Positions 1 to 64,000 of a stretch of DNA of 64,000 nt are shown piece after piece (within the stretch, counting starts at the first letter, position 1; the number at the start of each line of letters is the position of its first letter). Origin of the DNA: Solirubrobacterales bacterium (GTDB lineage: Bacteria > Actinomycetota > Thermoleophilia > Solirubrobacterales > Solirubrobacteraceae); NCBI GenBank assembly GCA_027306855.1, contig DAHUYZ010000002.1, positions 1 to 64,000 on the forward strand. The letters run 5' to 3'. Below the pieces are notes generated by a model, which was not told the origin of the DNA, searched no databases, and saw nothing but the letters and a program-made list of their open reading frames with translations. A program made the position numbers and the translations under genes.

Positions 1-923
1 TCAAGCTGAACATCGGCCACGAGGCGACGAAGGGGCTCGGCGCCGGCGCCAATCCCGAGGTTGGGTTCTCGGCCGCGGCAGAGTCGCGCGATGACATCAA
101 GGAGGCGCTGAAGGGTGCTGACATGGTGTTCGTCACGGCCGGCGAGGGCGGCGGCACGGGCACGGGCGCGGCCCCAGTGATCGCGGAGATCGCCAAGAAC
201 GAGATCGGCGCGCTCACGGTCGGTGTAGTCACGAGGCCGTTCGACTTCGAGGGCAGCCAGCGCGCCAAACAGGCGATCGAGGGCATCGAGCGCCTGCGCG
301 AGGTCGTCGACACGCTGATCGTGATCCCCAACGAGAAGCTGCTGGCGATCGTCGAGCGGCGCACCTCGATGCTCGACGCATTCCGGGAGGCCGACAACGT
401 GCTGCGTCAGGGCATCCAGGGCATCACCGACCTGATCACGATCCCCGGCCTGATCAACCTCGACTTCGCCGACGTGCGCACGGTCATGCACGACGCGGGC
501 TCGGCGCTGATGGGGATCGGCACCGCCGGCGGGGAGAACCGCTGCGCGGAGGCCGCCAAGGCCGCGATCTCCTCGCCGCTCCTAGAGGAGTCGATCGAGG
601 GCGCGACCGGCATCCTGCTCAACATCACCGGCGGCAAAGACCTGGGTCTGTTCGAGGTCAACGACGCCGCCGAGATCGTCCATCACGAGGCCGACGCAAA
701 CGCCAACATCATCTTCGGCGCGGTCATCGACGAGTCGCTCACAGACGAGGTGCGCGTGACCGTGATCGGCACCGGCTTCGACCACCGTCCCGGACGCGCC
801 GTGCGCGACGAACGCCGCCGCCGCGAAGGCAGGCCCGATCGCAGTCCCCGCATGGGCGAGCACGAACGCTCCTCGCTCGAGGTCTCCGACGAGGAGATCG
901 ACGTGCCGCCTTTCCTGAGGTAG
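1..923 (+). CDS. ftsZ: Cell division protein FtsZ (5' truncated by window edge)
   Basis: Tubulin-like GTPase that polymerises into the cytokinetic Z ring at midcell. The reading frame is open from base 3, upstream of the ORF-track Met at 123, and the residues there ([11 protein letters not shown], then [16 protein letters not shown]) are FtsZ, so the gene starts outside the window. The tubulin signature [10 protein letters not shown] and the T7-loop NLDFADVR that completes the GTPase site of the neighbouring subunit are present. After the globular domain comes a short linker of about 40 residues, unusually rich in Arg, then the conserved C-terminal peptide [11 protein letters not shown] that docks membrane tethers such as FtsA or SepF. 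It is followed after 25 nt by gcvT. Identity is certain; only the N-terminus is missing. Confidence 0.98.
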
Positions 924-935
924 GCGCCGCTGCTG

Positions 936-941
936 TAGCCT
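936..941 (+). promoter_or_regulatory. Putative -10 hexamer of a leaderless gcvT promoter
   Basis: TAGCCT lies 7 nt before the GTG of gcvT. The same TAGCCT or TAGGCT hexamer recurs at this distance before other starts in the window (rpmF, thioesterase, zinc ribbon, GT2). No consensus -35 is obvious. This is pattern-based inference. Confidence 0.4.
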
Positions 942-948
942 GCGGGCC

Positions 949-2037
949 GTGTCGGCCCCATCCACCGGCGCCCCGAGGCGCACCCCCCTGTATGAGCGCC
1001 ACCTGGAGGCGGGCGCCAAGATCGTGGAGTTCGCCGGATGGGATATGCCCGTCGAGTATCCGACGGGGGTTCGCGCCGAGCACATGGCGGTCCGCGAGAG
1101 CTGCGGCATCTTCGACGTCTCGCACATGGGGCAGATCGAGACCGTCGGCCCGCAGTCGCTGCAGCTGCTCCAACGCTTGCTCTCAAACGACGTGTCCAAG
1201 GTGCCGGTGGGCGGCGCCCAGTACAGCGTGTTGTGCAACGAGCGGGGAGGGGTGCTCGACGACCTGTTCAGCTACCAGATCGATCCCGGCCGCTACCTGA
1301 CGGTCACGAACGCCGCCAGCCATGAGCGCGACCTGGCGTGGTTTCAAGCGCACAGCGCCTCGGAAGGCTTCACGGCTCATGTGCGCGATCGCGTGGGCGA
1401 CTACGCGATGCTCGCCGTTCAGGGCCCGCTTTCGCGGGAGATCGTGCAGGCCGTGTCCGACGCGCCGCTGCCCGAGCGCATGACGGCGGCAATGCGCAGG
1501 CTCTCGGGGATCGAAGTGCTCGTGTGCGGCACCGGCTACACCGGCGAGGACGGCGTCGAGCTGCTGCTGGACCCCATCGATGCGCCGGCGCTGTGGGATG
1601 AGCTGTGCCACCGCGGCGCGGTGCCCGCGGGGCTCGCGGCGCGCGACACGCTGCGCCTGGAGGCGTGCTACCACCTCTACGGCAACGATCTCTCCGAGCA
1701 GCGCAACCCGATCGAGGCGGGTCTCGGCTGGTGCTGTGAGGAGCAGACCGGCTTCATCGGCTCCGACGCGGTGGCCGCCGCGCGCGAGCAGGGGCCGGCG
1801 CAGATGCTCGTCGCGTTCAGGCTCGAAGGGCCCGGGATCGCTCGTCAGGGCAATCAGGTCGTAGGCGGGGGTGTGGTCACGAGCGGCACGCTCTCGCCGT
1901 CGCTGGGCGTAGGAATCGGCCTTGCCTACGTGCCGGCCGAGCGCTCGAGCGTTGGGAGCCGTTTGGAGATCGACGTGCGTGGCAAGATTCGCAGGGCGGT
2001 GGTCGAGGCGAAGCCGCTGTACAGAAAGGGTCCGTAG
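949..2037 (+). CDS. gcvT: Glycine cleavage system T protein (aminomethyltransferase)
   Basis: Transfers the methylene group from the aminomethyl-dihydrolipoyl arm of GcvH to tetrahydrofolate and releases ammonia. The 362-residue length is normal. The N-terminal folate-binding GCV_T domain is evident (TPLYERH, AGWDMPVEY, CGIFDVSHMGQ), including the catalytic-region Asp in GGVLDDL. The C-terminal barrel domain contains EAGLGWC and a GTLSPSLGVGIGLAYV stretch. The GTG start follows a TAGCCT -10-like hexamer by 7 nt with no Shine-Dalgarno site, so translation is probably leaderless. First gene of gcvT-gcvH-gcvPA-gcvPB. Its last codons and TAG stop form the 5' arm of the long hairpin at 2028-2186. 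Confidence 0.96.
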   Translation: MSAPSTGAPRRTPLYERHLEAGAKIVEFAGWDMPVEYPTGVRAEHMAVRESCGIFDVSHMGQIETVGPQSLQLLQRLLSNDVSKVPVGGAQYSVLCNERGGVLDDLFSYQIDPGRYLTVTNAASHERDLAWFQAHSASEGFTAHVRDRVGDYAMLAVQGPLSREIVQAVSDAPLPERMTAAMRRLSGIEVLVCGTGYTGEDGVELLLDPIDAPALWDELCHRGAVPAGLAARDTLRLEACYHLYGNDLSEQRNPIEAGLGWCCEEQTGFIGSDAVAAAREQGPAQMLVAFRLEGPGIARQGNQVVGGGVVTSGTLSPSLGVGIGLAYVPAERSSVGSRLEIDVRGKIRRAVVEAKPLYRKGP

Positions 2038-2186
2038 GAAAATAAGCTTGCAGTTGAGGGGTTCGAGGAGCGAGTCTGGCCAGGACGCAGGGGCGAAGGC
2101 TTGGTGGTGCCAAGTCGAGCCCCGAGGACACAGCCAGGCGAAGCTCATTCGGGCGACTCAACAAGAGGTTATTTTTCTACGGGCCC
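2028..2186 (+). ncRNA. Long rod-like hairpin between gcvT and gcvH (candidate structured RNA, element A)
   Basis: An 18-bp basal stem pairs GGGTCCGTAGGAAAATAA (2028-2045) with TTATTTTTCTACGGGCCC (2169-2186), with only two G-U wobbles, and embeds the gcvT stop codon. Inside it, hand-found helices nest in order: GTTGAG/CTCAAC (2053-2058/2157-2162), GAGC/GCTC, CTGGC/GCCAG, GGGGC/GCCCC and GCTTGG/CCAAGT capped by a 5-nt loop. Near-symmetric internal loops separate them. A/T-rich arms are striking in this G/C-rich genome. Element B (60585-60749) shares the basal AAAATA/TATTTT stem and the GUUGAG second stem. It matches no riboswitch I recognise; the glycine-riboswitch core is absent. It could be a cis-regulatory RNA, an sRNA or a mobile hairpin repeat. 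Confidence 0.55.
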
Positions 2187-2209
2187 TCAAGGCGAGAAGG
2201 GATAACTGC

Positions 2210-2605
2210 ATGGCAGAGGCAAGCTATCCGGAGGACCTGCTCTACCACCCCGAGCACGACTGGGCGCGCATCGATGACGGCGATCCCGCCCTCGCGACGC
2301 TCGGCATCACCTGGTACGCGCAAGACGCGCTCGGCGAGGTCGTCTTCTTCGACCCCCCTGCGCCGGGCACTGAGGTCCACAAGGACGAGCCCTACGCGGA
2401 GGTCGAGTCGGTGAAGGCGGTCTCCGACGTGGTGGCGCCGTTCACGGGCGAGATCGTCGAGGTCAACGAGTCGCTCGTAGACGATCCGGGGGCGATCAAC
2501 GAGGACCCATACGGCGCCGGCTGGCTCGTGAAGGTGCGGATCTCTGACCCTTCCGAGCGCGAGCAACTGCTCGACGCCGACGCCTACAGCGCGATCCTGG
2601 TCTGA
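2210..2605 (+). CDS. gcvH: Glycine cleavage system H protein
   Basis: Lipoyl carrier that shuttles the aminomethyl group from the P protein to GcvT and is reoxidised by dihydrolipoyl dehydrogenase. The 131-residue length is normal. The lipoyl-accepting Lys is in VESVKAVSD (about residue 69), within the biotinyl/lipoyl barrel, and the family signatures TLGITWYAQDALGE and GAGWLVKV are clear. The ATG at 2210 is chosen because the homology begins there (SYPEDLLYHPEHDW) and the longer ORF in the track runs back through the intergenic hairpin. AAGGCGAGAAGGG upstream can serve as a Shine-Dalgarno region. The 172-nt gap after gcvT is filled by structured element A, so GcvH level may be set separately from GcvT. 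Confidence 0.96.
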   Translation: MAEASYPEDLLYHPEHDWARIDDGDPALATLGITWYAQDALGEVVFFDPPAPGTEVHKDEPYAEVESVKAVSDVVAPFTGEIVEVNESLVDDPGAINEDPYGAGWLVKVRISDPSEREQLLDADAYSAILV

Positions 2606-2642
2606 GGGGCTCTCCTCCTATGAACGTTTCATTCCATCGATC

Positions 2643-4037
2643 TTGAGCAGATACACCTCAGTCACCGACGCGAACCTATCAACGATGCTCGCGGCGATCG
2701 GGGTGGGCAGCGTGCAGGAGCTGTTCGACCGCCAGATCCCCGAGTCGGTGCGCTCGAGCGCTCCGCTTGCCCTCCCTGGGGGGTTGAGCGAGCAGGAGGT
2801 CTACGCCCACCTGCGCGAGTTGGCGGCGCGCAACGTCAGCGCAGAGGACGAGCTGTGCTTCCTGGGGGCCGGCATGTACGACCACTACGTCCCCGCCTTC
2901 ATCGACATGCTGATGGAGCGATCGGAGCTGCTCACGCCCTACACCCCCTACCAGCCGGAGATCTCACAGGGCGGGCTGCAAATCATGTTCGAGTACCAGA
3001 CCGCGATCTGCGAGCTGACGGGCCTGCCCGTGTCGAACGCCTCTGTCTATGAGGGGCCGAGCGCCGTCGCCTCGGCCGGCTATCTGGCGAAGCTGCACAA
3101 CGGCCGCGCCCGCTTCGTGGTGAGCGCGGGGCTTCATCCGCACACGCTGCAGACGCTGAGGACCTACGCCCGCGGCTACGGCCTAGAGGTCGTCGAGGTC
3201 CCGTTGCGGGACGGCGCGACCGACGCGCAAGAGTGGGCTCAGGCGATCGGGGAGGACACGAGCGCGGCGATCTTTGCCCAGCCGAACCTCTACGGGGCGG
3301 TCGAGGACGCGGCCGCGCTGAGCGCCGCCGCAAGGGAGTGCGGGGGCGAGAAGCTCGTGACGATCGCCCAGGTCGATCCGATCGTGCTCGGCATTCTCGC
3401 GCCACCAGGCGAGTGCGGCGTGGACGTCGCCGTCGGGGAGGGCCAGTCGCTGGGGAACCGCCTCGACTACGGCGGCCCTTCGTTCGGCTTCTTCGCCGCC
3501 CGCGAGGCCCATCTGCGCCAGATGCCGGGCCGTATCGCGGGGCAGACGACGGACGTCGACGGGCGGCGCGGGTTCGTCTTGACGCTGCAGACTCGTGAGC
3601 AGCACATCCGTCGCGAGAAGGCGACCTCGAACATCTGCACCGCCCAGGCCCTGAACGCGCTCGCGGGCGTCGCATATCTGGCATGGCTCGGGCGCCGCGG
3701 GATCGTCGAGTTGGGGGAGCTGCTGCTGTCGAGGACCCAATACGCGCTGCAGACGCTGTCATCGCTGGAGGGCGTCTCGCCGCTGCACGCCCGGCCGGTC
3801 ATCCGCGAGCTCGCGCTCCGTCTCGACGCCGACGTCGCCGCCGTGAAGCGCCGCTGCGCGCAGGAGGGCGTAAACCCGGGCGTCGATTTGCACGCGTTGA
3901 CAGGACGCGACGAGGACAGGGGCGGCCTTCTGGTCGCGATCACCGAGCAGCGCTCGCGGGCGGACATCGACAGGCTCGCGGAGGTGCTTGGCGCGGCCGT
4001 CGCGGCGGAGCGCGGCGCGGAGGTGTCGGTCGGATGA
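2643..4037 (+). CDS. gcvPA: Glycine dehydrogenase (decarboxylating) subunit 1
   Basis: N-terminal half of the split P protein. With GcvPB it forms the PLP enzyme that decarboxylates glycine and loads the aminomethyl group onto GcvH-lipoate. The 464-residue length is normal for a split subunit. Family landmarks are LGAGMYDHYVPAFID, TPYTPYQPEISQGGLQ, FEYQTAICELTGLPVSNAS and the late ATSNICTAQ block. No PLP lysine is expected here; it lies in GcvPB. The start is a TTG, chosen because SRYTSVTDANLSTMLAAIGV aligns with the usual N-terminus and no in-frame ATG or GTG lies near. No good Shine-Dalgarno site is visible. It follows gcvH by 37 nt. Confidence 0.95.
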   Translation: MSRYTSVTDANLSTMLAAIGVGSVQELFDRQIPESVRSSAPLALPGGLSEQEVYAHLRELAARNVSAEDELCFLGAGMYDHYVPAFIDMLMERSELLTPYTPYQPEISQGGLQIMFEYQTAICELTGLPVSNASVYEGPSAVASAGYLAKLHNGRARFVVSAGLHPHTLQTLRTYARGYGLEVVEVPLRDGATDAQEWAQAIGEDTSAAIFAQPNLYGAVEDAAALSAAARECGGEKLVTIAQVDPIVLGILAPPGECGVDVAVGEGQSLGNRLDYGGPSFGFFAAREAHLRQMPGRIAGQTTDVDGRRGFVLTLQTREQHIRREKATSNICTAQALNALAGVAYLAWLGRRGIVELGELLLSRTQYALQTLSSLEGVSPLHARPVIRELALRLDADVAAVKRRCAQEGVNPGVDLHALTGRDEDRGGLLVAITEQRSRADIDRLAEVLGAAVAAERGAEVSVG

Positions 4038-4120
4038 GCGGCGCTCGAATGCCCGCGGGTGATCCTCATGAAGGCGAGGACGGGGTGGTCGATATGCCTT
4101 CCGAGTCGGGTCCCCACACG

Positions 4121-4171
4121 CGCGCGCGCGACGAAAGCCTTACTACGACGCGCGCGCACGCGGGTAACTAT
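4121..4171 (+). repeat. CG-flanked repeat element, copy 1 (upstream of gcvPB)
   Basis: Contains ACGAAAGCCTTACTACG (4131-4147) flanked by alternating CG runs and ending in GTAACTAT (4164-4171). Copy 2 at 33359-33408 has ACGAGAGCCTTACTACG, alternating CG runs and GTAGCTAT before a membrane-protein gene. The core is 17 nt with one mismatch, and the distance to the GTARCTAT box is 16 versus 14 nt. It may be a promoter/operator (TTACTA and TARCTA boxes) or a small dispersed repeat. Confidence 0.45.
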
Positions 4172-4201
4172 GAAGGAGCGCAACGCATCTCAGGGGCGAC
4201 G

Positions 4202-5707
4202 ATGGGCAGGCCGCCGGCCCGCGCGACGGACTCGCCGCTGCAGCTCGAGGAGGCGACGACGATCTTCGAGAAGGGCGCCCCAGGGCGCAGGGCATTCGCC
4301 TGCCCGCCCATGGACGTGCCGCGCGTGGTCGCAAAAGACGTGCTGGCGGAGCATCTCTGCCGCGCCCAGCCGCCGCGGCTGCCGGAGCTCTCAGAGCCCG
4401 AGATCGTGCGCCACTACGTGCGCCTGTCCAAGCGCAACTTCGATCTCGACTCGGGCTTCTACCCGCTGGGGTCGTGCACGATGAAGCACAACCCGCGCCT
4501 TCACGAGCGCGTCGCCGCCCTGCCCGGTCATGCCCGCCTGCACCCGCTGCAGGACCCCGAGCGCGCGCAAGGGGCGCTCGAGCTGATGTGGAGCCTCGAG
4601 CGCGCTCTCGCCGAGATCGCGGGCCTGCCCCACGTCTGCCTGCAGCCCTCGGCCGGCTCGCATGGTGAGCTTGCGGGCGTCCTGCTGGCGCGCGCCTACC
4701 ACGAGGCGAAAGGACAGGCTCGCCACAAGGTGCTGACCCCCGACACGGCCCACGGCACGAATCCGGCGACCGTGACGATGGCGGGCCTGCGGGTCGTCAA
4801 GCTCGCGACGAGCTCCGACGGCGGCATCGACCTCGACGACCTGCGCGCCAAGGCCGACGAGGACGTGGCGTGCCTGATGCTGACCAACCCGAACACGCTC
4901 GGCGTCTTCGATTCGAACATCGCCGAGATCGCCGAGATCGTGCACGGCGCCGGCGCGACGCTCTACTACGACGGCGCGAATCTCAACGCGATCATGGGCC
5001 TCTCACGGCCCGGCGACATGGGCTTTGACATCGTGCACTTCAACCTGCACAAGTCGTTCACCCAGCCCCACGGCGGCGGCGGCCCCGGCTCGGGACCGAT
5101 CGCGGTGTCCGATCGCATAGCGCCGTTTTTGCCGATCCCTGTGATCGTGCGCGAGGACGCCTTCACGCTCGACTACGACCGCCCCCAGTCGATCGGCAGG
5201 CTGCGCGGCTTCCAAGGCAACTACGGCTGCTTCGTGCGCGCGTACGCCTACATCCGCTCGCTCGGCGCGCCCGGGCTGAAGGACGCCTCGGAGACGGCTG
5301 TCCTGAACGCCAACTACCTGCTCGCGCGCCTGCGCGAGCTTGGCGTGACCGAGCAGCTTCCGCTCGCCTACGGCGATCTGTGCATGCACGAGTTCGTGCT
5401 CTCGGGCGCTCCCATGAAGCGAGACTCGAAGATCAAGACACTCGACCTCGCCAAGCGCCTGCTCGACTACGGCTATCACCCGCCGACCGTCTACTTCCCG
5501 CTGCTCGTCGACGAGGCCATCATGGTCGAGCCGACCGAGACCGAGACCAAGGAGACGCTCGACGGGTTCGCTGTGGCGCTCGCGGAGATCCTGCGCGAGG
5601 CGGCCGACGACCCCGAGATCGCGAGGAACGCCCCCTACACGACCCCGGTCAGGCGCCTGGATGAGGTGGGCGCGGCCAAGCGTCCCGTGATCCGCCAACC
5701 TCTCTGA
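4202..5707 (+). CDS. gcvPB: Glycine dehydrogenase (decarboxylating) subunit 2
   Basis: PLP-bearing C-terminal half of the P protein of the glycine cleavage complex. The PLP lysine is in HFNLHKSFTQPHGGGGPGSG; LGSCTMKHNPR, AHGTNPATVTMAG and YYDGANLNAIMG are further hallmarks. The track ORF begins far upstream at 3683 inside gcvPA in another frame. The ATG at 4202 is chosen because homology starts a few residues later (LEEATTIFEKGAPGRRAF) and CAGGGG lies 5-10 nt upstream, giving 501 residues. The 164 nt between gcvPA and gcvPB hold the CG-flanked repeat element, so gcvPB may have its own promoter. It ends 2 nt before trpS. Confidence 0.95.
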   Translation: MGRPPARATDSPLQLEEATTIFEKGAPGRRAFACPPMDVPRVVAKDVLAEHLCRAQPPRLPELSEPEIVRHYVRLSKRNFDLDSGFYPLGSCTMKHNPRLHERVAALPGHARLHPLQDPERAQGALELMWSLERALAEIAGLPHVCLQPSAGSHGELAGVLLARAYHEAKGQARHKVLTPDTAHGTNPATVTMAGLRVVKLATSSDGGIDLDDLRAKADEDVACLMLTNPNTLGVFDSNIAEIAEIVHGAGATLYYDGANLNAIMGLSRPGDMGFDIVHFNLHKSFTQPHGGGGPGSGPIAVSDRIAPFLPIPVIVREDAFTLDYDRPQSIGRLRGFQGNYGCFVRAYAYIRSLGAPGLKDASETAVLNANYLLARLRELGVTEQLPLAYGDLCMHEFVLSGAPMKRDSKIKTLDLAKRLLDYGYHPPTVYFPLLVDEAIMVEPTETETKETLDGFAVALAEILREAADDPEIARNAPYTTPVRRLDEVGAAKRPVIRQPL

Positions 5708-5709
5708 CC

Positions 5710-6717
5710 ATGCGCATCTTCTCCGGCATCCAGCCGACAGGGACGAAGCACCTCGGCAACTACATCGGCGCGATCAGGCAGTACGTGGTTGGGCAGGACA
5801 GGGGGGAGGCGCTGTACTGCATCGTCGACCTGCACGCGATAACCGTCGCCTACGACCCCGCCGAGCTGCGCAAGAGCCTGTACGACCTGACTGCGCTGCT
5901 GCTCGCGGCGGGGCTCGATCCGCAGCGCTGCATCCTCTTTCGCCAGGGCGACGTGGCCGAGCACTCCGAGCTGTGCTGGCTGCTCTGCTCGGTCACCGAG
6001 CTGGGGCGCCTGCAGCGCATGCACCAGTTCCGCGACAAGTCTGTGCAGCAGCGCGAGCTGGTCTCCGCCGGGCTGCTCGTCTACCCGGTTCTGCAGGCCG
6101 CCGACGTGCTCGCATACCGGGCGCACGAGGTCCCCGTCGGAGAGGACCAGCGCGAGCACCTCGAGCTGATGCGAGATGTCGCGCGCCGCTTCAACGCTCG
6201 CTTCGGCGATGGCGATGAAGTGCTGATCGTGCCCGAGCACCGCATCCCGGAGGTCGGTGCGCGGATCATGGACCTGCAAGACCCCACGCGCAAGATGTCG
6301 ACGACCGGCGGCTCCGAGCAGGGGACGGTGTACGTGCTGGACGAGCCGGCTTCGATCGCCAAGAAGATCGGCAGCGCCGTCACCGACTCGGGCAGGGAGA
6401 TCGTGCGCTCGCCCGGCAAGCAGGGCGTCTCTAACCTGATCGAGATACTCGCTGTCGCGAGCGATCGCTCTCCGGAGCAGGTCGAAGCTGACATGGCCCA
6501 GGCGCGCGGCTACGGCGAGCTGAAGAAGGCGGTGACAGAAGCGGTCGTCGAGATGCTTGCGCCCGTCTCCGAGCGCTACGCGGAGCTGCGCGCCGACGAG
6601 CAGGCGCTGGAGGACGTTCTCGCCTCCGGCGCCGCGCGCGCGAGGGAGATCGCCTTCCAGACGCTAGCGACCGTGCGCGAGCGCATGGGCGTGGGGCCCG
6701 CAAGGCGCGCCGAATAG
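5710..6717 (+). CDS. trpS: Tryptophanyl-tRNA synthetase
   Basis: Class I aminoacyl-tRNA synthetase charging tRNA-Trp in the cytoplasm. The 335-residue length is normal. The class I HIGH-like motif appears as TGTKHLGNYIGA (residues 11-22), and the KMSKS loop as KMSTT before a glycine-rich stretch. GEDQREHLELMRDVA and the tryptophan-pocket region (AADVLAYRAHEVPVGEDQ) are family-typical. The ATG start lies 2 nt after the gcvPB stop, so it may be co-transcribed with the glycine cleavage genes, although there is no functional link. No T-box or Trp leader precedes it, which leaves its regulation open. Confidence 0.97.
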   Translation: MRIFSGIQPTGTKHLGNYIGAIRQYVVGQDRGEALYCIVDLHAITVAYDPAELRKSLYDLTALLLAAGLDPQRCILFRQGDVAEHSELCWLLCSVTELGRLQRMHQFRDKSVQQRELVSAGLLVYPVLQAADVLAYRAHEVPVGEDQREHLELMRDVARRFNARFGDGDEVLIVPEHRIPEVGARIMDLQDPTRKMSTTGGSEQGTVYVLDEPASIAKKIGSAVTDSGREIVRSPGKQGVSNLIEILAVASDRSPEQVEADMAQARGYGELKKAVTEAVVEMLAPVSERYAELRADEQALEDVLASGAARAREIAFQTLATVRERMGVGPARRAE

Positions 6718-6780
6718 GGCCGCCCGGCACGCCAAACAAAGCCGGCGGGCCGCGTTGCGCGCACCGTCGGGGCCGAGCGC

Positions 6781-6786
6781 TACGGT
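6781..6786 (+). promoter_or_regulatory. Putative -10 hexamer before scpA
   Basis: TACGGT lies 6 nt before the GTG start of scpA, matching the recurring TAnnnT-to-start spacing of this window. No Shine-Dalgarno site fits in between. Inference from pattern only. Confidence 0.35.
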
Positions 6787-6792
6787 GCAGCC

Positions 6793-7545
6793 GTGACGCT
6801 TCCCGCGCTCGATCTCGACCTGGAGGTCTTCACCGGCCCGTTCGACCTGCTGCTGGCGCTCGTGCTGCGCGAGGAGATCGACCTGCTCGAGCTCCAGATC
6901 GCGGACGTCGTGCTCGCTTATCTCGACCATCTGGAGGGGCGCGGCGAGCTGGACCTCGAGACCGCCACCGAATTCATCGTGCTGATCGCCGCACTACTCG
7001 AACTGAAGTCGCGGCTGATGCTCTCCGACGACGAGGAGGAGCTGCTCGACCTCGACCCGGGCGAGGCGGCCGAGGAGCTGCTCGAGCGCATGCTCGACGC
7101 GCGGCGCTATCGCTCCGCGTCCGAGCACCTGATCGAGCTGTTCGAGCGCGAGGAGGGTGTGCGCTTCCGTTGTACCGCACTCCCAGCGCATCTGCGGCGC
7201 ACGATCCTCATGCCGAGCGAGGGCTCACAGGACCCGGACGTGCTGGGAGCGGCGATCGGCCGACTGCTGCGGACGCCGCCGGCGATCAGCTTGCGACACA
7301 TCTCGATCCCGCGCGTCACCGTCGCCGAGCGCCTGGAGCATCTGCGCGGCCTCTTGCGGCGCGGGCGCTTCAGCTTCGAGGAGGCCGTGCGTGGCGCCGA
7401 TCGCTTGACCGTCGCTGTGACCGTATTCGCGCTGCTCGAGCTGTACAAGCGCGGCGAAGCGTGGTGGGAACAGGAGGAGAGCTTCGGCGAGATCGCCGTC
7501 CACGCGGTCGCCGCCGCCGAGCCGTTGCGGGCGCGGGCTGTATGA
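6793..7545 (+). CDS. scpA: Segregation and condensation protein A
   Basis: Kleisin subunit that bridges the head domains of the Smc dimer and, with ScpB, forms the condensin complex for chromosome compaction and origin segregation. The 250-residue length is normal. The N-terminal kleisin helix region is typical: LEVFTGPFDLLLALVLREEIDLLELQIADV. EFIVLIAALLELKSRLML follows, an acidic middle segment, and a C-terminal winged-helix region ending in FLELLELYKRGE-like sequence (FALLELYKRGEAWWEQEE). The GTG start overlaps a leaderless-type spacing after TACGGT. Its TGA overlaps the ATG of scpB (ATGA), indicating translational coupling. The Smc partner is encoded at 49242 in this same window. Confidence 0.95.
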   Translation: MTLPALDLDLEVFTGPFDLLLALVLREEIDLLELQIADVVLAYLDHLEGRGELDLETATEFIVLIAALLELKSRLMLSDDEEELLDLDPGEAAEELLERMLDARRYRSASEHLIELFEREEGVRFRCTALPAHLRRTILMPSEGSQDPDVLGAAIGRLLRTPPAISLRHISIPRVTVAERLEHLRGLLRRGRFSFEEAVRGADRLTVAVTVFALLELYKRGEAWWEQEESFGEIAVHAVAAAEPLRARAV

Positions 7546-8168
7546 GCGAGGAGACTGCCGCCGAGCTGCCGCCGTCCGATCCCGCGCTCGAGCGCGTCAT
7601 CGAGGCGCTGCTGTTCCTCGCCCCCGACCCGATCGCTCCCTCCGAGCTGGCCTCCGCCGCCGCAGCTGAGGAGCTGAGCGTGATCGCGGCGCTCGCTGCG
7701 CTCGCGGAGCGCTACGCGCCCGGACAGAGCGGCATCCATCTGCGCGAGCTGGGAGGGGGCTTCACATTCGCGTCGGATCCTCTCGCCGAGGACGCCGCAA
7801 GACGCCTTTTCAGCCGCCCGCGAACTTCCACCCTGACCCCTGCTCAGGCCGAGACGCTTGCGATCGTCGCCTACCTGCAGCCGATCTCGCGCCCAGAGAT
7901 CACCCGCATCAGGGGCGTCAGCGCCGACTCCGCCGCCTCGACGCTGTTGGAGCGCGGCCTGATCGAGGAGTCCGGTCGCTCTCAGTTCGGGGCGGTGCTG
8001 TATCGCACGACTGTCCAGTTCCTGAAGCTGTTCGGCCTGCGCTCGCTGCAGGAGCGGCCTGACGTCGCCCAGTGGGACCCTTCGCCCGAGGAGCAGGCCG
8101 AGCTGCGCGAGCGGCTGCTGCGCGCGGGCGAGGCGCGTGCGGGTGGGGGACCGCCAGCGGGGGAGTAG
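7542..8168 (+). CDS. scpB: Segregation and condensation protein B
   Basis: Winged-helix dimer that binds the middle of ScpA and stabilises the Smc-ScpAB condensin. The track ORF starts at 7170, but the ATG at 7542 is chosen because it overlaps the scpA stop and the protein then begins at ALERVIEALLFLAPDPIAPSE, the usual N-terminus, giving 208 residues. The diagnostic block LTPAQAETLAIVAYLQPISRPEI is present, followed by LLERGLIEESGR and a YRTTVQFLKLFGL end motif. The stop codon at 8166-8168 directly abuts the stop of minus-strand rlmN, leaving no room for a terminator between the convergent genes. Confidence 0.95.
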   Translation: MSEETAAELPPSDPALERVIEALLFLAPDPIAPSELASAAAAEELSVIAALAALAERYAPGQSGIHLRELGGGFTFASDPLAEDAARRLFSRPRTSTLTPAQAETLAIVAYLQPISRPEITRIRGVSADSAASTLLERGLIEESGRSQFGAVLYRTTVQFLKLFGLRSLQERPDVAQWDPSPEEQAELRERLLRAGEARAGGGPPAGE

Positions 8169-9224
8169 TCAGACGGCCGAGCGGGCTGCCAGCTGCCCGC
8201 AGGCCGCGTCGATGTCGCGGCCGCGCGTCAAGCGCACTGTCGCTTCGATCCCGTCCTGCTCGAGGCCCCGCTTGAACGCGGCGATCGCCTCGCGGGTCGA
8301 GCCCTGATATCGATCGTCCCGTTGTTCTTGCGCTCGGCTCGCGGAGTCGGCGGCGCCTGCGGGCCCGCCGATGGGGTTGTAGGGGATCAGGTTGACCTTG
8401 AACATGTGCGGCTCGCCGGCCACGCGCGGGGCGAGCAGCTTCGCCAGGGCGAGCGCCTGCTCGTAGCGGTCGTTGACGCCCGCGAGCATCACGTACTCGA
8501 CGAACACGCGCCTGCGCTTGCGCTCATAGAAGGCCCTGCACGCCTCGATCACGTCGGCCAGTGGATAACGGTCGTTGACCGGCATCAACTGCGAGCGCAG
8601 GGCTTCGTCGGGAGCGTGCAACGACAGAGCGAGGCGGATCGGCATGCCCGAGTCAGCAAGCCGCTCGATGCCCGGGATCCAGCCGACCGTCGAGATCGCG
8701 GTGCGCCTGTGACTGATGCCGATGTCCGGCAGCTTCTCGCACGCGGCGAGAACGGCGTCCAGGTTGAGCATCGGCTCGCCCATGCCCATGAACACGCAAT
8801 GGTCGATCGTCTCTAGCCGCCGGAAGTGGAGCGCTTGGTCGACGATCTCAGACGCGGTCAGGTTGCGCCCAAACTTCATCGCGCCGGTCGCGCAGAACGT
8901 GCACGTCAGGGGGCAGCCCGACTGGGAGGAGATGCAGATCGAGCGCCGGCCGTCCCTGTAGCGCATCAGCACGGCCTCGACCGGGCGTTCGTCGACGGTC
9001 TGGAAGAGCGCCTTCACGGTCCCATCGCTCGCGCGGCGCTCGGTCTGGACCGCGAGCGTGGAGAAGGGGACCTGCTCGTGCAACGTCCCGCGCAGCTCAG
9101 CCGGAATGTTCGTCATCTGCTCATAGCCGGCTGCGCCCTTCGCGGCCCATGCCCAAACTTGACGGGCGCGGAACGGCGGCTCGTCCCTTGCGGCAAGCGT
9201 CTCGTCGAGGAGCGCGAGATCCAT
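8169..9224 (-). CDS. rlmN: 23S rRNA (A2503-C2)/tRNA (A37-C2) methyltransferase RlmN
   Basis: Radical-SAM enzyme that methylates C2 of A2503 in 23S rRNA and A37 in some tRNAs. The Fe-S motif CPLTCTFC (CxxxCxxC) follows QSG, and GMGEPMLN and a C-terminal DIDAACGQLA carrying the methyl-acceptor Cys are present. A 15-20 residue insertion rich in Ala, Ser and Gln precedes YQGSTREAIAAFKRGL. The TTG-started track ORF (9257) adds 11 atypical residues, so the ATG at 9224 (MDLALLDETL) is preferred, giving 351 residues. That ATG lies in CCATGG, a palindrome that also holds a plus-strand ATG. The gene is the only minus-strand one in the scpA-to-metK stretch, and its promoter must lie inside rluB. Confidence 0.95.
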   Translation of the reverse strand: MDLALLDETLAARDEPPFRARQVWAWAAKGAAGYEQMTNIPAELRGTLHEQVPFSTLAVQTERRASDGTVKALFQTVDERPVEAVLMRYRDGRRSICISSQSGCPLTCTFCATGAMKFGRNLTASEIVDQALHFRRLETIDHCVFMGMGEPMLNLDAVLAACEKLPDIGISHRRTAISTVGWIPGIERLADSGMPIRLALSLHAPDEALRSQLMPVNDRYPLADVIEACRAFYERKRRRVFVEYVMLAGVNDRYEQALALAKLLAPRVAGEPHMFKVNLIPYNPIGGPAGAADSASRAQEQRDDRYQGSTREAIAAFKRGLEQDGIEATVRLTRGRDIDAACGQLAARSAV

Positions 9225-9230
9225 GGTCCC

Positions 9231-9236
9231 TATGGT
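9231..9236 (+). promoter_or_regulatory. Putative -10 hexamer before rluB
   Basis: TATGGT lies 7 nt upstream of the GTG at 9244. This supports the GTG rather than the ATGs at 9223 or 9232 as the rluB start, because those ATGs would overlap the hexamer or precede it. Inference. Confidence 0.4.
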
Positions 9237-9243
9237 TGCAGCC

Positions 9244-9945
9244 GTGCGTCTCGCCAAGTACCTCGCCCACGCTGGCGTCGCGTCGCGCAGAGCCGCCGAG
9301 ACGATCGTGGGCGAAGGGCGCGTGACCGTCGGCGGGGAGGTCGTGCTCGACCCGGCGCTCGACGTCGACGAGCGCAGCGGCGTGGCTGTCGACGGCGAGA
9401 ACGTCGAGGGCGTGGAGAGCCGAGTCGTCTACGCGGTCAACAAGCCGCTCGGCGTGCTGTCCACCGCGAGCGACCCCTACGAACGCCCGACCGTGGTCGC
9501 GCTGATCGGGCATGCCGGCGCGCGGCTGTATCCGGTGGGCCGGCTCGACGCCGATTCGACCGGGCTGATCCTGCTCACGAACGACGGCGAGCTGGCCCAC
9601 CGGCTGACCCACCCGAGCTTCGAGGCGCCCAAGACCTACCGCGTGCGCCTCGCCGGCGGGCCGGTCGGAGAGCGGGCGCTGCGGACGCTGCGCGAGGGGG
9701 TGATGCTCGAAGACGGCATGACCGCGCCCGCGCGCGTGCGACGCTTGCAGGGCGACCGCCTGGAGATCACGATCAACGAAGGCCGCAACAGGCAGGTGCG
9801 GCGCATGTGCGAGGCGGTCGGCCACCCCGTTGTCGCACTCGAACGGGTCGCTTTCGGCGAGCTTCGGCTCGGCTCGCTGGCCCCCGGCGCCCATCGTCGC
9901 TTGAGCGAGGCCGAGACGCGGGCGCTGCGCACCGGAGCGCTCTGA
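9244..9945 (+). CDS. rluB: rRNA pseudouridine synthase, RluB/RsuA family
   Basis: Isomerises a specific uridine of ribosomal RNA to pseudouridine. An N-terminal S4 RNA-binding domain (VRLAKYLAHAGVASRRAAE) leads into the catalytic domain, whose active-site Asp is in VGRLDADSTGLILLTNDG (about residue 102). KTYRVRL and INEGRNRQVRRMCEAVGHPV follow. The track start is an ATG at 9223, but S4 domains begin close to the protein start and a TATGGT hexamer sits 7 nt before the GTG at 9244, so the GTG is preferred (233 residues). Close genomic linkage to scpA and scpB is common in Gram-positive bacteria. RluB (23S) rather than RsuA (16S) is the usual assignment for this neighbourhood. Confidence 0.93.
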   Translation: MRLAKYLAHAGVASRRAAETIVGEGRVTVGGEVVLDPALDVDERSGVAVDGENVEGVESRVVYAVNKPLGVLSTASDPYERPTVVALIGHAGARLYPVGRLDADSTGLILLTNDGELAHRLTHPSFEAPKTYRVRLAGGPVGERALRTLREGVMLEDGMTAPARVRRLQGDRLEITINEGRNRQVRRMCEAVGHPVVALERVAFGELRLGSLAPGAHRRLSEAETRALRTGAL

Positions 9946-9957
9946 CAGAATCGCGCG

Positions 9958-10332
9958 ATGTCCGAGCAGCGCCTACATGCCCTGCGAGGAGCGACGAGCG
10001 TCGATCGCAACGACGCCCAGTGCATCCTCGACGCGACGACCGAGCTGATGAGCGCGATCATGGAACGCAACGCTCTTTCGCCGGAGAACGTCGTGAGCTG
10101 CATCTTCACGGCCACCGACGACTTAGACGCCGAGTTCCCCGCCGTCGCCGCCCGCGCGCTCGGCTTCGAGAAGGTCCCCCTGCTGTGCGCCCGCGAGATC
10201 CCCGTCCCCGGCGCCCTCCCACGAACCATCCGGGTTCTGATCCATTATTACGCCGATGAAGGCCACGAGTCCAAGCACGTCTACCTGCGCGAAGCCGCTT
10301 CGCTGCGCGAGGATCTTCGGGCGGCGCAGTAG
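9958..10332 (+). CDS. aroH: Monofunctional chorismate mutase, AroH class
   Basis: Converts chorismate to prephenate, the branch point to phenylalanine and tyrosine. The 124-residue length and beta-rich AroH type fit the Bacillus subtilis AroH family: the active-site Arg in LRGATSV near residue 10, NDAQCILDATTELM, then CIFTATDDLDAEFPAVAARALGF, CAREIPVPGALPRTIRVL and a C-terminal YLREAASLREDL. It starts 13 nt after rluB and opens the aromatic gene group (hisC, aroF, tyrA, aroA) found downstream, from which two secreted-protein genes separate it. No ACT domain or other allosteric extension is visible. Confidence 0.94.
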   Translation: MSEQRLHALRGATSVDRNDAQCILDATTELMSAIMERNALSPENVVSCIFTATDDLDAEFPAVAARALGFEKVPLLCAREIPVPGALPRTIRVLIHYYADEGHESKHVYLREAASLREDLRAAQ

Positions 10333-10376
10333 CGGCACGGTGGCTACGTGACACGAGCACGACAGGGGGAAGGGCC

Positions 10377-12416
10377 ATGAGCAGGTCGTCAGTCGTTGTG
10401 AGGCTGTTCTGGGCGCTTGCGTGCGTTTGCGCCGTCTCGGCGATGACGGCCGCGGGTGCCGGTGCGGTCGAGCCACATCCGCACACGGGTCGGCTTCCAG
10501 GCTTCCCGGTCATCAGGGGAGTTGTCCCGGTTCTCGGGTCCAAGACGGCCATAACGGCGCGCGAACAGCTCGTCAAGGGCGCGTTTGCGGCCGCACGAGC
10601 CAGACGGACCTCGCCACACGCAGCTGAACCCAACGAAAACTTCCAGTCAGCATGCGAAGCCGAATTCCTCTTCCTCGAAACACAGGATGTTTGCTATCGG
10701 GGCGGGCCGGTGCTTCGCCACCTCGCTGTGCATTTGATCTTTTGGCAAGGAGAACCAGGGACTGTCGGTGAAACCGAAGTGAAGTCGTTCCCGCCGGAAT
10801 ACGAGGAAATCATCGAGCGCTATTTCGAAGACGTCGCCACTGAAAGCGGCGCGCAGAGCAATGTCTACGCGATCGCACCTCAATTTGGCGATGAAAACGC
10901 AAAGGGCGAATTCAATCCCGGCGAATACTCGATCGCGTTCAACAAGACGACGGATGTCGCTGTCGACAAACACAAATTTCCGACCCACCTGGTTGCCCCG
11001 GAATGCCTCGATGAAACCAAGTACTCCAAAGGCGCCTGCCTATTCGACTCGGATATCCAGAAAGAGGTCACGACCGTCGCTACAGCGCAGCACTGGCCGG
11101 CGGAAAGTCTCGAAAACATCTATCTGGTGCTCACAGCGCCCGGTGTCGGCGGATGTTTTGGCGTCGGCTCGACCGAAGAGTGCGCTTACAAGCAGTACTG
11201 CGCCTATCACGGCGATTTCGGCGGTGACGGCGTCACGCCCGGCAACCAAACCATCTACGCAGATCTCCCATACCTCGGGTCCGTGCGCGGCTGCGACTCC
11301 GGCGTGCACCCTAACGAAGAAGTCTCGCGAACCATGGAAGAAGCCGGCGAAGACGGTGGCGCCGACGCGCTCATCGACACCGCAAGCCACGAGCTCAACG
11401 AGGCGATCACCGACCCGATCGGCAGCCAGTGCGAAACCGGTGCGACGGAAGCAAGCCAATGCGAGCGCGGCGCCTGGACCGACGTGATCGGCCAGGAGGT
11501 GGGGGACAAGTGCCTTCCGCCCGAGCAGACGGTCGCCGGCATCTACGGCGAACCGCTCGGGGAGCTACTGCCCGAACGCCCGGCGAGCCTCTTCAACCAG
11601 CTGATAGCGGGCGGGCACTACTGGACCCAGCGCGAGTGGAGCAACGAAGCCGGCGTCTTTGAAGGTGGATGCGTCCAGCGGATGATCGAAGCTCACATCG
11701 CGGTATCCGCAAACGCCGCGGCGACGGTGCCCGTGACGTTTGACGGGTCGGCGTCCGGAGCACAGGGAGACCAAGCGGTGTACTGGGTGTGGAGCTTCGG
11801 CGACGGCGAACAGCTCGGAACGGCGAGTGCGACCACGACTCACACTTATCCGAAGCCCGGCGAATATTTCGTCACGCTCACGGCTTTCGATGCCTACGGA
11901 AATGCGCGGGCAACCTTCGGCGTGCTCACAGTGGGGTCTGCTCCTCCGGCGTCTGCGCCGGCGCCCGCACCGCCACCCATGGTGGTCATCAAGGAAGTCA
12001 AGGTACCGGCTGCTGTTGCCCGTGTTACCGCGGCCCATCTCGCCAAGCTGCTCGGGCTGCCCCCGAACGGCGCGAGGCTCGCCGGGCTCGGGAAGATCCT
12101 GTTCGGGCACGCCGAATGCCCGCCCGCGTGTCTGGTGACGCTGAAGCTGTACGCGAAGGTCACTACCCGCTCGCACAAACGCACGGTTACGCGCCAGGTC
12201 TTGATCGGCACGGCGCGCGTGACGGGCACGCCGAAGGGCGCGGTGTTCGTCAAGGCCCCTGGGCCTGGTATGAGGGAACTCCTGGTTGCCCTGAATGCCA
12301 AGGGGCGCGCGCTGCTGCGCCAGCGCCGCCGGCTCCCGGTCGCGCTCGACGTCGCCGTCCAAGGCCAGGAAGGCGGGACCTGGACGATCGACCGCAAGGT
12401 CACGCTCACGCGCTGA
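10377..12416 (+). CDS. Secreted EXORDIUM/PHI-1-like protein with PKD domain (paralogue 1)
   Basis: Function unknown. Residues 1-30 form a Sec signal peptide (RLFWALACVCAVSAMTAAGAGA). The body resembles the plant/bacterial phosphate-induced protein 1 (EXORDIUM) fold in YRGGPVLRHLAVHLIFWQG, CAYHGDF and DTASHELNEAITDP, the last with an HE-x3-E pattern that could bind metal; this family link is from memory. A PKD-type beta-sandwich follows (FDGSASGAQGDQAVYWVWSFGDG), then a Pro/Ala hinge and a C-terminal domain with an ECPPAC disulfide-like pair that is also present in paralogue 2. Codon use favours GAA and AAA-containing codons compared with neighbours, suggesting acquisition. GGGGGAAGGG is a strong Shine-Dalgarno site. 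It ends 78 nt before its paralogue. Confidence 0.8.
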   Translation: MSRSSVVVRLFWALACVCAVSAMTAAGAGAVEPHPHTGRLPGFPVIRGVVPVLGSKTAITAREQLVKGAFAAARARRTSPHAAEPNENFQSACEAEFLFLETQDVCYRGGPVLRHLAVHLIFWQGEPGTVGETEVKSFPPEYEEIIERYFEDVATESGAQSNVYAIAPQFGDENAKGEFNPGEYSIAFNKTTDVAVDKHKFPTHLVAPECLDETKYSKGACLFDSDIQKEVTTVATAQHWPAESLENIYLVLTAPGVGGCFGVGSTEECAYKQYCAYHGDFGGDGVTPGNQTIYADLPYLGSVRGCDSGVHPNEEVSRTMEEAGEDGGADALIDTASHELNEAITDPIGSQCETGATEASQCERGAWTDVIGQEVGDKCLPPEQTVAGIYGEPLGELLPERPASLFNQLIAGGHYWTQREWSNEAGVFEGGCVQRMIEAHIAVSANAAATVPVTFDGSASGAQGDQAVYWVWSFGDGEQLGTASATTTHTYPKPGEYFVTLTAFDAYGNARATFGVLTVGSAPPASAPAPAPPPMVVIKEVKVPAAVARVTAAHLAKLLGLPPNGARLAGLGKILFGHAECPPACLVTLKLYAKVTTRSHKRTVTRQVLIGTARVTGTPKGAVFVKAPGPGMRELLVALNAKGRALLRQRRRLPVALDVAVQGQEGGTWTIDRKVTLTR

Positions 12417-12494
12417 GTCATCGGCGCGTGAGCCGCGTGTCCACCCGTGCGCGCTACGCTCCAGATCGAAGCGAAACCGACCGATGAGCGGGCC

Positions 12495-14315
12495 ATGTGG
12501 ACTGTCAACCGCCGCCGCAGCCTCGCGGCCAGCCTAGCCTTAGCCGCGCTTACGACGTTCGGCTCGCCTGTCCCAGCCGGGGCTTCGACGCCGCCGCCGC
12601 GCGGTCCAAAAGGAATCGTCCCCGTCCACACGGCCAACTCCCGCTTCGGCGCCGCTCCCCGCCTGAGCGCAACGCCCGGCCCGCGCCCCAGCGCCGTGCG
12701 CCGCACGGCCACGCCGCCCGCCGCGACCGCCACGCTCGAATACCACGGCGGGCCGGTGATGCGCTCCACACGCGTCTACACGATCTTCTGGCAGCCCAGC
12801 ACGTTGCCGAGCGGGGTACAGGCGTTCCCTTCCTCGCCAAGCTACACCGAAACGGTCAACGGCTACTTCGCCGCCGTCGCCGCCGACAGCGGCAAGCAGA
12901 GCAACGTCTACTCGCTCGATCCCCAGTACAGCAAGCCGGGTCAGGCGGTCGAATATCTCACGACGTTTCCCGGCGCTGCCGGCTCGTACGCCGATACCGA
13001 GATCGACGCCAAACCGTTTCCAACGAGCGGCTGCACCGACCTGGCCGAACCCGGTGGCGCCGCGCTGCCGGTCTGCCTCACCGAGGAACAGCTGACGGAA
13101 GAGATCGCAACCGTCGTCAAAGCAAAGGGCTGGCCGACAGGGCTGCAGGACATGGTCTTCCTCTACACGCCCTCCGGAGTGGGCAGCTGCTTCAACGCAG
13201 GGCCGGAATCGGAAGAAAACCAATGTTCCTACACCTACTACTGCGCCTACCATTACGATTTCCAAAGCGTCGCCAAACTGACGGTCTTCGCCGACATGCC
13301 ATACGCGGCGACCCCCACCTGCGACGACGGCGCGCGGCCCGGCGGGAGCAAGGGCGTGCCCGGGAGCACCGCAGGCCCCGCGATCGACGCGACGAGCCAC
13401 GAGCACAACGAGGCGATCACCGATCCGACCGGCCAAGGCTGGTGGGACGGCGCCGGCACCGAAACGACCAACGCCGACTACGGTTACGAGAACGGCGACC
13501 TGTGCGTGCTCCCGCGTCCCTCGGAAACGTACGGGCCGCTTCTGCCGGGAAGCTCCGGCTATGGCACCGAAGGCGCCTTCAACCAGCTGATCGACGGCGC
13601 TCCATACCTGCTGCAGATGGAGTGGAGCAACCTCTCCGCAGGCTGCGCGCAGCGCCTGTCCTCCGAATCGTCCATCCCGCCACCCAAAGAACCCTCCAAA
13701 GAACCCGTCAAAGAACCCATCAAAGAACCCATCAAAGAAGAACCAACCAAAGAACCAGCCAAAGAACCAACGCCCGAACCCGCTTCAACGCCGACGCTCC
13801 CGCAGGGCTCCTCCGGCTCGTCCCCGCTTATTCCCACCACGCCGACCGCCGTCGCATCGTTGGGCAGCCCCAAGCCGGCCCCCAAAGGCTCTCAGCCCAA
13901 AGCGTCCTCGCTGACGGCGTACACCGTGGCGAGGCTGCTCGGACTGCCCGCTTCCGGCGCCAACATCACGGCCACCCGCACCGTCACGCTCGGCCACGCG
14001 AGCTGCCCGCCGGCATGCCTGATCGACGTCAGGCTCGTCGCGACTGTTCCGGGCTCCTCTGGGCGCCATCGCCACGCGCGACGGATCACGATCGGCACGG
14101 CCCGCCTTGCGATCACAGGCCACGGCGCTCGCACCCTCGTCGTGACCCTGAACGCGGCCGGCCGCGCGCTGCTGCGAGCCGACCATCGCCTTGCGGTGGC
14201 GCTGAACGTCGCCGTTCATGGGCTCGAAGGCGCGCACTGGACCGTGAGTCGCTCGCTGCGCCTTCTCCTGCAGCCATCCCCACCCGCGCGCCACAGCCGC
14301 CGCCGGCGGTCCTGA
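12495..14315 (+). CDS. Secreted EXORDIUM/PHI-1-like protein with KEP repeats (paralogue 2)
   Basis: Paralogue of the preceding gene, function unknown. The start at 12495 gives a classic signal peptide (MWTVNRRRSLAASLALAAL, cleavage near PAGA-S); the track start adds 16 residues before it. Shared blocks are YHGGPVMRSTRVYTIFWQP, SGKQSNVYSLDPQ, YYCAYHYDF, DATSHEHNEAITDP, YENGDLCVL and FNQLIDGAPYLLQMEWSNL. Instead of a PKD domain it has a Lys-Glu-Pro tandem-repeat linker (about residues 397-430), then the same ARLLGLPASGA/SCPPACLID C-terminal domain. The end is odd: the protein closes with a basic tail (ARHSRRRRS), and a copy of paralogue 1's last codons lies untranslated just after the stop. 606 residues. 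Confidence 0.78.
   Translation: MWTVNRRRSLAASLALAALTTFGSPVPAGASTPPPRGPKGIVPVHTANSRFGAAPRLSATPGPRPSAVRRTATPPAATATLEYHGGPVMRSTRVYTIFWQPSTLPSGVQAFPSSPSYTETVNGYFAAVAADSGKQSNVYSLDPQYSKPGQAVEYLTTFPGAAGSYADTEIDAKPFPTSGCTDLAEPGGAALPVCLTEEQLTEEIATVVKAKGWPTGLQDMVFLYTPSGVGSCFNAGPESEENQCSYTYYCAYHYDFQSVAKLTVFADMPYAATPTCDDGARPGGSKGVPGSTAGPAIDATSHEHNEAITDPTGQGWWDGAGTETTNADYGYENGDLCVLPRPSETYGPLLPGSSGYGTEGAFNQLIDGAPYLLQMEWSNLSAGCAQRLSSESSIPPPKEPSKEPVKEPIKEPIKEEPTKEPAKEPTPEPASTPTLPQGSSGSSPLIPTTPTAVASLGSPKPAPKGSQPKASSLTAYTVARLLGLPASGANITATRTVTLGHASCPPACLIDVRLVATVPGSSGRHRHARRITIGTARLAITGHGARTLVVTLNAAGRALLRADHRLAVALNVAVHGLEGAHWTVSRSLRLLLQPSPPARHSRRRRS
13686..13769 (+). repeat. 12-bp tandem repeats encoding Lys-Glu-Pro linker
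   Basis: AAAGAACCC or AAAGAACCA units recur about every 12 bp, encoding KEPSKEPVKEPIKEP and continuing. Such linkers are usually extended, protease-resistant spacers in secreted proteins. The A-rich units contrast with the surrounding G/C-rich DNA and invite slippage. Confidence 0.85.
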
Positions 14316-14323
14316 GGATCCAG

Positions 14324-14340
14324 CGCAAGGTCACGCTCAC
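14324..14340 (+). repeat. Relic copy of paralogue 1's 3' end downstream of paralogue 2
   Basis: CGCAAGGTCACGCTCAC here is identical to 12393-12409, the codons for the terminal RKVTLT of paralogue 1, and flanking bases extend the match to 22 of 24. Here it lies after the stop of paralogue 2, readable only in another frame, so it looks like a duplication or frameshift scar. Confidence 0.55.
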
Positions 14341-14369
14341 ATACGGACCCCATCCGCCACAATGGCCTC

Positions 14370-15467
14370 GTGGCGATCGAGTTCTCAGAGCGCATCTCCC
14401 GCATCCCCGTCTACCCGGCGGCTGAGGGCTACGCCGAGCGCGCACCCAAGGTCAGGCTCGCCTCCAACGAGTCTCCCTGGCCGCCGCTGCCCGCCGTCGT
14501 CGAAGCGATAAACCGCGCGCTGCCGAACCTCAACCGTTACCCCGACCCGACCAACTCGCAGCTCAAGCAGCGCCTGTCCGAGCGCTACGGCGTCCCCGTA
14601 GCGCGGATCGCGATCGGCAACGGCTCATGCGACCTGCTTCTTGCGGCAGGCGACGCGCTGCTCGAGCCGGGAGCGGAGCTCGTGTATGCATGGCCGTCCT
14701 TCTCGGTCTATCCGCACCTGCCGGCCGCCTCGGGCGCGCGCGCGGTAACGGTCCCGCTCGATGCACTCGAGCGTCACGACCTGCAGGCGATGCTGCGCGA
14801 GATCAACGTCGCCACCCGACTCGTGATCGTCTGCAACCCCAACAACCCGACCAGCACCGCGCTGTCCCTGGCTGAGATAGCCGACTTCGTGGACGAGGTG
14901 CCGCACCACGTCTGCGTGATCCTCGATGAGGCCTACTGCGAGTTCAACCTGCTCGAGGACCCCGACGCCTCGATTGGGTTGCTCGACCGTCATCCCAACC
15001 TCGTCCTGCTGCGCACCTTCTCGAAGGTCTACGGCCTGTGCGGGCTGCGCGTCGGCTTCGCGCTGTGCGGCTCCGAGGAGATGCCCCGCGTGCTGGACCA
15101 GGTCCGCCAGCCCTTCTTCTGCAACCTCGCCGCTCAGGCGGCGGCCGTCGAGGCGCTGCGCCACCAGGACGCCGTCACCGAGCGGGTCACGCGCACGATC
15201 GCCGAGCGCATCTCCGTCGATGAGCGCCTCCGCGCTCTCGGCCTGCAACCGGCCGAGTCGCAGGCTAACTTCTGCTGGGTCCCCTTCGGTGGGGAGGACC
15301 CCGAGCGCGCCGCCGAGCGCGAGGCCGAAGTGATGCGCGGCCTGCAAGAGCGCGGCGTGCTCGTCCGGGCCGGCTCGGCGCTCGGCAAGGCCGGGGCGCT
15401 GCGCGTCACGTACGGGACGACCGATGAGAACGCGATCTTCCTGGCGGCGCTCGAGGAAGTGCTCTAG
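14370..15467 (+). CDS. hisC: Histidinol-phosphate/aromatic aminotransferase
   Basis: Class I/II PLP aminotransferase of the HisC family (365 residues). The N-terminal RLASNESPWPP and NRYPDPTNSQLKQRL are HisC hallmarks, CNPNNPTS and LDEAYCEF bind PLP, and the Schiff-base Lys is in LLRTFSKVYGLCGLRVGFAL. Sitting between aroH and aroF-tyrA-aroA rather than in a his operon, it probably also, or mainly, transaminates prephenate, phenylpyruvate or hydroxyphenylpyruvate in Phe/Tyr synthesis, as B. subtilis HisC does in its aromatic supraoperon; this role is inferred from context. The start is the GTG at 14370, 6 nt after a CACAAT hexamer that could be a weak -10 box. Confidence 0.9.
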   Translation: MAIEFSERISRIPVYPAAEGYAERAPKVRLASNESPWPPLPAVVEAINRALPNLNRYPDPTNSQLKQRLSERYGVPVARIAIGNGSCDLLLAAGDALLEPGAELVYAWPSFSVYPHLPAASGARAVTVPLDALERHDLQAMLREINVATRLVIVCNPNNPTSTALSLAEIADFVDEVPHHVCVILDEAYCEFNLLEDPDASIGLLDRHPNLVLLRTFSKVYGLCGLRVGFALCGSEEMPRVLDQVRQPFFCNLAAQAAAVEALRHQDAVTERVTRTIAERISVDERLRALGLQPAESQANFCWVPFGGEDPERAAEREAEVMRGLQERGVLVRAGSALGKAGALRVTYGTTDENAIFLAALEEVL

Positions 15468-15775
15468 GACCCACGCGGGGTTTGAGTTGGGGTGGCGCGT
15501 CTGCTACAACCCTCCCAGACGATTATGCAGCCGACCGCCTCGACATCCGCCCGCACCCGCGCGTCGTACCGGTCGCTGTATCGCGCCTGGCGATTTAGCT
15601 AGGCGCTTCGACCCGATCCCGTCCGTGAGCGGGATCGCCACGGGTCGCACCGGGTCCCTTGACGGGGCCAAGCGCCGCTCTCCCGGGCGCACATGCCCAC
15701 CACGGCGTCCAGCACGCCGGCTTCACGGGGATGGACCAGCACTCAAGATCTACGAGTACCTGAGAGGATGAGCCG
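15468..15775 (+). promoter_or_regulatory. 308-nt structured leader region upstream of aroF
   Basis: The longest gene-free stretch in the window. Three successive hairpins can be drawn: GCGCCTGG/CTAGGCGC (15583-15590/15599-15606, one wobble); a nested CGACC/GGTCG plus CGATCCCG/CGGGATCG structure (15609-15647); and GGTCCC/GGGGCC with a 5-nt loop (15653-15669). The arrangement resembles an attenuator or riboswitch leader for the DAHP synthase gene. No convincing leader peptide rich in Trp, Phe or Tyr was found, and GGGTCGCACCGGG is not a real T-box sequence. Regulation by aromatic amino acids is a guess from position. Confidence 0.4.
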
Positions 15776-16813
15776 ATGATGATCGTCATGAAGGAGACCG
15801 CCACCGAGGAGGAGATCGAGGCGGTCCTAGCCAAGATCGAGCGAGCCGGCGCGGTCCCCCACCGCAGCAAGGGGGCCCGCGTAACCGTGATCGGCGCGAT
15901 CGGCGACGTAGAGCAGGACGCGAGCGTCGAGAGCCTTGGGCTGGAGGCCCAGCCGGGCGTGGACCGCGTCGTGCCGATCCTCAAGCCCTACAAGCTCGCC
16001 TCCGCCCAGTTCCGCCACGGCGAGCGTACGGTCCTGGAGATCGATGGGCGCAAGATCGGGGGAGAGCACTTCGCGCTGATCGCCGGCCCCTGCACCGTCG
16101 AATCGCGCGAGCAGGTTCTATCCACCGCGGACGTCGTCAAGGACGCGGGCGTGGCGATGCTCCGTGGCGGCGCCTACAAGCCCCGCACCTCTCCCTACGC
16201 ATTCCAAGGTCTCGGCGCCGAAGGCCTGAAGCTGCTCGCCGAGGCCAAGGAGCGCACGGGCCTTCCGATCGTCACCGAGCTGATGGACGCGCGCGATCTG
16301 GAGCCGGTGCTCGAGGTCGCGGACGTGATCCAGGTCGGGGCGCGCAACATGCAGAACTTCCCGCTTCTCGCCGAGATCGGCCGCGCACAGCTGCCCGTGC
16401 TGCTCAAGCGCGGGCTCGGCGCTCCGCTGGAGGAGCTCCTGATGGCGGCCGAGTACATCCTCAAGGAAGGCAACCCGGCGGTGATGCTCTGCGAGCGAGG
16501 AATCCGCACGTTCGAGACCGATCACCGCCGCGTGACGCTCGACATCATGGCCGTACCGATCCTCAAGGAGCTCTCGCATCTGCCGGTGATCGTGGACCCC
16601 AGCCACGCCGCCGGCCGGCGCGCGCTCGTGGAGCCGCTGTCGCTTGCCGCCGCCGCCGCCGGAGCGGATGGGATCATCGTCGAGGTGCACCCCAACCCCG
16701 ACGAAGCCCTCTGCGACGGTCCCCAAGCACTGTTGGCCGACGACTTCGCTGCTTACGCGGCCGCGGTCGAGCGGGCGGCCGCGCTCGCGGGGAAGGTCCC
16801 AAGCACGGCGTGA
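15776..16813 (+). CDS. aroF: 3-deoxy-7-phosphoheptulonate synthase, type I-beta
   Basis: First step of the shikimate pathway: condenses phosphoenolpyruvate and erythrose 4-phosphate to DAHP. An N-terminal ferredoxin-like regulatory domain (MMIVMKETATEEEIEAVLAKI, to about residue 75) precedes the TIM-barrel catalytic domain with FALIAGPCTVES, RGGAYKPRTSPYAFQGLG, GARNMQNFPLL and PVIVDPSHAAGRR, including the Cys and His metal ligands. The 345-residue length matches the regulated I-beta form (B. subtilis AroA/Thermotoga type), in which the N-terminal domain mediates feedback inhibition. GAGAGGATG precedes the start. Its stop overlaps the GTG start of tyrA (GTGA). Confidence 0.95.
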   Translation: MMIVMKETATEEEIEAVLAKIERAGAVPHRSKGARVTVIGAIGDVEQDASVESLGLEAQPGVDRVVPILKPYKLASAQFRHGERTVLEIDGRKIGGEHFALIAGPCTVESREQVLSTADVVKDAGVAMLRGGAYKPRTSPYAFQGLGAEGLKLLAEAKERTGLPIVTELMDARDLEPVLEVADVIQVGARNMQNFPLLAEIGRAQLPVLLKRGLGAPLEELLMAAEYILKEGNPAVMLCERGIRTFETDHRRVTLDIMAVPILKELSHLPVIVDPSHAAGRRALVEPLSLAAAAAGADGIIVEVHPNPDEALCDGPQALLADDFAAYAAAVERAAALAGKVPSTA

Positions 16814-17685
16814 AAGACCTGCGGGTCGCGGTCCTGGGCGTCGGTCTGATCGGGGGCTCCATCGGGCTGGGCGCGCGCTCGCGCGCCGATGCGCACGTCG
16901 CGGGCTACGATCCCAACGGCGATGCGCTCTCGCTCGCGATCGAGCGCGGTGCGATCGACGAGGCATGCGCGAGCGTGGCAGACGCCGTGACGGGCGCGGA
17001 CGTCGTCTTCGCAGCCGCCCCCGTCGGCGCCCTGCCGGCACTCGTAGACGACGCGCTCGCGGCCGCCCCACCCGACTGTGTCGTGAGCGACGTCGGCTCC
17101 ACCAAGCAGGCGCTCGTCGAGGCTGTCAGCGATCCTCGCTTCGTCGGCGGCCATCCGCTGGCCGGCGCCGAGACCGCCGGCGTCGAGCACGCCCGCGAAG
17201 ACCTGTTCGACGGGGCTGTCTGGTATCTGGTTCCCGGTTCGTATACCGCCGAGCGGTCGATCATGCGCGTAAGCGAGCTGACACAGTGGCTGGGGGCGAA
17301 GCCCGCGAGCGCGGACGCCGCCACGCACGACCGTCTGATGGCGTGCGTGTCGCATCTGCCTCACGTGATCGCCAACGTGCTCGTCGGCGTGGCGGGACGC
17401 GCGCTGCTCGACGCGGGGAAGGAGTCCGGCCCGCTCGTGTTCGATGTAGGGCCAAGCTTCCGCGACGCCACCCGGGTCGCGGGCGCCAACACGACGATCT
17501 GGACCGACATCTACATGTCGAACAGGGCGGCGCTCATGGAGGCGATCGACGAGGCGCACGAGCGTTTGCGCAAAGTGCAGGCGATGCTCCAGGCCTCAGA
17601 CGCCGAGGCGCTGCGACAGTGGGGCTATGACGCGGAGAGCACGCGCGAAGCCTTGCGTGCGATCAGCCGCGCTTCGGGATCGTAG
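16810..17685 (+). CDS. tyrA: Prephenate dehydrogenase
   Basis: Oxidatively decarboxylates prephenate to 4-hydroxyphenylpyruvate for tyrosine. An NAD(P)-binding Rossmann motif (VAVLGVGLIGGSIGLGARS) opens the protein, and SDVGSTKQALV, GGHPLAGAETAGVEHAREDLFDG and SHLPHVIANVLV carry the catalytic and substrate-binding His residues. At 291 residues it is the short form without a C-terminal ACT domain, so tyrosine feedback through ACT is not expected. The GTG start overlaps the aroF stop by 4 nt, showing tight coupling. AroH, HisC and TyrA together give a complete chorismate-to-tyrosine route. Confidence 0.94.
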   Translation: MKDLRVAVLGVGLIGGSIGLGARSRADAHVAGYDPNGDALSLAIERGAIDEACASVADAVTGADVVFAAAPVGALPALVDDALAAAPPDCVVSDVGSTKQALVEAVSDPRFVGGHPLAGAETAGVEHAREDLFDGAVWYLVPGSYTAERSIMRVSELTQWLGAKPASADAATHDRLMACVSHLPHVIANVLVGVAGRALLDAGKESGPLVFDVGPSFRDATRVAGANTTIWTDIYMSNRAALMEAIDEAHERLRKVQAMLQASDAEALRQWGYDAESTREALRAISRASGS

Positions 17686-17698
17686 GAGCGCCGGGGGG

Positions 17699-18994
17699 AT
17701 GGACGTTCGCTTCGATCCCTCGCGCGGGCTCACCGGTGAGCTGACCCCGCCGGCCGACAAGTCGATCTCCCATCGGGCGGCGCTGCTCGGCGCGATGGCG
17801 GCCGAGCCCGTGCGTATCGTCAACTACCTGCACTCGGCCGACACGGACGCCACGCTCGCCGCGGTAGAGGCGCTGGGGGCGCTCGTCGAGGAGCGTGGCG
17901 ATGTCATAACCGTTCGCGGAACAGGGCTGCGCGAGGCGCGTGAGCCCGACGGCCCGATCGACGTCGGCAATGCCGGCACGCTGCTGCGGCTGCTCCCCGG
18001 CTGGCTCGCCGCCCAGGAGGGCCGTTCCTTCACACTCGATGGCGACTCCTCTATCCGCCGCCGACCGGTCGACAGGATCGCCGACCCGCTGCGCCTAATG
18101 GGCGCTCACATCGACGCACGCGACGGTCGTTTCGCTCCGCTCACCGTCCACGGCGATCGCCTGCGCGCGATCTCCTATGACCTTCCCCTCGCAAGCGCTC
18201 AGGTCAAGTCGTGCGTCCTGCTGGCAGCGCTCGCAGCCGACGGCGCGACAACGGTCTGCGAGCCTTCCCGCAGCCGCGATCACACAGAGCGGATGCTGCT
18301 GCGCGGCGGGGTAAGCATCGAGCGCCACGGCAACTGCGTGACCGTCGTCAACGCGGACGAGCTCGTCCTCGATCGGGTCCCCGTTCCGGCTGACCCGAGC
18401 TCAGCGGCGTTCGCGATCGCCGCGTGTCTGCTCGTTCCCGGCTCGCGCCTGCTCGTGCGCGGCCTCGGCGCCAACTGGACGCGCATGGGCTTCCTTCGTA
18501 TCGCCAAGCGCATGCGCGGCATCGTCGTGGGCGAGCTGGAGGGGGAGCACAGCTTGTTGTCCCCCGAGGAGCCGGTCTGCGACCTCGATGTCGCATATGG
18601 CCCGCTCGAAGGCACATATGTCGAGCCCGAGGAGGTGCCGCTTGCGATCGACGAGCTCCCACTCGTGGCGCTTCTCGGCTGTTTCGCCGAAGGAGAGACG
18701 GTCGTGCGCGGCGCCGGCGAGCTACGCGTCAAGGAGTCCGACCGCATCGCGACCGTCGTGGAGGGACTGCGCGGCCTCGGCGCGGATATCGAGGCGCTCC
18801 AGGACGGCTTCGCCGTGACAGGCGGCGGTGGCCTGCGCGGCGGCGTCATCGATGCCGCCGGGGATCACCGTATCGCGATGATGGGCGCCGTTGCAGGTCT
18901 TGCCTCGCGCGATGGGGTTACGGTCCGTGGGATGGAGGCGGCTTCCGTGTCCTATCCCAGCTTCCTCGAGGACATCCGATCCCTCAGCCGCTGA
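17699..18994 (+). CDS. aroA: 3-phosphoshikimate 1-carboxyvinyltransferase (EPSP synthase)
   Basis: Transfers the enolpyruvyl group of PEP to shikimate 3-phosphate, the penultimate step to chorismate and the target of glyphosate. The ATG at 17699 (MDVRFDPSRGLTGELTPPADKSISHRA) is chosen over the track start at 17627, which lies inside tyrA; GGGGGG just upstream gives ribosome binding. The result is 431 residues. Motifs: DKSISHRA for PEP and shikimate binding, GNAGTLLRLLPG, SIRRRPVDR, SAQVKSCVLLAAL, and the late KESDRI and DHRIAMMGAVAGL. The AGT-LLR form resembles class II enzymes, but glyphosate tolerance cannot be judged by eye. It is followed after 37 nt by cmk. Confidence 0.95.
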   Translation: MDVRFDPSRGLTGELTPPADKSISHRAALLGAMAAEPVRIVNYLHSADTDATLAAVEALGALVEERGDVITVRGTGLREAREPDGPIDVGNAGTLLRLLPGWLAAQEGRSFTLDGDSSIRRRPVDRIADPLRLMGAHIDARDGRFAPLTVHGDRLRAISYDLPLASAQVKSCVLLAALAADGATTVCEPSRSRDHTERMLLRGGVSIERHGNCVTVVNADELVLDRVPVPADPSSAAFAIAACLLVPGSRLLVRGLGANWTRMGFLRIAKRMRGIVVGELEGEHSLLSPEEPVCDLDVAYGPLEGTYVEPEEVPLAIDELPLVALLGCFAEGETVVRGAGELRVKESDRIATVVEGLRGLGADIEALQDGFAVTGGGGLRGGVIDAAGDHRIAMMGAVAGLASRDGVTVRGMEAASVSYPSFLEDIRSLSR

Positions 18995-19031
18995 TGATCC
19001 CTGAGCCGCCGACGGTCCGAGCGCCTGAAGG

Positions 19032-19649
19032 ATGCTGATCGCGATCGACGGCCCTGCGGGCGCGGGCAAGTCAACCGTTTCGCGCGCCTTGGCACACAGA
19101 CTCGGGTTCACCTACCTGGACAGCGGCGCGATGTACCGGTGCGTGGGGCTGCTTTCGCTCGAGCGGCCCGGCGAGCCTCCCGCGACGCTCGCCGCCGGCG
19201 CGCGAATCGAGCTGGACGGCAATGGTCGGGTCAGGCTCGACGGCGAGGACGTCAGCGAGGCGATCCGCACGCCCGAGGTCTCGGAGGCAGCGTCGCGTGT
19301 GGCCGCCGACCAAGGCGTGCGCGAGGCACTCGTGGCCAAGCAGCGCGAGCTGATCGCGGCCGGCGATTGGGTCGCGGAGGGCCGCGACATCGGCACGGTC
19401 GTCGCGCCCGACGCAGCGCTCAAGGTCTTTCTCACGGCCGATCCCCGCGAGCGCGCGCGCCGCCGCGCGGTCGAGCTCGGCGCCAACGAGGCGACGGTGC
19501 TCGCCGAGCAGACGATCCGAGACGAGCGTGACTCCACTCGCGCCCACAGCCCCCTTCAGGCCGCGCCCGGAGCGGTCGTGCTCGACACGACGGGCCTGAC
19601 GGTCGAGCAGGTCGTCGAGCGGATTGTGGGCATACTCGACCGATGCTGA
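19032..19649 (+). CDS. cmk: Cytidylate kinase
   Basis: Phosphorylates CMP and dCMP with ATP for pyrimidine nucleotide recycling. The P-loop [17 protein letters not shown] is at residues 5-21, followed by YLDSGAMYR and [16 protein letters not shown]. The lid-region signature [12 protein letters not shown] and the C-terminal [27 protein letters not shown] are family-typical, and the length of 205 residues is normal. The ATG follows GAAGG. The end overlaps der by 7 nt; cmk-der linkage is common in Gram-positive bacteria, and scpAB-rluB-cmk-der is a familiar order that is split here by the aromatic genes. Confidence 0.95.
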
Positions 19650-21091
19650 AGGTCGCCATAGTCGGCTACCCCAACGTGGGGAAGTCCTCGCTTGTGAACC
19701 GGCTCGCCGGCTCGCGCGAGGCGGTCGTGCACGAGCGCGCAGGCGTCACGCGCGACCGCAACGAGATCGAGTGCGAGTGGAACGGGCGCACGTTCACGCT
19801 GATCGATACGGGCGGCGTCGACTTCGCCGAGGAAGATCCCCTGTCGGGCTCGATCCGCGAGCAGGCGCGCGCCGGTCTTGCCGCTGCGAAGGTCGCCGTT
19901 CTGGTGGTCGACGCGCGCGCCGGCCTGCGACCGGGCGACGAGGAGATCGCCGACCTGTTGCGGCGCGGCCCGCTGCCGGCGATCGTCGTGGCGAACAAGT
20001 GCGACTCGATCTCCGATCTGCCGCTCGCCGCCGAGTTCAATCGGCTCGGACTGGGAGAGGCGCTGGCCGTCTCCGCCGCGCAGGGTCTCGGCACCGGTGA
20101 CCTGCTCGACCGCATCGTGGCGCTCTTACCTTCCGAGGAGATGCGCGCCACGGACGAGGACGTGACGCGTCTAGCGATCATCGGTCGCCCAAACGTTGGG
20201 AAGTCCTCGCTCGTCAACCGCTTCCTCGGCGAAGAGCGCGTGATCGTCTCAGAGCTGGCGGGCACCACACGCGACGCGATCGACACGGAGTTGCTCGTCG
20301 ACGGGAGACGGGTCATCCTGATCGACACGGCCGGGATGCGCCGCCAGTCGAAGGTCTCAGACTCGGTCGAGTACTACACGGCGCTTCGCTCCCAGCGGGC
20401 CGCTGAGCGCGCGGATGTGGCGCTCGTCGTGTGCAACGCCGGAGAGGGGGTCACCGCCCAGGACCTGCGCGTCGCCGAGCTCGCGATGAAGGCCGGCTGC
20501 GCGACCGCGATCATCCTGAACAAGTGGGACCTACGAGCCGGGGCCGAGGGCAGCGAGTCCGTCTACGGCGATCGGGACACCGACGACGATGGCGGCGCCG
20601 ATCCTAGAGCTGCCCAAGCGGGCAGGACGGCGAGCGAGATCGACCTCGACCATGAACGCGCCCGTGTCGCCGGAAAGCTCCGCCTTCGCCCGCGCCTGCT
20701 TACAGCCAGCGCAAAGACGGGCCGCAACGTCTCGCGGATCCTCTCGGAGGCGCTTGCTCTGGCGGATCGCTCCCGCGGGCGCATCCCGACCCCGGAGCTC
20801 AACCGGTTTCTCGCCGAGACGGTCGCTGCGCGCCAGCCACCCGTCGGCACGCGCCGGGGATCGAGCCAGCATCGGCTCAAGCTGATCTACATGGCTCAGA
20901 TCGGCGAGCGCCCGCCGCGCTTCGCGATCCAGGTCAACTCGCGCGCGCGTGTGACGCGCGACTACGCCTATTTCCTGGAGAACAGGCTGCGCGCCCGCTA
21001 CAACATGGACGGAGTGCCACTGATCATCGATTTCGTCGAGCGCGACGGCCGCACGAGAGGCCGCTCCGGCGCGAGGGCGGCGCGGACATGA
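19643..21091 (+). CDS. der: Ribosome-associated GTPase Der (EngA)
   Basis: Tandem-GTPase 50S assembly factor. Two P-loops are visible ([15 protein letters not shown] at the N-terminus and [15 protein letters not shown] near residue 180), each with its own G3 (DTGGVDF, DTAGMRR) and G4 (NKCD, NKWD) motif, followed by a C-terminal KH-like domain ([28 protein letters not shown]). At 482 residues it is longer than usual because about 40 residues, acidic then basic ([11 protein letters not shown] onward), are inserted in the second G domain between NKWD and SAKTGRN. It overlaps cmk by 7 nt. A GC hairpin lies downstream. Confidence 0.95.
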
Positions 21092-21108
21092 GCGACTTAC
21101 GCAGGACG

Positions 21109-21127
21109 CGGCGCCCGCGCGGCGCCG
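21109..21127 (+). terminator. Possible terminator hairpin after der
   Basis: CGGCGCC (21109-21115) pairs perfectly with GGCGCCG (21121-21127) around a 5-nt loop. No U-tract follows, so termination would have to be non-canonical or factor-assisted. Confidence 0.3.
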
Positions 21128-21135
21128 AAGCCGCG

Positions 21136-21141
21136 TAGACT
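21136..21141 (+). promoter_or_regulatory. Putative -10 hexamer of metK promoter
   Basis: TAGACT lies about 45 nt before the metK ATG and would give a 5' leader of roughly 40 nt. No SAM-riboswitch core is visible in that space. Confidence 0.3.
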
Positions 21142-21186
21142 CTCGCCACTTCTTTCCGCAAGCGACGTGGAGCCGATCAGCACGCC

Positions 21187-22425
21187 ATGAACCACCTTTC
21201 CGACAGCGAGTTCCTGTTCACATCCGAGTCGGTCACGGAGGGGCATCCCGACAAGATCGCCGACCAGATCTCCGACGGCGTGCTCGACGCCGTCCTCGCG
21301 CAGGACCCTTACGGGCGTGTCGCCTGCGAGACGCTCGTCAACACCGGCCTGATCGTCGTCTCGGGTGAGATCTCGACCGACACGTACGTCGACATCCAGC
21401 ACGTCGCGCGCGAGACGGTGCGGCGCATCGGCTACGACGACGCGGCATATGGCTTTGACTGCGACACGTGCGCGGTCATCAACGCGATCGACAAGCAGTC
21501 GCCCGACATCGCTCAGGGCGTCGACGCCGCTTACGAGACGCGTCACGAGCCGGGCGACGAAGACGAGCTGGACATCGCGGGCGCGGGCGACCAGGGAATG
21601 ATGTTCGGCTACGCCACGAACGAGACCGAGGAGCTGATGCCGCTCCCGATCTCGCTCGCCCACAAGCTCGCCAAGCGCCTGGCCGAGGTGCGTAGGGGAG
21701 AGGTCGTGCCTTATCTGCGCCCTGACGGCAAGACCCAGGTCACGATCCGATACAAGGACGGGCGTCCTGTGGAGATCGAGAAGATCCTGATCTCCACGCA
21801 GCACGCTGACGGGATCGACTCCGAGACGCTGATCAAGCCGGATCTGTTCGAGCACGTTCTACACCCCGTGCTGCCGCCCGAGCTCTACGACGAGAAGAAG
21901 CTGTTTCGTAACTTCCTCGTCAACCCTACCGGCCGCTTCGTGATCGGCGGTCCGATGGGCGACTGCGGGCTGACGGGACGCAAGATCATCGTCGACACAT
22001 ACGGCGGCATGGCCCGTCACGGCGGCGGCGCCTTCTCCGGCAAGGACCCCTCCAAGGTCGATCGCTCTGCCGCGTACGCCGCGCGCTGGGTCGCCAAGAA
22101 CATCGTCGCGGCCGGCCTTGCCGACCGGGCCGAGGTCCAGGTCGCGTACGCGATCGGGGTCGCCCATCCGGTGTCGGTGATGGTCGAGACGTTCGGCACC
22201 GAGAAGATCGGACGCAGCGAGATCGCGCGGCTCATCGACGAGCACTTCGACCTGCGCCCGGGGGCCTTTCGCGAGGAGCTGCGCCTGCACAGGCCGATCT
22301 ACCAGAAGACCGCCGCATACGGTCACTTCGGCCGCGACGACCACGATTTCACGTGGGAGCGCACCGGCAAGGCGCAGGCGTTGCGCGTGGCTGCCGGCCT
22401 GGAGGCTGCGGGCGCCGCAGCCTGA
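21187..22425 (+). CDS. metK: S-adenosylmethionine synthetase
   Basis: Makes S-adenosylmethionine from ATP and methionine, the methyl donor for RlmN, RsmB, RsmD and TrmD also encoded here. The 412-residue length is normal. Signatures: [19 protein letters not shown] near the N-terminus, [16 protein letters not shown], and the P-loop-like [36 protein letters not shown] precedes the latter. The ATG start is supported by the family N-terminus ([13 protein letters not shown]). The gene stands alone between der and priA, with a TAGACT box upstream and no recognisable SAM riboswitch. Confidence 0.97.
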
Positions 22426-22578
22426 TCTCGCCGTCCATCGGCGCCCCGACTGCTTGTGCGGTTGGAGACGAGGGTTCCGCGTGTGTCCGGGCGCGTGCAT
22501 GGGGGTCCCTGCGGCATTCGGCCGGCGTGAGGGCTCTCCGTCGAACGGTCGCGGTGCGGGACGGTCCGGGCGCCTCTC

Positions 22579-22584
22579 TAGATT
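22579..22584 (+). promoter_or_regulatory. Putative -10 hexamer before priA
   Basis: TAGATT is 6 nt upstream of the GTG start of priA, the same spacing as at other leaderless-type starts in the window. Confidence 0.35.
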
Positions 22585-22590
22585 TCACCG

Positions 22591-24663
22591 GTGTCCGCGA
22601 TCGCTCAGGTCGAGCCGATGACGACGGCCCGCGCGCTGCGCGGGCCGTTCGACTACAGACTGTCCGAGGAACTGCGCGATTGCGTCGCGGTCGGCTCGAT
22701 GCTCGTCGTGCCGTTCGGCCGGCGCAAGGTGCTCGGGGTCGTAACCGGTCTGGCGGAGGAGAGCGAGGTCGCCGAGGAGAGACTGCTCGCGCCGTTGCGT
22801 GCGCTCGAGCTGGGAGTGCCCGGCGATCTCATGGCGCTCGCGCAGTGGCTGGCGGACGAGTACTGCTCGACGCTCGCCCGTGCGCTGTCGCTCGTCTTGC
22901 CCCCCGCCGCGACCCGTCGCCTCAGCGGGCGCAAGCGCCGCCTCGCGCCCGCCGAGCCGGTGAACGTGCCGGTCGGCGCGCGCTCGCAGAGTGAGCCCGA
23001 GCTGACTATCGAGCAGGCGCACGCGCTGGCCGACGTCGAGGCTGCGCTCGCGTCAGGCACTTTTCAGGCGCGCCTGCTGGCGGGCGTCACGGGCTCCGGC
23101 AAGACGGAGGTCTATCTGCGGGCGAGCGCGCACGCCCTTGCGCAGGGCCGCGGGGTGATCGTGCTCGTGCCGGAGATTGCGCTCACGCCCCAGACGGTCG
23201 CTCGCTTCACCGAGCGTTTTGGCGACACCGTTGCGGTGCTGCACTCGCGCCTGACGGTGGCACAGCGGCGCGAGCAATGGCGGCGGCTGCGGGTGGGCGA
23301 GGCGCGCGTCTGCGTCGGGCCGCGCTCGGCGATATTCGCGCCGGTCGAGCGGCTCGGTCTCGTAGTGGTCGACGAGGAGCACGACTCCTCCTACAAGCAC
23401 GAAGGCGACCCCCGCTATGACGCGCGCCTGGTAGCCGAGCGCCGCGCAAGCGATTGCGGTGCGCTATTGCTGCTGGGAAGCGCGACTCCGCGCCCGGAGA
23501 GCGTCCACGCCAACGGAGGTCTCGGCGGAGCGCCGGCCGGCGAGCGGATCGGGGCGAGCGACGATCGGCGGCCTTGGGCGTCTGGGACCGGGGCCCGTGT
23601 GTTGCGCTTGGCGCGACGTGTCGACGGCCGGCCGCTGCCGAGCGTTGAGGTGCTAGACATGCGCGAGCACGCTCATGGACTCCACCCCGTGACGGCTCAG
23701 GCGCTCGCCGAGGTACGAGCCACACGGACGAAGGCGATCGTGCTGCTGAACAGGCGTGGCTGGTCGAACTTCCTCTCCTGCCGCTCGTGCGGGAACGTAT
23801 GGAGCTGCCCGCAGTGCGACGTGGCGCTCGTATTGCACCGGGCGGGTGGCCGTTTGGCGTGCCACCACTGCGGTCATTGCGAGCCCGTTCCGAGGCGCTG
23901 TCAGTGCGGGTCGGCGTCGGTCGCGCGCCACGGCGCGGGTACAGAGCGTTTGGCGCACGAGCTCTCTCGAGCGCTCGACGACGGCGCCTTCCCCGTCTTT
24001 CGGCTTGACGCCGACACGGCCGACGCGCAGCGCGGCGCAGACGGAGGAGTGGGCGCGCTGCTGAGCAGCTTTGAGCGCTCCCCGTGCGGGGTCCTGATCG
24101 GCACGCAGATGGTCGCCAAGGGACACGACTTCCCCGACGTGGCGCTCGGAGTCGTGCTCGACGCCGATGCGACGCTTCGCTTCCCCGACTTCCGTGCCGA
24201 TGAGCGCACGTTCGCGTTGCTGGCCCAGCTCGCCGGCCGCGTCGGCCGCGGACGTGAGGGGCGGGTGCTCGTGCAGACGATCGCGCCCGACGCGCGCTCG
24301 ATCGCCTACGCGGCCCATCACGACAGCGACGGCTTTCTCGCAGGCGAGCTCGAACGCCGCGCCGTGCTGTCTTACCCGCCGTTCTCCAGCCTCGTGCGGA
24401 TCGTGTGCGCCGCCGAGGAGGCCGCTCGCGCGCGGTCGGCGGCAGGGGCGCTTCGCGACGGCCTCGACGGTTGTGGCGGGTCACTCCTGGGCCCCGCTGC
24501 CCTTTTCAAGCTGCGCGGCAAGGAGCGCCAAGCGCTTGTCGTGAAGGCGCCGGTCGAGATCCGCTCACAGGCGATACGCCAGATCGGGGAGACGGTCGCA
24601 CGCGTCGCGGCGCTGCGCGAGCACGCTGGCGTGGCGTTCGGCGTGGACGTCGACCCTCAGTAG
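22591..24663 (+). CDS. priA: Primosomal protein N' (replication restart helicase PriA)
   Basis: Superfamily 2 DNA helicase that recognises stalled forks and reloads the replisome. The N-terminal 3'-DNA-binding domain (RGPFDYRLSEEL, VPFGRRKVLGVV) is followed by Walker A GVTGSGKTEVYLR (about 168-180), the DEEHD box in VVDEEHDSSYKHEGDPRYDAR, a zinc-binding segment with CRSCGNVWSCPQC and CHHCGHCEPVPRRCQCGS (about 395-440), and helicase motifs V/VI (QLAGRVGRGREG). About 25 extra residues (GGLGGAPAGERIGASDD) follow SATP. Some actinobacterial PriA proteins have lost their ATPase motifs; here they are intact. 690 residues, GTG start with a TAGATT box 6 nt upstream. Confidence 0.94.
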   Translation: MSAIAQVEPMTTARALRGPFDYRLSEELRDCVAVGSMLVVPFGRRKVLGVVTGLAEESEVAEERLLAPLRALELGVPGDLMALAQWLADEYCSTLARALSLVLPPAATRRLSGRKRRLAPAEPVNVPVGARSQSEPELTIEQAHALADVEAALASGTFQARLLAGVTGSGKTEVYLRASAHALAQGRGVIVLVPEIALTPQTVARFTERFGDTVAVLHSRLTVAQRREQWRRLRVGEARVCVGPRSAIFAPVERLGLVVVDEEHDSSYKHEGDPRYDARLVAERRASDCGALLLLGSATPRPESVHANGGLGGAPAGERIGASDDRRPWASGTGARVLRLARRVDGRPLPSVEVLDMREHAHGLHPVTAQALAEVRATRTKAIVLLNRRGWSNFLSCRSCGNVWSCPQCDVALVLHRAGGRLACHHCGHCEPVPRRCQCGSASVARHGAGTERLAHELSRALDDGAFPVFRLDADTADAQRGADGGVGALLSSFERSPCGVLIGTQMVAKGHDFPDVALGVVLDADATLRFPDFRADERTFALLAQLAGRVGRGREGRVLVQTIAPDARSIAYAAHHDSDGFLAGELERRAVLSYPPFSSLVRIVCAAEEAARARSAAGALRDGLDGCGGSLLGPAALFKLRGKERQALVVKAPVEIRSQAIRQIGETVARVAALREHAGVAFGVDVDPQ

Positions 24664-24695
24664 CCGACGCGGCGTGGCCCCGTGCGGGAGACATC

Positions 24696-24701
24696 TACAC
24701 T
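24696..24701 (+). promoter_or_regulatory. Putative -10 hexamer before def
   Basis: TACACT lies 8 nt before the def ATG. The identical hexamer precedes rpmB by 9 nt. No Shine-Dalgarno site fits between, suggesting a leaderless mRNA. Confidence 0.45.
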
Positions 24702-24709
24702 GAGCGCCG

Positions 24710-25315
24710 ATGAGCGATCAGGAGATGGACGTCGAGGTCGAGCCCGAGGAGGGCGCGCCTGCCGTAGCGGAGCTGGATCCCGAGACGCGCGCGCGCAGAG
24801 ACGCGGCGCTACGCCACGTGCGCAAGTTCGGCGATCCGGTCCTCCGTACGACGGCGCTGCCGGTCGAGCGTTTCGACGCGGCTTTGGCCTCTGAGATCGA
24901 GCGCATGGGTGAGCTGATGCACGACGCGCTCGGCATCGGTCTCGCCGCCACACAGCTCGGGGTGCTCCACCGCGTGCTCGTCTACCGCGCCTACGCGGAT
25001 GACCCGATCACCGCGCTCGTGAACCCAGTGATCGAGTGGTCCTCGCAGGAGACGGAGACCGCCGAAGAGGGCTGTCTCAGCCTGCCGGGCGTCCACGTCG
25101 AGGTGCAGCGGCCTGCCCAGGTGCACGTGCGAGCACTCGACGCGACCAGTAAAGAGGTGCGCGTGCAGGCTGAGGGCCTCGAAGCCCGCGTAATCCAGCA
25201 CGAGATCGACCACCTCGAAGGCGTCCTGATCCTCGACCGCATCTCTGTCGAGCGACGCCGCGAGGCGATGGCTGCGATGCGCGAGGCGATGGGCGAGGCC
25301 GCGCTGCTGGCGTGA
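24710..25315 (+). CDS. def: Peptide deformylase
   Basis: Metalloenzyme that removes the N-formyl group from nascent proteins. All three motifs are present: GIGLAATQLG (motif 1), EEGCLSLPG with the metal-ligand Cys (motif 2) and HEIDHLEGV with the two His ligands and catalytic Glu (motif 3). The N-terminus has about 35 extra residues, strongly acidic (MDVEVEPEEGAP), before the usual VRKFGDPVLR, making 201 residues rather than about 170. The ATG 8 nt after TACACT indicates a leaderless transcript. Def is followed by fmt, the enzyme that adds the formyl group, a conserved pairing. Confidence 0.95.
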   Translation: MSDQEMDVEVEPEEGAPAVAELDPETRARRDAALRHVRKFGDPVLRTTALPVERFDAALASEIERMGELMHDALGIGLAATQLGVLHRVLVYRAYADDPITALVNPVIEWSSQETETAEEGCLSLPGVHVEVQRPAQVHVRALDATSKEVRVQAEGLEARVIQHEIDHLEGVLILDRISVERRREAMAAMREAMGEAALLA

Positions 25316-25384
25316 GCCGCGGTTCAGGCGCGCGTTAGGAAAGTCACCCAGTCGTCAGTCGCCGCGGCTGGACAGATGACGCTC

Positions 25385-25390
25385 TACGCT
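25385..25390 (+). promoter_or_regulatory. Putative -10 hexamer before fmt
   Basis: TACGCT sits 6 nt upstream of the GTG at 25397, favouring that start over the ATG at 25376, which precedes the hexamer. Confidence 0.4.
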
Positions 25391-25396
25391 GCCACG

Positions 25397-26317
25397 GTGC
25401 GCACGGTCTTCCTCGGCACATCTGAGTTCGCCTCGACCGTGCTCGAGCGACTGGCCTGCGATCCCGGCGGCCCTTCGCGTCACCGTCCCTCGCTCGTGCT
25501 CACGCGCCCAGACCGGCCGGCGGGGCGGGGGCGAAAGCCGCATTCCCCGCCGGTCGCCGAGGCGGCTCGCGAGCTTGGCATCCCGCTCGCCCAGCCCGAC
25601 AGCGTCAACGACGCAGGCGCACGCGAGACGATCGTGGCGGCCGAGCCGGACCTTGTGGTCGTGTGCGCGTTCGGCGCTCTCATCAAAGAGCCGCTGCTGT
25701 CTGAATACGAGATGCTCAATGTGCATCCCTCGCTGCTTGCCCGCTGGCGCGGTGCTGCGCCGATCGAGCGCGCGATCATGGCCGGCGACATGGAGACCGG
25801 CGTGTCGATCATGCGAGTCACGGCCGGACTCGACAGCGGGCCGGTATGTGCGGCCGCGAGTGAGCCGATCGCAGCAGACGACACGTATGGCTCCCTCGCT
25901 CCACGACTGGCCCGGCGCGGCGCCGACCTGCTGGTGCAGACGCTCGACTCGATCGAGCGCGGCGAGACTCCTCGGTTCGCCGAGCAGGATGAGCGAGAAG
26001 CCACCTACGCCGAGAAGATCGCGGCGGCCGATCGCTTGCTGGACCCTTCCAGGTCCGCGGTCGAGCTGGAGCGGGTCGTGCGAGCGCTCGCGCCCCATAT
26101 CGGCGCGCGAGTTGCGCTTGTCGAGGGAACGATGCTCGGCGTGTGCGAGGCGAGGTTGGTGGGGGCCCAGGCCACAAGCGTCGGCGTACATGCGCACGAC
26201 GGCCGATTGATGCTGGGCTGCTCACCCGGCGCGCTCGAGCTGCTAGTCGTCCAGCCTCCAGGAAAGCGGCCCATGGAGGCTGCGGCCTTCCTGCGCGGGC
26301 ACGAGCTTCGGCTGTGA
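25397..26317 (+). CDS. fmt: Methionyl-tRNA formyltransferase
   Basis: Formylates Met-tRNA(fMet) using 10-formyl-tetrahydrofolate, producing the initiator charged tRNA. Motifs: VFLGTSEFASTVLERL at the N-terminus, TRPDRPAGRGRK, NVHPSLLARWRGAAPIERAI with the catalytic Asn/His, and MRVTAGLDSGPV with the catalytic Asp. A C-terminal OB-like domain follows. The track begins at ATG 25376; the GTG at 25397 is preferred because the Rossmann-like strand starts immediately (VRTVFLGTSEFA) and a TACGCT hexamer precedes it by 6 nt, giving 306 residues. The stop overlaps the GTG start of rsmB. Confidence 0.95.
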   Translation: MRTVFLGTSEFASTVLERLACDPGGPSRHRPSLVLTRPDRPAGRGRKPHSPPVAEAARELGIPLAQPDSVNDAGARETIVAAEPDLVVVCAFGALIKEPLLSEYEMLNVHPSLLARWRGAAPIERAIMAGDMETGVSIMRVTAGLDSGPVCAAASEPIAADDTYGSLAPRLARRGADLLVQTLDSIERGETPRFAEQDEREATYAEKIAAADRLLDPSRSAVELERVVRALAPHIGARVALVEGTMLGVCEARLVGAQATSVGVHAHDGRLMLGCSPGALELLVVQPPGKRPMEAAAFLRGHELRL

Positions 26318-27693
26318 GCGCGTCCTCGCCCGTGAAGTGCGCTCCCGCGCGGCGCTGCGCGTACAACGCGCTGCGGCGAGTGTTCGAGCAGGGCGCCTAC
26401 ACGGACCGCGCTTTTCAGGGCGAGGCGCGCAATCTGGACGGGCGCGACAGAGCGCTGGCGATGCGACTGGCCTACGGCGCGATCCAGCGGCGCGGGACGC
26501 TCGACCACCTGATCGAGCGGCTGGCGGGCAGGCCGACAGACAGGCTCGACGGCCCTGTCCTCGCGGCTCTGCGCCTCGGGCTGTACGAGCTGCTCTACAC
26601 GTCAGGGGCCCCCGATCACGCTGTCGTCGCCGACGCCGTGGAGCTCGCCAAGACCGGCTCGCACGGCGGGCACGGGCTCGTCAACGCCGTCCTTCGACGA
26701 GCGGTGCGCGAAGGCGGTGACACGTTGCTCGGGTCGCTTAGAGACGACACGCCCAAGCATGCGGCCATCGCGCACTCGCACCCCGAGTGGGTGGCGCGGA
26801 TGTGGTGGGAGCAGCTCGGCCCCGATCAGGCCCGTGCGCTGATGGTCGCCGACAACCAGCCGAGCGAGGTGGCGCTGCGCGTCAACACGCTGCGCGCTGA
26901 GCCAGCCGCCGGCCGGGAGAGCGAGGCCGCTGCCGCCGCCGTCGTGGCGAGCGAGCTGGGGGCGCCCACCCACAGCGATCCAGGCATCCCCGAGGCGCTG
27001 GTCCTCGATGGTCCGTTCGACGTCTACGGCTCGGCACAGTGGAAGGTTGGCGCGATCGTCGCCCAGTCCCGTGCCGCGATGCTTGTCTCACGCGTGTTCG
27101 ATCCGCAGCCCGGAGAGCGCATCCTCGACCTGTGTGCGGCCCCCGGCGGCAAGACGACCCACATGGCGGCGCTCATGCAGAACACCGGAGAGGTGGTGGC
27201 GGTCGAGCGCGACGCACGCCGTGCGGCCGAGCTCAGAGAGAACGTGAGCAGGGCGCACGCGGAAATCGTGCGGGTCGAGGTCGCCGACGCCACGCAGCCG
27301 CGCGCTGAGCACTCGACGTTCGATCGCGTTCTCGTCGACCCGCCATGCTCGGGGCTTGGGACGTTGCAGGCGCGTCCCGATCTGCGCTGGCGGATGACAC
27401 CCGAGCGCATTCCCGAGCTGGCCAGGATCCAGGGCGCGATCCTCAGAGCCGGCGCTCGCGCGATCCGTCCGGGAGGAGTGCTGACCTATTCCACATGTAC
27501 GATCTCCTCGGAGGAGAACGAGTTGCAGGTTGAACGGTTTCTAAAAGACGAATCAGGTTTCTCGCTCGAGGATCTGACCATTGAGCGTCCCGCGTACACG
27601 CACCCGCGCCTTACGGGCGCTCTCTTGACGCTTCCCCATCGCGATCGCACCGCCGGGTTCTTTATTGCGCGCATGCGACGAGTCGGCCGATAA
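26314..27693 (+). CDS. rsmB: 16S rRNA (cytosine-967-C5)-methyltransferase
   Basis: Sun/RsmB family enzyme that methylates C967 of 16S rRNA with SAM. An N-terminal NusB-like RNA-binding domain (CAYNALRRVFEQGAYTDRAF to about residue 140) precedes the Rossmann methyltransferase domain with LDLCAAPGGKTTHMA (motif I), VDPPCSGLGTL (motif IV, PCSG) and YSTCTISSEEN (motif VI with the catalytic Cys). The GTG at 26314 overlaps the fmt stop and is preferred to the longer track start inside fmt, giving 459 residues. The def-fmt-rsmB order is widely conserved. Confidence 0.95.
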   Translation: MSASSPVKCAPARRCAYNALRRVFEQGAYTDRAFQGEARNLDGRDRALAMRLAYGAIQRRGTLDHLIERLAGRPTDRLDGPVLAALRLGLYELLYTSGAPDHAVVADAVELAKTGSHGGHGLVNAVLRRAVREGGDTLLGSLRDDTPKHAAIAHSHPEWVARMWWEQLGPDQARALMVADNQPSEVALRVNTLRAEPAAGRESEAAAAAVVASELGAPTHSDPGIPEALVLDGPFDVYGSAQWKVGAIVAQSRAAMLVSRVFDPQPGERILDLCAAPGGKTTHMAALMQNTGEVVAVERDARRAAELRENVSRAHAEIVRVEVADATQPRAEHSTFDRVLVDPPCSGLGTLQARPDLRWRMTPERIPELARIQGAILRAGARAIRPGGVLTYSTCTISSEENELQVERFLKDESGFSLEDLTIERPAYTHPRLTGALLTLPHRDRTAGFFIARMRRVGR

Positions 27694-27701
27694 GGCGAAG
27701 G

Positions 27702-27707
27702 TAGGCT
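27702..27707 (+). promoter_or_regulatory. Putative -10 hexamer before zinc-ribbon gene
   Basis: TAGGCT lies 6 nt before the ATG at 27714; the same hexamer precedes the minus-strand GT2 gene at 7 nt. Confidence 0.4.
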
Positions 27708-27713
27708 GTAAGC

Positions 27714-27950
27714 ATGGACGACGATACTCGCGCGCCGGTCGACCTCGGTCCGCTCTGTCCCAACTGCTCAGAGCCCTGGCTTCGTCCGACCAATCTCCCC
27801 GGTCGCTACCGCTGTGTCTACTGCCTTCACCGCTTCGAGCTGACGTCCGTATGCCCCAACTGCGGGGAGCACTCCACGATCGTGCGCATGTCATCGACAG
27901 CGATCCTCAAGTGCAACGCGTGCGGCGACTCGATGTTGACTCCAATCTGA
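27714..27950 (+). CDS. Small double zinc-ribbon protein, function unknown
   Basis: A 78-residue cytoplasmic protein with four CxxC pairs (CPNC, CVYC, CPNC, CNAC) arranged as two zinc ribbons at about residues 15-40 and 47-70. Zinc ribbons of this type bind nucleic acid or protein partners; the actual target is not known. It is preceded by a TAGGCT hexamer 6 nt before the ATG and lies 20 nt after rsmB. Codon use matches the neighbours, and the cysteine spacing makes it clearly a real gene rather than a shadow ORF. It is followed after 38 nt by rpe. Confidence 0.88.
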   Translation: MDDDTRAPVDLGPLCPNCSEPWLRPTNLPGRYRCVYCLHRFELTSVCPNCGEHSTIVRMSSTAILKCNACGDSMLTPI

Positions 27951-27988
27951 GCGGAGCCACCGTCCGCCCGATCGGCGAGGATGAGCCC

Positions 27989-28669
27989 ATGACCAGCGAG
28001 TTGTTGCGCGACCTGCGCGTCGAGCCATCGATCCTGTCGGCCGACTTCGCGCGACTCGGCGATCAGGTTCAGGAGGTACTCGACGCGGGCGCCCGCATCA
28101 TCCACGTGGACGTGATGGACGGGCATTTCGTGCCCCCCATCACGATTGGCCCGCTCGTCGTCTCCGCGTTGCGCGAGCAGGCCGAGCGGGCAGGCGCGCT
28201 GCTCGACGTGCACCTCATGATCGAGCGCCCCGAGCGCCACATCGCCGACTTCCTGAAAGCGGGAGCGGACTCGATCACCGTTCACGCGGAGGCCACGCCA
28301 CACCTCGCATACGCCGTCAACATCGTCCGCGAAGGCGGGGCGGGCGCCGGCGTGGCGATCAACCCGGGCACGCCCGTTGATGCGTTCGCCGAGGTGGCGG
28401 ACGACATCGACCTAGCGCTGTGTATGAGTGTCAATCCCGGCTGGGGTGGGCAAGCGTTCATCGGGCGCTCGCTCGAGAAGCTCGTCCGCGTGCGCGCGAT
28501 CGTCCCAGCGCACGCGGCGGTCCAGGTGGATGGAGGAGTCGACCTGCATACCGCGCCCGCATGCCGCGCCACTGGGGCGAACCTGTTCGTGGCCGGCTCA
28601 GCCGTTTTTGGTGCGCCCGACCCGGCGCAGGCCTACCGCGCGATCGTCGAGGCTGCCGGCGCGGTTTGA
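27989..28669 (+). CDS. rpe: Ribulose-phosphate 3-epimerase
   Basis: Interconverts ribulose 5-phosphate and xylulose 5-phosphate in the pentose phosphate pathway. A TIM barrel of 226 residues with the diagnostic blocks VEPSILSADFARLGD, IHVDVMDGHFVPPITIGP (metal ligands), VHLMIERPERH, CMSVNPGWGGQAFI and VDGGVDLHTA. The ATG at 27989 is chosen because the family N-terminus follows directly; the track ORF starts inside the zinc-ribbon gene in another frame. Its 3' end overlaps the 3' end of the convergent flippase gene by 37 bp, so the two transcripts are antisense at their tails. Confidence 0.96.
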   Translation: MTSELLRDLRVEPSILSADFARLGDQVQEVLDAGARIIHVDVMDGHFVPPITIGPLVVSALREQAERAGALLDVHLMIERPERHIADFLKAGADSITVHAEATPHLAYAVNIVREGGAGAGVAINPGTPVDAFAEVADDIDLALCMSVNPGWGGQAFIGRSLEKLVRVRAIVPAHAAVQVDGGVDLHTAPACRATGANLFVAGSAVFGAPDPAQAYRAIVEAAGAV

Positions 28670-30048
28670 GTGCGAGCGCCCTCGCGGGGCGATCCCTGCG
28701 TGTAGAGGTAGCCGAGCATCGCCGCCAGCAGGCTCGTCGCGCCCAAATAGCCGAGCTCGGTGCGCAGAACCTCTTCGGAGACCAACGGCGCGAGCATCCA
28801 GCCGACGAACGCGACTGCCGCCACCGCCCAGCAGACGACAGCCGCGCGCGCCTGGTCGCGTGCGAGCGCCGCCTGGTTCAGTGCGCCGGAGACAAGGTGC
28901 ATCCCCATGCCGAGCCCGATCAGAGCAAGGCCGAAGCGCCCGTAAGAGAACGACTGGCCGAACAGCGCTTTCATGACCGGCGGGCCGATAACGAGCAACC
29001 CGAGCGCCACCGCTCCCGCGAACCCCGCGATCGCTAGCACCGTAACGCGGATCGCGCGCGCGAACGCAGCATGGCCCTCGGTCGCCTCCAGGCCCGTCAG
29101 GTGGGGCAAGAGCGAGGTCTGGATCGCCTGGAAGAGTTGAAGCGGCGCGCGTGCGATCAGCAGCACGTTGAAGACGATCCCCGCCAGCGCCGGGTTGACG
29201 GCGGTGATGTCGACCGTCAGCACCGCGGCGTTCAAGAGCGTCTGCTCGGAGAGCATCACGCCTGAGACGGCAAGCGCAAACCCCGAGCCTCGCCGCAGCG
29301 ACAGCTCATCGGCTGCCAACGCCTCCTCCACACTGTCGGTCCCGGGCCCGGCAAGAGCCGCGTCGAGCTCCTCCATCTCGGCAGCGCCGCGTCGCTCGCC
29401 CGATCCGCGCGCGAACGCCGCCGGCACGACCATCAGCGACACGAACGGCGCCGCCGCGATCCCAAGCGCCACCGCCGTCTGGCCGCTCGCGATCCCAAGG
29501 GCTACCGCGACGGCGAAACACAGGCGCGAGGACGCCTCCATGAAGACAAGGCCGCCGAATAGGGCAAAATACTCGTGCCCCGCCAGCCAGCCTCGCGCGA
29601 AATAGCTTGCCGCATACGCGAGCGTGCCGACCACGAGCACCCAGTACAGGGCCGCGTAACCGTTGAAGACATCGTCGATCAGCTGTTCGTGCAAGGAGAG
29701 CGCGACAGCCAGGAACGCGAGCGCGAAGCCCGCCTGTATCGCGATCGGCACGCGCACCGAGTGCTGCGCGCGCCCGCGCGCTCTACGGTCGGCGATCGTC
29801 CGCGACAGCAGCTGTTCGATCGGCCTGTAGATGACCGAGATGATCACGAACATGATCGACCACAACAGGTCGATCCGCTTCGCCGACACTTCGCCGAGCA
29901 CATGGCTCGCGATCGAGAAGTACGCGAACGTCAGCAGGCCCGTCGAGGCGATCCCGATAGACAGGACCCGCGCTCCGCGGCCGTAGCCAGAGCGACCCTG
30001 AGCGGCGCGATACGGCGTCCTCGGTCGCTTGCGTGCCGAGCACGCCAC
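28633..30048 (-). CDS. Polysaccharide flippase, MOP/Wzx-like membrane protein
   Basis: Multi-pass inner-membrane protein, probably exporting a lipid-linked glycan. About twelve hydrophobic segments can be seen (VLSIGIASTGLLTFAYFSIA, GFALAFLAVALSL, ALYWVLVVGTLAYAASYF and others), with a conserved-looking KRIDLLWSIMFVIISVIYRPIEQLL near the start and a cytoplasmic acidic loop (EMEELDAALAGPGTDSVEEALAADE) in the middle. The track ORF begins at 30570, but that part is a shadow of the methyltransferase gene. The GTG at 30048 gives 471 residues; a TTG at 30114 that overlaps the methyltransferase stop is an alternative. Last gene of the GT2-methyltransferase-flippase operon. Substrate unknown. Confidence 0.82.
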   Translation of the reverse strand: MACSARKRPRTPYRAAQGRSGYGRGARVLSIGIASTGLLTFAYFSIASHVLGEVSAKRIDLLWSIMFVIISVIYRPIEQLLSRTIADRRARGRAQHSVRVPIAIQAGFALAFLAVALSLHEQLIDDVFNGYAALYWVLVVGTLAYAASYFARGWLAGHEYFALFGGLVFMEASSRLCFAVAVALGIASGQTAVALGIAAAPFVSLMVVPAAFARGSGERRGAAEMEELDAALAGPGTDSVEEALAADELSLRRGSGFALAVSGVMLSEQTLLNAAVLTVDITAVNPALAGIVFNVLLIARAPLQLFQAIQTSLLPHLTGLEATEGHAAFARAIRVTVLAIAGFAGAVALGLLVIGPPVMKALFGQSFSYGRFGLALIGLGMGMHLVSGALNQAALARDQARAAVVCWAVAAVAFVGWMLAPLVSEEVLRTELGYLGATSLLAAMLGYLYTQGSPREGARTQTAPAASTIAR

Positions 30049-30100
30049 GCTCCCTGCGTCCTTGTCTCGCTTGCCCAGCGTCGCTCTGGCCTCGTCTAGG

Positions 30101-30727
30101 TCAGAGCCGGACAAGCAGCATCGTCCAGGGAAACGGCGAGCGCACCTGCGCGACCGTCCCGTAGCGCGACAGCAGCGCCACGAATGAGCGCTTCGACCAG
30201 TGGTTGAGATGGCCCGGCGTGTTGCCGAGCACCGGCAGGTACGCGCCCCTCGCCATGTTGAGCATTCGCCACAATGGCTCGCGCGGCACCGAGACGAGCA
30301 GATGACTACGGGCGCAGCGAGCCATCTCTGAGAGCGTGTGCTCCGGGTCGGGCACGTGCTCGAGCACCTCGATCGCGCTTGCGAGATCGAACTCGTCGTC
30401 CGCGAATGGAAGGTTCTCGGCGCGCATAACGCGGTACTCGAGATTGGGCGCCTGGCGCTGCGCCCAGCCAGCCTGGATCGAGGGCTCGTCGAGATCGATG
30501 CCCACGATGCGCGTGTCCGGCATCTCGCTCGCCCAGCGATGCACGAGCACTCCCTCGCCGCAGCCCACATCGAGCAGCGATCCGGGCGCGGCGAGCGTCA
30601 TCAGCTCGCCAAGCGTGGCCTGGAAGCCGCTCATCATCCGCCGTACGAGCGGGTTGGTCGATCCGTACTTGTCGTACGTGTTGCCGGTGACCACACCGTC
30701 ACCGGAGAACGTGAGCGCGCCGCTCAT
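30101..30727 (-). CDS. SAM-dependent methyltransferase (class I, Methyltransf_11-like)
   Basis: Cytoplasmic class I methyltransferase of 208 residues. Motif I is LLDVGCGEGVLVHRWA, motif II VGIDLDEPSIQ, and the post-core EVLEHVPDPEHTLSEMARC is typical of the Methyltransf_11 group. It begins with MSGALTFSGDGVVTGNTYDKYGSTNPLVRRMM, a pattern often seen in polysaccharide-linked methyltransferases that act on lipid-linked sugars. The ATG at 30727 overlaps the stop of the upstream GT2 gene (ATGA); the longer track ORF is an artefact inside that gene. Location between a GT2 and a flippase suggests it modifies a glycan or its carrier; the substrate is unknown. Confidence 0.87.
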   Translation of the reverse strand: MSGALTFSGDGVVTGNTYDKYGSTNPLVRRMMSGFQATLGELMTLAAPGSLLDVGCGEGVLVHRWASEMPDTRIVGIDLDEPSIQAGWAQRQAPNLEYRVMRAENLPFADDEFDLASAIEVLEHVPDPEHTLSEMARCARSHLLVSVPREPLWRMLNMARGAYLPVLGNTPGHLNHWSKRSFVALLSRYGTVAQVRSPFPWTMLLVRL

Positions 30728-31725
30728 ATCTCGATGGCCTCCCGCTCCGGCGCTTGGCCGGGCTCGTAGTGTGAGGGCGCCACGCCCAACTGCAACTCGA
30801 TGCGCCGCACCCGCTCGAACGTCTTCTGCGTCATCACGCGCTGCGCGGCGAGCAGGTCGCCGATCACCCCGAGCGCCCACAGCACGACCGCCGCGATGAA
30901 CAGCACGGCGCCAAGGATCAGCGACTGTACGTGGCCGCGTCCGCTGCCTTCCGCGTAGGAGACCACGAACCTGATCCACAGCGCCAGCGCGGCTAGCCCC
31001 ATGACGGCCGCAAGGCTCCAGAAGACCCGCAAGGGCTCGTACTGCGCGTAGATGCGGAAGATCGAGATCGCGTTGCGTCGCACGTACGCCCACATCGAAG
31101 GGAACAGGCGCGACTCTCGCGTCTTCGGGTTCGTTCTGATCGGGACGTGGTCGATCGCGACGAGCAGCTTGCCCGCCTGGATGATCGTCTCCAGGGTGTA
31201 CGTAAATTTCGAGACGACCAGGAGCTGGATCGCAGCCTCACGGGTGTAAGCCCTGAAGCCCGAGGTCGTGTCCGGCACCGACGTCGAGGAGGCCTGCCTC
31301 ACGACCCACGACCCCAGGCGCTGGAGGCTCTTCTTCAGCCACGAGAAGTGCTCGATGTTCGTCACCTCGCGATCCCCGACGACCATGTCCGCGTGGCCGT
31401 CCACGATCGGTCTCACGAGCGTCGCGACGTCGCCGCCGTGGTACTGGTTGTCGGCGTCCGTATTGACGATCACGTCCGCCCCGAGCTTCAAGCACGCGTC
31501 CAGGCCCGCCTGAAAGCCAGCCGCCAGCCCCTTGTTGTTCGTCAAGCGCACGACATGGTCGATACCGTGGGCCTGCGCGACCTCGATCGTCGCGTCGGTC
31601 GAGCCGTCATCGACGATCAGCCACTCCACGGCGTCAAAGCCGGCCACCTCGCGTGGAAGGTCCGCAAGCGTTCGCGGAAGCTGCTCGGCCTCGTTGAAGC
31701 AGGGGATCTGAATGATGAGCTTCAC
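30724..31725 (-). CDS. Membrane-anchored GT2 family glycosyltransferase (dolichyl/polyprenyl-phosphate sugar synthase-like)
   Basis: Probably transfers a sugar from a nucleotide donor to polyprenyl phosphate at the inner face of the membrane. The GT-A catalytic domain shows IIQIPCFNEAEQLP, LIVDDGSTDATIEVA, the DxD-like VNTDADNQYHG and SGFRAYTREAA. Two C-terminal hydrophobic segments (LAAVMGLAALALWIRFVV and LILGAVLFIAAVVLWALGVIGDLLA) anchor it. 333 residues, GTG start 7 nt downstream of TAGGCT, hence likely leaderless. It heads the minus-strand operon and is divergent from the GT-C gene at 31758; a lipid-linked sugar made here could feed the two GT-C proteins. Confidence 0.9.
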   Translation of the reverse strand: MKLIIQIPCFNEAEQLPRTLADLPREVAGFDAVEWLIVDDGSTDATIEVAQAHGIDHVVRLTNNKGLAAGFQAGLDACLKLGADVIVNTDADNQYHGGDVATLVRPIVDGHADMVVGDREVTNIEHFSWLKKSLQRLGSWVVRQASSTSVPDTTSGFRAYTREAAIQLLVVSKFTYTLETIIQAGKLLVAIDHVPIRTNPKTRESRLFPSMWAYVRRNAISIFRIYAQYEPLRVFWSLAAVMGLAALALWIRFVVSYAEGSGRGHVQSLILGAVLFIAAVVLWALGVIGDLLAAQRVMTQKTFERVRRIELQLGVAPSHYEPGQAPEREAIEI

Positions 31726-31732
31726 CGCGCAC

Positions 31733-31738
31733 AGCCTA
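31733..31738 (-). promoter_or_regulatory. Putative -10 hexamer of GT2 operon
   Basis: On the minus strand TAGGCT lies 7 nt before the GTG of the GT2 gene. It is only 6 bp from the plus-strand TAGGGT of the divergent gene, so the two promoters overlap. Confidence 0.45.
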
Positions 31739-31744
31739 TCTCTC

Positions 31745-31750
31745 TAGGGT
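31745..31750 (+). promoter_or_regulatory. Putative -10 hexamer of GT-C membrane gene
   Basis: TAGGGT is 7 nt before the ATG at 31758. Its -35 region would fall inside the oppositely transcribed GT2 gene. Confidence 0.45.
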
Positions 31751-31757
31751 TTGCCAA

Positions 31758-33296
31758 ATGGCGAGCGCAACGCTTATGAGGAGCCCTGCGACCAAGGCGA
31801 CTGCTTCGTGGTGGCGGCCGGCCGGCGCGCAGGGGTGGGCGAAGGTCGCGTTCGTCCTCATGTGCGTCGCGGCGCTCATCGGCTATTTCGCCTTCCCCAC
31901 ATACCCCACGTACGACTCGTTTTACGCGCTGCTGTGGGGGCGCGAGGTGCTGCACCTGCACCTGCCCGACTTCCACGTCTACAGGGGGCCGACCGAGCAT
32001 CCGCTTGCGATCGCGTTCGGCGCGCTCTGCTCGATCTTTGGAGGAGGAGGGGCACGTCTTGCCGTGCTCGGCTCGATCGGCTCGTTCGTCGCGCTCGTCG
32101 CGGGCTCATACAGGCTCGGACGTCTCTGCTTCGGCCCGGTCGTCGGGGCCGTCACCGGTCTGCTCGTGTTGAGTCGCTTCTTCGTCGAGAACCTCGCCGC
32201 CCAGGGCTATCTCGACATCTCCTACGTCGCGCTCGTCATATGGGCATTGGCTCTGGAGGTGCAGCGCCCCCGCCGTGGTCTGCCCGTCTTCCTGCTGCTC
32301 GGCGCCGCCGGCCTGTTGCGCCCGGACGCGTGGGTGCTGAGCGGGCTGTACTGGCTGTGGTGCGTCGTCCCGCTGCCCGGAAGATCGTGGAAGACCGACC
32401 GGCGTACCGGCCTTCAGTACCTGGCGCTCACGCTCGGCGCGCCCCTGATCTGGATCTGCGTGGACGCGCTGGTCACCGGCAACCCGCTCTACTCGCTTCA
32501 CTCCACCTCGGGCCTCGCCGCCGAACTGCAGCGCACCAAGTCGTTCTCCGAAGTGCTCTCCTACACATGGTCGTATGCGGTGCGCATCGACAAGCTCCCC
32601 GTCGTGCTCGGTGCCATCGCGGGCGCGCTGGTCGCGATCTGGATCGCGCCGCGGCGTGCGCTCGTGTTACTGGCGGCGCTCGCCAGCCTCCTGTTCGTGT
32701 TCCTTGCCGAGGGCGCGGCGGGCGCGTCGGTCGTCGATCGCTACATGATCGGCGCGGCGATCGTGATGCTCCCGTTCTGCGCGCTTGCGCTCGGTGGCTG
32801 GTCGATGCTGCGGCGGGGCGCACTTCTGCGGCGCATCTGGATGGGGGGTGCCGCGGTGCTGCTCGTCTACGGCGGCCTCTCCGCCGCGAACACGCTCAAT
32901 CTCACGAGTCTGCGCACGACGCTCGCGGACCACGAGGACTTTCACGAGGGTCTCGCCGCCGCGCTGCACAGTCCCGCCGTGGAGGCGAGCCTGCGGCGCT
33001 GCCCGTTGCTCTCGCTGCCCAACAACAAGCTGATCCCCGACGCACGCTGGATCCTGAACAGCACCGGCCAGCACGACATCGTCGCCCGCAGTCAGGCGAG
33101 CGCCGATGCGCTGAAGGGGGCATATGGGCTGCAGCGCCGCATCAAGAGCGGCAGCGTCGCGGTCTATCCGCTCGGCGAAGCCGTGTTCGTGGAGGCGATC
33201 GTCGACGTCGGCGACGACCCCCGCGAGCAGGTGCCGCTTCCAGGCTTCAAGCGCGTCTACACGAGCCGCTACTACGCCGTGTATGCGAACTGCTGA
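31758..33296 (+). CDS. Multi-pass membrane protein, GT-C glycosyltransferase-like
   Basis: A 512-residue integral membrane protein with about ten hydrophobic helices (VAFVLMCVAALIGYFAF, LAVLGSIGSFVALVAGS, LLVLAALASLLFVFL-like segments) and a C-terminal hydrophilic domain of about 110 residues that probably faces outside. The first extracytoplasmic loop, YPTYDSFYALLWGREVLHLHLPDF, resembles the acidic-motif loop of GT-C enzymes that use polyprenyl-phosphate sugars, but no exact family could be named. The start 7 nt after TAGGGT suggests leaderless expression. An overlapping 518-codon ORF in another frame (31751) is Arg-rich and a shadow. Same strand as the related gene at 33412. Confidence 0.8.
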   Translation: MASATLMRSPATKATASWWRPAGAQGWAKVAFVLMCVAALIGYFAFPTYPTYDSFYALLWGREVLHLHLPDFHVYRGPTEHPLAIAFGALCSIFGGGGARLAVLGSIGSFVALVAGSYRLGRLCFGPVVGAVTGLLVLSRFFVENLAAQGYLDISYVALVIWALALEVQRPRRGLPVFLLLGAAGLLRPDAWVLSGLYWLWCVVPLPGRSWKTDRRTGLQYLALTLGAPLIWICVDALVTGNPLYSLHSTSGLAAELQRTKSFSEVLSYTWSYAVRIDKLPVVLGAIAGALVAIWIAPRRALVLLAALASLLFVFLAEGAAGASVVDRYMIGAAIVMLPFCALALGGWSMLRRGALLRRIWMGGAAVLLVYGGLSAANTLNLTSLRTTLADHEDFHEGLAAALHSPAVEASLRRCPLLSLPNNKLIPDARWILNSTGQHDIVARSQASADALKGAYGLQRRIKSGSVAVYPLGEAVFVEAIVDVGDDPREQVPLPGFKRVYTSRYYAVYANC

Positions 33297-33358
33297 GCCC
33301 CACCTGATCGCGGCCGGATCGGGGCAGGCTCGCGCTGGCGCCGCGCCGGGTCTCTCTC

Positions 33359-33408
33359 GCGCGCGCTCAACGAGAGCCTTACTACGCGCGCGCGTGTGTC
33401 GTAGCTAT
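33359..33408 (+). repeat. CG-flanked repeat element, copy 2 (upstream of GT39-like gene)
   Basis: ACGAGAGCCTTACTACG (33370-33386) flanked by alternating CG/TG runs and followed by GTAGCTAT (33401-33408), just 3 nt before the GTG at 33412. Compare copy 1 at 4121-4171. The arrangement could be a promoter with a TTACTA -35-like and a TAGCTA -10-like box, spaced 17 nt apart here. Confidence 0.45.
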
Positions 33409-33411
33409 CGG

Positions 33412-35139
33412 GTGCACGTACCGGCGTGGCTCGCGCTCGCGCTGATCTTGCTCGTTGCGCTCGGTCTGCGTCTGTGGGGGACCAAGCAGGGCCTCCCCTA
33501 CATCTACAACATTGACGAGGCTGGCCATTTCGTGCCCAAGGCCGTCGCGATGTTCTCAGGCGACCTCAACCCCCACTACTTCGTCAACCCGCCCGCCCTC
33601 ACATATGTGCTGCACATCGTGTTCGCGCTCTGGCTTGGTGGCACGCACGCAGTTCAGCGCGAATACGCACGCGATCCGGCGGCGGTCTTCGAAGTCGCGC
33701 GCATGACGGTCGCGCTGTTCAGCGTGGCGAGCGTCTGGTTGCTTTATGCGTTCGCGGCGCGCCTGCTCGGCCGCTCTATCGCCCTGCTGGCCTGCGCGAT
33801 CGAGGCCGTCGCGTTCCTGGCCGTGTTCTACGGCCACTTTGCGCTCAACGATGCCTTCACGCTCGCACCTCTCACGCTCAGCCTGCTCGGCAGCGCCGGG
33901 ATCGTGCGCAAGGGACGCCTGCGCGACTACGCGATCGCCGGTATCGGCCTCGGCCTGGGGTGCGCGAGCAAGTACACGGCCGGTATCGCGATCGTGCCGC
34001 TGATAGCCGCCGTCGCGATCCGCTACCTCGACTCGCCGCGCGACGGCGCCCGGCGTGCGCTCGCCGGCATCGCGCTCGCCAGCGGCTGCGCCATCGGCGC
34101 ATTCCTGCTCGCCAACCCCTATGCCCTGCTCGACTTCAAGCGCTTTCACTCGGATCTAGTCCACCAGTCGAACCTCGCCGAGGAAGCCCAAGGAAAGCTC
34201 GGCGCGCCGAAAGAGAGCGGCATCGTCTACTACCTGTGGTCGTTCACGTGGGGGCTCGGCTGGGCGCCTTCGCTGGCTGCGCTCGGAGGCGCGATCACGA
34301 TCTGGCGCCGCGAGGCGCGGCTGGGCTGGCTGCTCGTGCTCGCACCGGTCCTGTTCCTCGCCTTCATGGGACTCCAGGACCGCTACTTCGGACGCTGGCT
34401 GCTGCCGATCTTCCCGATCGTCTGCGTGCTCGCCGCCTACTTCATCGTGACGCTGATCTCACGCGCAGCAGCCTGGCTCCAAGGCATCCTGCCGGCACGC
34501 ACCGCGGCGATCTCAGCCATTTGCACAGCCGTCGCCGTCATCGCCGCGACACTCGTCCAAGGCGCGCTTTACAGCATCCACTCCGACATCGTGCTCTCGC
34601 GCGCCGACACACGTAACCTCACGCGCGACTGGATGGTCGCGCACGTTCCGCGCGGCGCGAAGATCGTGCTCGAGCCAGTCGTCCCCAACGCCTGGGTTGC
34701 GCAGCGCGGCGCACTCGCCCAGACCGGCCCGAGCGCCGACCGCTGGACCAAGTACCTCGCGCTGAGGTCGGTGATCGCGCCCGATGGCAGCCTCTCGCTC
34801 GCCACCGGCCACAGGGTCGCGCTCGAGGACTACGAGACTACGCTCAGCCCCGCCCTGATCGGCTGGTACGAGCGTCTGGGCTATTGCTGGGTGATTACCG
34901 GCTCGACAGAGTCCGGCCGCGTGTTCGCCGACCCCCACGCTGCGCCCCAGGCGATCGCCTACTACCGCGCGCTGGCACGCGAAGCCCAAGTCGCATACCA
35001 CGTCTCGCCCTACGCGTCCGACTCGCGGCCCGTCCCTTTCAGCGTTGACTGGACGTTCGACTACTACCCGCTCGCCTACGAGCGCCCCGGACCCGAAATG
35101 ACCGTCTACCGCCTGCGCGGCGGGGCCTGCCGGCCCTGA
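33412..35139 (+). CDS. Multi-pass glycosyltransferase, PMT/GT39-like
   Basis: Probable GT-C enzyme using a polyprenyl-phosphate sugar donor on the outer face of the membrane. The first loop after TM1 carries the diagnostic Asp-Glu pair in YIYNIDEAGHFVPKAVAMF, and VNPPALTYVLHIVFALW, GLGLGCASKYTAG and LQDRYFGRWLLPIFPIV match the ArnT/PMT_2 style. About eleven hydrophobic helices precede a soluble C-terminal domain from roughly residue 395. The track ORF begins at 33124 inside the previous gene; the GTG at 33412 (VHVPAWLALALILL) puts TM1 at the N-terminus, giving 575 residues. Acceptor (protein, lipid or cell-wall glycan) unknown. Confidence 0.85.
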   Translation: MHVPAWLALALILLVALGLRLWGTKQGLPYIYNIDEAGHFVPKAVAMFSGDLNPHYFVNPPALTYVLHIVFALWLGGTHAVQREYARDPAAVFEVARMTVALFSVASVWLLYAFAARLLGRSIALLACAIEAVAFLAVFYGHFALNDAFTLAPLTLSLLGSAGIVRKGRLRDYAIAGIGLGLGCASKYTAGIAIVPLIAAVAIRYLDSPRDGARRALAGIALASGCAIGAFLLANPYALLDFKRFHSDLVHQSNLAEEAQGKLGAPKESGIVYYLWSFTWGLGWAPSLAALGGAITIWRREARLGWLLVLAPVLFLAFMGLQDRYFGRWLLPIFPIVCVLAAYFIVTLISRAAAWLQGILPARTAAISAICTAVAVIAATLVQGALYSIHSDIVLSRADTRNLTRDWMVAHVPRGAKIVLEPVVPNAWVAQRGALAQTGPSADRWTKYLALRSVIAPDGSLSLATGHRVALEDYETTLSPALIGWYERLGYCWVITGSTESGRVFADPHAAPQAIAYYRALAREAQVAYHVSPYASDSRPVPFSVDWTFDYYPLAYERPGPEMTVYRLRGGACRP

Positions 35140-35205
35140 AAGACGCGAGCAACCCTGCTCCTGTGCGGGTGCGGGCGCGGTGAGGGTGCCACCGCGGCGA
35201 AGCCG

Positions 35206-35211
35206 TATCCT
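35206..35211 (+). promoter_or_regulatory. Putative -10 hexamer before ribD
   Basis: TATCCT lies 11 nt upstream of the ribD ATG. The 83-nt intergenic region is too short for, and shows no sign of, an FMN riboswitch. Confidence 0.35.
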
Positions 35212-35222
35212 CATAAGCGGGA

Positions 35223-36356
35223 ATGACGATCACCACCGAGACCGACCGGCTGCATCTCGCGCGTGCGATCGAGCTCGCCGAGCGCGGTGCCGGCTCCGTG
35301 CGACCGAACCCGCTCGTGGGAGCCGTGATCGTGCGTGACGACGAGGTTCTGGGCGAGGGCTGGCACGAACGCTACGGCGGACACCACGCCGAGGTCAACG
35401 CCATCGAGGCGTGCGGAGAGGCCGACCTGAATGGAGCGACGCTGTTCGTCTCGCTCGAGCCGTGCTGCCATGATGGCAAGACACCGCCGTGTACTCAGGC
35501 GATCATCGACGCCGGTATCGGGCGCGTCGTCGTCGCCTCCGACGACCCAACCGAGAAGGCCTCCGGACGCGGTCTCGGGATCCTGCGCGACGAGGGGATC
35601 GACGTGCTCGTCGCCGACGGCGAGCTCGCGGTTCGCGCACGGCTTCTCAACCAGCCGTTTCGCAAGCATGCACGTGTTGGCCGGCCGTGGATCCTGTTCA
35701 AGTCCGCAATGACGCTCGATGGCAAGGTCGCCACCCGTGCCGGCGACTCGCAGTGGATCTCGAGCGAAGAAAGCAGGCTGCTCGCGCACGAGTGGCGCGC
35801 CTCGGTTGACGCCGTCATCGTCGGGATCGGCACAGCGCTCGCCGACGATCCCCAGCTGACGGCAAGGCCCGAAGGAGTTTTCGCCGAGCCCGCTCGCCAA
35901 CCGCGGCGAGTCGTGTTCGACTCGCTCGCGCGCCTGCCGATCGGCTCCCAGCTGCTTGCCGCCGCCGATCAGGTGCCGCTCACCGTGGTGGTATCGCGAG
36001 CCGCCGCGCGTGTCGATACGGATGCGCTCGAGGCAGCCGGTGCGCAGGTCCTCGTCGCCACCGGCGAGAACGAGCCGGCGCGCGTGCGCTCCGCGCTCGA
36101 TCAGCTCGGCGCCGACGGCATTACGTGTGCGCTGCTCGAGGGCGGACCGCATCTCGCGGGCGCCTTCCTCGACGCGGGCGAGATAGACGAGATCAGGCTG
36201 TTCCTCGCGCCGCTCCTGCTCGGCGGGCGTACCGCCCGCGACCCGCTCGAGGGCGAAGGGGTCGAGCGAATCTCCGAGGCTCTGCGCGCGCTCACATTCG
36301 AATGCGATCGGGTCGGCGAAGACCTTCTCATATCGGCGCGCCTGCGCGAGTGGTAG
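35223..36356 (+). CDS. ribD: Bifunctional riboflavin biosynthesis deaminase/reductase
   Basis: Deaminates and then reduces the pyrimidine intermediate of riboflavin synthesis. The N-terminal deaminase domain has the zinc site GHHAEVNAIEACG (HAE) and SLEPCCHDGKTPPC; the C-terminal reductase starts near ILFKSAMTLDGKVATRAGDSQWISS and contains VDAVIVGIGTALADDPQLTAR and LLEGGPHLAGAFLDAG. 377 residues, normal for the fused enzyme. It starts the ribD-ribE-ribBA-ribH operon; a TATCCT hexamer precedes it. The lack of an FMN riboswitch suggests constitutive or otherwise controlled expression. Confidence 0.95.
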   Translation: MTITTETDRLHLARAIELAERGAGSVRPNPLVGAVIVRDDEVLGEGWHERYGGHHAEVNAIEACGEADLNGATLFVSLEPCCHDGKTPPCTQAIIDAGIGRVVVASDDPTEKASGRGLGILRDEGIDVLVADGELAVRARLLNQPFRKHARVGRPWILFKSAMTLDGKVATRAGDSQWISSEESRLLAHEWRASVDAVIVGIGTALADDPQLTARPEGVFAEPARQPRRVVFDSLARLPIGSQLLAAADQVPLTVVVSRAAARVDTDALEAAGAQVLVATGENEPARVRSALDQLGADGITCALLEGGPHLAGAFLDAGEIDEIRLFLAPLLLGGRTARDPLEGEGVERISEALRALTFECDRVGEDLLISARLREW

Positions 36357-36359
36357 ACA

Positions 36360-36965
36360 GTGTTCACCGGGCTCATAGCCGACCTTGGCAGCATCGTTTC
36401 GCGAGAGCACGACTCTGGCGGCGCCATCTTTCAGATCGCGACCCGGCTCGCGGGCGAGATCGATCAGGGCGATTCGGTTGCTGTCAACGGCGTGTGCCTG
36501 ACCGCGACAGACGTGCAGACCGACGGGTTTCGCGCACAGGCGATGAACGAGACGCTGCGGCGCAGCTCGCTCGGCGCGCTCGCCGCCGGCTCGCCGGTCA
36601 ACATCGAGCTGTCGCTGCGCGCCGGCGAGCGCCTTGGGGGGCACATCGTGCAGGGACACGTCGACGGGACCGTGACCGTGACCGCCGTGCATGACGACGG
36701 TTTCGCGCGCGTACTCGACCTCGAGATCGACGATGGAGCGGGTGGCGGTCTGTCGCGCTATCTGGTCGAGAAGGGGTCGGTCGCGCTCGACGGCGTCAGC
36801 CTGACCGTCTCTGAGCTGCGTGACGCGGGCTTCTCCGTGTCGCTCATCCCGGAGACGCTTCAGCGCACGAATCTGGGCGGGGTGCAGGTCGGGGATAGGG
36901 TCAACATCGAGGTGGACGTGCTCGCCAAGCACGTAGCGAGACTAATGAGGCCCATCTCGGCCTGA
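36360..36965 (+). CDS. ribE: Riboflavin synthase, alpha chain
   Basis: Dismutates two molecules of 6,7-dimethyl-8-ribityllumazine to riboflavin and the pyrimidine precursor. Two homologous lumazine-binding repeats are visible: [12 protein letters not shown] to [24 protein letters not shown], and the second from ARVLDLEI to [15 protein letters not shown]. The N-terminal MFTGLI is nearly invariant and fixes the GTG start at 36360. NGVCLTA and DGVSLTV are the paired repeat motifs. 201 residues. It follows ribD by 3 nt. Confidence 0.95.
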
Positions 36966-36987
36966 TCGAGGTCAAAGGAGCAGCGCG

Positions 36988-38274
36988 ATGAGCCAACCCA
37001 AGACGACAACACCCTTCGCCACGATCGAGGAGGCGCTCGACGATATACGCCAAGGCCGGATGGTCGTCGTCTGCGACGACGAAGACCGCGAGAACGAGGG
37101 CGATCTGACGATGGCCGCTCAGTTCGCGACACCCGAGGCGATCAACTTCATGGCCAAGGAGGGGCGCGGGCTGATCTGCCTGTCGCTCACTCCTGAGCGC
37201 TGCGACGAGCTCGGGCTCGACCTGATGGCCGCCAAGAACGAGTCGCCCTTTGAGACGCCCTTCACGGTGTCGGTCGAGGCGCGTGAGGGTGTCACGACCG
37301 GGATCTCCGCGCACGACCGCGCCCACACGATCCAGGTCGCGATCGACCCCGAGTCAAGGCCCCGCGACCTCGTCCAGCCCGGGCACGTCTTTCCGCTGAA
37401 GAGCCGCGCCGGCGGGGTGCTCGAGCGTGCCGGCCAGACCGAGGCCGCCGTCGATCTCGCACGACTCGCCGGCGTCAACCCGGCCGGCGTGATCTGCGAG
37501 GTGATGAACGACGACGGCACGATGGCACGCGTCCCCGACCTCGTCGGTTACTGCGCCCGCCACGACCTGAAGATGGTCACGGTCGCCGACCTGATCGCCT
37601 ATCGCCGCCGCCACGACAAGCTCGTCGAACGGGTCGTCACAACGCGCCTCCCCACAGCTTTCGGTGACTTCGAGGCGGTCGGCTACCGCTCGCTCGTCGA
37701 CGACAAGCACCATGTCGCGCTAGTCAAGGGCGACGTCTCAGGCCGTCCCGACGTGCTCGTCCGCGTCCACTCGGAGTGCCTGACCGGGGACGTCTTCCAC
37801 TCGCTGCGCTGCGACTGCGGCGAGCAGCTCGCCTCGGCGCTCTCGATGATCGAGCGCGAGGGCGAGGGAGTGCTTCTCTACCTCTCCCAGGAGGGGCGCG
37901 GCATAGGGCTCCTCAACAAGCTGCGCGCCTACCGCCTGCAGGAGGAGGGGCTCGACACCGTCGAAGCGAATGAGAAGCTCGGCCTTCCCGCCGACCTGCG
38001 CGACTACGGCATCGGCGCCCAGATCCTCGTTGATCTCGGGCTCTCCTCGATCAGGATCCTCACGAACAACCCCAAGAAGATCAAGGGCCTCGAGGGCTAC
38101 GGCCTGTCGGTGACATCGCAGCTGCCGATCGAGCACGCGCCCAACGAGCACAACGAGGCCTATCTGCGTACGAAGGCGCAGAGGATGGGCCACATCCTCC
38201 ACCATCAGGGGCTCAATCTCGACGCCGAGATGCTCCACTCAGAGCGCGAGCAGGTCAGGGAGCGAGACAGATGA
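36988..38274 (+). CDS. ribBA: Bifunctional 3,4-dihydroxy-2-butanone 4-phosphate synthase/GTP cyclohydrolase II
   Basis: Supplies both precursors of riboflavin. The N-terminal RibB domain (to about residue 205) shows [18 protein letters not shown] with metal-binding acidic residues, [16 protein letters not shown] and [25 protein letters not shown]. The C-terminal RibA domain has the zinc-binding Cys cluster in [17 protein letters not shown], then [21 protein letters not shown] and [18 protein letters not shown]. 428 residues, ATG with AAAGGAG about 8 nt upstream, a rare strong Shine-Dalgarno site in this window. Its stop overlaps the ribH start (ATGA). Confidence 0.96.
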
Positions 38275-38762
38275 CCGGACCCTACGCGATCGCTATCGGC
38301 CGCTTCTATGAGGATCTTGCGGAACGCCTGCTCGCCGGGGCACGCGGGGCCTTCGCCGAGGCCGGCCACACCGACATCGAGGTTTTCGACGTGCCCGGCG
38401 CGTTCGAGCTGCCGCTCGCCGCCAGCTACGCGGCGAAGTCCGGTCGCTTCGAGGGGGTCGCCTGTCTAGGCGCCGTCATCAGAGGCGAGACCGACCACTA
38501 CGACTTCGTTTGCGCCGAGGCTGCCCGCGGTATCCAGCAGGTCCAGCTCGAAACCGGTGTGCCCTGCGCGTTCGGCGTGCTGACGTGCGCCACGATGGAG
38601 CAGGCGCTTGCGCGCGCGGGCGGCGGCAAGCGCGACCAGGGACGCCACGCGGCCGAAGCGGTCATCAGCATGGCGGCGCTGCGTGAGCAGCTGCGCGCGG
38701 ATACGCCCCACAATCTCGACGGCGGTCGGCGCGGCCTGGCGCCCGACCTCGGTGTTGGGTAG
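38271..38762 (+). CDS. ribH: 6,7-dimethyl-8-ribityllumazine synthase
   Basis: Condenses the RibD product with dihydroxybutanone phosphate, forming an icosahedral or pentameric enzyme. Features: [18 protein letters not shown] with the aromatic that stacks on the pyrimidine, [33 protein letters not shown] with the catalytic His, and [23 protein letters not shown]. 163 residues. It overlaps ribBA by 4 nt and ends the operon; rpmB follows with its own promoter-like box. Confidence 0.95.
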
Positions 38763-38793
38763 ACACGCGGCGGCGGGCACGGCGCGATCCGGC

Positions 38794-38799
38794 TACACT
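38794..38799 (+). promoter_or_regulatory. Putative -10 hexamer before rpmB
   Basis: TACACT lies 9 nt before the rpmB ATG, identical to the hexamer before def. Leaderless-type spacing. Confidence 0.45.
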
Positions 38800-38808
38800 G
38801 CCTCGCTC

Positions 38809-39000
38809 ATGGCCAAGGTATGTCACAGCTGCGGCAAGGGTCCTTCGTTCGGGCACAGCCGCAGCCACTCGATGGTCGCCACCAAGCGCCGCTTCGACCC
38901 CAACCTCCAGAAGGTCCGGATCCTCGTCGGCAAGGCGCCAACGCGGGCTTACGTCTGCACACGCTGCTTGAAGGCCGGCAAGGTCACCAAGGCCCTGTAA
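38809..39000 (+). CDS. rpmB: 50S ribosomal protein L28 (zinc-binding form)
   Basis: Structural protein of the large ribosomal subunit. The start is the ATG at 38809 (MAKVCHSCGKGPSFGHSRSHS), because the track ORF runs back through ribH. The 63-residue protein has CHSC near the N-terminus and CTRC near the C-terminus (YVCTRCLKAGKVTK), the zinc-binding C+ type. Actinomycetes often encode a second, zinc-free L28 elsewhere that replaces this form under zinc limitation; that cannot be checked here. TACACT lies 9 nt upstream and a perfect GCACCG/CGGTGC hairpin 50 nt downstream. Confidence 0.95.
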   Translation: MAKVCHSCGKGPSFGHSRSHSMVATKRRFDPNLQKVRILVGKAPTRAYVCTRCLKAGKVTKAL

Positions 39001-39050
39001 GGGGCGGTAGGCGGCGTCAGGCTGCATCCTCGGTCGCTCACGGCCCCCCG

Positions 39051-39065
39051 GCACCGTTACGGTGC
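39051..39065 (+). terminator. Possible terminator hairpin after rpmB
   Basis: GCACCG (39051-39056) pairs with CGGTGC (39060-39065) around a TTA loop. A short pyrimidine-rich stretch follows but there is no U-run. Confidence 0.35.
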
Positions 39066-39133
39066 TCCCCGCGTCGTGGCTTGCCTGTCAGCCCTACAGT
39101 CGCCTATGGTCACGAGGTAGGAAAGGTGCGGAC

Positions 39134-40804
39134 GTGAGCGACACGAATCTGCTGCGCTTCAGGGCGGCCGTCGCCGGCGCGCTCGCGCAACTGGAGGCGC
39201 GCCGCCAGGAGGTCAACGACCTGAACGTGTTTCCTGTCGCCGACGGGGATACGGGCGACAACATGGTGCTGACGCTGCGCGCCGTGCTCGATGAGCTCGA
39301 CCGCCTGCAGGGCAGCGACGATACGCGCACGATCGACGAGATCGGCAGGGAGGAGATCGTGCAATCGGTCGCCCGCGCCGCGCTGCTCGGCGCGAGGGGC
39401 AACTCGGGGGTCATCCTCTCCCAGCTGATCAGGGGTGCCGCCGAGGAGCTCGTGAGCCGGCCTGGCCAGCTGATCGACGCGAGCCTCATCGGTGCAGCGC
39501 TCGCCAACGCCGCGGAGCGGGCGTATGCATCCGTGCGCGAGCCAGCCGAGGGCACGATCCTGACCGTCGCGCGCGAGATGGCGCACGCGATCATGGCCGA
39601 CGTCGCCCACAGCGAGGAGCGTGGCCGGCTAGGGCCGGCCACGGAAGCGCAGGCGCAGGATCTGGCGATCGCGCATACGCTGGAGCGGGCCGTCGAGGCT
39701 GGCCAGAGGTCGGTCAAGCGTGGGCCCGAGCTGCTCGCGGCGCTGCGCGAGGCGGGGGTCGTCGACGCAGGCGGCCATGCGCTCACCGTCATCTTCGCCG
39801 GCGTCGTCGCGGCTCTACGCGGCGATGAGCCACCGGCCCTCGACCACTATGCCCCAGCGAAGATCAGCCACCCCCAGCACAGCTCGAGCACATACCGCTT
39901 CTGCACGAACTTCGCCGTCACCGGCCAGGGTCTAGCGCCCTCGCGTTTCGCGGAGGACCTGGAGGCACTGGGGGACTCCGTGCTCGTCGTGGGAGACTCG
40001 ACGACACTGAAGGTCCACATCCACACGGACGAGCCCGAGCGGGCGATGGCTCTGTTCGAGGGTGCCGGCGAGGTCTCGCATCTGGACGTGGCGGACATGC
40101 GCGTGCAGGTCGCCGAGCGGGACGAGCGGATCGCCCCGTCCAGTGGCGGCCCTAACTCGGCGGGGCGCTCCCGCGTGCGCTGTGGCGCGCTCGCGGTCGT
40201 CAACGGCGACGGCCTACGTTCGATGCTGACCGAGCTCGGGGTGCACACGATCGACGGAGGGCCCACGCTCAACCCATCGACAGCGGAGCTGCTGGCAGGC
40301 ATCCACGAGGTCGTGGCCGAGGAGGTCGTCGTGTTGCCGAGCAGTCCGAACGTCGTGATGGCCGCCGAGCGGGCCGCTGAGCTCTCGGACAAGCTGGTCG
40401 TCGTTGTCGGCGCGACGAGCCAGCAGGCCGCGCTCGTCGCGGCCGTGGCGCTTACCGGCGAGCAGAGCGCGCGGGAGAACGCGCTCTCGATGGAGTCCTC
40501 GCTCGTCGCGCTTCGCACCGGGAGCGTCGCCGAAGCGGCGCGCGACGACCCTGCGGGGCGCTTCCGTCGGGGCGAGGCGGTCGGGTTCGTCGGCGAGGAG
40601 ATGACCGCGTGGGGAGAGCCTCTGCTCACGTTGCGCGCGGTGCTCGAGCAACTCGCCCCCGACGCCGAGCTGATCAGTGTGCTCGCCGGCGAGCAAGCGC
40701 CCGTCGCACTGTCTGAGCTCGAGGGCATCATGGATGGGCATGTCGAGCTCGAGCTTCGCCACGGAGGCCAGCCCGCATACTGGTGTCTGCTCGCCGCCGA
40801 GTAG
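39134..40804 (+). CDS. fakA: Fatty acid kinase catalytic subunit-like protein (DAK2/YloV family)
   Basis: FakA/YloV-type protein. In Firmicutes FakA phosphorylates exogenous fatty acids bound to FakB, feeding PlsX/PlsY phospholipid synthesis; that role is inferred here. The N-terminal DhaL (DAK2) ATP-binding domain shows NDLNVFPVADGDTGDNM and GARGNSGVILSQLIRGAAEEL; a central domain and the C-terminal DegV-like part (VVLPSSPNVVMAAERAA) follow. The GTG at 39134 is preferred (SDTNLLRFRAAVAGAL), with AGGAAAGG upstream, giving 556 residues. The rpmB-fakA-recG order is a well-known Gram-positive neighbourhood, but the usual Asp23-like gene is missing. No FakB is in the window. Confidence 0.88.
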   Translation: MSDTNLLRFRAAVAGALAQLEARRQEVNDLNVFPVADGDTGDNMVLTLRAVLDELDRLQGSDDTRTIDEIGREEIVQSVARAALLGARGNSGVILSQLIRGAAEELVSRPGQLIDASLIGAALANAAERAYASVREPAEGTILTVAREMAHAIMADVAHSEERGRLGPATEAQAQDLAIAHTLERAVEAGQRSVKRGPELLAALREAGVVDAGGHALTVIFAGVVAALRGDEPPALDHYAPAKISHPQHSSSTYRFCTNFAVTGQGLAPSRFAEDLEALGDSVLVVGDSTTLKVHIHTDEPERAMALFEGAGEVSHLDVADMRVQVAERDERIAPSSGGPNSAGRSRVRCGALAVVNGDGLRSMLTELGVHTIDGGPTLNPSTAELLAGIHEVVAEEVVVLPSSPNVVMAAERAAELSDKLVVVVGATSQQAALVAAVALTGEQSARENALSMESSLVALRTGSVAEAARDDPAGRFRRGEAVGFVGEEMTAWGEPLLTLRAVLEQLAPDAELISVLAGEQAPVALSELEGIMDGHVELELRHGGQPAYWCLLAAE

Positions 40805-40841
40805 CGCGGACCACGACTCTCAGACGGCGTTGCCCGCGCGC

Positions 40842-42965
40842 GTGGATCGAGCCGGCGCGCCGATTGCCTTCGCGGGTGGGCCTGCGCCTTCGCGCGAGCA
40901 ACTGCTCGAGGCGCCGCTGCGCTGGCCGCGTCCGTCGCGCCTGGGCGCGCCGCTGAAGCTGGAGGGCAAGCTCGCGAAGGGCCTTCAGACGCTCGAGCTG
41001 AGCTGCGTGGGAGATCTGCTGGAGCACCTGCCCCACGAGTACCGGCAGGCGCGCGCGCTGGCGGCGCTGGAACCCGGCGAGCAGGCGACCGTAGCCGTCG
41101 AGGTGCGCTCGATCGCCGGCCGGGCGGTACGACGGCGCGGTATGCGCGGACTCGTCGAGGCGACCGTATTCGATGAGACAGGCTCGATCGTCGCTACGTT
41201 CTTCAACCAGCCGTGGCTCCTCCAGCGCTACCGCAAGGGCACGCGTCTCGTATTGCACGGCACCGCCGATGCGCGCGGGCGCTTGCGCGTGGCGCATCAC
41301 GCGATCGGCTCCGATCTCGGCGGCGAGGCGACCGCGGGCGCGGTCGCGCATTATCGCGCCGCCGAGGGGGTCAGCTCGACGCAGCTGCTCACGCTCATGC
41401 GCGGGGCCCGCACCGGTCTGCGCGATGTGCTCGAGCCGCTGACGGTCGCGGTCAGGATGGCCGAGTCGCTTGCCGACCGCGCGGGCGCGCGCGCCGCGAT
41501 GCATTTCGCGCAAGAAGCCTCCCAGCGCGGAGCGGCCAGACGGCGCCTGGCATTCGATGAGCTCCTGTTCGCTCAACTTGCGCTCCTGCTCAGGCGTCGG
41601 CGGCACGCTGACAGCCACCCGACGAGGGCGCTCGCGCAGCCGCCGACGGTGAGCGCGCGCTGGCTTGCCCGCGGTCTCCCGTTCGAGCTGACCGGCGATC
41701 AGCGCATCGCGATCGAGACGATCAACAAAGACCTCGCCGAGAGTCGCCCGATGCAGAGGCTGCTGATGGGGGAGGTCGGCAGCGGTAAGACGGTCGTCGC
41801 GCTGCACGCGATGCTGCGCGCCGTCGAGCATGGCGCTCAAGCCGCGCTGATGGCGCCCACTGAGACGCTCGCCGAACAGCACTTCGCGACCGTTGCGCGG
41901 TTGCTCGGCGAGGAGCCCGTGAGGATGGCGCTGCTGACTGGGTCGACTACGACGACGAGGCGCTCGGAGATACTCGGCCGTCTGAGAAGCGGCGAGCTGT
42001 CGATCCTCGTCGGCACCCATGCCCTGATCGAGCCGGACGTCAGCTTCCGGGAGTTGGCGGTCGCGGTGATCGATGAGCAGCATCGATTCGGGGTTCGTCA
42101 GCGTGAGGCGCTCGACGCGAAGGGCGTGTCTCACGTGCTGCACATGACCGCCACCCCGATCCCGCGCACACTCGCGCTCGCGCGCTACGGAGATCTCGAC
42201 TGCACCATTCTGCGCGAGCTTCCGAAAGGGCGCCAGCGGATCGATACGGAGCTCATCAGCGGGGAGAGCGCGCGCGAGGACGCGTACGAGCGCCTGCGTG
42301 AGCAACTGCGTGAGGGCCGGCAGGCGTACGTTGTCTGCCCGCTCGTGGAGTCCGCGTCCGACGATGGGCAGGCGCGCGCCGCGATCGCCGAGTTCGAGCG
42401 CCTCGGCTGCCATGAGCTCGCCGGCTTCAGGCTCGCCCTCCTGCACGGCCAGATGCGCCTGAGGGACAAGCAGCAAGCAATGGCGGCGTTCGCATCCGGC
42501 GATGCTCAGGTGCTCGTGGCGACCACTGTGATCGAGGTCGGCGTCGATGTCCCCAACGCGACCGTCATGCTCGTCGAGAACGCGGAGCGATTCGGGATCT
42601 CACAGCTGCACCAGCTGCGAGGACGGGTGGGCCGCGGAGAGCACCAGGCGATCTGTCTGTTGATGGCCCCGACCGGCTCGGTCCGCTGCAGGGCGCTCGT
42701 AGAAAGCTCGGACGGATTCAGGCTCGCCGAGATCGACCTGTCGCTGCGCAAGGAGGGCGAGCTGATCGGCTCGAGACAGTCGGGCATGGGGCAATTCAAA
42801 GTGGCGAGCCTCCCCGACGACGGCGCGCTGCTCGAGCGTGCGCGTTCACGCGCGCGAGCGATCATCGACGAAGACCCAGATCTATGCTCGCCGCTGAACG
42901 CGCTTCTGGCCGATGCGCTCGAGCGTGCCTACGGCGAGCACTTGACCCGGCCAATACCGGCCTGA
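40842..42965 (+). CDS. recG: ATP-dependent DNA helicase RecG
   Basis: Superfamily 2 helicase that regresses stalled forks and migrates branched DNA. An N-terminal wedge/OB domain (GLVEATVFDETGSIVATFFNQPWL) precedes the helicase domains with Walker A LMGEVGSGKTVVAL (about residue 308), DEQHRFGVRQR, MTATPIPRTLALARYGDLD and ATTVIEVGVDVPNATVM, ending with LRGRVGRGEHQAICLL. The GTG at 40842 is proposed (a TTG at 40830 is possible); the track start at 40677 lies inside fakA. About 707 residues. It follows fakA by 37 nt and precedes rsmD by 3 nt. Confidence 0.94.
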   Translation: MDRAGAPIAFAGGPAPSREQLLEAPLRWPRPSRLGAPLKLEGKLAKGLQTLELSCVGDLLEHLPHEYRQARALAALEPGEQATVAVEVRSIAGRAVRRRGMRGLVEATVFDETGSIVATFFNQPWLLQRYRKGTRLVLHGTADARGRLRVAHHAIGSDLGGEATAGAVAHYRAAEGVSSTQLLTLMRGARTGLRDVLEPLTVAVRMAESLADRAGARAAMHFAQEASQRGAARRRLAFDELLFAQLALLLRRRRHADSHPTRALAQPPTVSARWLARGLPFELTGDQRIAIETINKDLAESRPMQRLLMGEVGSGKTVVALHAMLRAVEHGAQAALMAPTETLAEQHFATVARLLGEEPVRMALLTGSTTTTRRSEILGRLRSGELSILVGTHALIEPDVSFRELAVAVIDEQHRFGVRQREALDAKGVSHVLHMTATPIPRTLALARYGDLDCTILRELPKGRQRIDTELISGESAREDAYERLREQLREGRQAYVVCPLVESASDDGQARAAIAEFERLGCHELAGFRLALLHGQMRLRDKQQAMAAFASGDAQVLVATTVIEVGVDVPNATVMLVENAERFGISQLHQLRGRVGRGEHQAICLLMAPTGSVRCRALVESSDGFRLAEIDLSLRKEGELIGSRQSGMGQFKVASLPDDGALLERARSRARAIIDEDPDLCSPLNALLADALERAYGEHLTRPIPA

Positions 42966-42968
42966 GCA

Positions 42969-43532
42969 ATGCGGATCGTCGCTGGTCGATTCGGGGGCCG
43001 CCGGCTGAAGGCTCCGGCAGGGCGCACGACGAGGCCCACATCGGAGAAGGTGCGGGAGGCGATCTTCTCGATGCTCGGAGACTTCGAGGGCGCGCGCGTG
43101 CTCGACCTGTTCGCCGGCAGCGGCGCGCTCGGGATCGAGGCGCTCTCCAGGGGTGCCGCCAAGGCCGTCTTCGTCGAGCGTGACAGGGCGGCGCTCGGGG
43201 CCCTGCGCGCCAACCTGGCCGACCTGGGCATCGATGAGAGCGAGGGCGAGATCAGGCCTGGAGATGCGCTTGGAGCGCTGAGCGCAGCACGAAAGCGCGG
43301 TGAAACGTACGATCTCGTGTTCATCGATCCTCCATACGCGCGTGCACAAGCGCTCTCGCGAGACCTGCTGGCCCTGCTGCGGCCGGTGTTGCGGGACGGG
43401 GCGCGCGTCGTCGTGGAGAGCGACCGCCGAGCGCCGCTCGAACTGGCTCTGCAGGCGCCGACGAGCAGACGCTATGGAGACACCACGATCACAATCCACA
43501 CGCACGTCACAGAGGACGAGGATGAGCATTGA
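42969..43532 (+). CDS. rsmD: 16S rRNA (guanine-966-N2)-methyltransferase
   Basis: Methylates G966 of 16S rRNA at N2 during 30S assembly. The 187-residue protein begins MRIVAGRFGGRRLKAPAG, with RPTSEKVREAIFSML typical of RsmD. SAM-binding motif I is VLDLFAGSGALGIEALSRG and the catalytic motif IV is FIDPPY, the DPPY form used for N2/N6 methylation. Its 3' end overlaps the coaD start by 11 nt; rsmD-coaD pairing is highly conserved. Confidence 0.95.
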   Translation: MRIVAGRFGGRRLKAPAGRTTRPTSEKVREAIFSMLGDFEGARVLDLFAGSGALGIEALSRGAAKAVFVERDRAALGALRANLADLGIDESEGEIRPGDALGALSAARKRGETYDLVFIDPPYARAQALSRDLLALLRPVLRDGARVVVESDRRAPLELALQAPTSRRYGDTTITIHTHVTEDEDEH

Positions 43533-44019
43533 CAAGTCGATAGCCGTCTGCCCTGGATCGTATGATCCGATCACTAACGGTCATCTCGATGTGATCGGGC
43601 GCGCCGCGGAGCTGTACGAGCAGGTCATCGTGGCGGTCGTCAACAGGCCGGTCCGCAAGGCCAAGACGCTGTTCGCGATCGAGGAGCGCCTCGCGTTCGT
43701 CGAGCACGCGATCGCCGACCTCGAGAACGTGAGCGCCGAGCCGTTCAGCACGCTTGTCGTCGAGTTCGCGAGGAGCGTGGGCGCGAAGGCGATCGTGAAG
43801 GGACTGCGGGCGATCTCGGACTTCGAGTACGAGTTCGAGATGAACCAGCTCAACAGAAGGCAGGACCCGGAGATAGAGTCGCTGTATCTGATGGCCAGTC
43901 CGCAGTACAGTTTCCTGTCATCGAGCGGAGTCAAGGAGCTCGCCACGTTCGGCGGGCGAATCGACGATCTCGTGCCCGTAGAGGTGGCCGAGCGCTTGCA
44001 GGAAGAGTTGCGCCGCTGA
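43522..44019 (+). CDS. coaD: Phosphopantetheine adenylyltransferase
   Basis: Adenylylates 4'-phosphopantetheine to dephospho-CoA, the penultimate step of coenzyme A synthesis. The nucleotidyltransferase motif appears as CPGSYDPITNGHLDVIGRA (T/HxGH type), and VKGLRAISDFEYEFEMNQLN and YSFLSSSGVKELA are family-typical. The ATG at 43522 gives 165 residues; the track ORF begins within rsmD in a different frame. CoA supply fits the adjacent acyl-CoA synthetase, PlsX and AcpP genes. Confidence 0.95.
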   Translation: MSIDKSIAVCPGSYDPITNGHLDVIGRAAELYEQVIVAVVNRPVRKAKTLFAIEERLAFVEHAIADLENVSAEPFSTLVVEFARSVGAKAIVKGLRAISDFEYEFEMNQLNRRQDPEIESLYLMASPQYSFLSSSGVKELATFGGRIDDLVPVEVAERLQEELRR

Positions 44020-44036
44020 CGAACTGAACAGACGCT

Positions 44037-44501
44037 ATGGATGTCCTCGTACTGATAGACAAGCTGGATGACTTGGTGCACAACGCCAAGCCCGTGCCTT
44101 TGACCGACCAGGTGAGGGTCGACAAGGAGGAGATCTACGACATCCTCGACCAGATGAGGGCGACGATTCCCGAGGAGATCAAGCAGGCCCGCTGGATCGT
44201 CAAGGAGCGCCAGGAGATGCTCGCCGAGGCAAAGCGCGAGGCGGAGCGGATCGTCAAGGAGGCGCGCGAGCGCCAGGAGCGACTCGTCAGCGAAGAGGAG
44301 GTCACCAAGCAGGCAGAGCGCGCTGCTGAGGACGTCATCGAGGATGCCAGGGCGCGCGAGCGCGAGATCCGCCTCGGCGCCGAGGACTACGCCGATGAGA
44401 TTCTTGGCACGCTGGAGGTCAACCTGTCGAAGTTCATCGCGGCCGTGCAGCGTGGCCGCGAGCGTTTGGCCGGCAAGGACGAGCCGGCGGAAGTTGCTTG
44501 A
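44037..44501 (+). CDS. DivIVA-like coiled-coil protein (SepIVA-like)
   Basis: A 154-residue, highly charged cytoplasmic protein, almost entirely helical. It starts MDVLVLIDKLDDLVHNAKPVPLTDQVRVDKEEIYDILDQM, the pattern of mycobacterial SepIVA (Rv2927c), a DivIVA-domain division factor encoded near the YceD and RNase III genes, and continues as a long coiled coil (EEIKQARWIVKERQEMLAEAKREAERIVKEA). It also superficially resembles ATP synthase subunit b but lacks a membrane anchor. A role in division or polar/septal growth is inferred from the mycobacterial case. It follows coaD by 17 nt. Confidence 0.8.
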   Translation: MDVLVLIDKLDDLVHNAKPVPLTDQVRVDKEEIYDILDQMRATIPEEIKQARWIVKERQEMLAEAKREAERIVKEARERQERLVSEEEVTKQAERAAEDVIEDARAREREIRLGAEDYADEILGTLEVNLSKFIAAVQRGRERLAGKDEPAEVA

Positions 44502-44540
44502 CGAGTCGCCGGGCGGAGTCGCCGGGCGCGCGCTTTGGAG

Positions 44541-44546
44541 TAGGGT
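44541..44546 (+). promoter_or_regulatory. Putative -10 hexamer before acyl-CoA synthetase gene
   Basis: TAGGGT lies 6 nt before the GTG at 44553; the same hexamer precedes the GT-C gene at 31758. Confidence 0.4.
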
Positions 44547-44552
44547 GCGGGC

Positions 44553-46199
44553 GTGCGTTCGCCCTTTGCCAGCCGCTTGAATGACGTATGCGCCGCCGCG
44601 CTCACTGCGGCTGGGGATCGTGTGTTCGAGCTGAAGGTGCTGCGCGAAGCGGGGATCGTCGGCCCGCTTCGTCCGGACAAGGCGGTCAAGATCGCTTCGA
44701 CGTTCTTGCGCTGGGGCGCCTCGCCCGCGACGGGCATCAGGATCGCCGCCATCCATTATCCGGACGAGCCGGCTCTGATCGACGAGCGAGGATCGCTCAC
44801 GTTCGAGCAGGTGCACCGGCGCTCCAACGCGATCGCGAATGCGCTCGCGCAGATGGGGATCGGCTTTGGCGACGGCGTGGGGATCATGTGCCGCAACCAT
44901 CGCGGCTTCGTCGAGACAACGCTGGCGGCCGCCAAGCTCGGGGCGAGCGCGCTGTATCTGAACACGGCGTTCGCCGGGCCTCAGTTGGCCGAGGTTACAC
45001 GGCGCGAGGGGCCGAAGGTGCTCGTCTATGACGAGGAGTTCTCCGGTCTGCTGGAAGACGTCGATCCGAACGTCACGAGGATCGTGGCTTGGAGCGATGG
45101 CGAGACGAGTGAGCCGACACTCGATCAGCTGATCCAGAGCGCCGGCGACGCCGATCGAAAGCCGCCACCCGAGAAGCCGCGTTTTGTGATCCTCACCTCG
45201 GGCACGACGGGGACGCCGAAGGGCGCTCAACGCTCCAGCCCCGACGGCCTGTTCTCGCTTGCGGCGCTGATCGACAAGATCCCGTACAGGCGCCGCGAGA
45301 CGATGGTGGTCGCCGCGCCGCTGTTTCATTCGTGGGGCTTCTTCCACTTCGTGTTGAGCCTGCCGACGGCCTCGACGATGGTGCTCCAGCGCCGCTTCGA
45401 TCCGTTGAGCACGCTGACCGCGATTGAACGTCACCGCGCCCAGGTGCTCGCGGCGGTCCCCGTGATGATCCAGCGGATGATCACGCTCGACGAGCAGGTC
45501 CTGCGCGAACGCGACGTTTCTTCGCTGCGGATCACGGCGTTGTCCGGCTCGGCGCTGCCGGGCGAGCTCGCGATCAGCTGGATGGACAGGTTCGGCGAGA
45601 ACATCTACAACCTGTACGGCTCGACCGAGGTCGCGTATGCGACGGTGGCCACCCCTAAGGATCTGCGCGACGCGCCAGGGACGGCGGGCAAGCCGCCGCG
45701 TGGCACGGTCGTGAGGCTGTACGACGCCGAGGGCAGGCGTGTCCCACGCGGTGAGGTCGGGCGGATCTTCGCCGGCAACGAGATGTCCTTCGACGGCTAT
45801 ACGGGCGGTGGCGGCAAGGAGATCATCGAGGGCCTGATGAGCACGGGCGACATGGGTCGTTTCGACGAGCAGGGCAGGTTGTTCGTGGACGGGCGCGACG
45901 ACGAGATGATCGTCTCGGGTGGAGAGAACGTGTTCCCGCGTGAGGTCGAGGACCTGCTGGCCGACCACGAAGGCATCGAGGAGGCCGCGGTGATCGGTAT
46001 CGAGGACGAGGAGTTCGGCCAGCGTCTGAAGGCGTTCGTAGTGGCGCGCAACGGCGGCCTCAGCGAGGATGTCGTCAAGGACTATGTCAAGGAGAACCTC
46101 GCCCGCTACAAGGTGCCGCGTGAGGTGGTCTTCATGGATGAGCTTCCGCGCAACGCGACCGGCAAGGTGCTCAAGCGCGAGCTGCGCCAGATACCGTAG
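44553..46199 (+). CDS. Acyl-CoA synthetase (AMP-forming, FadD-like)
   Basis: ANL-superfamily adenylating enzyme that activates a carboxylic acid, probably a fatty acid, to its CoA thioester. The P-loop-like LTSGTTGTPKGAQR, NLYGSTEVAYAT, the hinge STGDMGRFDEQGRLFVDGRDDEMIVSGGENVFPREVEDLL and the catalytic Lys in ATGKVLKREL are all present. The N-terminus (about 45 residues before YPDEPALIDERG) is longer than minimal, typical of actinobacterial FadD paralogues. 548 residues; GTG start 6 nt after TAGGGT. Neighbouring yceD, plsX and acpP suggest lipid metabolism, but the exact substrate cannot be read from the sequence. Confidence 0.88.
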   Translation: MRSPFASRLNDVCAAALTAAGDRVFELKVLREAGIVGPLRPDKAVKIASTFLRWGASPATGIRIAAIHYPDEPALIDERGSLTFEQVHRRSNAIANALAQMGIGFGDGVGIMCRNHRGFVETTLAAAKLGASALYLNTAFAGPQLAEVTRREGPKVLVYDEEFSGLLEDVDPNVTRIVAWSDGETSEPTLDQLIQSAGDADRKPPPEKPRFVILTSGTTGTPKGAQRSSPDGLFSLAALIDKIPYRRRETMVVAAPLFHSWGFFHFVLSLPTASTMVLQRRFDPLSTLTAIERHRAQVLAAVPVMIQRMITLDEQVLRERDVSSLRITALSGSALPGELAISWMDRFGENIYNLYGSTEVAYATVATPKDLRDAPGTAGKPPRGTVVRLYDAEGRRVPRGEVGRIFAGNEMSFDGYTGGGGKEIIEGLMSTGDMGRFDEQGRLFVDGRDDEMIVSGGENVFPREVEDLLADHEGIEEAAVIGIEDEEFGQRLKAFVVARNGGLSEDVVKDYVKENLARYKVPREVVFMDELPRNATGKVLKRELRQIP

Positions 46200-46251
46200 G
46201 ACTCGTTTCGTCGAGAGGGTCTTGAAAGGGCGAGAACAGGGCCGTCTCGGT

Positions 46252-46271
46252 TCTGGGCAATTGCGCCCGGA
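46252..46271 (+). terminator. Possible terminator hairpin after acyl-CoA synthetase gene
   Basis: TCTGGGC (46252-46258) pairs with GCCCGGA (46265-46271, one wobble) around a 6-nt loop, about 50 nt after the stop codon. No U-run follows. Confidence 0.35.
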
Positions 46272-46336
46272 GGGTGCTGGATCGGCGTCACCGAGCGTCT
46301 GCGGATCGGGGGGCGGGGTACGTTCCTGACTGGTCC

Positions 46337-46342
46337 TACTCT
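46337..46342 (+). promoter_or_regulatory. Putative -10 hexamer before yceD
   Basis: TACTCT is 6 nt upstream of the GTG at 46349, supporting that start over the longer ORF in the track. Confidence 0.4.
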
Positions 46343-46348
46343 CTAGAC

Positions 46349-46867
46349 GTGAGCGTCGTGACGCACAATCTCGATCTCGCCGGCCTGCGGCTGAGTCCGG
46401 GGGAGGGCCGGCAGCTGGAGCTGGCGGTCGAGATCGAGCCGCTCATCCTCGGCGGCGAGCGCTATGTCCCGTCGCCACAGATCGTGCCTGTACGGCTGGA
46501 CGTCTCGCGCATGGCCGGCTCGGGACACGCTCTGCGCCTGCGTCTGAGCGCGCGGTTCACCGGATCGTGCATGCGTTGCCTGAAGGAAGCCTCTCCGACC
46601 GTCGAGGTCGACGCGCGCGAGATCGACGTCCCTGGAGAGACCGGCGACTTGTCGAGCCCGTACGTGAGCGATCGAATGCTCGACCTCGCCGCCTGGGCCC
46701 ACGATGCGTTTGCGCTTGCCGCTCCGACGAAGGTGTTGTGCAGAGAGGATTGCGCCGGTCTCTGCCCGGAGTGCGCCGCCGATCTGAACGAAGCCGGGCC
46801 CGAGCATCGTCACGAGCGTCTTCCTGATCCGCGCTTTGCGAAGCTGGGCGAGCTGAAGCTCGAATAG
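46349..46867 (+). CDS. yceD: YceD/DUF177 family protein
   Basis: Member of the DUF177 family, which is almost always encoded next to rpmF. It is linked to 23S rRNA accumulation/50S maturation in some bacteria, though the mechanism is unclear. The conserved core is LRLSARFTGSCMRCLKEASPTVEVDAREID, giving one CxxC, and a C-terminal CREDCAGLCPECAADLN cluster giving further Cys pairs that could bind zinc. The GTG at 46349 gives 172 residues; a second GTG at 46358 is possible. The protein ends shortly before rpmF (67 nt). Confidence 0.9.
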   Translation: MSVVTHNLDLAGLRLSPGEGRQLELAVEIEPLILGGERYVPSPQIVPVRLDVSRMAGSGHALRLRLSARFTGSCMRCLKEASPTVEVDAREIDVPGETGDLSSPYVSDRMLDLAAWAHDAFALAAPTKVLCREDCAGLCPECAADLNEAGPEHRHERLPDPRFAKLGELKLE

Positions 46868-46919
46868 CCGAGTCGCATGTGCCCGTGCGTGCGGTTCTAT
46901 GCGGCGGAGCGGCGCCTGC

Positions 46920-46925
46920 TAGCCT
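46920..46925 (+). promoter_or_regulatory. Putative -10 hexamer before rpmF
   Basis: TAGCCT is 9 nt upstream of the rpmF ATG, as in gcvT and the thioesterase gene. Confidence 0.4.
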
Positions 46926-46934
46926 ACCCCGCCA

Positions 46935-47135
46935 ATGGCCGTCCCCAAGAAAAAGCAGTCTCACAGCCGTACGGCTCTCAGGCGGGCCCAGCACAAGATC
47001 GAGGCGCCCGCTGTGAACGAATGTCCGCGCTGCCACAGTCCGCGCAGGCCCCACCGGGTGTGTCCTGTGTGCGGAACCTACGCCGGACGCGAGATCGTGA
47101 CGGCCGCCGCGCACGATCACGACCACGATCACTAG
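46935..47135 (+). CDS. rpmF: 50S ribosomal protein L32 (zinc-binding form, His/Asp tail)
   Basis: Small structural protein of the 50S subunit. The N-terminal MAVPKKKQSHSRTALRRAQHKIEAP is diagnostic. A zinc knuckle follows as CPRCHSPRRPHRVCPVCGTY. The 66-residue protein ends in HDHDHDH, an alternating His/Asp tail not expected in L32 that looks like a metal-binding appendage. The yceD-rpmF-plsX-acpP-rnc order is widely conserved. A TAGCCT box lies 9 nt upstream. Confidence 0.95.
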   Translation: MAVPKKKQSHSRTALRRAQHKIEAPAVNECPRCHSPRRPHRVCPVCGTYAGREIVTAAAHDHDHDH

Positions 47136-47187
47136 CGACCGGCTCGGCAGCGACGCGCCGAGCACCGGCAGAACGGATCTCCAGGCC

Positions 47188-48264
47188 GTGAGTGAAGGAC
47201 CACCTCGACCCGGGGATCCGAGAGCTGACATCATCGTCGCCGTCGACGCCAACGGCGCCGACATGGGACCGCAGGAGGTGGCGGCTGGGGCTGCCCTCGC
47301 CGCCGGTAGGGGAGCGCGCGTGCTGCTGTTCGGCCCAGCCGATCTGATCGGCGCCGTGCCCACCGGCGTCGAGCTCGTCGACGCTCCGGTCTCGATCGCC
47401 AAGAGCCCCGATCCCGCCAGGGCGGTGCGCGCAACGCCCGACGCCTCGATAGTCCAGGCTACGAAGGCCGTGGCGGATGGGCGCGCGCACGCGCTCGTAG
47501 GCGCCGGCGGCACAGGGGCCGCGCTTGCGGCGGGGCTGTTCAACGTCAGGCGCGCCCGTGGCGTTTACAGGCCGGCGCTCGCATTGCCGCTCCCCGTGCC
47601 TGGGATGCCGGTCACGCTGCTCGACGTCGGTGCGAACGCGCAGGCGCGCAGCGAGCATCTCGTCCAATTCGCCTTCATGGGGGCGGCGTTCGCGCAGGCG
47701 GTGCTTGGTGTGGAGCGGCCTCGCGTCGGGCTGCTGTCCAACGGCGAGGAGAGCGAGCGTGGAGGAGAGCTGGTGCTCGCGGCCGGCGCGGCGCTCGCCC
47801 GGCACGGCGAGGAGGGAAGGCTGCGTTTCCTCGGCAATGTCGAGGGCGGCGATGTCGTGAGCGGCGCCGCTGACGTGATCGTGACGGACGGGCTTACGGG
47901 CAACATCGCGCTGAAGCTGATGGAGGGCGTCTCGCAGACGATGCTTGGAGCGGTTCGCGACGCTGCGATGTCGTCGTGGCGCGGGAAGCTGGGCGGAGCG
48001 CTGCTGCGTCCGTCGCTGCGCGCCTTTCGCGAGGAGATCGACCCCGAAGCCCAGGGCGGCGCCTACCTGCTGGGCCTGCGCCGGCTCGCCGTCGTGCCGC
48101 ACGGCCGCTTCACGAGGGAAGGGTTCGCGCACGCGATCCTGCGAGCGCAGCGCGGTGCGCGCGAAGATCTCGTAGGGCTGACTCATGCGGCGCTCGAGTC
48201 GGCGCAGGCGCTGCGGACCCCGCACGCGTCCGGCGATCCGGCTAGCCTGCCGGAGAGCAGATGA
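47188..48264 (+). CDS. plsX: Phosphate acyltransferase PlsX
   Basis: Converts acyl-ACP to acyl-phosphate, the donor used by PlsY for the first acylation of glycerol 3-phosphate. The N-terminal motif reads VAVDANGADMGPQEV, where the family norm is close to VDAMGGDxxP, so the Met-Gly-Gly-Asp stretch is altered. GAGGTGAALAAGLF, LDVGANAQARSEHLVQFAFMGA, LLSNGEE and VTDGLTGNIALKLMEG are typical. 358 residues from a GTG at 47188; about 14 residues precede the first strand. The stop overlaps the acpP start (ATGA), linking it to the acyl carrier protein it uses. Confidence 0.92.
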   Translation: MSEGPPRPGDPRADIIVAVDANGADMGPQEVAAGAALAAGRGARVLLFGPADLIGAVPTGVELVDAPVSIAKSPDPARAVRATPDASIVQATKAVADGRAHALVGAGGTGAALAAGLFNVRRARGVYRPALALPLPVPGMPVTLLDVGANAQARSEHLVQFAFMGAAFAQAVLGVERPRVGLLSNGEESERGGELVLAAGAALARHGEEGRLRFLGNVEGGDVVSGAADVIVTDGLTGNIALKLMEGVSQTMLGAVRDAAMSSWRGKLGGALLRPSLRAFREEIDPEAQGGAYLLGLRRLAVVPHGRFTREGFAHAILRAQRGAREDLVGLTHAALESAQALRTPHASGDPASLPESR

Positions 48265-48509
48265 CACGCGAGCAAGTATTCGCACTGATCCAGGCGCACC
48301 TCGCGGACGAGCTGGAATTCGAGCCGGATGAGATCCACGAGGACACCAGATTCAAGGACGATCTGGAGGCCGACTCGCTCGACCTGTACACGCTCGTTCA
48401 GGAGCTCGAAGACAGCTATGGGGTGCATGTGTCCGACGAGCAGGCGGCGCAGATCATGACGGTCGGGCAGGCTGTGGACTTCGTGCTTGCCCAAGCTCCC
48501 GCCGAATGA
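48261..48509 (+). CDS. acpP: Acyl carrier protein
   Basis: Carries acyl chains on a 4'-phosphopantetheine arm for fatty acid synthesis. The attachment Ser is in LEADSLDLYTLVQELED (DSL motif), about residue 39. 82 residues with the usual four-helix pattern, acidic helix II and a C-terminal QIMTVGQAVDFVLAQ. It overlaps plsX by 4 nt upstream and rnc by 4 nt downstream, so the three are probably translated together. CoA for the holo form is made through CoaD, encoded nearby. Confidence 0.95.
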   Translation: MTREQVFALIQAHLADELEFEPDEIHEDTRFKDDLEADSLDLYTLVQELEDSYGVHVSDEQAAQIMTVGQAVDFVLAQAPAE

Positions 48510-49201
48510 GCGGCGGCGGCGCGGACTCCGTTGGCCCTCTAAGGTCGCTGCTGGAAAGCCTGCCCGAAGACCTTTCGAGACAGGTCTTCACGCACGCGTC
48601 GTGGACGCCGCGCCGCAGCGACTCATATGCACGCCTCGCGTTCCTGGGCGACAGCGTGCTGGCACTCGCCGTGACGGCGTACCTCTATCCACGCTTGGAG
48701 GCCGAGCGATTCGGCGCGGGCCGGTTGACGAAGATCCGGGCGCAGGCCGTCTCCGGGCGGTCGTGCCGTGCGGTGGCGGAGCGTCTGGAGCTGGGCGATC
48801 GCCTGCGGGCAGCCGCGCCCGGCGGCGATCGAGACAAGGTGTCCTCGCTCGTGCAGACCGAGCGGGTGCTTGCCTCTGTGATTGAGGCGGTGATCGGGGC
48901 CTGTTATCTCAGCGCCGGCTATGAGCGCACGGCCGAGGCGGTCGTGCGGGCGTTCGCGCCCGAGATAGAGCAGGCGCTGGACCATCCGCTCGACTTCAAG
49001 TCGGCGTTACAGGAGGCGCTCGCTAGACGGGGAGAGACCGTCTCTTATGAGGTGACGGACATCGAGGGACCGCCCCACGAGCGCACGTTCGAGGTGACCG
49101 CGACGATCGCTGGGCGGACTCTCGGCAGGGGTCGCGCCAGCAGCAAGAAGCGTGCGGAGCAGCAAGCGGCCAGCGAGGCGCTCGAGCGCGTGGGCAAGTG
49201 A
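48506..49201 (+). CDS. rnc: Ribonuclease III family protein, catalytic acidic residues altered
   Basis: By synteny and sequence this is RNase III, the double-stranded-RNA endonuclease that processes rRNA and regulates mRNAs. An RNase III domain (LSRQVFTHASW, RLAFLGDSVLALAVTAYLY, GRLTKIRAQAVSGRSC) is followed by a dsRNA-binding domain (DFKSALQEALARRG, GRASSKKRAEQQAASEAL). The signature normally reads NERLEFLGD and ILADTVEALIG. Here they read YARLAFLGD and VLASVIEAVIG, so the residues equivalent to E. coli Glu38, Glu41 and Asp114 are Ala, Ala and Ser, while Asp45 and Glu117 remain. Cleavage activity is therefore doubtful; it may bind dsRNA only, or use a variant site. 231 residues. Confidence 0.9.
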   Translation: MSGGGADSVGPLRSLLESLPEDLSRQVFTHASWTPRRSDSYARLAFLGDSVLALAVTAYLYPRLEAERFGAGRLTKIRAQAVSGRSCRAVAERLELGDRLRAAAPGGDRDKVSSLVQTERVLASVIEAVIGACYLSAGYERTAEAVVRAFAPEIEQALDHPLDFKSALQEALARRGETVSYEVTDIEGPPHERTFEVTATIAGRTLGRGRASSKKRAEQQAASEALERVGK

Positions 49202-49241
49202 TGCGGCAAGGCGGGCCCGCAATGCGCGAGGATCAGCGCTC

Positions 49242-52200
49242 ATGCATCTGAAGTCGCTGACCTTGAAGGGCTTCAAGTCCTTCCCCGATCGTACTCGGCT
49301 CGACTTCGGGCCGGGTGTGAGCGTCATCGTCGGCCCGAACGGGTCGGGCAAGTCCAACGTGACGGACGCCCTGCTGTGGGCGATGGGCGAGCAGTCGCCG
49401 CTGGCGGTGCGAGGCTCCTCGATGCAGGACGTGATCTTCGGGGGAGGGCGCGGCGTGCAGGCACGCAGCTCGGCCGAGGTCGAGATCGTGCTCGATAACT
49501 CCGACGGTACGGTTGACGTGCCACTCGCGGAGATATCGATCGTGCGCCGGCTCGATCGAGCGGGGGACGGCGAGTACAGGCTCAACGGCGCACGCTGCCG
49601 GCTCGTGGACGTGATCGAGGTGCTCTCGGACACAGGTCTGGGCAAGGAGACCCACTCGGTCATCTCCCAGGGCAGGGTGGAGGCGATCGTGATGTCCAAG
49701 CCGCGCGAGCGGCGCATGCTGATCGAGGAGGCCGCCGGCCTCGGCAAGCACCGCAAGCGCCGGCGCCGAGCTCAGCTGAAGCTCGATCGCACCCAGGAGA
49801 ACCTGGACCGGGCGCTCGACGTGGAGCGCGAGGCGCGCACGCGTCTGCGACCGCTCAAGCGCCAGGCGGAGGCGGCCGAGCTGCACGAACGCCTGCAGCG
49901 CCAGATGCTCGAGGTGCAGCTCGAGCTTGCGCTCGAGGCGGTCAGGGCCGGCTGCGAGCAGCTGCTCGATTCGGAGGCGACCGTGGCTCTCGCGCGCGCC
50001 AAGCGCGAGGAGATAGAGCAGCGTCTGGCGGATGTGGCGGCGCGGCGCTCACAAGCGGAGAGCGCGCTGGCGCAGCGGACCGAGCGCCACGACGCGATCT
50101 CAAAGCGCGCGTATGAGATCCGTTCGGCGAGGGAGCGCCTTGCGCTGCGCGGCGAGCAGGCCGCGACGGTCGCGGACACCGTGCGCACGCGGGCGGGCCG
50201 CATCGAGGTCGAGCTGGCGGCGCTCGAGCAAGTCGCGGCCGAGCACAGCAGCGAGCAGGAGAGCGCGAGCGAAGATCGTGTACGCGAGCTCGAGGATCAG
50301 CTCGGGCAGATCGAGCGTGAGCGTGAGTCGGAGATCGAGCGGGCGCTCGCTGAGCTGCAGTCCGAGCGCTGGCGCGCCGAGCTGCTTGTGGGCGAGCTCG
50401 AGCAGGCGGCGCTAGAGGCACGGCAGGCGCGCGAAAGCGCCGACGAGAAGGCGGAGGCGGCACGAGCGGATCTCCGTGCCGCGCAAGCCGGGGCTCAGCA
50501 GGCTCGTGGGGAGGCTGCTCGCGTGGGCGCTGAGCTCGCGGCTGCCAACCAGTTCTTGCGCATTCACGCTCGCTCCGGCGCCCACTCGTCTCTGAGTGCG
50601 CAGACGCGTCTTTTGAGCGAGGCGCTGCAGGTCGAGGCCGGCTATGAGCTTGCGCTTGCCGCCGCGCTCGGCGGTCGTCTGGATGGTGCGCTGGTAGCCG
50701 ACCTGGATGCCGCGGCCGCTTTGCTCGACAGCTCGGGGCCCGACGGAGCGGTGGCGCTGCTCGCGGGCAACGCGGCTGACGAGGGCGCGGACGGCGCAGA
50801 ATCATCGGCCGGCGCGCAAAGTCCGCGCAAGGATGCTGAACGTCCGCCCGTCGAGGGGGCGCGGCGGCTGCTCGATCTTGTGCGCGGGTCGGGCGCGGTT
50901 ATCGAGGTTGCGCGGCGGATGCTCGAGGATGCTTGGGTCGTAGATCGACTGGAGGACCTGCCGCCGAGCTTCTCGGGGATCGCGAGCACGCCCTCGGGAC
51001 GGGTGCTGTTCGCCGCCTGGGGTGAGGTGCGTCAGGCGACCGAGGGTGGCGCGGAGCGTGTTCTCGCGCGGCGCAACGAGAGAGAGCGACTGCTCGCCGA
51101 GAGTGAGACCTCTGTCCGCGCCGAGCAGGAGGCAAAGGCGGAGGTGGATCGCCGGCTCGAGCATGTTCGCGAGCTCGATGTTGAGCGCGACGGGGCCGAC
51201 GCGACACTGCGTGAGCGCGAACGCATGCTTGCGCAGGCGCGCGAGGAGCGGCGCAACGCCGAGTGGCTGATCGAGCAGCGCCGCGCCGCGCCCGAGCAGG
51301 GACCGCAAGCGGTCCGCCGCGCCGAGCTGCTCGGTGAGCTTGCGGCTGAGCGGCGGGTAGCGGAGCGTGTCAAGGCGCAACGCGAGGAGCGAGAGCGAAG
51401 GATCGCGCGTCTGCGAGCCCAGCACGCGGCCGACATTCAACTGCAGCCACGCGCCGAACGCCTGTCGAGCGCGCTTGCGGACGCCGCGCAGGTGTTGGGC
51501 GGGGTGCTCGGCGAGGTGCAGGAGCAGTTGAGCGCCGATCGGGCGCAGGGCGAGCTCCTCGCTTCGGAGCTTCGCGAGTGCGCGGCGCAGGAGGCGGCGA
51601 TCCAGGGCGAGCTGCGCGCCGAGGGGGAGATCGTGACGGCCGCCGAGGTGGCGGCGCAGCGCCTGCGCGATCAGGCGGCCGAGGCGCAGGAGGAGCTGCG
51701 GGCGGTGTGCGAGCGCCTCGAGCTGCCCGTGCCGATCGCGAGCCCCGACACGACCAATGAAGATGAGAGCGAGACGTCCGATGCCCCGGCGCGGCTCGAC
51801 GAGGAGCAAAAGCAGGCGCTGCAAGGGCGTCTGGAGCGACTGCAGCGCAGGCGTGAGCAGCTTGGCCCGGTCAACCCGCTCGCCAAGGCCGAATATGACG
51901 AGGCCCTCGCTCATGTCGAGGAGCTCGAGACGCGGCGCGCCGATCTGGAGACCGCGTTGCGTGAGCTGCGCGCCGTCATACGCGAGACCGATCGCCAGAT
52001 CCACGACACGTTCCACGCGACCTTTACGGCGGCGGCGAGCAACTTCGAGGAGCTCGTGGGCGACGTCTTTCCCGGTGGCAGCGGACGGTTGCGGCTGGTG
52101 TCCGAAGAGCAGGCGCCCAGTCCGGTGCTCGGCGGGGAGGACGTAGCCGCGGACGGCCAGGCGAATGAGGACGGCGGCGAGGACGATCTCGATGACGAGG

Positions 52201-52598
52201 CGCAGCTCGAGCAGGAGGAGGACACGCTTGGGGTCGAGATCGAGATAACGCCCGCCGGCAAGTCGACCAAGCAGCTCTCCCTGCTCTCAGGGGGGGAGAA
52301 GTCGATGACGGCGCTCGCGTTCCTATTCGCCGTCTTCCTGGCTCGTCCGTGCCCGTTCTACGTGCTCGACGAGGTCGAGGCCGCGCTCGACGATCTCAAC
52401 CTCGACCGTTTCTTGACCTTGCTGCGCCGCTACGCAGACAGGGCGCAGTTCATCGTCATCACCCATCAGAAGCGCACGATGGAGGCCGCGGACTGGCTGT
52501 ATGGGGTGTCGATGGCCGACAACGGGATCTCCAAGGTGCTTTCGCGGCGCCTTCCCCAAGAGCAGTCGACGGCGCCCCAGGTCGCTCCCGTCTCGTGA
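49242..52598 (+). CDS. smc: Chromosome segregation ATPase Smc
   Basis: Core ATPase of bacterial condensin, partner of ScpA and ScpB encoded at 6793-8168. The N-terminal head has Walker A GPNGSGKSN (31-39), the hinge lies near residues 465-495 (GYELALAAALGGRLDGALVAD), and the C-terminal head has the ABC signature LLSGGEKSMTALAFLFAVF and Walker B PFYVLDEVEAALDD. Long heptad coiled coils flank the hinge. Start at ATG 49242 (MHLKSLTLKGFKSFPDRT) because the track ORF runs into rnc; 1118 residues, slightly short. An acidic insertion (DGGEDDLDDEAQLEQEED) precedes the signature motif. AGGATCA precedes the start. Confidence 0.96.
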   Translation: MHLKSLTLKGFKSFPDRTRLDFGPGVSVIVGPNGSGKSNVTDALLWAMGEQSPLAVRGSSMQDVIFGGGRGVQARSSAEVEIVLDNSDGTVDVPLAEISIVRRLDRAGDGEYRLNGARCRLVDVIEVLSDTGLGKETHSVISQGRVEAIVMSKPRERRMLIEEAAGLGKHRKRRRRAQLKLDRTQENLDRALDVEREARTRLRPLKRQAEAAELHERLQRQMLEVQLELALEAVRAGCEQLLDSEATVALARAKREEIEQRLADVAARRSQAESALAQRTERHDAISKRAYEIRSARERLALRGEQAATVADTVRTRAGRIEVELAALEQVAAEHSSEQESASEDRVRELEDQLGQIERERESEIERALAELQSERWRAELLVGELEQAALEARQARESADEKAEAARADLRAAQAGAQQARGEAARVGAELAAANQFLRIHARSGAHSSLSAQTRLLSEALQVEAGYELALAAALGGRLDGALVADLDAAAALLDSSGPDGAVALLAGNAADEGADGAESSAGAQSPRKDAERPPVEGARRLLDLVRGSGAVIEVARRMLEDAWVVDRLEDLPPSFSGIASTPSGRVLFAAWGEVRQATEGGAERVLARRNERERLLAESETSVRAEQEAKAEVDRRLEHVRELDVERDGADATLRERERMLAQAREERRNAEWLIEQRRAAPEQGPQAVRRAELLGELAAERRVAERVKAQREERERRIARLRAQHAADIQLQPRAERLSSALADAAQVLGGVLGEVQEQLSADRAQGELLASELRECAAQEAAIQGELRAEGEIVTAAEVAAQRLRDQAAEAQEELRAVCERLELPVPIASPDTTNEDESETSDAPARLDEEQKQALQGRLERLQRRREQLGPVNPLAKAEYDEALAHVEELETRRADLETALRELRAVIRETDRQIHDTFHATFTAAASNFEELVGDVFPGGSGRLRLVSEEQAPSPVLGGEDVAADGQANEDGGEDDLDDEAQLEQEEDTLGVEIEITPAGKSTKQLSLLSGGEKSMTALAFLFAVFLARPCPFYVLDEVEAALDDLNLDRFLTLLRRYADRAQFIVITHQKRTMEAADWLYGVSMADNGISKVLSRRLPQEQSTAPQVAPVS

Positions 52599-52655
52599 CA
52601 GGCGCGCGAGCGTCGATTGTGACTGGAACTGATGGCGCATCGCTGACGATGGCGC

Positions 52656-53681
52656 GTGACTGACGATGATGGTGGACCGCTGATGGCGCGCGATTGGACA
52701 GACCTGTTCATCACCGGTGGGCCCTCGATCTCCGCGGTGAAGCAGAGCGGTGAGGAGGACGCGACGCGGCGTCGAGGACTGCTGCGGCGCCTGCGCGAAA
52801 ACCTCTCCAAGACACGACAGGCGCTTGGGTCGGAGATCCAGGCGACGATCTTCGAAGGCCTCGACGAGCAATCTTGGGAGCGCCTGGAGGAGGCGCTGAT
52901 CATGGCCGACGTCGGTGTGTCGAGCACCGCGTCTGTGGTCGAGACGCTGGAACGCGAGTCCTCAGGTGGCACGCTGAACGGCGAGGCGCTCACGATACGC
53001 TTGGTCGAGCTGCTCGCCGACGCGGCGCGCTCAGACGACGATCGGATCGACATCCGCGCCAAGCCGACGGTGATTCTCGCGGTCGGGGTCAATGGGACCG
53101 GCAAGACGACGACGATCGGAAAGCTGGCTTGGCATCTGAAGCGCGAGCTGGGCGTCAGCGTGCTGCTCGCGGCGGCCGACACGTTCAGGGCCGCGGCACG
53201 GGAGCAGCTGCAAGGTTGGGCCGAAAGAGCGGGCGCTGAGATCGTGGTCGGGCCCGACGGCGCCGACCCCGGCTCGGTCGCCTTCGAGGCCGTGGCTCGC
53301 ACGCGAGCGCAGGGCATCGATGTCGTGATCGTCGACACGGCCGGGCGGCTTCACACGCAGGACGATTTGATGGCCGAGCTCGCGAAGGTGCGGCGTGTGA
53401 TCGCGCGCCAGCTCGAGGGTGCGCCGCACGAGACGCTGCTCACGATCGATGCGACGACCGGTCAGAACGGGCTGCGTCAAGCGAAGGCGTTCGCGGAGTC
53501 GGTCGGCGTGACCGGGATCGCGCTTACGAAGCTCGACGGCACGGCTCGCGGGGGCATCGCGATCGCGATAGCCCATGAGCTAGGCCTGCCGGTAAAGCTG
53601 ATCGGCATCGGCGAGGCGCTCGAGGATCTGCGCCCGTTCGACCCCGATGACTTTGCAAAGGCACTGATTGCCCCGGAGTGA
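52656..53681 (+). CDS. ftsY: Signal recognition particle receptor FtsY
   Basis: Membrane-associated SRP GTPase that docks Ffh-ribosome complexes at the translocon. The NG domain shows VILAVGVNGTGKTTTIGKLA (P-loop), AAADTFRAAAREQL, VIVDTAGRLHTQDDLMAEL, the TKLDGTARGG box and PVKLIGIGEALEDLRPFD, closing with FAKALIAPE. The N-terminal A domain is short, about 50 residues, with basic helices rather than a long acidic region. The start is either the GTG at 52656 (341 residues) or the ATG at 52683 (MARDWTDLF, 332); the shorter form looks more natural. It follows smc and belongs with ffh downstream. Confidence 0.94.
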   Translation: MTDDDGGPLMARDWTDLFITGGPSISAVKQSGEEDATRRRGLLRRLRENLSKTRQALGSEIQATIFEGLDEQSWERLEEALIMADVGVSSTASVVETLERESSGGTLNGEALTIRLVELLADAARSDDDRIDIRAKPTVILAVGVNGTGKTTTIGKLAWHLKRELGVSVLLAAADTFRAAAREQLQGWAERAGAEIVVGPDGADPGSVAFEAVARTRAQGIDVVIVDTAGRLHTQDDLMAELAKVRRVIARQLEGAPHETLLTIDATTGQNGLRQAKAFAESVGVTGIALTKLDGTARGGIAIAIAHELGLPVKLIGIGEALEDLRPFDPDDFAKALIAPE

Positions 53682-53690
53682 GCCCCCGGG

Positions 53691-53734
53691 CGTGTGCGTA
53701 CATAGCCCGCTCCGTCCGGCACGGACCCCACACG
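53691..53734 (+). terminator. Possible terminator hairpin after ftsY
   Basis: CGTGTG (53691-53696) pairs with CACACG (53729-53734) and encloses TCCGT/ACGGA (53711-53715/53721-53725). A short stem with large internal loops and no U-run. Confidence 0.3.
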
Positions 53735-53749
53735 GGCTTCCCGCTGAGC

Positions 53750-53755
53750 GATAAT
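53750..53755 (+). promoter_or_regulatory. Putative -10 hexamer before NfeD-like gene
   Basis: GATAAT, close to the sigma-70 consensus, lies 7 nt before the ATG at 53763, suggesting that the nfeD-SPFH pair has its own leaderless promoter. Confidence 0.45.
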
Positions 53756-53762
53756 CGCAGGC

Positions 53763-54194
53763 ATGGACGCCTGGATCCTGTGGCTTGTGGCGGCGTGCGT
53801 GCTCGGCTTGGGTGAGATGCACCAGGGCGGCTTCTATCTCGGACCGTTCGCGCTGGGGGCCGCGTTGGCCGCGGTCGTGAGCGCGCTCGGGGTGGGAGTA
53901 TTGCTGTCGACGGTCGTCTTCTTGCTCGCGTCGGGGATCGTGTTCGCCACGCTGCGGCCGGTAGCGCGCCGTCATCGAAAGACGGCGCCCGCGATCCGTA
54001 CGGGCGCCGCCGCGCTGGTCGGTCGCAAGGCGACGGTGATCGAGCGCATCGCCAACTATGAGGGCGTCGGCTGCGTGAAGATAGACGGCGAGGTCTGGAC
54101 CGCTCGCAGCTTCGACGAGGACGAGGTCATCGACCAGGGGGAGCGGGTCGAAGTGGTCGAGATACGGGGCGCAACCGCCTTGGTCATGCGCTGA
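53763..54194 (+). CDS. NfeD-like membrane protein
   Basis: A 143-residue membrane protein of the short NfeD type. Two or three N-terminal hydrophobic helices (WILWLVAACVLGLGEM, FALGAALAAVVSALGVGVLLSTVVFLLASGIVF) precede a C-terminal OB-fold domain (ALVGRKATVIERIANYEGVGCVKIDGEVWTARS, ending VEVVEIRGATALVM). NfeD proteins are encoded next to SPFH proteins, as here (24 nt downstream), and are thought to work with them in membrane microdomains. The protease domain of long NfeD forms is absent. A GATAAT box 7 nt upstream indicates a separate promoter. Confidence 0.88.
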   Translation: MDAWILWLVAACVLGLGEMHQGGFYLGPFALGAALAAVVSALGVGVLLSTVVFLLASGIVFATLRPVARRHRKTAPAIRTGAAALVGRKATVIERIANYEGVGCVKIDGEVWTARSFDEDEVIDQGERVEVVEIRGATALVMR

Positions 54195-54218
54195 TCGAAT
54201 GGAGAGGAGGGGCTGACA

Positions 54219-55175
54219 ATGGTTGCCCTGATCGTCGTAGCCGTGGTTGTTGTGTTCTTGCTGATCGCGGCTTCGCGCGCGATCCGCATCATTCCCCAAG
54301 CGCGCGCGGGGGTTGTCGAGCGCCTTGGCCGCTACAGCCGTACGCTCGATCCTGGGCTTGCGCTCCTGACGCCGTTCATCGAACGCGTTCGCCCGTTGGT
54401 GGACCTGCGCGAGCAGGTCGTCTCGTTCGACGGCCAGCCGGTGATCACCGAGGACAACCTGGTCGTGCAGATCGACACGGTGCTGTTCTTCCAGGTCACC
54501 GACCCGCGGGCGGCCGACTACGAGATCGTCAACTACATCCAGGCGATCGAGCAGATCACCGCGACGATGCTGCGCAGCGTGATCGGGTCGATGGATCTCG
54601 AGCAGACGCTGACCTCACGCGACAAGATCAACGCCCTGCTGCGCACCGTGCTCGACGAGGCGACGGGCAAGTGGGGGATCAGGATCAATCGCGTGGAGAT
54701 CAAGTCGGTCGACCCGCCGCCGGACATCAGGACCGCGATGGAGAAGCAGATGCGCGCCGAGCGCGACCGCCGCGCCGCGATCCTGACTGCGGAAGGCGAG
54801 AAGCAGGCGCAGATCCTCACAGCCGAGGGCGAGAAGCAAGCGGCGGTGTTGAAGGCCGAAGGGGCCAAGCGGGCGGCCGTGCTGCGCGCCGAGGGCGAAG
54901 CGAAGGCGATCGACACGGTGTTCAGCGCGATCCACGAGGGCAAACCGACGAGAGAGCTGCTCAGCTACGAATACCTGCAAATGCTTCCCCAGCTCGCCGA
55001 AGGCGATGCCAACAAGGTGTTCGTCGTGCCGTCCGAGTTCGCGCAGGCGTTCGGCGGGATCGGAGAGGCGCTGACGCGGGGCGCGGAGGGCTCACACGTG
55101 CGCGGTTGGGGCGACGCCCCCGATGGCGGGCAGGGCGGGGCGCTCGGCGGGGCGCCTGCGGGCGAGGACGAGTAG
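54219..55175 (+). CDS. SPFH/prohibitin-domain membrane protein (QmcA/paraslipin type)
   Basis: Membrane-anchored oligomer scaffold of the stomatin/paraslipin group. One N-terminal helix (MVALIVVAVVVVFLLIAASRA) is followed by the SPFH domain (IIPQARAGVVERLGRYSRTLDPGLALLTPFIERV, QVVSFDGQPVITEDNLVVQIDTVLFFQV, ATGKWGIRINRVEIKSVDPPPDI). An extended coiled coil comes next, four 11-residue repeats (AILTAEGEKQA and variants, about residues 187-230), then a Gly-rich tail. 318 residues, ATG with GGAGAGGAGG upstream, a strong Shine-Dalgarno site. It is 24 nt after the NfeD-like gene, and the pair separates ftsY from ffh. Substrate or partner unknown. Confidence 0.9.
   Translation: MVALIVVAVVVVFLLIAASRAIRIIPQARAGVVERLGRYSRTLDPGLALLTPFIERVRPLVDLREQVVSFDGQPVITEDNLVVQIDTVLFFQVTDPRAADYEIVNYIQAIEQITATMLRSVIGSMDLEQTLTSRDKINALLRTVLDEATGKWGIRINRVEIKSVDPPPDIRTAMEKQMRAERDRRAAILTAEGEKQAQILTAEGEKQAAVLKAEGAKRAAVLRAEGEAKAIDTVFSAIHEGKPTRELLSYEYLQMLPQLAEGDANKVFVVPSEFAQAFGGIGEALTRGAEGSHVRGWGDAPDGGQGGALGGAPAGEDE
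54777..54908 (+). repeat. Four 33-bp repeats encoding the SPFH coiled coil
   Basis: Consecutive 11-residue units (AILTAEGEKQA, QILTAEGEKQA, AVLKAEGAKRA, AVLRAEGEAKA) are encoded by four 33-bp units. An 11-residue periodicity fits a right-handed or weakly wound coiled coil, as seen in other SPFH proteins. Confidence 0.8.
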
Positions 55176-55179
55176 GCCT

Positions 55180-56514
55180 GTGTTCGACTCGCTCGGGGAG
55201 AGGCTGCAGGCGACGCTGGGCGAGGTCCGCCGGCACGGAACGCTGACCGAGAAGGACATCGACAGCGCGTTGCGAGAGATCCGGCTCGCGCTGCTGGAGG
55301 CCGACGTCAACTTCAAGGTCGCCAAGCAGTTCGCGGTCGAGGTCAAGGAGCGTTGCCAGGGAGCGGAGATAGTTGGCAAGTTGAATCCCGGTCAGCAGGT
55401 CATCAAGATCGTCGCCGACGAGTTGACGGCGCTGATGGGCGGCGACGCTCGCGATCTCCGTTTCTCCTCCAGCCCGCCCACGGTCATCCTGATGGCGGGT
55501 CTTCAGGGCTCGGGCAAGACGACGGCGACCGCCAAGCTCGCCAGGTATCTGCGCGAAGAGCATTCCTGCTCGGTGGCGCTCGCGGCGTGCGACGTCTACA
55601 GGCCTGCCGCCGTCGATCAGCTCGTGAAGGTCGGCCGACAGGCCGGCGCCGAGGTCTATGAGCAGGGGACCGACGGCGACCCTGTGGAGATTGCGCGCTG
55701 GGCTCTGGAGCGCGCCCGCCGCGAGGGCAAGGACGTGCTGATCGTCGATACGAGTGGGCGTTTGCATATCGATGAGGCGCTGATGGATGAGCTCGTGAGG
55801 ATCCGCGACGCGATCGAGCCTCAGGAGATCCTGCTCGTGCTCGACGCTATGACCGGTCAGGACGCGATCAACGTTGCAGAGGAGTTCGCGCGAGCGGTGC
55901 GCTTCGACGGTGTCGTGATGAGCAAGCTCGACGGAGATGCGCGCGGCGGCGCGGCGCTGTCGGTCAGGGCCGTTACGGGCACGCCGATCCTGTTCGTCTC
56001 CACCGGCGAGAAGCTGGAGCAGTTCGAGCGCTTCCATCCGGAGCGGATGGCTCAGCGCATCCTCGGCATGGGCGACGTGATGAGCCTGATCGAGAAGACC
56101 GAGCGTCAGTTCGACGAGGCGCAGGCCGCTGAGCTGGAGCGCAAGCTGCGCCGCAACGAGCTCGGTCTAGACGACTTCCTCGACCAGCTGAAGATGGTCC
56201 GGCGCATGGGTTCATTGACTAGCCTGCTTGGCATGATTCCGGGCTTTGCGGGCGCCCAGTTGAAGGGATTGAAGGTCGACGAGCGCGAGCTCGACCGGAT
56301 CCAGGCGATCATCCTGTCGATGACCCAGCAGGAGCGCAGGCGGCCCGAGCTCATCAATGGCTCACGCCGGCTGCGGATCGCACGGGGCTCGGGAACGAAC
56401 GTGCAGCAGGTCAACCAGCTCGTCAAGCAGTTCGGCCAGATGCGCAAGGTAATGAAGCAGATGGGACGGGGTAAGATGCCGGACGTCGGGGCGCTGATCC
56501 GCCAGGCACGCTAG
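55180..56514 (+). CDS. ffh: Signal recognition particle protein Ffh
   Basis: GTPase subunit of SRP, binding signal sequences and 4.5S RNA. N domain to about residue 85 ([24 protein letters not shown]), G domain with [46 protein letters not shown] and [14 protein letters not shown], and a C-terminal M domain rich in Met ([31 protein letters not shown]) for signal-sequence and RNA binding. The GTG at 55180 (VFDSLGERL) is 4 nt after the SPFH stop; the track start lies inside that gene. 444 residues. No SRP RNA gene is found in the window. Confidence 0.96.
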
Positions 56515-56524
56515 GGTTAGCGTC

Positions 56525-56770
56525 ATGGCAGTCAGGCTCAGGCTCACGCGTGTGGGCGCCAAGAAGAACCCGATATGGCGTGTGGTCGTCGCCGACCAGC
56601 GCTCACCGCGCGACGGTCGCGTGATCGAGACGATCGGCCACTACAACGCGCAGACGAACCCTTCGACGATCTCGATCGACGAGGAGCGAGCCAAGAGCTG
56701 GCTGGCTCGAGGGGCGCAACCGTCCGCCACGGTTCGCAAGCTGTTGCGCATCCAAGGGATCGCCGGATAG
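56525..56770 (+). CDS. rpsP: 30S ribosomal protein S16
   Basis: Small-subunit assembly protein. The N-terminal [32 protein letters not shown] is diagnostic, with [10 protein letters not shown] and [11 protein letters not shown] following. 81 residues. It starts 10 nt after ffh; ffh-rpsP-khpA-rimM-trmD-rplS is a highly conserved order, with genes presumably co-transcribed. Confidence 0.96.
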
Positions 56771-56820
56771 CGCCCGGGCGTCAGGCGCAAGTCCGTCTCA
56801 GGGCGCCGGGATCGAATGAG

Positions 56821-57063
56821 ATGTCCTCGTTGAAGAGCCTGCTGGAGTACTTAGCTCGCGGTCTCGTCGACACTCCCGAGGAGGTCTCGGTCGAGCAGTT
56901 CGACGAGGATGACGGCACGATCGTGCTCGAGCTGTGCGTCGCCGATGAGGACTACGGCAAGGTGATCGGCAAGGGCGGCCGCACCGCCCAGGCGCTGCGC
57001 ACCGTCATAAAGGCAGCGGCAGCAGGCGAGAAACGCCGCGTCCTCCTCGACATCGTCGATTGA
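56821..57063 (+). CDS. khpA: KH-domain RNA-binding protein KhpA
   Basis: Small RNA-binding protein (formerly YlqC) made of a single KH domain. Partner of KhpB in some Gram-positive bacteria, affecting RNA and cell-size control. The GxxG loop is VIGKGGRTAQALRT and the N-terminal SLLEYLARGLVDTPEEVSVEQ is typical. The ATG at 56821 gives 80 residues; the longer track ORF reads through rpsP in another frame. It is between rpsP and rimM as usual. KhpB is not in this window. Confidence 0.93.
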   Translation: MSSLKSLLEYLARGLVDTPEEVSVEQFDEDDGTIVLELCVADEDYGKVIGKGGRTAQALRTVIKAAAAGEKRRVLLDIVD

Positions 57064-57108
57064 CGCCGTCCTCCGACAACGCCTACCCGTGCCGAGAGGC
57101 CCCTCGCG

Positions 57109-57660
57109 GTGACGCCGACGCCTGGTGAGCCGGAGCGTTCGGCGATGACGGCCGGACGCGTTGGTCGCGCCCACGGCCTGGACGGCAGCTTCTACGTGAC
57201 AGGCGCCCGGCCACGCCTGCTCGGCCTCGGGACGCTCGTCGCTGTCGCAGGGCTGGAGCGGGCAATCGTGCGCCGCGCCGGCACCGACGAGCACCCGATC
57301 GTACGCCTAGAAGGGGCCGAGGACCGAGCGGCCGCCGAGTCGCTGCGCGGTCGGGAGCTGACCGTCGCTCGCGAGCACGCCCCTTCGTTGGGCGCCGGGG
57401 AATGGTGGGCTGCGGAGCTGGAGGGATGCGAGGTGACCGACGGCGATCGCCTCGTCGGCGTGGTACGTGCGCTCGTCGAGCTGCCTTCGTGCGAGGCGCT
57501 TGCGATCGACCGTGCCGCTCTACCTGCCGCCGACCGGGATCTCGCCGCTTCGGACGAGCAGGAGCCGCTACTCGTGCCGATGGTTCGAGATGCGATCCGG
57601 TCCGTCGACGTCTGCGCGAAGAGGATCGACGTCGACATGAGCTTTGTCGAAGGAGACTGA
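57109..57660 (+). CDS. rimM: 16S rRNA processing protein RimM
   Basis: 30S maturation factor that binds S19 and the 16S head. The N-terminal PRC-like beta-barrel starts TAGRVGRAHGLDGSFYVTGA, with VRLEGAEDRAAAESLRGRELTV; the C-terminal PRC barrel has EGCEVTDGDRLVGVV and LLVPMVRDAIRSVDV. 183 residues, normal. A GTG at 57109 and an ATG at 57145 are possible starts; the GTG is shown, but the family N-terminus begins near the ATG. The TGA overlaps the trmD ATG (TGATG). Confidence 0.93.
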   Translation: MTPTPGEPERSAMTAGRVGRAHGLDGSFYVTGARPRLLGLGTLVAVAGLERAIVRRAGTDEHPIVRLEGAEDRAAAESLRGRELTVAREHAPSLGAGEWWAAELEGCEVTDGDRLVGVVRALVELPSCEALAIDRAALPAADRDLAASDEQEPLLVPMVRDAIRSVDVCAKRIDVDMSFVEGD

Positions 57661-58340
57661 TGGAGATCGACGTCTTCACCCTCTTCCCCGAGTGGTTCGA
57701 GTGGTTCCAAACGCAGCGCCACGTCCGCAACGCGCTCGACGCCGGCGCTCGGCTGACGTACGTGGACATCCGCGAGCACACGCCCCTGAGTGGCCGCCAG
57801 GTCGACGACACGCCTTTCGGCGGGGGCGCGGGGATGGTGCTGCGGGTAGACGTCATGGATGCGGCGCTCAGTGCGCACTACAGGATGGATGCGGCCGCCG
57901 TGCGCGACACGCGACGCGTGATTGCGCTGACGCCGGCCGGCAGGCCGCTCGACGAGGCTTATGTGCGCGAGCTCTCCGAGCAGCCGGCCCTGACGTTGCT
58001 GTGCGGGCGCTACGAGGGGCTCGACGAGCGCATCGTCGAGCACTTCGCCGGCGAGACGCTGTCGATCGGCCGCTACGTGCTCTCAGGCGGGGAGCTCGCC
58101 GCGATGGTCGTCTGCGATGCGGTCCTGCGCAAGCTGCCCGGCGCTCTCGGTCATGCCGACTCGGCGGCGGAGGAGTCGTTCAGCGATGCGCTGGGAGGCA
58201 TGCCCGAGTATCCGCACTACACGAGACCCGCGGAATACCGCGGCTGGAAGGTCCCCGAGGTGCTTCTGTCAGGGCACCACGATCGCATCAAGCGTTGGCG
58301 CCAGGAGCAGAGCAGGCTGCGCGGCTTGCAAAGGCCCTAG
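57660..58340 (+). CDS. trmD: tRNA (guanine-37-N1)-methyltransferase
   Basis: SPOUT-family enzyme that methylates G37 of tRNAs, preventing frameshifting. The knotted SAM site is in ALTLLCGRYEGLDERIVEHF and IGRYVLSGGELAAMV, and the N-terminal MEIDVFTLFPEWFEWF and DDTPFGGGAGMVLR are typical. The ATG at 57660 overlaps the rimM stop; 226 residues. The final codons and TAG stop form half of an inverted repeat with the start of the rplS leader (see 58324-58357). Confidence 0.95.
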   Translation: MEIDVFTLFPEWFEWFQTQRHVRNALDAGARLTYVDIREHTPLSGRQVDDTPFGGGAGMVLRVDVMDAALSAHYRMDAAAVRDTRRVIALTPAGRPLDEAYVRELSEQPALTLLCGRYEGLDERIVEHFAGETLSIGRYVLSGGELAAMVVCDAVLRKLPGALGHADSAAEESFSDALGGMPEYPHYTRPAEYRGWKVPEVLLSGHHDRIKRWRQEQSRLRGLQRP

Positions 58341-58357
58341 TTAGGCCCTCTGCAAGC
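58324..58357 (+). terminator. Hairpin spanning the trmD stop codon (terminator or rplS leader)
   Basis: GCTTGCA (58324-58330) pairs perfectly with TGCAAGC (58351-58357), with an inner GGCC/GGCC helix. The trmD stop codon lies in the loop side. No U-run follows, so it may be an attenuator or a ribosomal-protein leader structure rather than a terminator. Confidence 0.4.
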
Positions 58358-58431
58358 GGCGTTCGATACCATTGCGCTACGCGCGCGGACGACAGCGACT
58401 CGCCGTCGGTTCCCGCGCATCTTCTTTTGCC

Positions 58432-59175
58432 ATGAGCAGCGTCATTGAAAGCCTCGAGCGTGCGCAACTGCGCCGCGTCCCAGAGTTCGCGCCCGGCGAT
58501 CGCGTCAGGGTGCACTTCCAGGTGATCGAGGGCACCCGCCGGCGTGTCCAGGTGTTCGAGGGCGTCGTGATCAAGCGCCAGGGCCACGGCGTGCGCGAGA
58601 CATTCGTCGTCCGCAAGCAGTCCTTCGGCGTGGGTGTCGAGCGAACGTTCCCTCTGCACTCGCCCAAGATCGAGCGCATCGAGGTGGCGGCGAGGGGCGA
58701 TGTGCGCCGCGCGAAGCTCTACTACCTGCGCGACCGTGTAGGCAAGCGCGCCAGGGTCCGAGAGCGTCGCTACGCCGGACCGGAGGAAGCGGTCGAGTAC
58801 GGCCTCCTGCACGAAGCGACCGAGGCGACCGACGCGGAGGGGGCGACGGCGGAGGAGACGCTGGCCGAGGTGGAACAGGCCGAAGTGGTCGAGACTGGCG
58901 GCGCCGGCGAGGACACGACTCCCGGCGCGGGTGAGGGCACGGCTGCTGTTGACGAAGATGTGGCTGCTGGCCCGAGCAAAGATACCCCCGGCGCAAGCGA
59001 GGACACGGCGGATGCCGATGCCGCGGACGCGCCGGATGCCGAGCCAGCTTCGCAGGACGTCGCGGCGTCAGAGGAGCAGGCCGAGGGCGCGCCCAGCGAT
59101 GACGCAGCCGCCGCGGCTGAGGCCGATCGGCCTTCCGACGCCGAGGATGCGCCCGCCGACAGCACATCGGCGTGA
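58432..59175 (+). CDS. rplS: 50S ribosomal protein L19 with long acidic C-terminal extension
   Basis: Large-subunit protein at the 30S-50S interface. The canonical L19 is residues 1 to about 115 ([89 protein letters not shown]). A further 130 residues, almost all Ala, Asp, Glu, Ser, Gly, Thr and Pro (for example [16 protein letters not shown]), double the normal length and should be disordered and strongly acidic. The ATG at 58432 fixes the family N-terminus; a TACCAT box about 60 nt upstream could be a promoter. The 3' end overlaps lepB (GTGA). There is no frameshift; the tail is in frame to the stop. Confidence 0.93.
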
Positions 59176-59843
59176 GCGAGAATCCATCTTCGGCAAAGGA
59201 CGTACAGTCCGAGCCAGGCAAGAAGTCCCGCACGAGCTCGATCGTCGAGCTGGTGCTCATCATCGTCGTCGCGATCGGCCTCGCGATCGTCATCCAAGCC
59301 TTCATCGTCAAGCCCTACCGCATACCGAGCGGCTCGATGGAACCGACGCTCGCCGTCGGTCAGCGCGTTCTCGTCGACCGGATAGGCATGCACTTCGGCG
59401 ATCCTCATGTCGGTGAGATCGTGGTGTTCCATCCGCCGAAGAACGCCGAACAGGAGATCTGCGGCCCCTCGCCCCACATGGTCACGCCGGGCCGGACGGC
59501 GTGCGCGGCGCCGGAGCCGATTCAATCGAGCGTGAACTTCATCAAGCGCATCGTCGCCGGTCCGGGCGATGAAATCTCGATCAAGGAAGGGCACGTCTTT
59601 CGCAAGACGCCGGGACAGAAGACCTTCACGCGCGAGTCCGACTCGTATATCCGGCCGTGCGGTGGGGGCTCAGAGTGCAACTTCCCGGTGCCGATCAGGA
59701 TTCCCGCCGGTCACTGGTTCATGATGGGGGACAACCGTGGCGAGTCCGACGACAGCAGGTTCTGGGGACCTGTCCCCACAGGGTGGATCATCGGGGCCGC
59801 ATTCGCCACCTACTGGCCTCCCGACCGCATCGGGATTCTCTGA
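59172..59843 (+). CDS. lepB: Signal peptidase I
   Basis: Membrane-anchored Ser/Lys protease that removes Sec signal peptides. One N-terminal helix ([23 protein letters not shown]) anchors it. The catalytic Ser is in [12 protein letters not shown] and the catalytic Lys in [28 protein letters not shown] is box E. Between the Ser and Lys boxes is an insertion with Cys residues ([22 protein letters not shown]), and another pair ([10 protein letters not shown]) occurs later, so extracytoplasmic disulfides are likely. 223 residues, GTG start overlapping the rplS stop. It would process the two secreted proteins at 10377-14315. Its last 107 nt overlap the rnhB frame. Confidence 0.94.
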
Positions 59844-60582
59844 GGATTCCTCCTCGACCGGCGCCATAGACCAGTCGCCTTCCTCTTCGGCTACGGCGAG
59901 AAGGCGCCGGGCTCGGACCGCGCGGGCGCGCAGCGGCCGGCGGCTTTTCGCCTTCGATCGCGATCTCGGCGCTCGGTTCGTGGCTGGCGCCGACGAGGCG
60001 GGCCGCGGCTGCCTGGCGGGGCCCCTGCTCGCGGCGGCGGTGCTGTTCGACTATGACACGATCACGATGCGCGAGATCCGCGCGCTTGCGTCCCTGAACG
60101 ACTCAAAGCAGCACACATCGGTTGCGCGCGAGGAGCTGTATCCGCTCATCTTGGGCAGCGCGACGAGCATCAGCGTTGTGTCGCGCTGCGTGCGCGGCAT
60201 AGACGAGCGTGGGCTCCACAAGACCAATCTTGCCGCCTTGCGCGATGCGCTCGCGAACGTCACACGGGGACTGGCGGCCGACTCTGTTCAATGCCTGACC
60301 GACGGCTTTCCCGTGCCCGACATAGGAATGCCCCAGCGGGCGATCGTAAACGGCGACGCCACGAGTGCCGCGATCGCGGCAGCCTCGATCGTCGCGAAGG
60401 TGGTCCGCGATCGGTACATGCATCACGCCGACACAGTCCATCCCGGCTGGAGCTTCGCCGAGCACGTCGGCTACTCGACCCCCGTTCACCGCGAGGCGAT
60501 CCTCCGCAACGGCGTCTCCCCGCTGCACAGGCTCTCGTTCCAGTCGCTTGCCTATCAACAATTGGCGCTCGTCGAGCGGTAA
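59737..60582 (+). CDS. rnhB: Ribonuclease HII
   Basis: Removes ribonucleotides and RNA from RNA-DNA hybrids. The catalytic Asp-Glu is in FVAGADEAGRGCLAGPLLAA, with LNDSKQ, a mid-domain CLTDGFPVPD Asp, and TSAAIAAASIVAKVVRDRYM. The sequence RRLFAFDRDLGARFVAG before the first motif is family-like, so the protein must start upstream of it. The only in-frame ATG is at 59737, inside lepB, and no GTG or TTG lies between the lepB stop and the motif except a GTG (59980) that would cut off the first strand. The result is 281 residues with a Ser-rich, Arg-rich N-terminus; the start is uncertain. Confidence 0.88.
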   Translation: MASPTTAGSGDLSPQGGSSGPHSPPTGLPTASGFSEDSSSTGAIDQSPSSSATARRRRARTARARSGRRLFAFDRDLGARFVAGADEAGRGCLAGPLLAAAVLFDYDTITMREIRALASLNDSKQHTSVAREELYPLILGSATSISVVSRCVRGIDERGLHKTNLAALRDALANVTRGLAADSVQCLTDGFPVPDIGMPQRAIVNGDATSAAIAAASIVAKVVRDRYMHHADTVHPGWSFAEHVGYSTPVHREAILRNGVSPLHRLSFQSLAYQQLALVER

Positions 60583-60584
60583 GA

Positions 60585-60749
60585 ACCCGCGTCAAAATAG
60601 ATGGTGGGTTGAGGGTGTCGGGCCGTGGATGGCAGACGTCGCACGCGAGCGCAGGCCGGTAACGGGTGCCGGAGGGCGATCGAGCATCGTGGGTGGCGTC
60701 TGACGCCGCGGAACGGTGGCTCAATCCCGGCAGATATTTTGACGCGGGT
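60585..60749 (+). ncRNA. Long hairpin between rnhB and yraN (candidate structured RNA, element B)
   Basis: ACCCGCGTCAAAATA (60585-60599) and TATTTTGACGCGGGT (60735-60749) form a perfect 15-bp basal stem. Inside, GGGTTGAG/CTCAATCC (60606-60613/60720-60727, one wobble) and CAGACGTCGC/GGTGGCGTCTG-type pairing (60633-60642/60693-60702, two wobbles) follow, with internal loops between. Length and order parallel element A (2028-2186): A/T-rich basal stem, a 6-8 nt internal loop, then GUUGAG/CUCAAY. It lies between convergent genes, so a bidirectional terminator is an alternative explanation, but the size and loops argue for more. Confidence 0.5.
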
Positions 60750-60805
60750 CCTAAGCGTCTAGGCTCGCCCCGGCTGACCCTGCGGCCGAACAACGGTAGA
60801 GGGTC

Positions 60806-61237
60806 CTACAAGGCCCCCTCGAGATGGTCGATGCGCAAGAGGCGGTCCTCGCCGTCGACGATCACGCCGACCGCGTCGAAACGGATCGTCTCGGCCCTGG
60901 GCCGCGCGCAGCTGCTCTCGTACAGCCAAGCGTACGCAAGGCGTCTCAGCCGCTTGCGCTGAGCGACGCGCAGCCACGAAAGCGGCTGGTCTTGCGGGCA
61001 GAGGCCTCTCCGGCGGCGACTCGCGCGCCTGGTCTTGACCTCTGCGAAGACGAGCACGTGCCCATCGCATGCGATCAGGTCGATCTCGCCGTGGCGGGTG
61101 CGCACGTTGCGCTCCACCAGCACGAACCCGAGTCGCCGGAAATGCGCGATCGCGAGATCCTCCCCGATGGTTCCGAGCACGCGGCGCGGGTCTTGTCGTG
61201 CCGGGACTCCGAGATGGGCTCTATCTACGACGGACAC
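60806..61237 (-). CDS. yraN: UPF0102 family nuclease-like protein YraN
   Basis: Small protein of the restriction-endonuclease-like fold, commonly next to rnhB. Conserved blocks are LGTIGEDLAIAHFRRLGFVLVERNVRTRHGEIDLIACDG and VFAEVKTR, which hold the PD-(D/E)xK-type Glu, Asp and Lys residues. A GTG at 61237 is preferred over the track start (61312), because a TATGAT -10-like box lies 6 nt upstream and the first 25 track residues are not family-like. 143 residues. A Ser/Arg-rich insertion (RASRRRRGLCPQDQPLS) follows the KTR motif. Biological role uncertain; a link to DNA transformation or repair is proposed for homologues. Confidence 0.88.
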   Translation of the reverse strand: MSVVDRAHLGVPARQDPRRVLGTIGEDLAIAHFRRLGFVLVERNVRTRHGEIDLIACDGHVLVFAEVKTRRASRRRRGLCPQDQPLSWLRVAQRKRLRRLAYAWLYESSCARPRAETIRFDAVGVIVDGEDRLLRIDHLEGAL

Positions 61238-61243
61238 GCTTCG

Positions 61244-61249
61244 ATCATA
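61244..61249 (-). promoter_or_regulatory. Putative -10 hexamer before yraN
   Basis: On the minus strand TATGAT lies 6 nt before the GTG at 61237, in an A/T-rich patch (TTTTTCGTCTCATTTACAC upstream). Confidence 0.45.
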
Positions 61250-61385
61250 GGTGTGTAAATGAGACGAAAAAGACACAAGTGGGACAGTTTTGCGTCGCTC
61301 GCTCGCTTGCACGATCGCCGACGGATGGGCCCGGCGGTCGTCGCCTACATGAGCAGGTCTGTCGACGCTGGGGGCTCGGCTCGCG

Positions 61386-61391
61386 TAGCCT
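61386..61391 (+). promoter_or_regulatory. Putative -10 hexamer before thioesterase gene
   Basis: TAGCCT lies 10 nt before the ATG at 61402, identical to the boxes before gcvT and rpmF. Confidence 0.4.
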
Positions 61392-61401
61392 GCGACTCGC
61401 T

Positions 61402-61890
61402 ATGCACGACGAAGCGACGTCCCTGACAGACGCCGCCGGAGGCGCCACCGACGTAGACGGCGCGCCGGACGCCGAGCGCGTCGCCGTGGAGCGCGCCAAG
61501 CGCCAGATGGGCATCGATGGTGTGAGCGGCTTCATGGGCATGCGCTGGGACAGTCCCGAGCGCATTCGCCTCCAGATCCGTCCCGAGCTGATCGGGGCGG
61601 GAGGCCTGCTCTCGGGCGTCGCCACATACGCGCTTGTCGACTACTGCATGGGCTCGACTCTCTGGGTACACACCACCGAGGAGGAGCACATCGCGACGGT
61701 CAACATCTCGATCAACTACATCCAGACCGCGATCGAGGGCGAGATCATCTGCACGAGCGAGCTCGACCGGCGCAACCGCTCGAACGCCGTCCTTCGCAGC
61801 GAGGTGCGCCATGAGGACGGTCGGCTGCTGGTGACGGCGCTCGGCAGCTACGCAATTTATTCTGCTCGCCGGCGCGGCCCGGCGGTGTGA
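61402..61890 (+). CDS. Hotdog-fold thioesterase, PaaI-like
   Basis: A 162-residue cytoplasmic protein of the PaaI/YdiI-type hotdog family, which hydrolyses acyl- or aryl-CoA thioesters. The hotdog core is RIRLQIRPELIGAGGLLSGVATYALVDYCMGSTLW, then ATVNISINYIQTAIEGEIICTSELDRRNRSNAVLRSEVRHEDGRLLVTALGSYAIY. The usual His-Gly of PaaI (HGG) reads GAGGLLSG, so the catalytic His is not in its typical place; activity is uncertain. The ATG at 61402 is taken because upstream codons are not family-like. A TAGCCT box is 10 nt upstream. The stop overlaps the thiD GTG start. Confidence 0.82.
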   Translation: MHDEATSLTDAAGGATDVDGAPDAERVAVERAKRQMGIDGVSGFMGMRWDSPERIRLQIRPELIGAGGLLSGVATYALVDYCMGSTLWVHTTEEEHIATVNISINYIQTAIEGEIICTSELDRRNRSNAVLRSEVRHEDGRLLVTALGSYAIYSARRRGPAV

Positions 61891-62768
61891 GGGCGCAGGA
61901 CGCATCCGCGTCGCGCACGCCCCGGGCGCTCACGATCGCCGGATCGGACTCGGGGGGTGGCGCCGGCATCCAAGCGGACCTGAAGGCGTTCGCCCGCTGT
62001 GGCGTGCACGGGATGAGCGCCGTCACCGCCATCACCGCCCAGAACACGCTCGGGGTCGATGCGATCCACGCGATCCCGCCGGACATGATTCTCGCCCAGG
62101 TGCGAGCGGTCGCGGGAGACATTGGGGTCGACGCCGTGAAGGTCGGGATGCTCGCGAATGCCGAGACGATCGAGGCGGTCGCTCGCGCCCTTGACGAGCT
62201 TCCCCGCGACACGCCGATCGTGGTGGACCCCGTGATGGTCGCCGAGTCGGGCGCCCAGCTGCTCGACCCCGATGCGCAGGGCGCGCTCGTGCGCGAGATC
62301 CTTCCGCGCTCGAGCGTCCTCACTCCAAACGTGCCCGAGGCCAACGCGCTCATCCGCCACGGCTCGCCCGCTCCCCAGGACATAGATGAGCTCAGCGAAG
62401 AGACCGGCAACGACGCGGTCGCCGCAGCGCTGGCACGCGCCGTTCTGGCGCTCGGCCCCAAGGCGGTCGTGCTGACCGGGGGGCATCGCGCACACGCTAC
62501 GGACCTCTTCGTCGAGGCCTCTTCACCCGAGCAGGTCGTGCCGATTGCGGGAGCTCGCCATCCCGACGGCGCGGCTCACGGCTCCGGCTGCACTCACTCC
62601 TCGCTGCTGGCCGCCCAGCTCGCGCTCGGCCGCACGCCGCTTCAAGCCGCGCACATCGCCCGAGCGCTCGCCGGCGAGGCGGTACGCGACGGTCTGCGCG
62701 ACGTCGGGGAGGGACCGGGCCCGGTGGACGTGATCGGGCTGGCGCGCATGCGCGATCACCCGGCTTGA
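61887..62768 (+). CDS. thiD: Hydroxymethylpyrimidine/phosphomethylpyrimidine kinase
   Basis: Phosphorylates HMP and HMP-phosphate for thiamine synthesis. Ribokinase-like fold with ALTIAGSDSGGGAGIQADLKAF (substrate-binding glycines), TAITAQNTLGV, VDPVMVAESGAQLL, LTPNVPEANALI and the anion hole/catalytic Asp-like GAAHGSGCTHSSLLAAQLALG. 293 residues, slightly longer than usual at both ends. The GTG at 61887 overlaps the thioesterase stop. No TPP riboswitch is seen upstream, and no other thiamine gene is in the window. Confidence 0.93.
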   Translation: MRAQDASASRTPRALTIAGSDSGGGAGIQADLKAFARCGVHGMSAVTAITAQNTLGVDAIHAIPPDMILAQVRAVAGDIGVDAVKVGMLANAETIEAVARALDELPRDTPIVVDPVMVAESGAQLLDPDAQGALVREILPRSSVLTPNVPEANALIRHGSPAPQDIDELSEETGNDAVAAALARAVLALGPKAVVLTGGHRAHATDLFVEASSPEQVVPIAGARHPDGAAHGSGCTHSSLLAAQLALGRTPLQAAHIARALAGEAVRDGLRDVGEGPGPVDVIGLARMRDHPA

Positions 62769-62797
62769 CGACGATCGCCTCGGCGGAGCGCACAGGC

Positions 62798-62821
62798 GCG
62801 GGAGGATCGTGACGCTCCCGC
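62798..62821 (+). terminator. Possible terminator hairpin between thiD and ilvD
   Basis: GCGGGAG (62798-62804) pairs perfectly with CTCCCGC (62815-62821) around a 10-nt loop. No U-run follows; it lies just upstream of the ilvD -10-like box. Confidence 0.4.
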
Positions 62822-62824
62822 CGA

Positions 62825-62830
62825 TAGTGT
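62825..62830 (+). promoter_or_regulatory. Putative -10 hexamer before ilvD
   Basis: TAGTGT lies 10 nt before the ilvD ATG, in line with the leaderless-type pattern. Confidence 0.35.
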
Positions 62831-62840
62831 TCCGTCGCAT

Positions 62841-64000
62841 ATGAATGTTTCCAAATTCGACCTCAAGCACCGCTCGCGCGCCCTGACCGAGGGGCCGGAG
62901 CGTGCCGCCGCGCGCGCCTATCTGCATGGCATCGGCTACAGCGCCGAGGACCTCGCAAAGCCGATCGTCGGCGTCGCGCACTCGTGGATCGAGACGATGC
63001 CCTGCAACTTCAACAACCGCGTGCTCGCCGCCAAGGTCAAGGAGGGGATCCGTGCCGCGGGCGGGACACCGATGGAGCTCAACACGATCGCGATCTCCGA
63101 CGGCATCACGATGGGAACGTCCGGCATGCGCGCTTCGCTTGTCTCGCGCGAGGTGATCGCCGACTCGATCGAGCTGGTCGCCTCCGCCCACCAGTTCGAC
63201 GCGCTCGTGGTCATCACAGGTTGCGACAAGACGATCCCTGCGGGCGTGATGGCGCTCACGCGCTTGGACATCCCCGGTCTGATGCTCTACGGCGGCTCGA
63301 TCCGTCCCGGCCACTTCAAGGGTCAGGAGGTCACAATCCAGCAAGTGTTCGAGGCGGTCGGCCAGTTCGCTGCCGGCAAGATCACCGAGGAGGAGCTGCA
63401 CGAGCTGGAGGAGGTCGCCTCGCCCGGCGCGGGAGCGTGCGGCGGTCAGTTCACGGCCAACACGATGGCGATGGCCTTCGAGGTGCTCGGGATCTCGCCC
63501 GCCGGCTCCTCGATGGTGCCCGCCGAGGACGGGCGCAAGATCGAGGTTGCCGTCGAGTGCGGCAAGCTCGTCATGGACGTGCTGCGTGCCGGACGCCGTC
63601 CCAGCGACGTGATCGGCAAGCCGGCCCTCGAGAACGCGATCGCCGCGGTCGCGATGAGCGGCGGCTCCACGAACGCCGTGCTGCACCTGCTGGCCGTCGC
63701 CCACGAAATGGGCGTTCCGCTGTCGATCGACGAGTTCGACGCGATCTCCGAGCGGACCCCGCTGCTGTGCGATCTGCAGCCGGGTGGCCGCTACGCGGCC
63801 ACCGACCTGTACGAGGCGGGGGGAGTGCCGCTCGTGTTGAAGCGTCTCATCGAAGCAGGGGCGCTCCACGAGAACGCGCTCACCGTCACCGGTCGCACGA
63901 TCGGCGAGCACGCGGCGCAGGCGCAGGAGACGCCCGGCCAGGACGTGGTCCGGCCTCTTGTCGACCCGCTGAAGCCGACCGGCGGCTTTGCGATCCTGCG
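62841..64000 (+). CDS. ilvD: Dihydroxy-acid dehydratase (3' truncated by window edge)
   Basis: Dehydrates dihydroxy acids in valine, leucine and isoleucine synthesis. The frame is open to the end of the window and so is missing from the supplied ORF track. Translation starts MNVSKFDLKHRSRALTEGPE, with IGYSAEDLAKPIVGVAHSWIETMPCNFNN, SDGITMGTSGMRASLVSREVIADSIE, ITGCDKTIPAGVMAL and SPGAGACGGQFTANTMAMAFEVLG, giving the Fe-S Cys residues. SGGSTNAVLHLLA is also present. 386 residues are visible out of the usual 560. The ATG is supported by the family N-terminus. The cluster type ([2Fe-2S] or [4Fe-4S]) cannot be told by eye. Confidence 0.96.
   Translation, partial: MNVSKFDLKHRSRALTEGPERAAARAYLHGIGYSAEDLAKPIVGVAHSWIETMPCNFNNRVLAAKVKEGIRAAGGTPMELNTIAISDGITMGTSGMRASLVSREVIADSIELVASAHQFDALVVITGCDKTIPAGVMALTRLDIPGLMLYGGSIRPGHFKGQEVTIQQVFEAVGQFAAGKITEEELHELEEVASPGAGACGGQFTANTMAMAFEVLGISPAGSSMVPAEDGRKIEVAVECGKLVMDVLRAGRRPSDVIGKPALENAIAAVAMSGGSTNAVLHLLAVAHEMGVPLSIDEFDAISERTPLLCDLQPGGRYAATDLYEAGGVPLVLKRLIEAGALHENALTVTGRTIGEHAAQAQETPGQDVVRPLVDPLKPTGGFAIL

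What the first reader, a model, noticed from the sequence alone, without database searches (positions are those of the whole stretch)
48506..49201. RNase III lacking conserved metal-binding acidic residues
The signature normally reads NERLEFLGD...ADTVEALIG; here it is YARLAFLGD...ASVIEAVIG. In E. coli numbering Glu38, Glu41 and Asp114 are replaced by Ala, Ala and Ser, while Asp45 and Glu117 are kept. Glu41 and Asp114 ligate Mg2+ in characterised enzymes, so cleavage may be lost or the site rearranged. The dsRNA-binding domain is intact. If lineage-wide, the group may process rRNA in another way.
Basis: partly seen in the sequence, partly recalled or inferred. Interest (0 to 1): 0.68.

Follow-up and report, generated by a model that had tools for sequence, protein, structure and literature searches.

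The report
RNase III with pared-down active site
A whole order of soil bacteria (Solirubrobacterales) makes an RNA-cutting enzyme, RNase III, that lacks two of the four metal-holding residues of the textbook enzyme; it has converged on the two-residue site of a smaller active cousin (Mini-III), so it probably still cuts and offers a natural test of which parts of this active site are needed.

Summary
Window 48506-49201 (+) is rnc, in the rpmF-plsX-acpP-rnc-smc-ftsY cluster, with Ala, Ala and Ser at E. coli positions 38, 41 and 114; Asp45 and Glu117 are kept. This is not an oddity of one assembly. Ala41 is in 111/111 Solirubrobacterales sequences and 0/108 other Actinomycetota; Glu65 is lost in the same 111 and none of the 108. 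Both changes map to one branch (SH-aLRT 99). Asp45 and Glu117 are invariant in 219/219. Position 114 is Ser (106) or Glu (5), with Arg/Lys at position 110 in all 106 Ser cases. Complete genomes have no second RNase III. Loss of cleavage is the less likely reading: the domain is under strong purifying selection (median dN/dS 0.05), the predicted fold is intact, and long, covarying 16S and 23S processing stems persist. B. subtilis Mini-III, an active dsRNase, has the same reduced site (Leu38, Ala41, Asp45, Pro65, Thr114, Glu117), and its Glu117 equivalent is essential. Best reading: an active class 1 RNase III that converged on a Mini-III-like two-carboxylate centre. Activity and metal use are untested; Arg110 standing in for a metal is conjecture.

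The parts
48506..49201 (+). rnc, RNase III (231 aa) with reduced active site
   Evidence: AlphaFold2 mean pLDDT 93.7, best PDB matches E. coli, A. aeolicus and T. maritima RNase III
48566..48955 (+). RNase III catalytic domain (residues 21-150)
   Evidence: Pfam PF14622 match to residues 21-150
48998..49186 (+). dsRNA-binding domain (residues 165-227)
   Evidence: Pfam PF00035, 65.4 bits
48629..48631 (+). codon of Ala42 = E. coli Glu38 (variable within the order)
48638..48640 (+). codon of Ala45 = E. coli Glu41 (metal ligand lost; Ala in 111/111 of the order, Glu in 108/108 others)
48650..48652 (+). codon of Asp49 = E. coli Asp45 (kept, 219/219)
48863..48865 (+). codon of Arg120 = E. coli position 110 (new conserved Arg, always Arg/Lys when 114 is Ser)
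48875..48877 (+). codon of Ser124 = E. coli Asp114 (metal ligand lost)
48884..48886 (+). codon of Glu127 = E. coli Glu117 (kept, 219/219)
46935..47135 (+). rpmF (L32), context; 3' end approximate
   Evidence: read from the sequence, no HMM run
47188..48264 (+). plsX, context
   Evidence: Pfam FA_synthesis 253 bits
48261..48509 (+). acpP, overlaps the rnc start
   Evidence: Pfam PP-binding 44.5 bits
49236..52598 (+). smc, context (start codon not verified)
   Evidence: Pfam SMC_N 218 bits
52656..53681 (+). ftsY, context
   Evidence: Pfam SRP54 242 bits; ftsY rather than ffh inferred from the position after smc

Best explanation
This is the only RNase III of the order Solirubrobacterales, and it is most likely still a dsRNA-cutting enzyme. 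In the ancestor of the order, Glu41 and Glu65 became non-acidic, and Asp114, already unstable in related families, became Ser (or Glu in a few). That leaves an Asp45 + Glu117 centre like the one Mini-III uses. Shown: the sequence change, its single origin, the invariance of Asp45 and Glu117, purifying selection, no paralogue, an intact predicted fold, maintained rRNA processing stems, and the likeness to Mini-III at these positions. Inferred: that it cleaves those stems, and that metal is bound mainly by Asp45 and Glu117 together with RNA phosphates, with weaker or partly replaced second-site binding (Arg110 is a candidate for part of that charge).
For: Ala41 in 111/111 of the order and 0/108 others; Glu65 lost in the same set; Asp45 and Glu117 in 219/219. 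One change each at 41 and 65 on a tree built without the trait columns; branch SH-aLRT 99. One PF00636 gene in every complete genome tested; the only extra hit was a 13.7-bit match below cut-off. Median dN/dS of the domain among close pairs is 0.051 in the order and 0.098 in other Actinomycetota. AlphaFold2 pLDDT 93.7 and RNase III structures as the best PDB matches. 16S processing stem found in 20 of 22 operons and 23S stem in 21 of 22; 7 of 22 and 8 of 19 pairs change on both sides, 0 of 500 shuffles as high. Three solved Mini-III sequences read Leu38, Ala41, Asp45, Pro65, Thr114, Glu117; BsMini-III cleaves dsRNA with 1 mM Mg (PMC4357697) and E106Q (= Glu117) inactivates it completely (PMC5141509). 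In E. coli, single E41A and D114A keep weak activity in excess Mg, whereas Glu117 changes to K, A or Q abolish cleavage and D45A is inactive in vivo (PMC8708148 Table 1).
Against: No biochemical data were found for any member. Mini-III is a distant relative without a dsRBD and depends on ribosomal protein L3 in vivo, so activity need not carry over. In E. coli, E41A and D114A each weaken activity and dsRNA binding, and no test of the double loss was found. The processing stems could be maintained for folding or for another nuclease.
Confidence: 0.7

Rival explanations
1. Pseudoenzyme: it binds dsRNA through the dsRBD and the catalytic-domain dimer but does not cut, acting like rnc70-type mutants or plant RNC1 as an RNA chaperone or regulator; another nuclease matures the rRNA.
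For: Two of four metal ligands and Glu65 are gone; E. coli E41A and D114A are each weak and bind dsRNA poorly, and catalytically dead RNase III that still binds RNA is known (PMC8708148).
Against: Asp45 and Glu117 never vary, which a dead enzyme need not keep; domain dN/dS is as low as or lower than in canonical relatives; stems covary; Mini-III is active with the same ligand set.
Confidence: 0.15
2. Normal two-metal enzyme with relocated ligands: another side chain (Glu109, Glu143, Ser114 itself, or Glu114 in some members) replaces Glu41 and Asp114.
For: Glu109 is Glu in 86% of the order (others 20% D+E) and position 143 is Glu in 85% (others 7% D+E); five members have Glu114.
Against: Glu109 is not invariant, and by helix periodicity it should not face the same side as 114 and 117; no new acidic column reaches 100% in the order.
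Confidence: 0.12
3. Assembly or annotation artefact, or contamination, in one metagenome bin.
For: The window comes from a 259-contig assembly.
Against: The same residues occur in 111 sequences from many assemblies, including complete genomes of isolates, in the tree position expected for the order.
Confidence: 0.01

Closest known systems
Class 1 bacterial RNase III (rnc; E. coli, A. aeolicus, T. maritima, M. tuberculosis)
   Same: Domain order RIIID + dsRBD, predicted fold, signature motif RLxFLGD, Asp45, Glu117, 16S and 23S processing stems
   Different: Glu41, Glu65 and Asp114 replaced (Glu38 often); new conserved Arg110, Gln74, Pro99
Mini-III / MrnC (B. subtilis 4oun and 6tnn, 1u61, 2gsl)
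   Same: Same acidic-site make-up: no Glu38 (as in about half of the order), Ala41, Asp45, no Glu65, hydroxyl residue at 114 (Thr), Glu117; a basic residue just before position 114
   Different: Mini-III lacks the dsRBD, has an extra helix alpha5b (PMC4357697), and is distant in sequence; the Solirubrobacterales protein nests among class 1 RNases III of its own class, so the likeness looks convergent
Class 1 RNase III of other Thermoleophilia and other Actinomycetota with A, N or G at 114
   Same: Asp114 lost repeatedly (nine changes on the tree)
   Different: They keep Glu41 and Glu65 in all 108 sequences sampled outside the order
Plant ClRTL1 (mini-RNase III-like; PMC4632822)
   Same: Reported to lack the E40 and D107 equivalents and to keep D44 and E110 (A. 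aeolicus numbering), as B. subtilis Mini-III does
   Different: Plant mini-RNase III-like protein; its activity was not examined here

Membership tests
Class 1 bacterial RNase III | RNase III domain followed by one dsRBD | tested here: met
   Pfam hits PF14622 and PF00035; predicted fold matches E. coli RNase III and others
Class 1 bacterial RNase III | Four metal-binding carboxylates Glu41, Asp45, Asp114, Glu117 | tested here: not met
   Only Asp45 and Glu117 present
Class 1 bacterial RNase III | NCBIfam TIGR02191 score above curated cut-off | tested here: not met
   161.2 bits against 166.25; nearly all order members also fall below it, though G171 of family f3 passes with 179.2 bits
Class 1 bacterial RNase III | Orthologous position in the tree and genome | tested here: met
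   Nests with other Thermoleophilia RNase III; plsX-acpP-rnc-smc-ftsY locus in the window; single copy
Class 1 bacterial RNase III | Mg-dependent dsRNA cleavage with 2-nt 3' overhangs | not testable with these tools
   Needs biochemistry
Mini-III | Reduced site: Ala41, Asp45, Thr/Ser114, Glu117 | tested here: met
   Alignment with three solved Mini-III sequences
Mini-III | Single-domain protein without dsRBD | tested here: not met
   dsRBD present at residues 165-227
Mini-III | Phylogenetic descent with Mini-III | tested here: inconclusive
   The order branches inside class 1 sequences, but Mini-III sequences were not in that tree

The most novel reading that the evidence does not exclude
In Solirubrobacterales, Arg110 occupies the place of one catalytic metal: loss of Glu41 and Asp114 removed a metal site, and the positive charge of Arg/Lys110, present in all 106 Ser114 sequences but in only one of five Glu114 sequences, took over, giving a one-metal class 1 RNase III.
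Probability: 0.2. Interest if true: 0.75.

Novelty: new variant of a known kind. Interest (0 to 1): 0.55.

Why it matters
Glu41, Asp45, Asp114 and Glu117 are treated as the metal cage of RNase III, Dicer and Drosha. A whole bacterial order that lost half of it, with no second RNase III and with its rRNA substrates kept, is a natural experiment on which ligands and which metal ion are needed. It suggests that the reduced Mini-III site can arise independently in a full-length, dsRBD-bearing RNase III, and it warns that residue-based rules could wrongly call such enzymes dead.

Tried and rejected
A DNA pattern scan of 397 Actinomycetota genomes for the R-L-A-x-x-G-D codons was written too loosely (229 genomes hit, mostly chance) and was discarded. 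Duplex energies over whole leader and spacer regions gave no clear signal and timed out; local complementarity alignment did. The first dN/dS run included saturated pairs and was replaced by close pairs only. A pairwise test of Ser114 with Arg110 had only 3-4 independent contrasts, none against but not significant. A first motif table mis-read minus-strand loci and was redone. Literature searches found no report on RNase III in Solirubrobacter or on this change in Thermoleophilia in the open library. Artefact and paralogue-rescue explanations were rejected.

Full report
The feature. Window 48506-49201 on the + strand is a complete rnc gene of 231 codons. Its ATG overlaps the stop of acpP, and it lies in the cluster yceD, rpmF, plsX, acpP, rnc, smc, ftsY. 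Pfam finds an RNase III domain and a dsRNA-binding domain. The NCBIfam RNase III model scores just under its curated cut-off, 161.2 against 166.25 bits. Alignment with E. coli gives Ala38, Ala41, Asp45, Ala65, Ser114, Glu117.

It belongs to a lineage. Named relatives place the genome in Solirubrobacterales, class Thermoleophilia. Of 79 named loci with a readable gene in that run, all have Ala41, Asp45, Ser114 and Glu117; they include isolates and complete genomes. In 111 sequences of the order and 108 from other Actinomycetota, position 41 is Ala in 111 and Glu in 108; Glu65 is absent from the 111 and present in the 108; Asp45 and Glu117 are present in all 219. The 111 contain some near-copies of the same locus fetched twice, so they are not all independent species. 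Position 114 is Ser 106 and Glu 5 in the order; elsewhere it is Asp 63, Ala 29, Asn 13, Gly 2, Glu 1. Position 38 varies inside the order, so Ala38 is a local trait. On a tree built without columns 38, 41, 65, 110 and 114, positions 41 and 65 need one change each, on a branch with SH-aLRT 99, while loss of Asp114 needs nine changes. Asp114 was therefore unstable in the class, and Glu41 and Glu65 went with the origin of the order. The tree is a quick one, with 49 of 124 inner branches open.

No substitute gene. The window's genome has one RNase III-domain gene, and thirteen other genomes, mostly complete, have one each above cut-off; the single extra hit, 13.7 bits, is below it. Mini-III would be expected to match PF00636, and none was seen.

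Not a decaying protein. Among close pairs in the order, the median dN/dS of the catalytic domain is 0.051 (70 pairs), against 0.098 (21 pairs) in other Actinomycetota. AlphaFold2 gives mean pLDDT 93.7, and the best PDB matches are E. coli, A. aeolicus and T. maritima RNase III. TM-scores near 0.55 reflect the mobile dsRBD (my reading); the C. jejuni catalytic domain alone matches at TM 0.82. Metals and the dimer were not modelled.

The substrates are still there. Around the rRNA genes of order members, long complementary arms flank 16S (20 of 22 operons) and 23S (21 of 22), above shuffled controls. In the cores, 7 of 22 pairs (16S) and 8 of 19 pairs (23S) change on both sides, 0 of 500 shuffles as high. 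Family f7 genomes, outside the order and with Glu41, have the same kind of stems. The classic RNase III substrate is thus maintained in bacteria with the reduced enzyme. This supports, but does not prove, cleavage by it. The window's own genome gave no 23S match, so its own stems could not be read.

What the reduced site resembles. Three solved Mini-III sequences (4oun/6tnn, 1u61, 2gsl) read Leu38, Ala41, Asp45, Pro65, Thr114, Glu117. BsMini-III cleaves dsRNA in 1 mM Mg (PMC4357697), and E106Q, the Glu117 equivalent, inactivates it completely (PMC5141509). A plant paper notes that B. subtilis Mini-III lacks the E40 and D107 ligands (PMC4632822). So an RNase III domain with only the Asp45 and Glu117 carboxylates can be an active nuclease. 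In E. coli, E41A and D114A keep weak activity in excess Mg, Glu117 changes to K, A or Q abolish cleavage and D45A is inactive in vivo (PMC8708148 Table 1). The order kept exactly that pair.

A possible compensation. Arg110 is in 95% of the order and about 2% of the others. With Ser114 it is Arg or Lys in 106 of 106; with Glu114 in 1 of 5. One helical turn separates 110 and 114, so the charge may sit near the vacated site. Independent contrasts are too few for significance, and no coordinates were available to measure distance. This is a conjecture.

Verdict. The most likely reading is an active class 1 RNase III that converged on a Mini-III-like two-carboxylate centre once, at the base of Solirubrobacterales. 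It is a new variant of a known kind. Whether the trait occurs outside Actinomycetota was not tested, and the open library searched held no earlier report.

Noticed in passing
L113-L162, L220-L247 (other Thermoleophilia and Actinomycetota): Asp114 of RNase III is replaced by Ala, Asn, Gly or Glu in many other families of the class and phylum, with Glu41 kept; family f22 instead has Gly38 and a shortened loop.
   Followed up: partly
L173, L174 (genomes G143 and G168, genus g24, 1.7 Mb): Very divergent RNase III (about 109 bits, long branch 1.84) in small-genome members of the same family, with Lys110 and Val43; Asp45 and Glu117 still kept.
   Followed up: no
L215 (G162), L218 (G120), L264 (G033): 23S rRNA matches span about 3.7, 5.3 and 4.1 kb instead of 3.0 kb, suggesting introns or intervening sequences.
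   Followed up: no
L248-L265, L213-L216 (rRNA operon flanks): The 5' arms of the 16S and 23S processing stems share the motif CYTTGAAAAC, and most stems carry the same G-G mismatch next to it.
   Followed up: partly
window 48506-49201 and order members: NCBIfam TIGR02191 scores fall under the curated cut-off for nearly all of the order, so automatic naming by that model could miss these genes.
   Followed up: no
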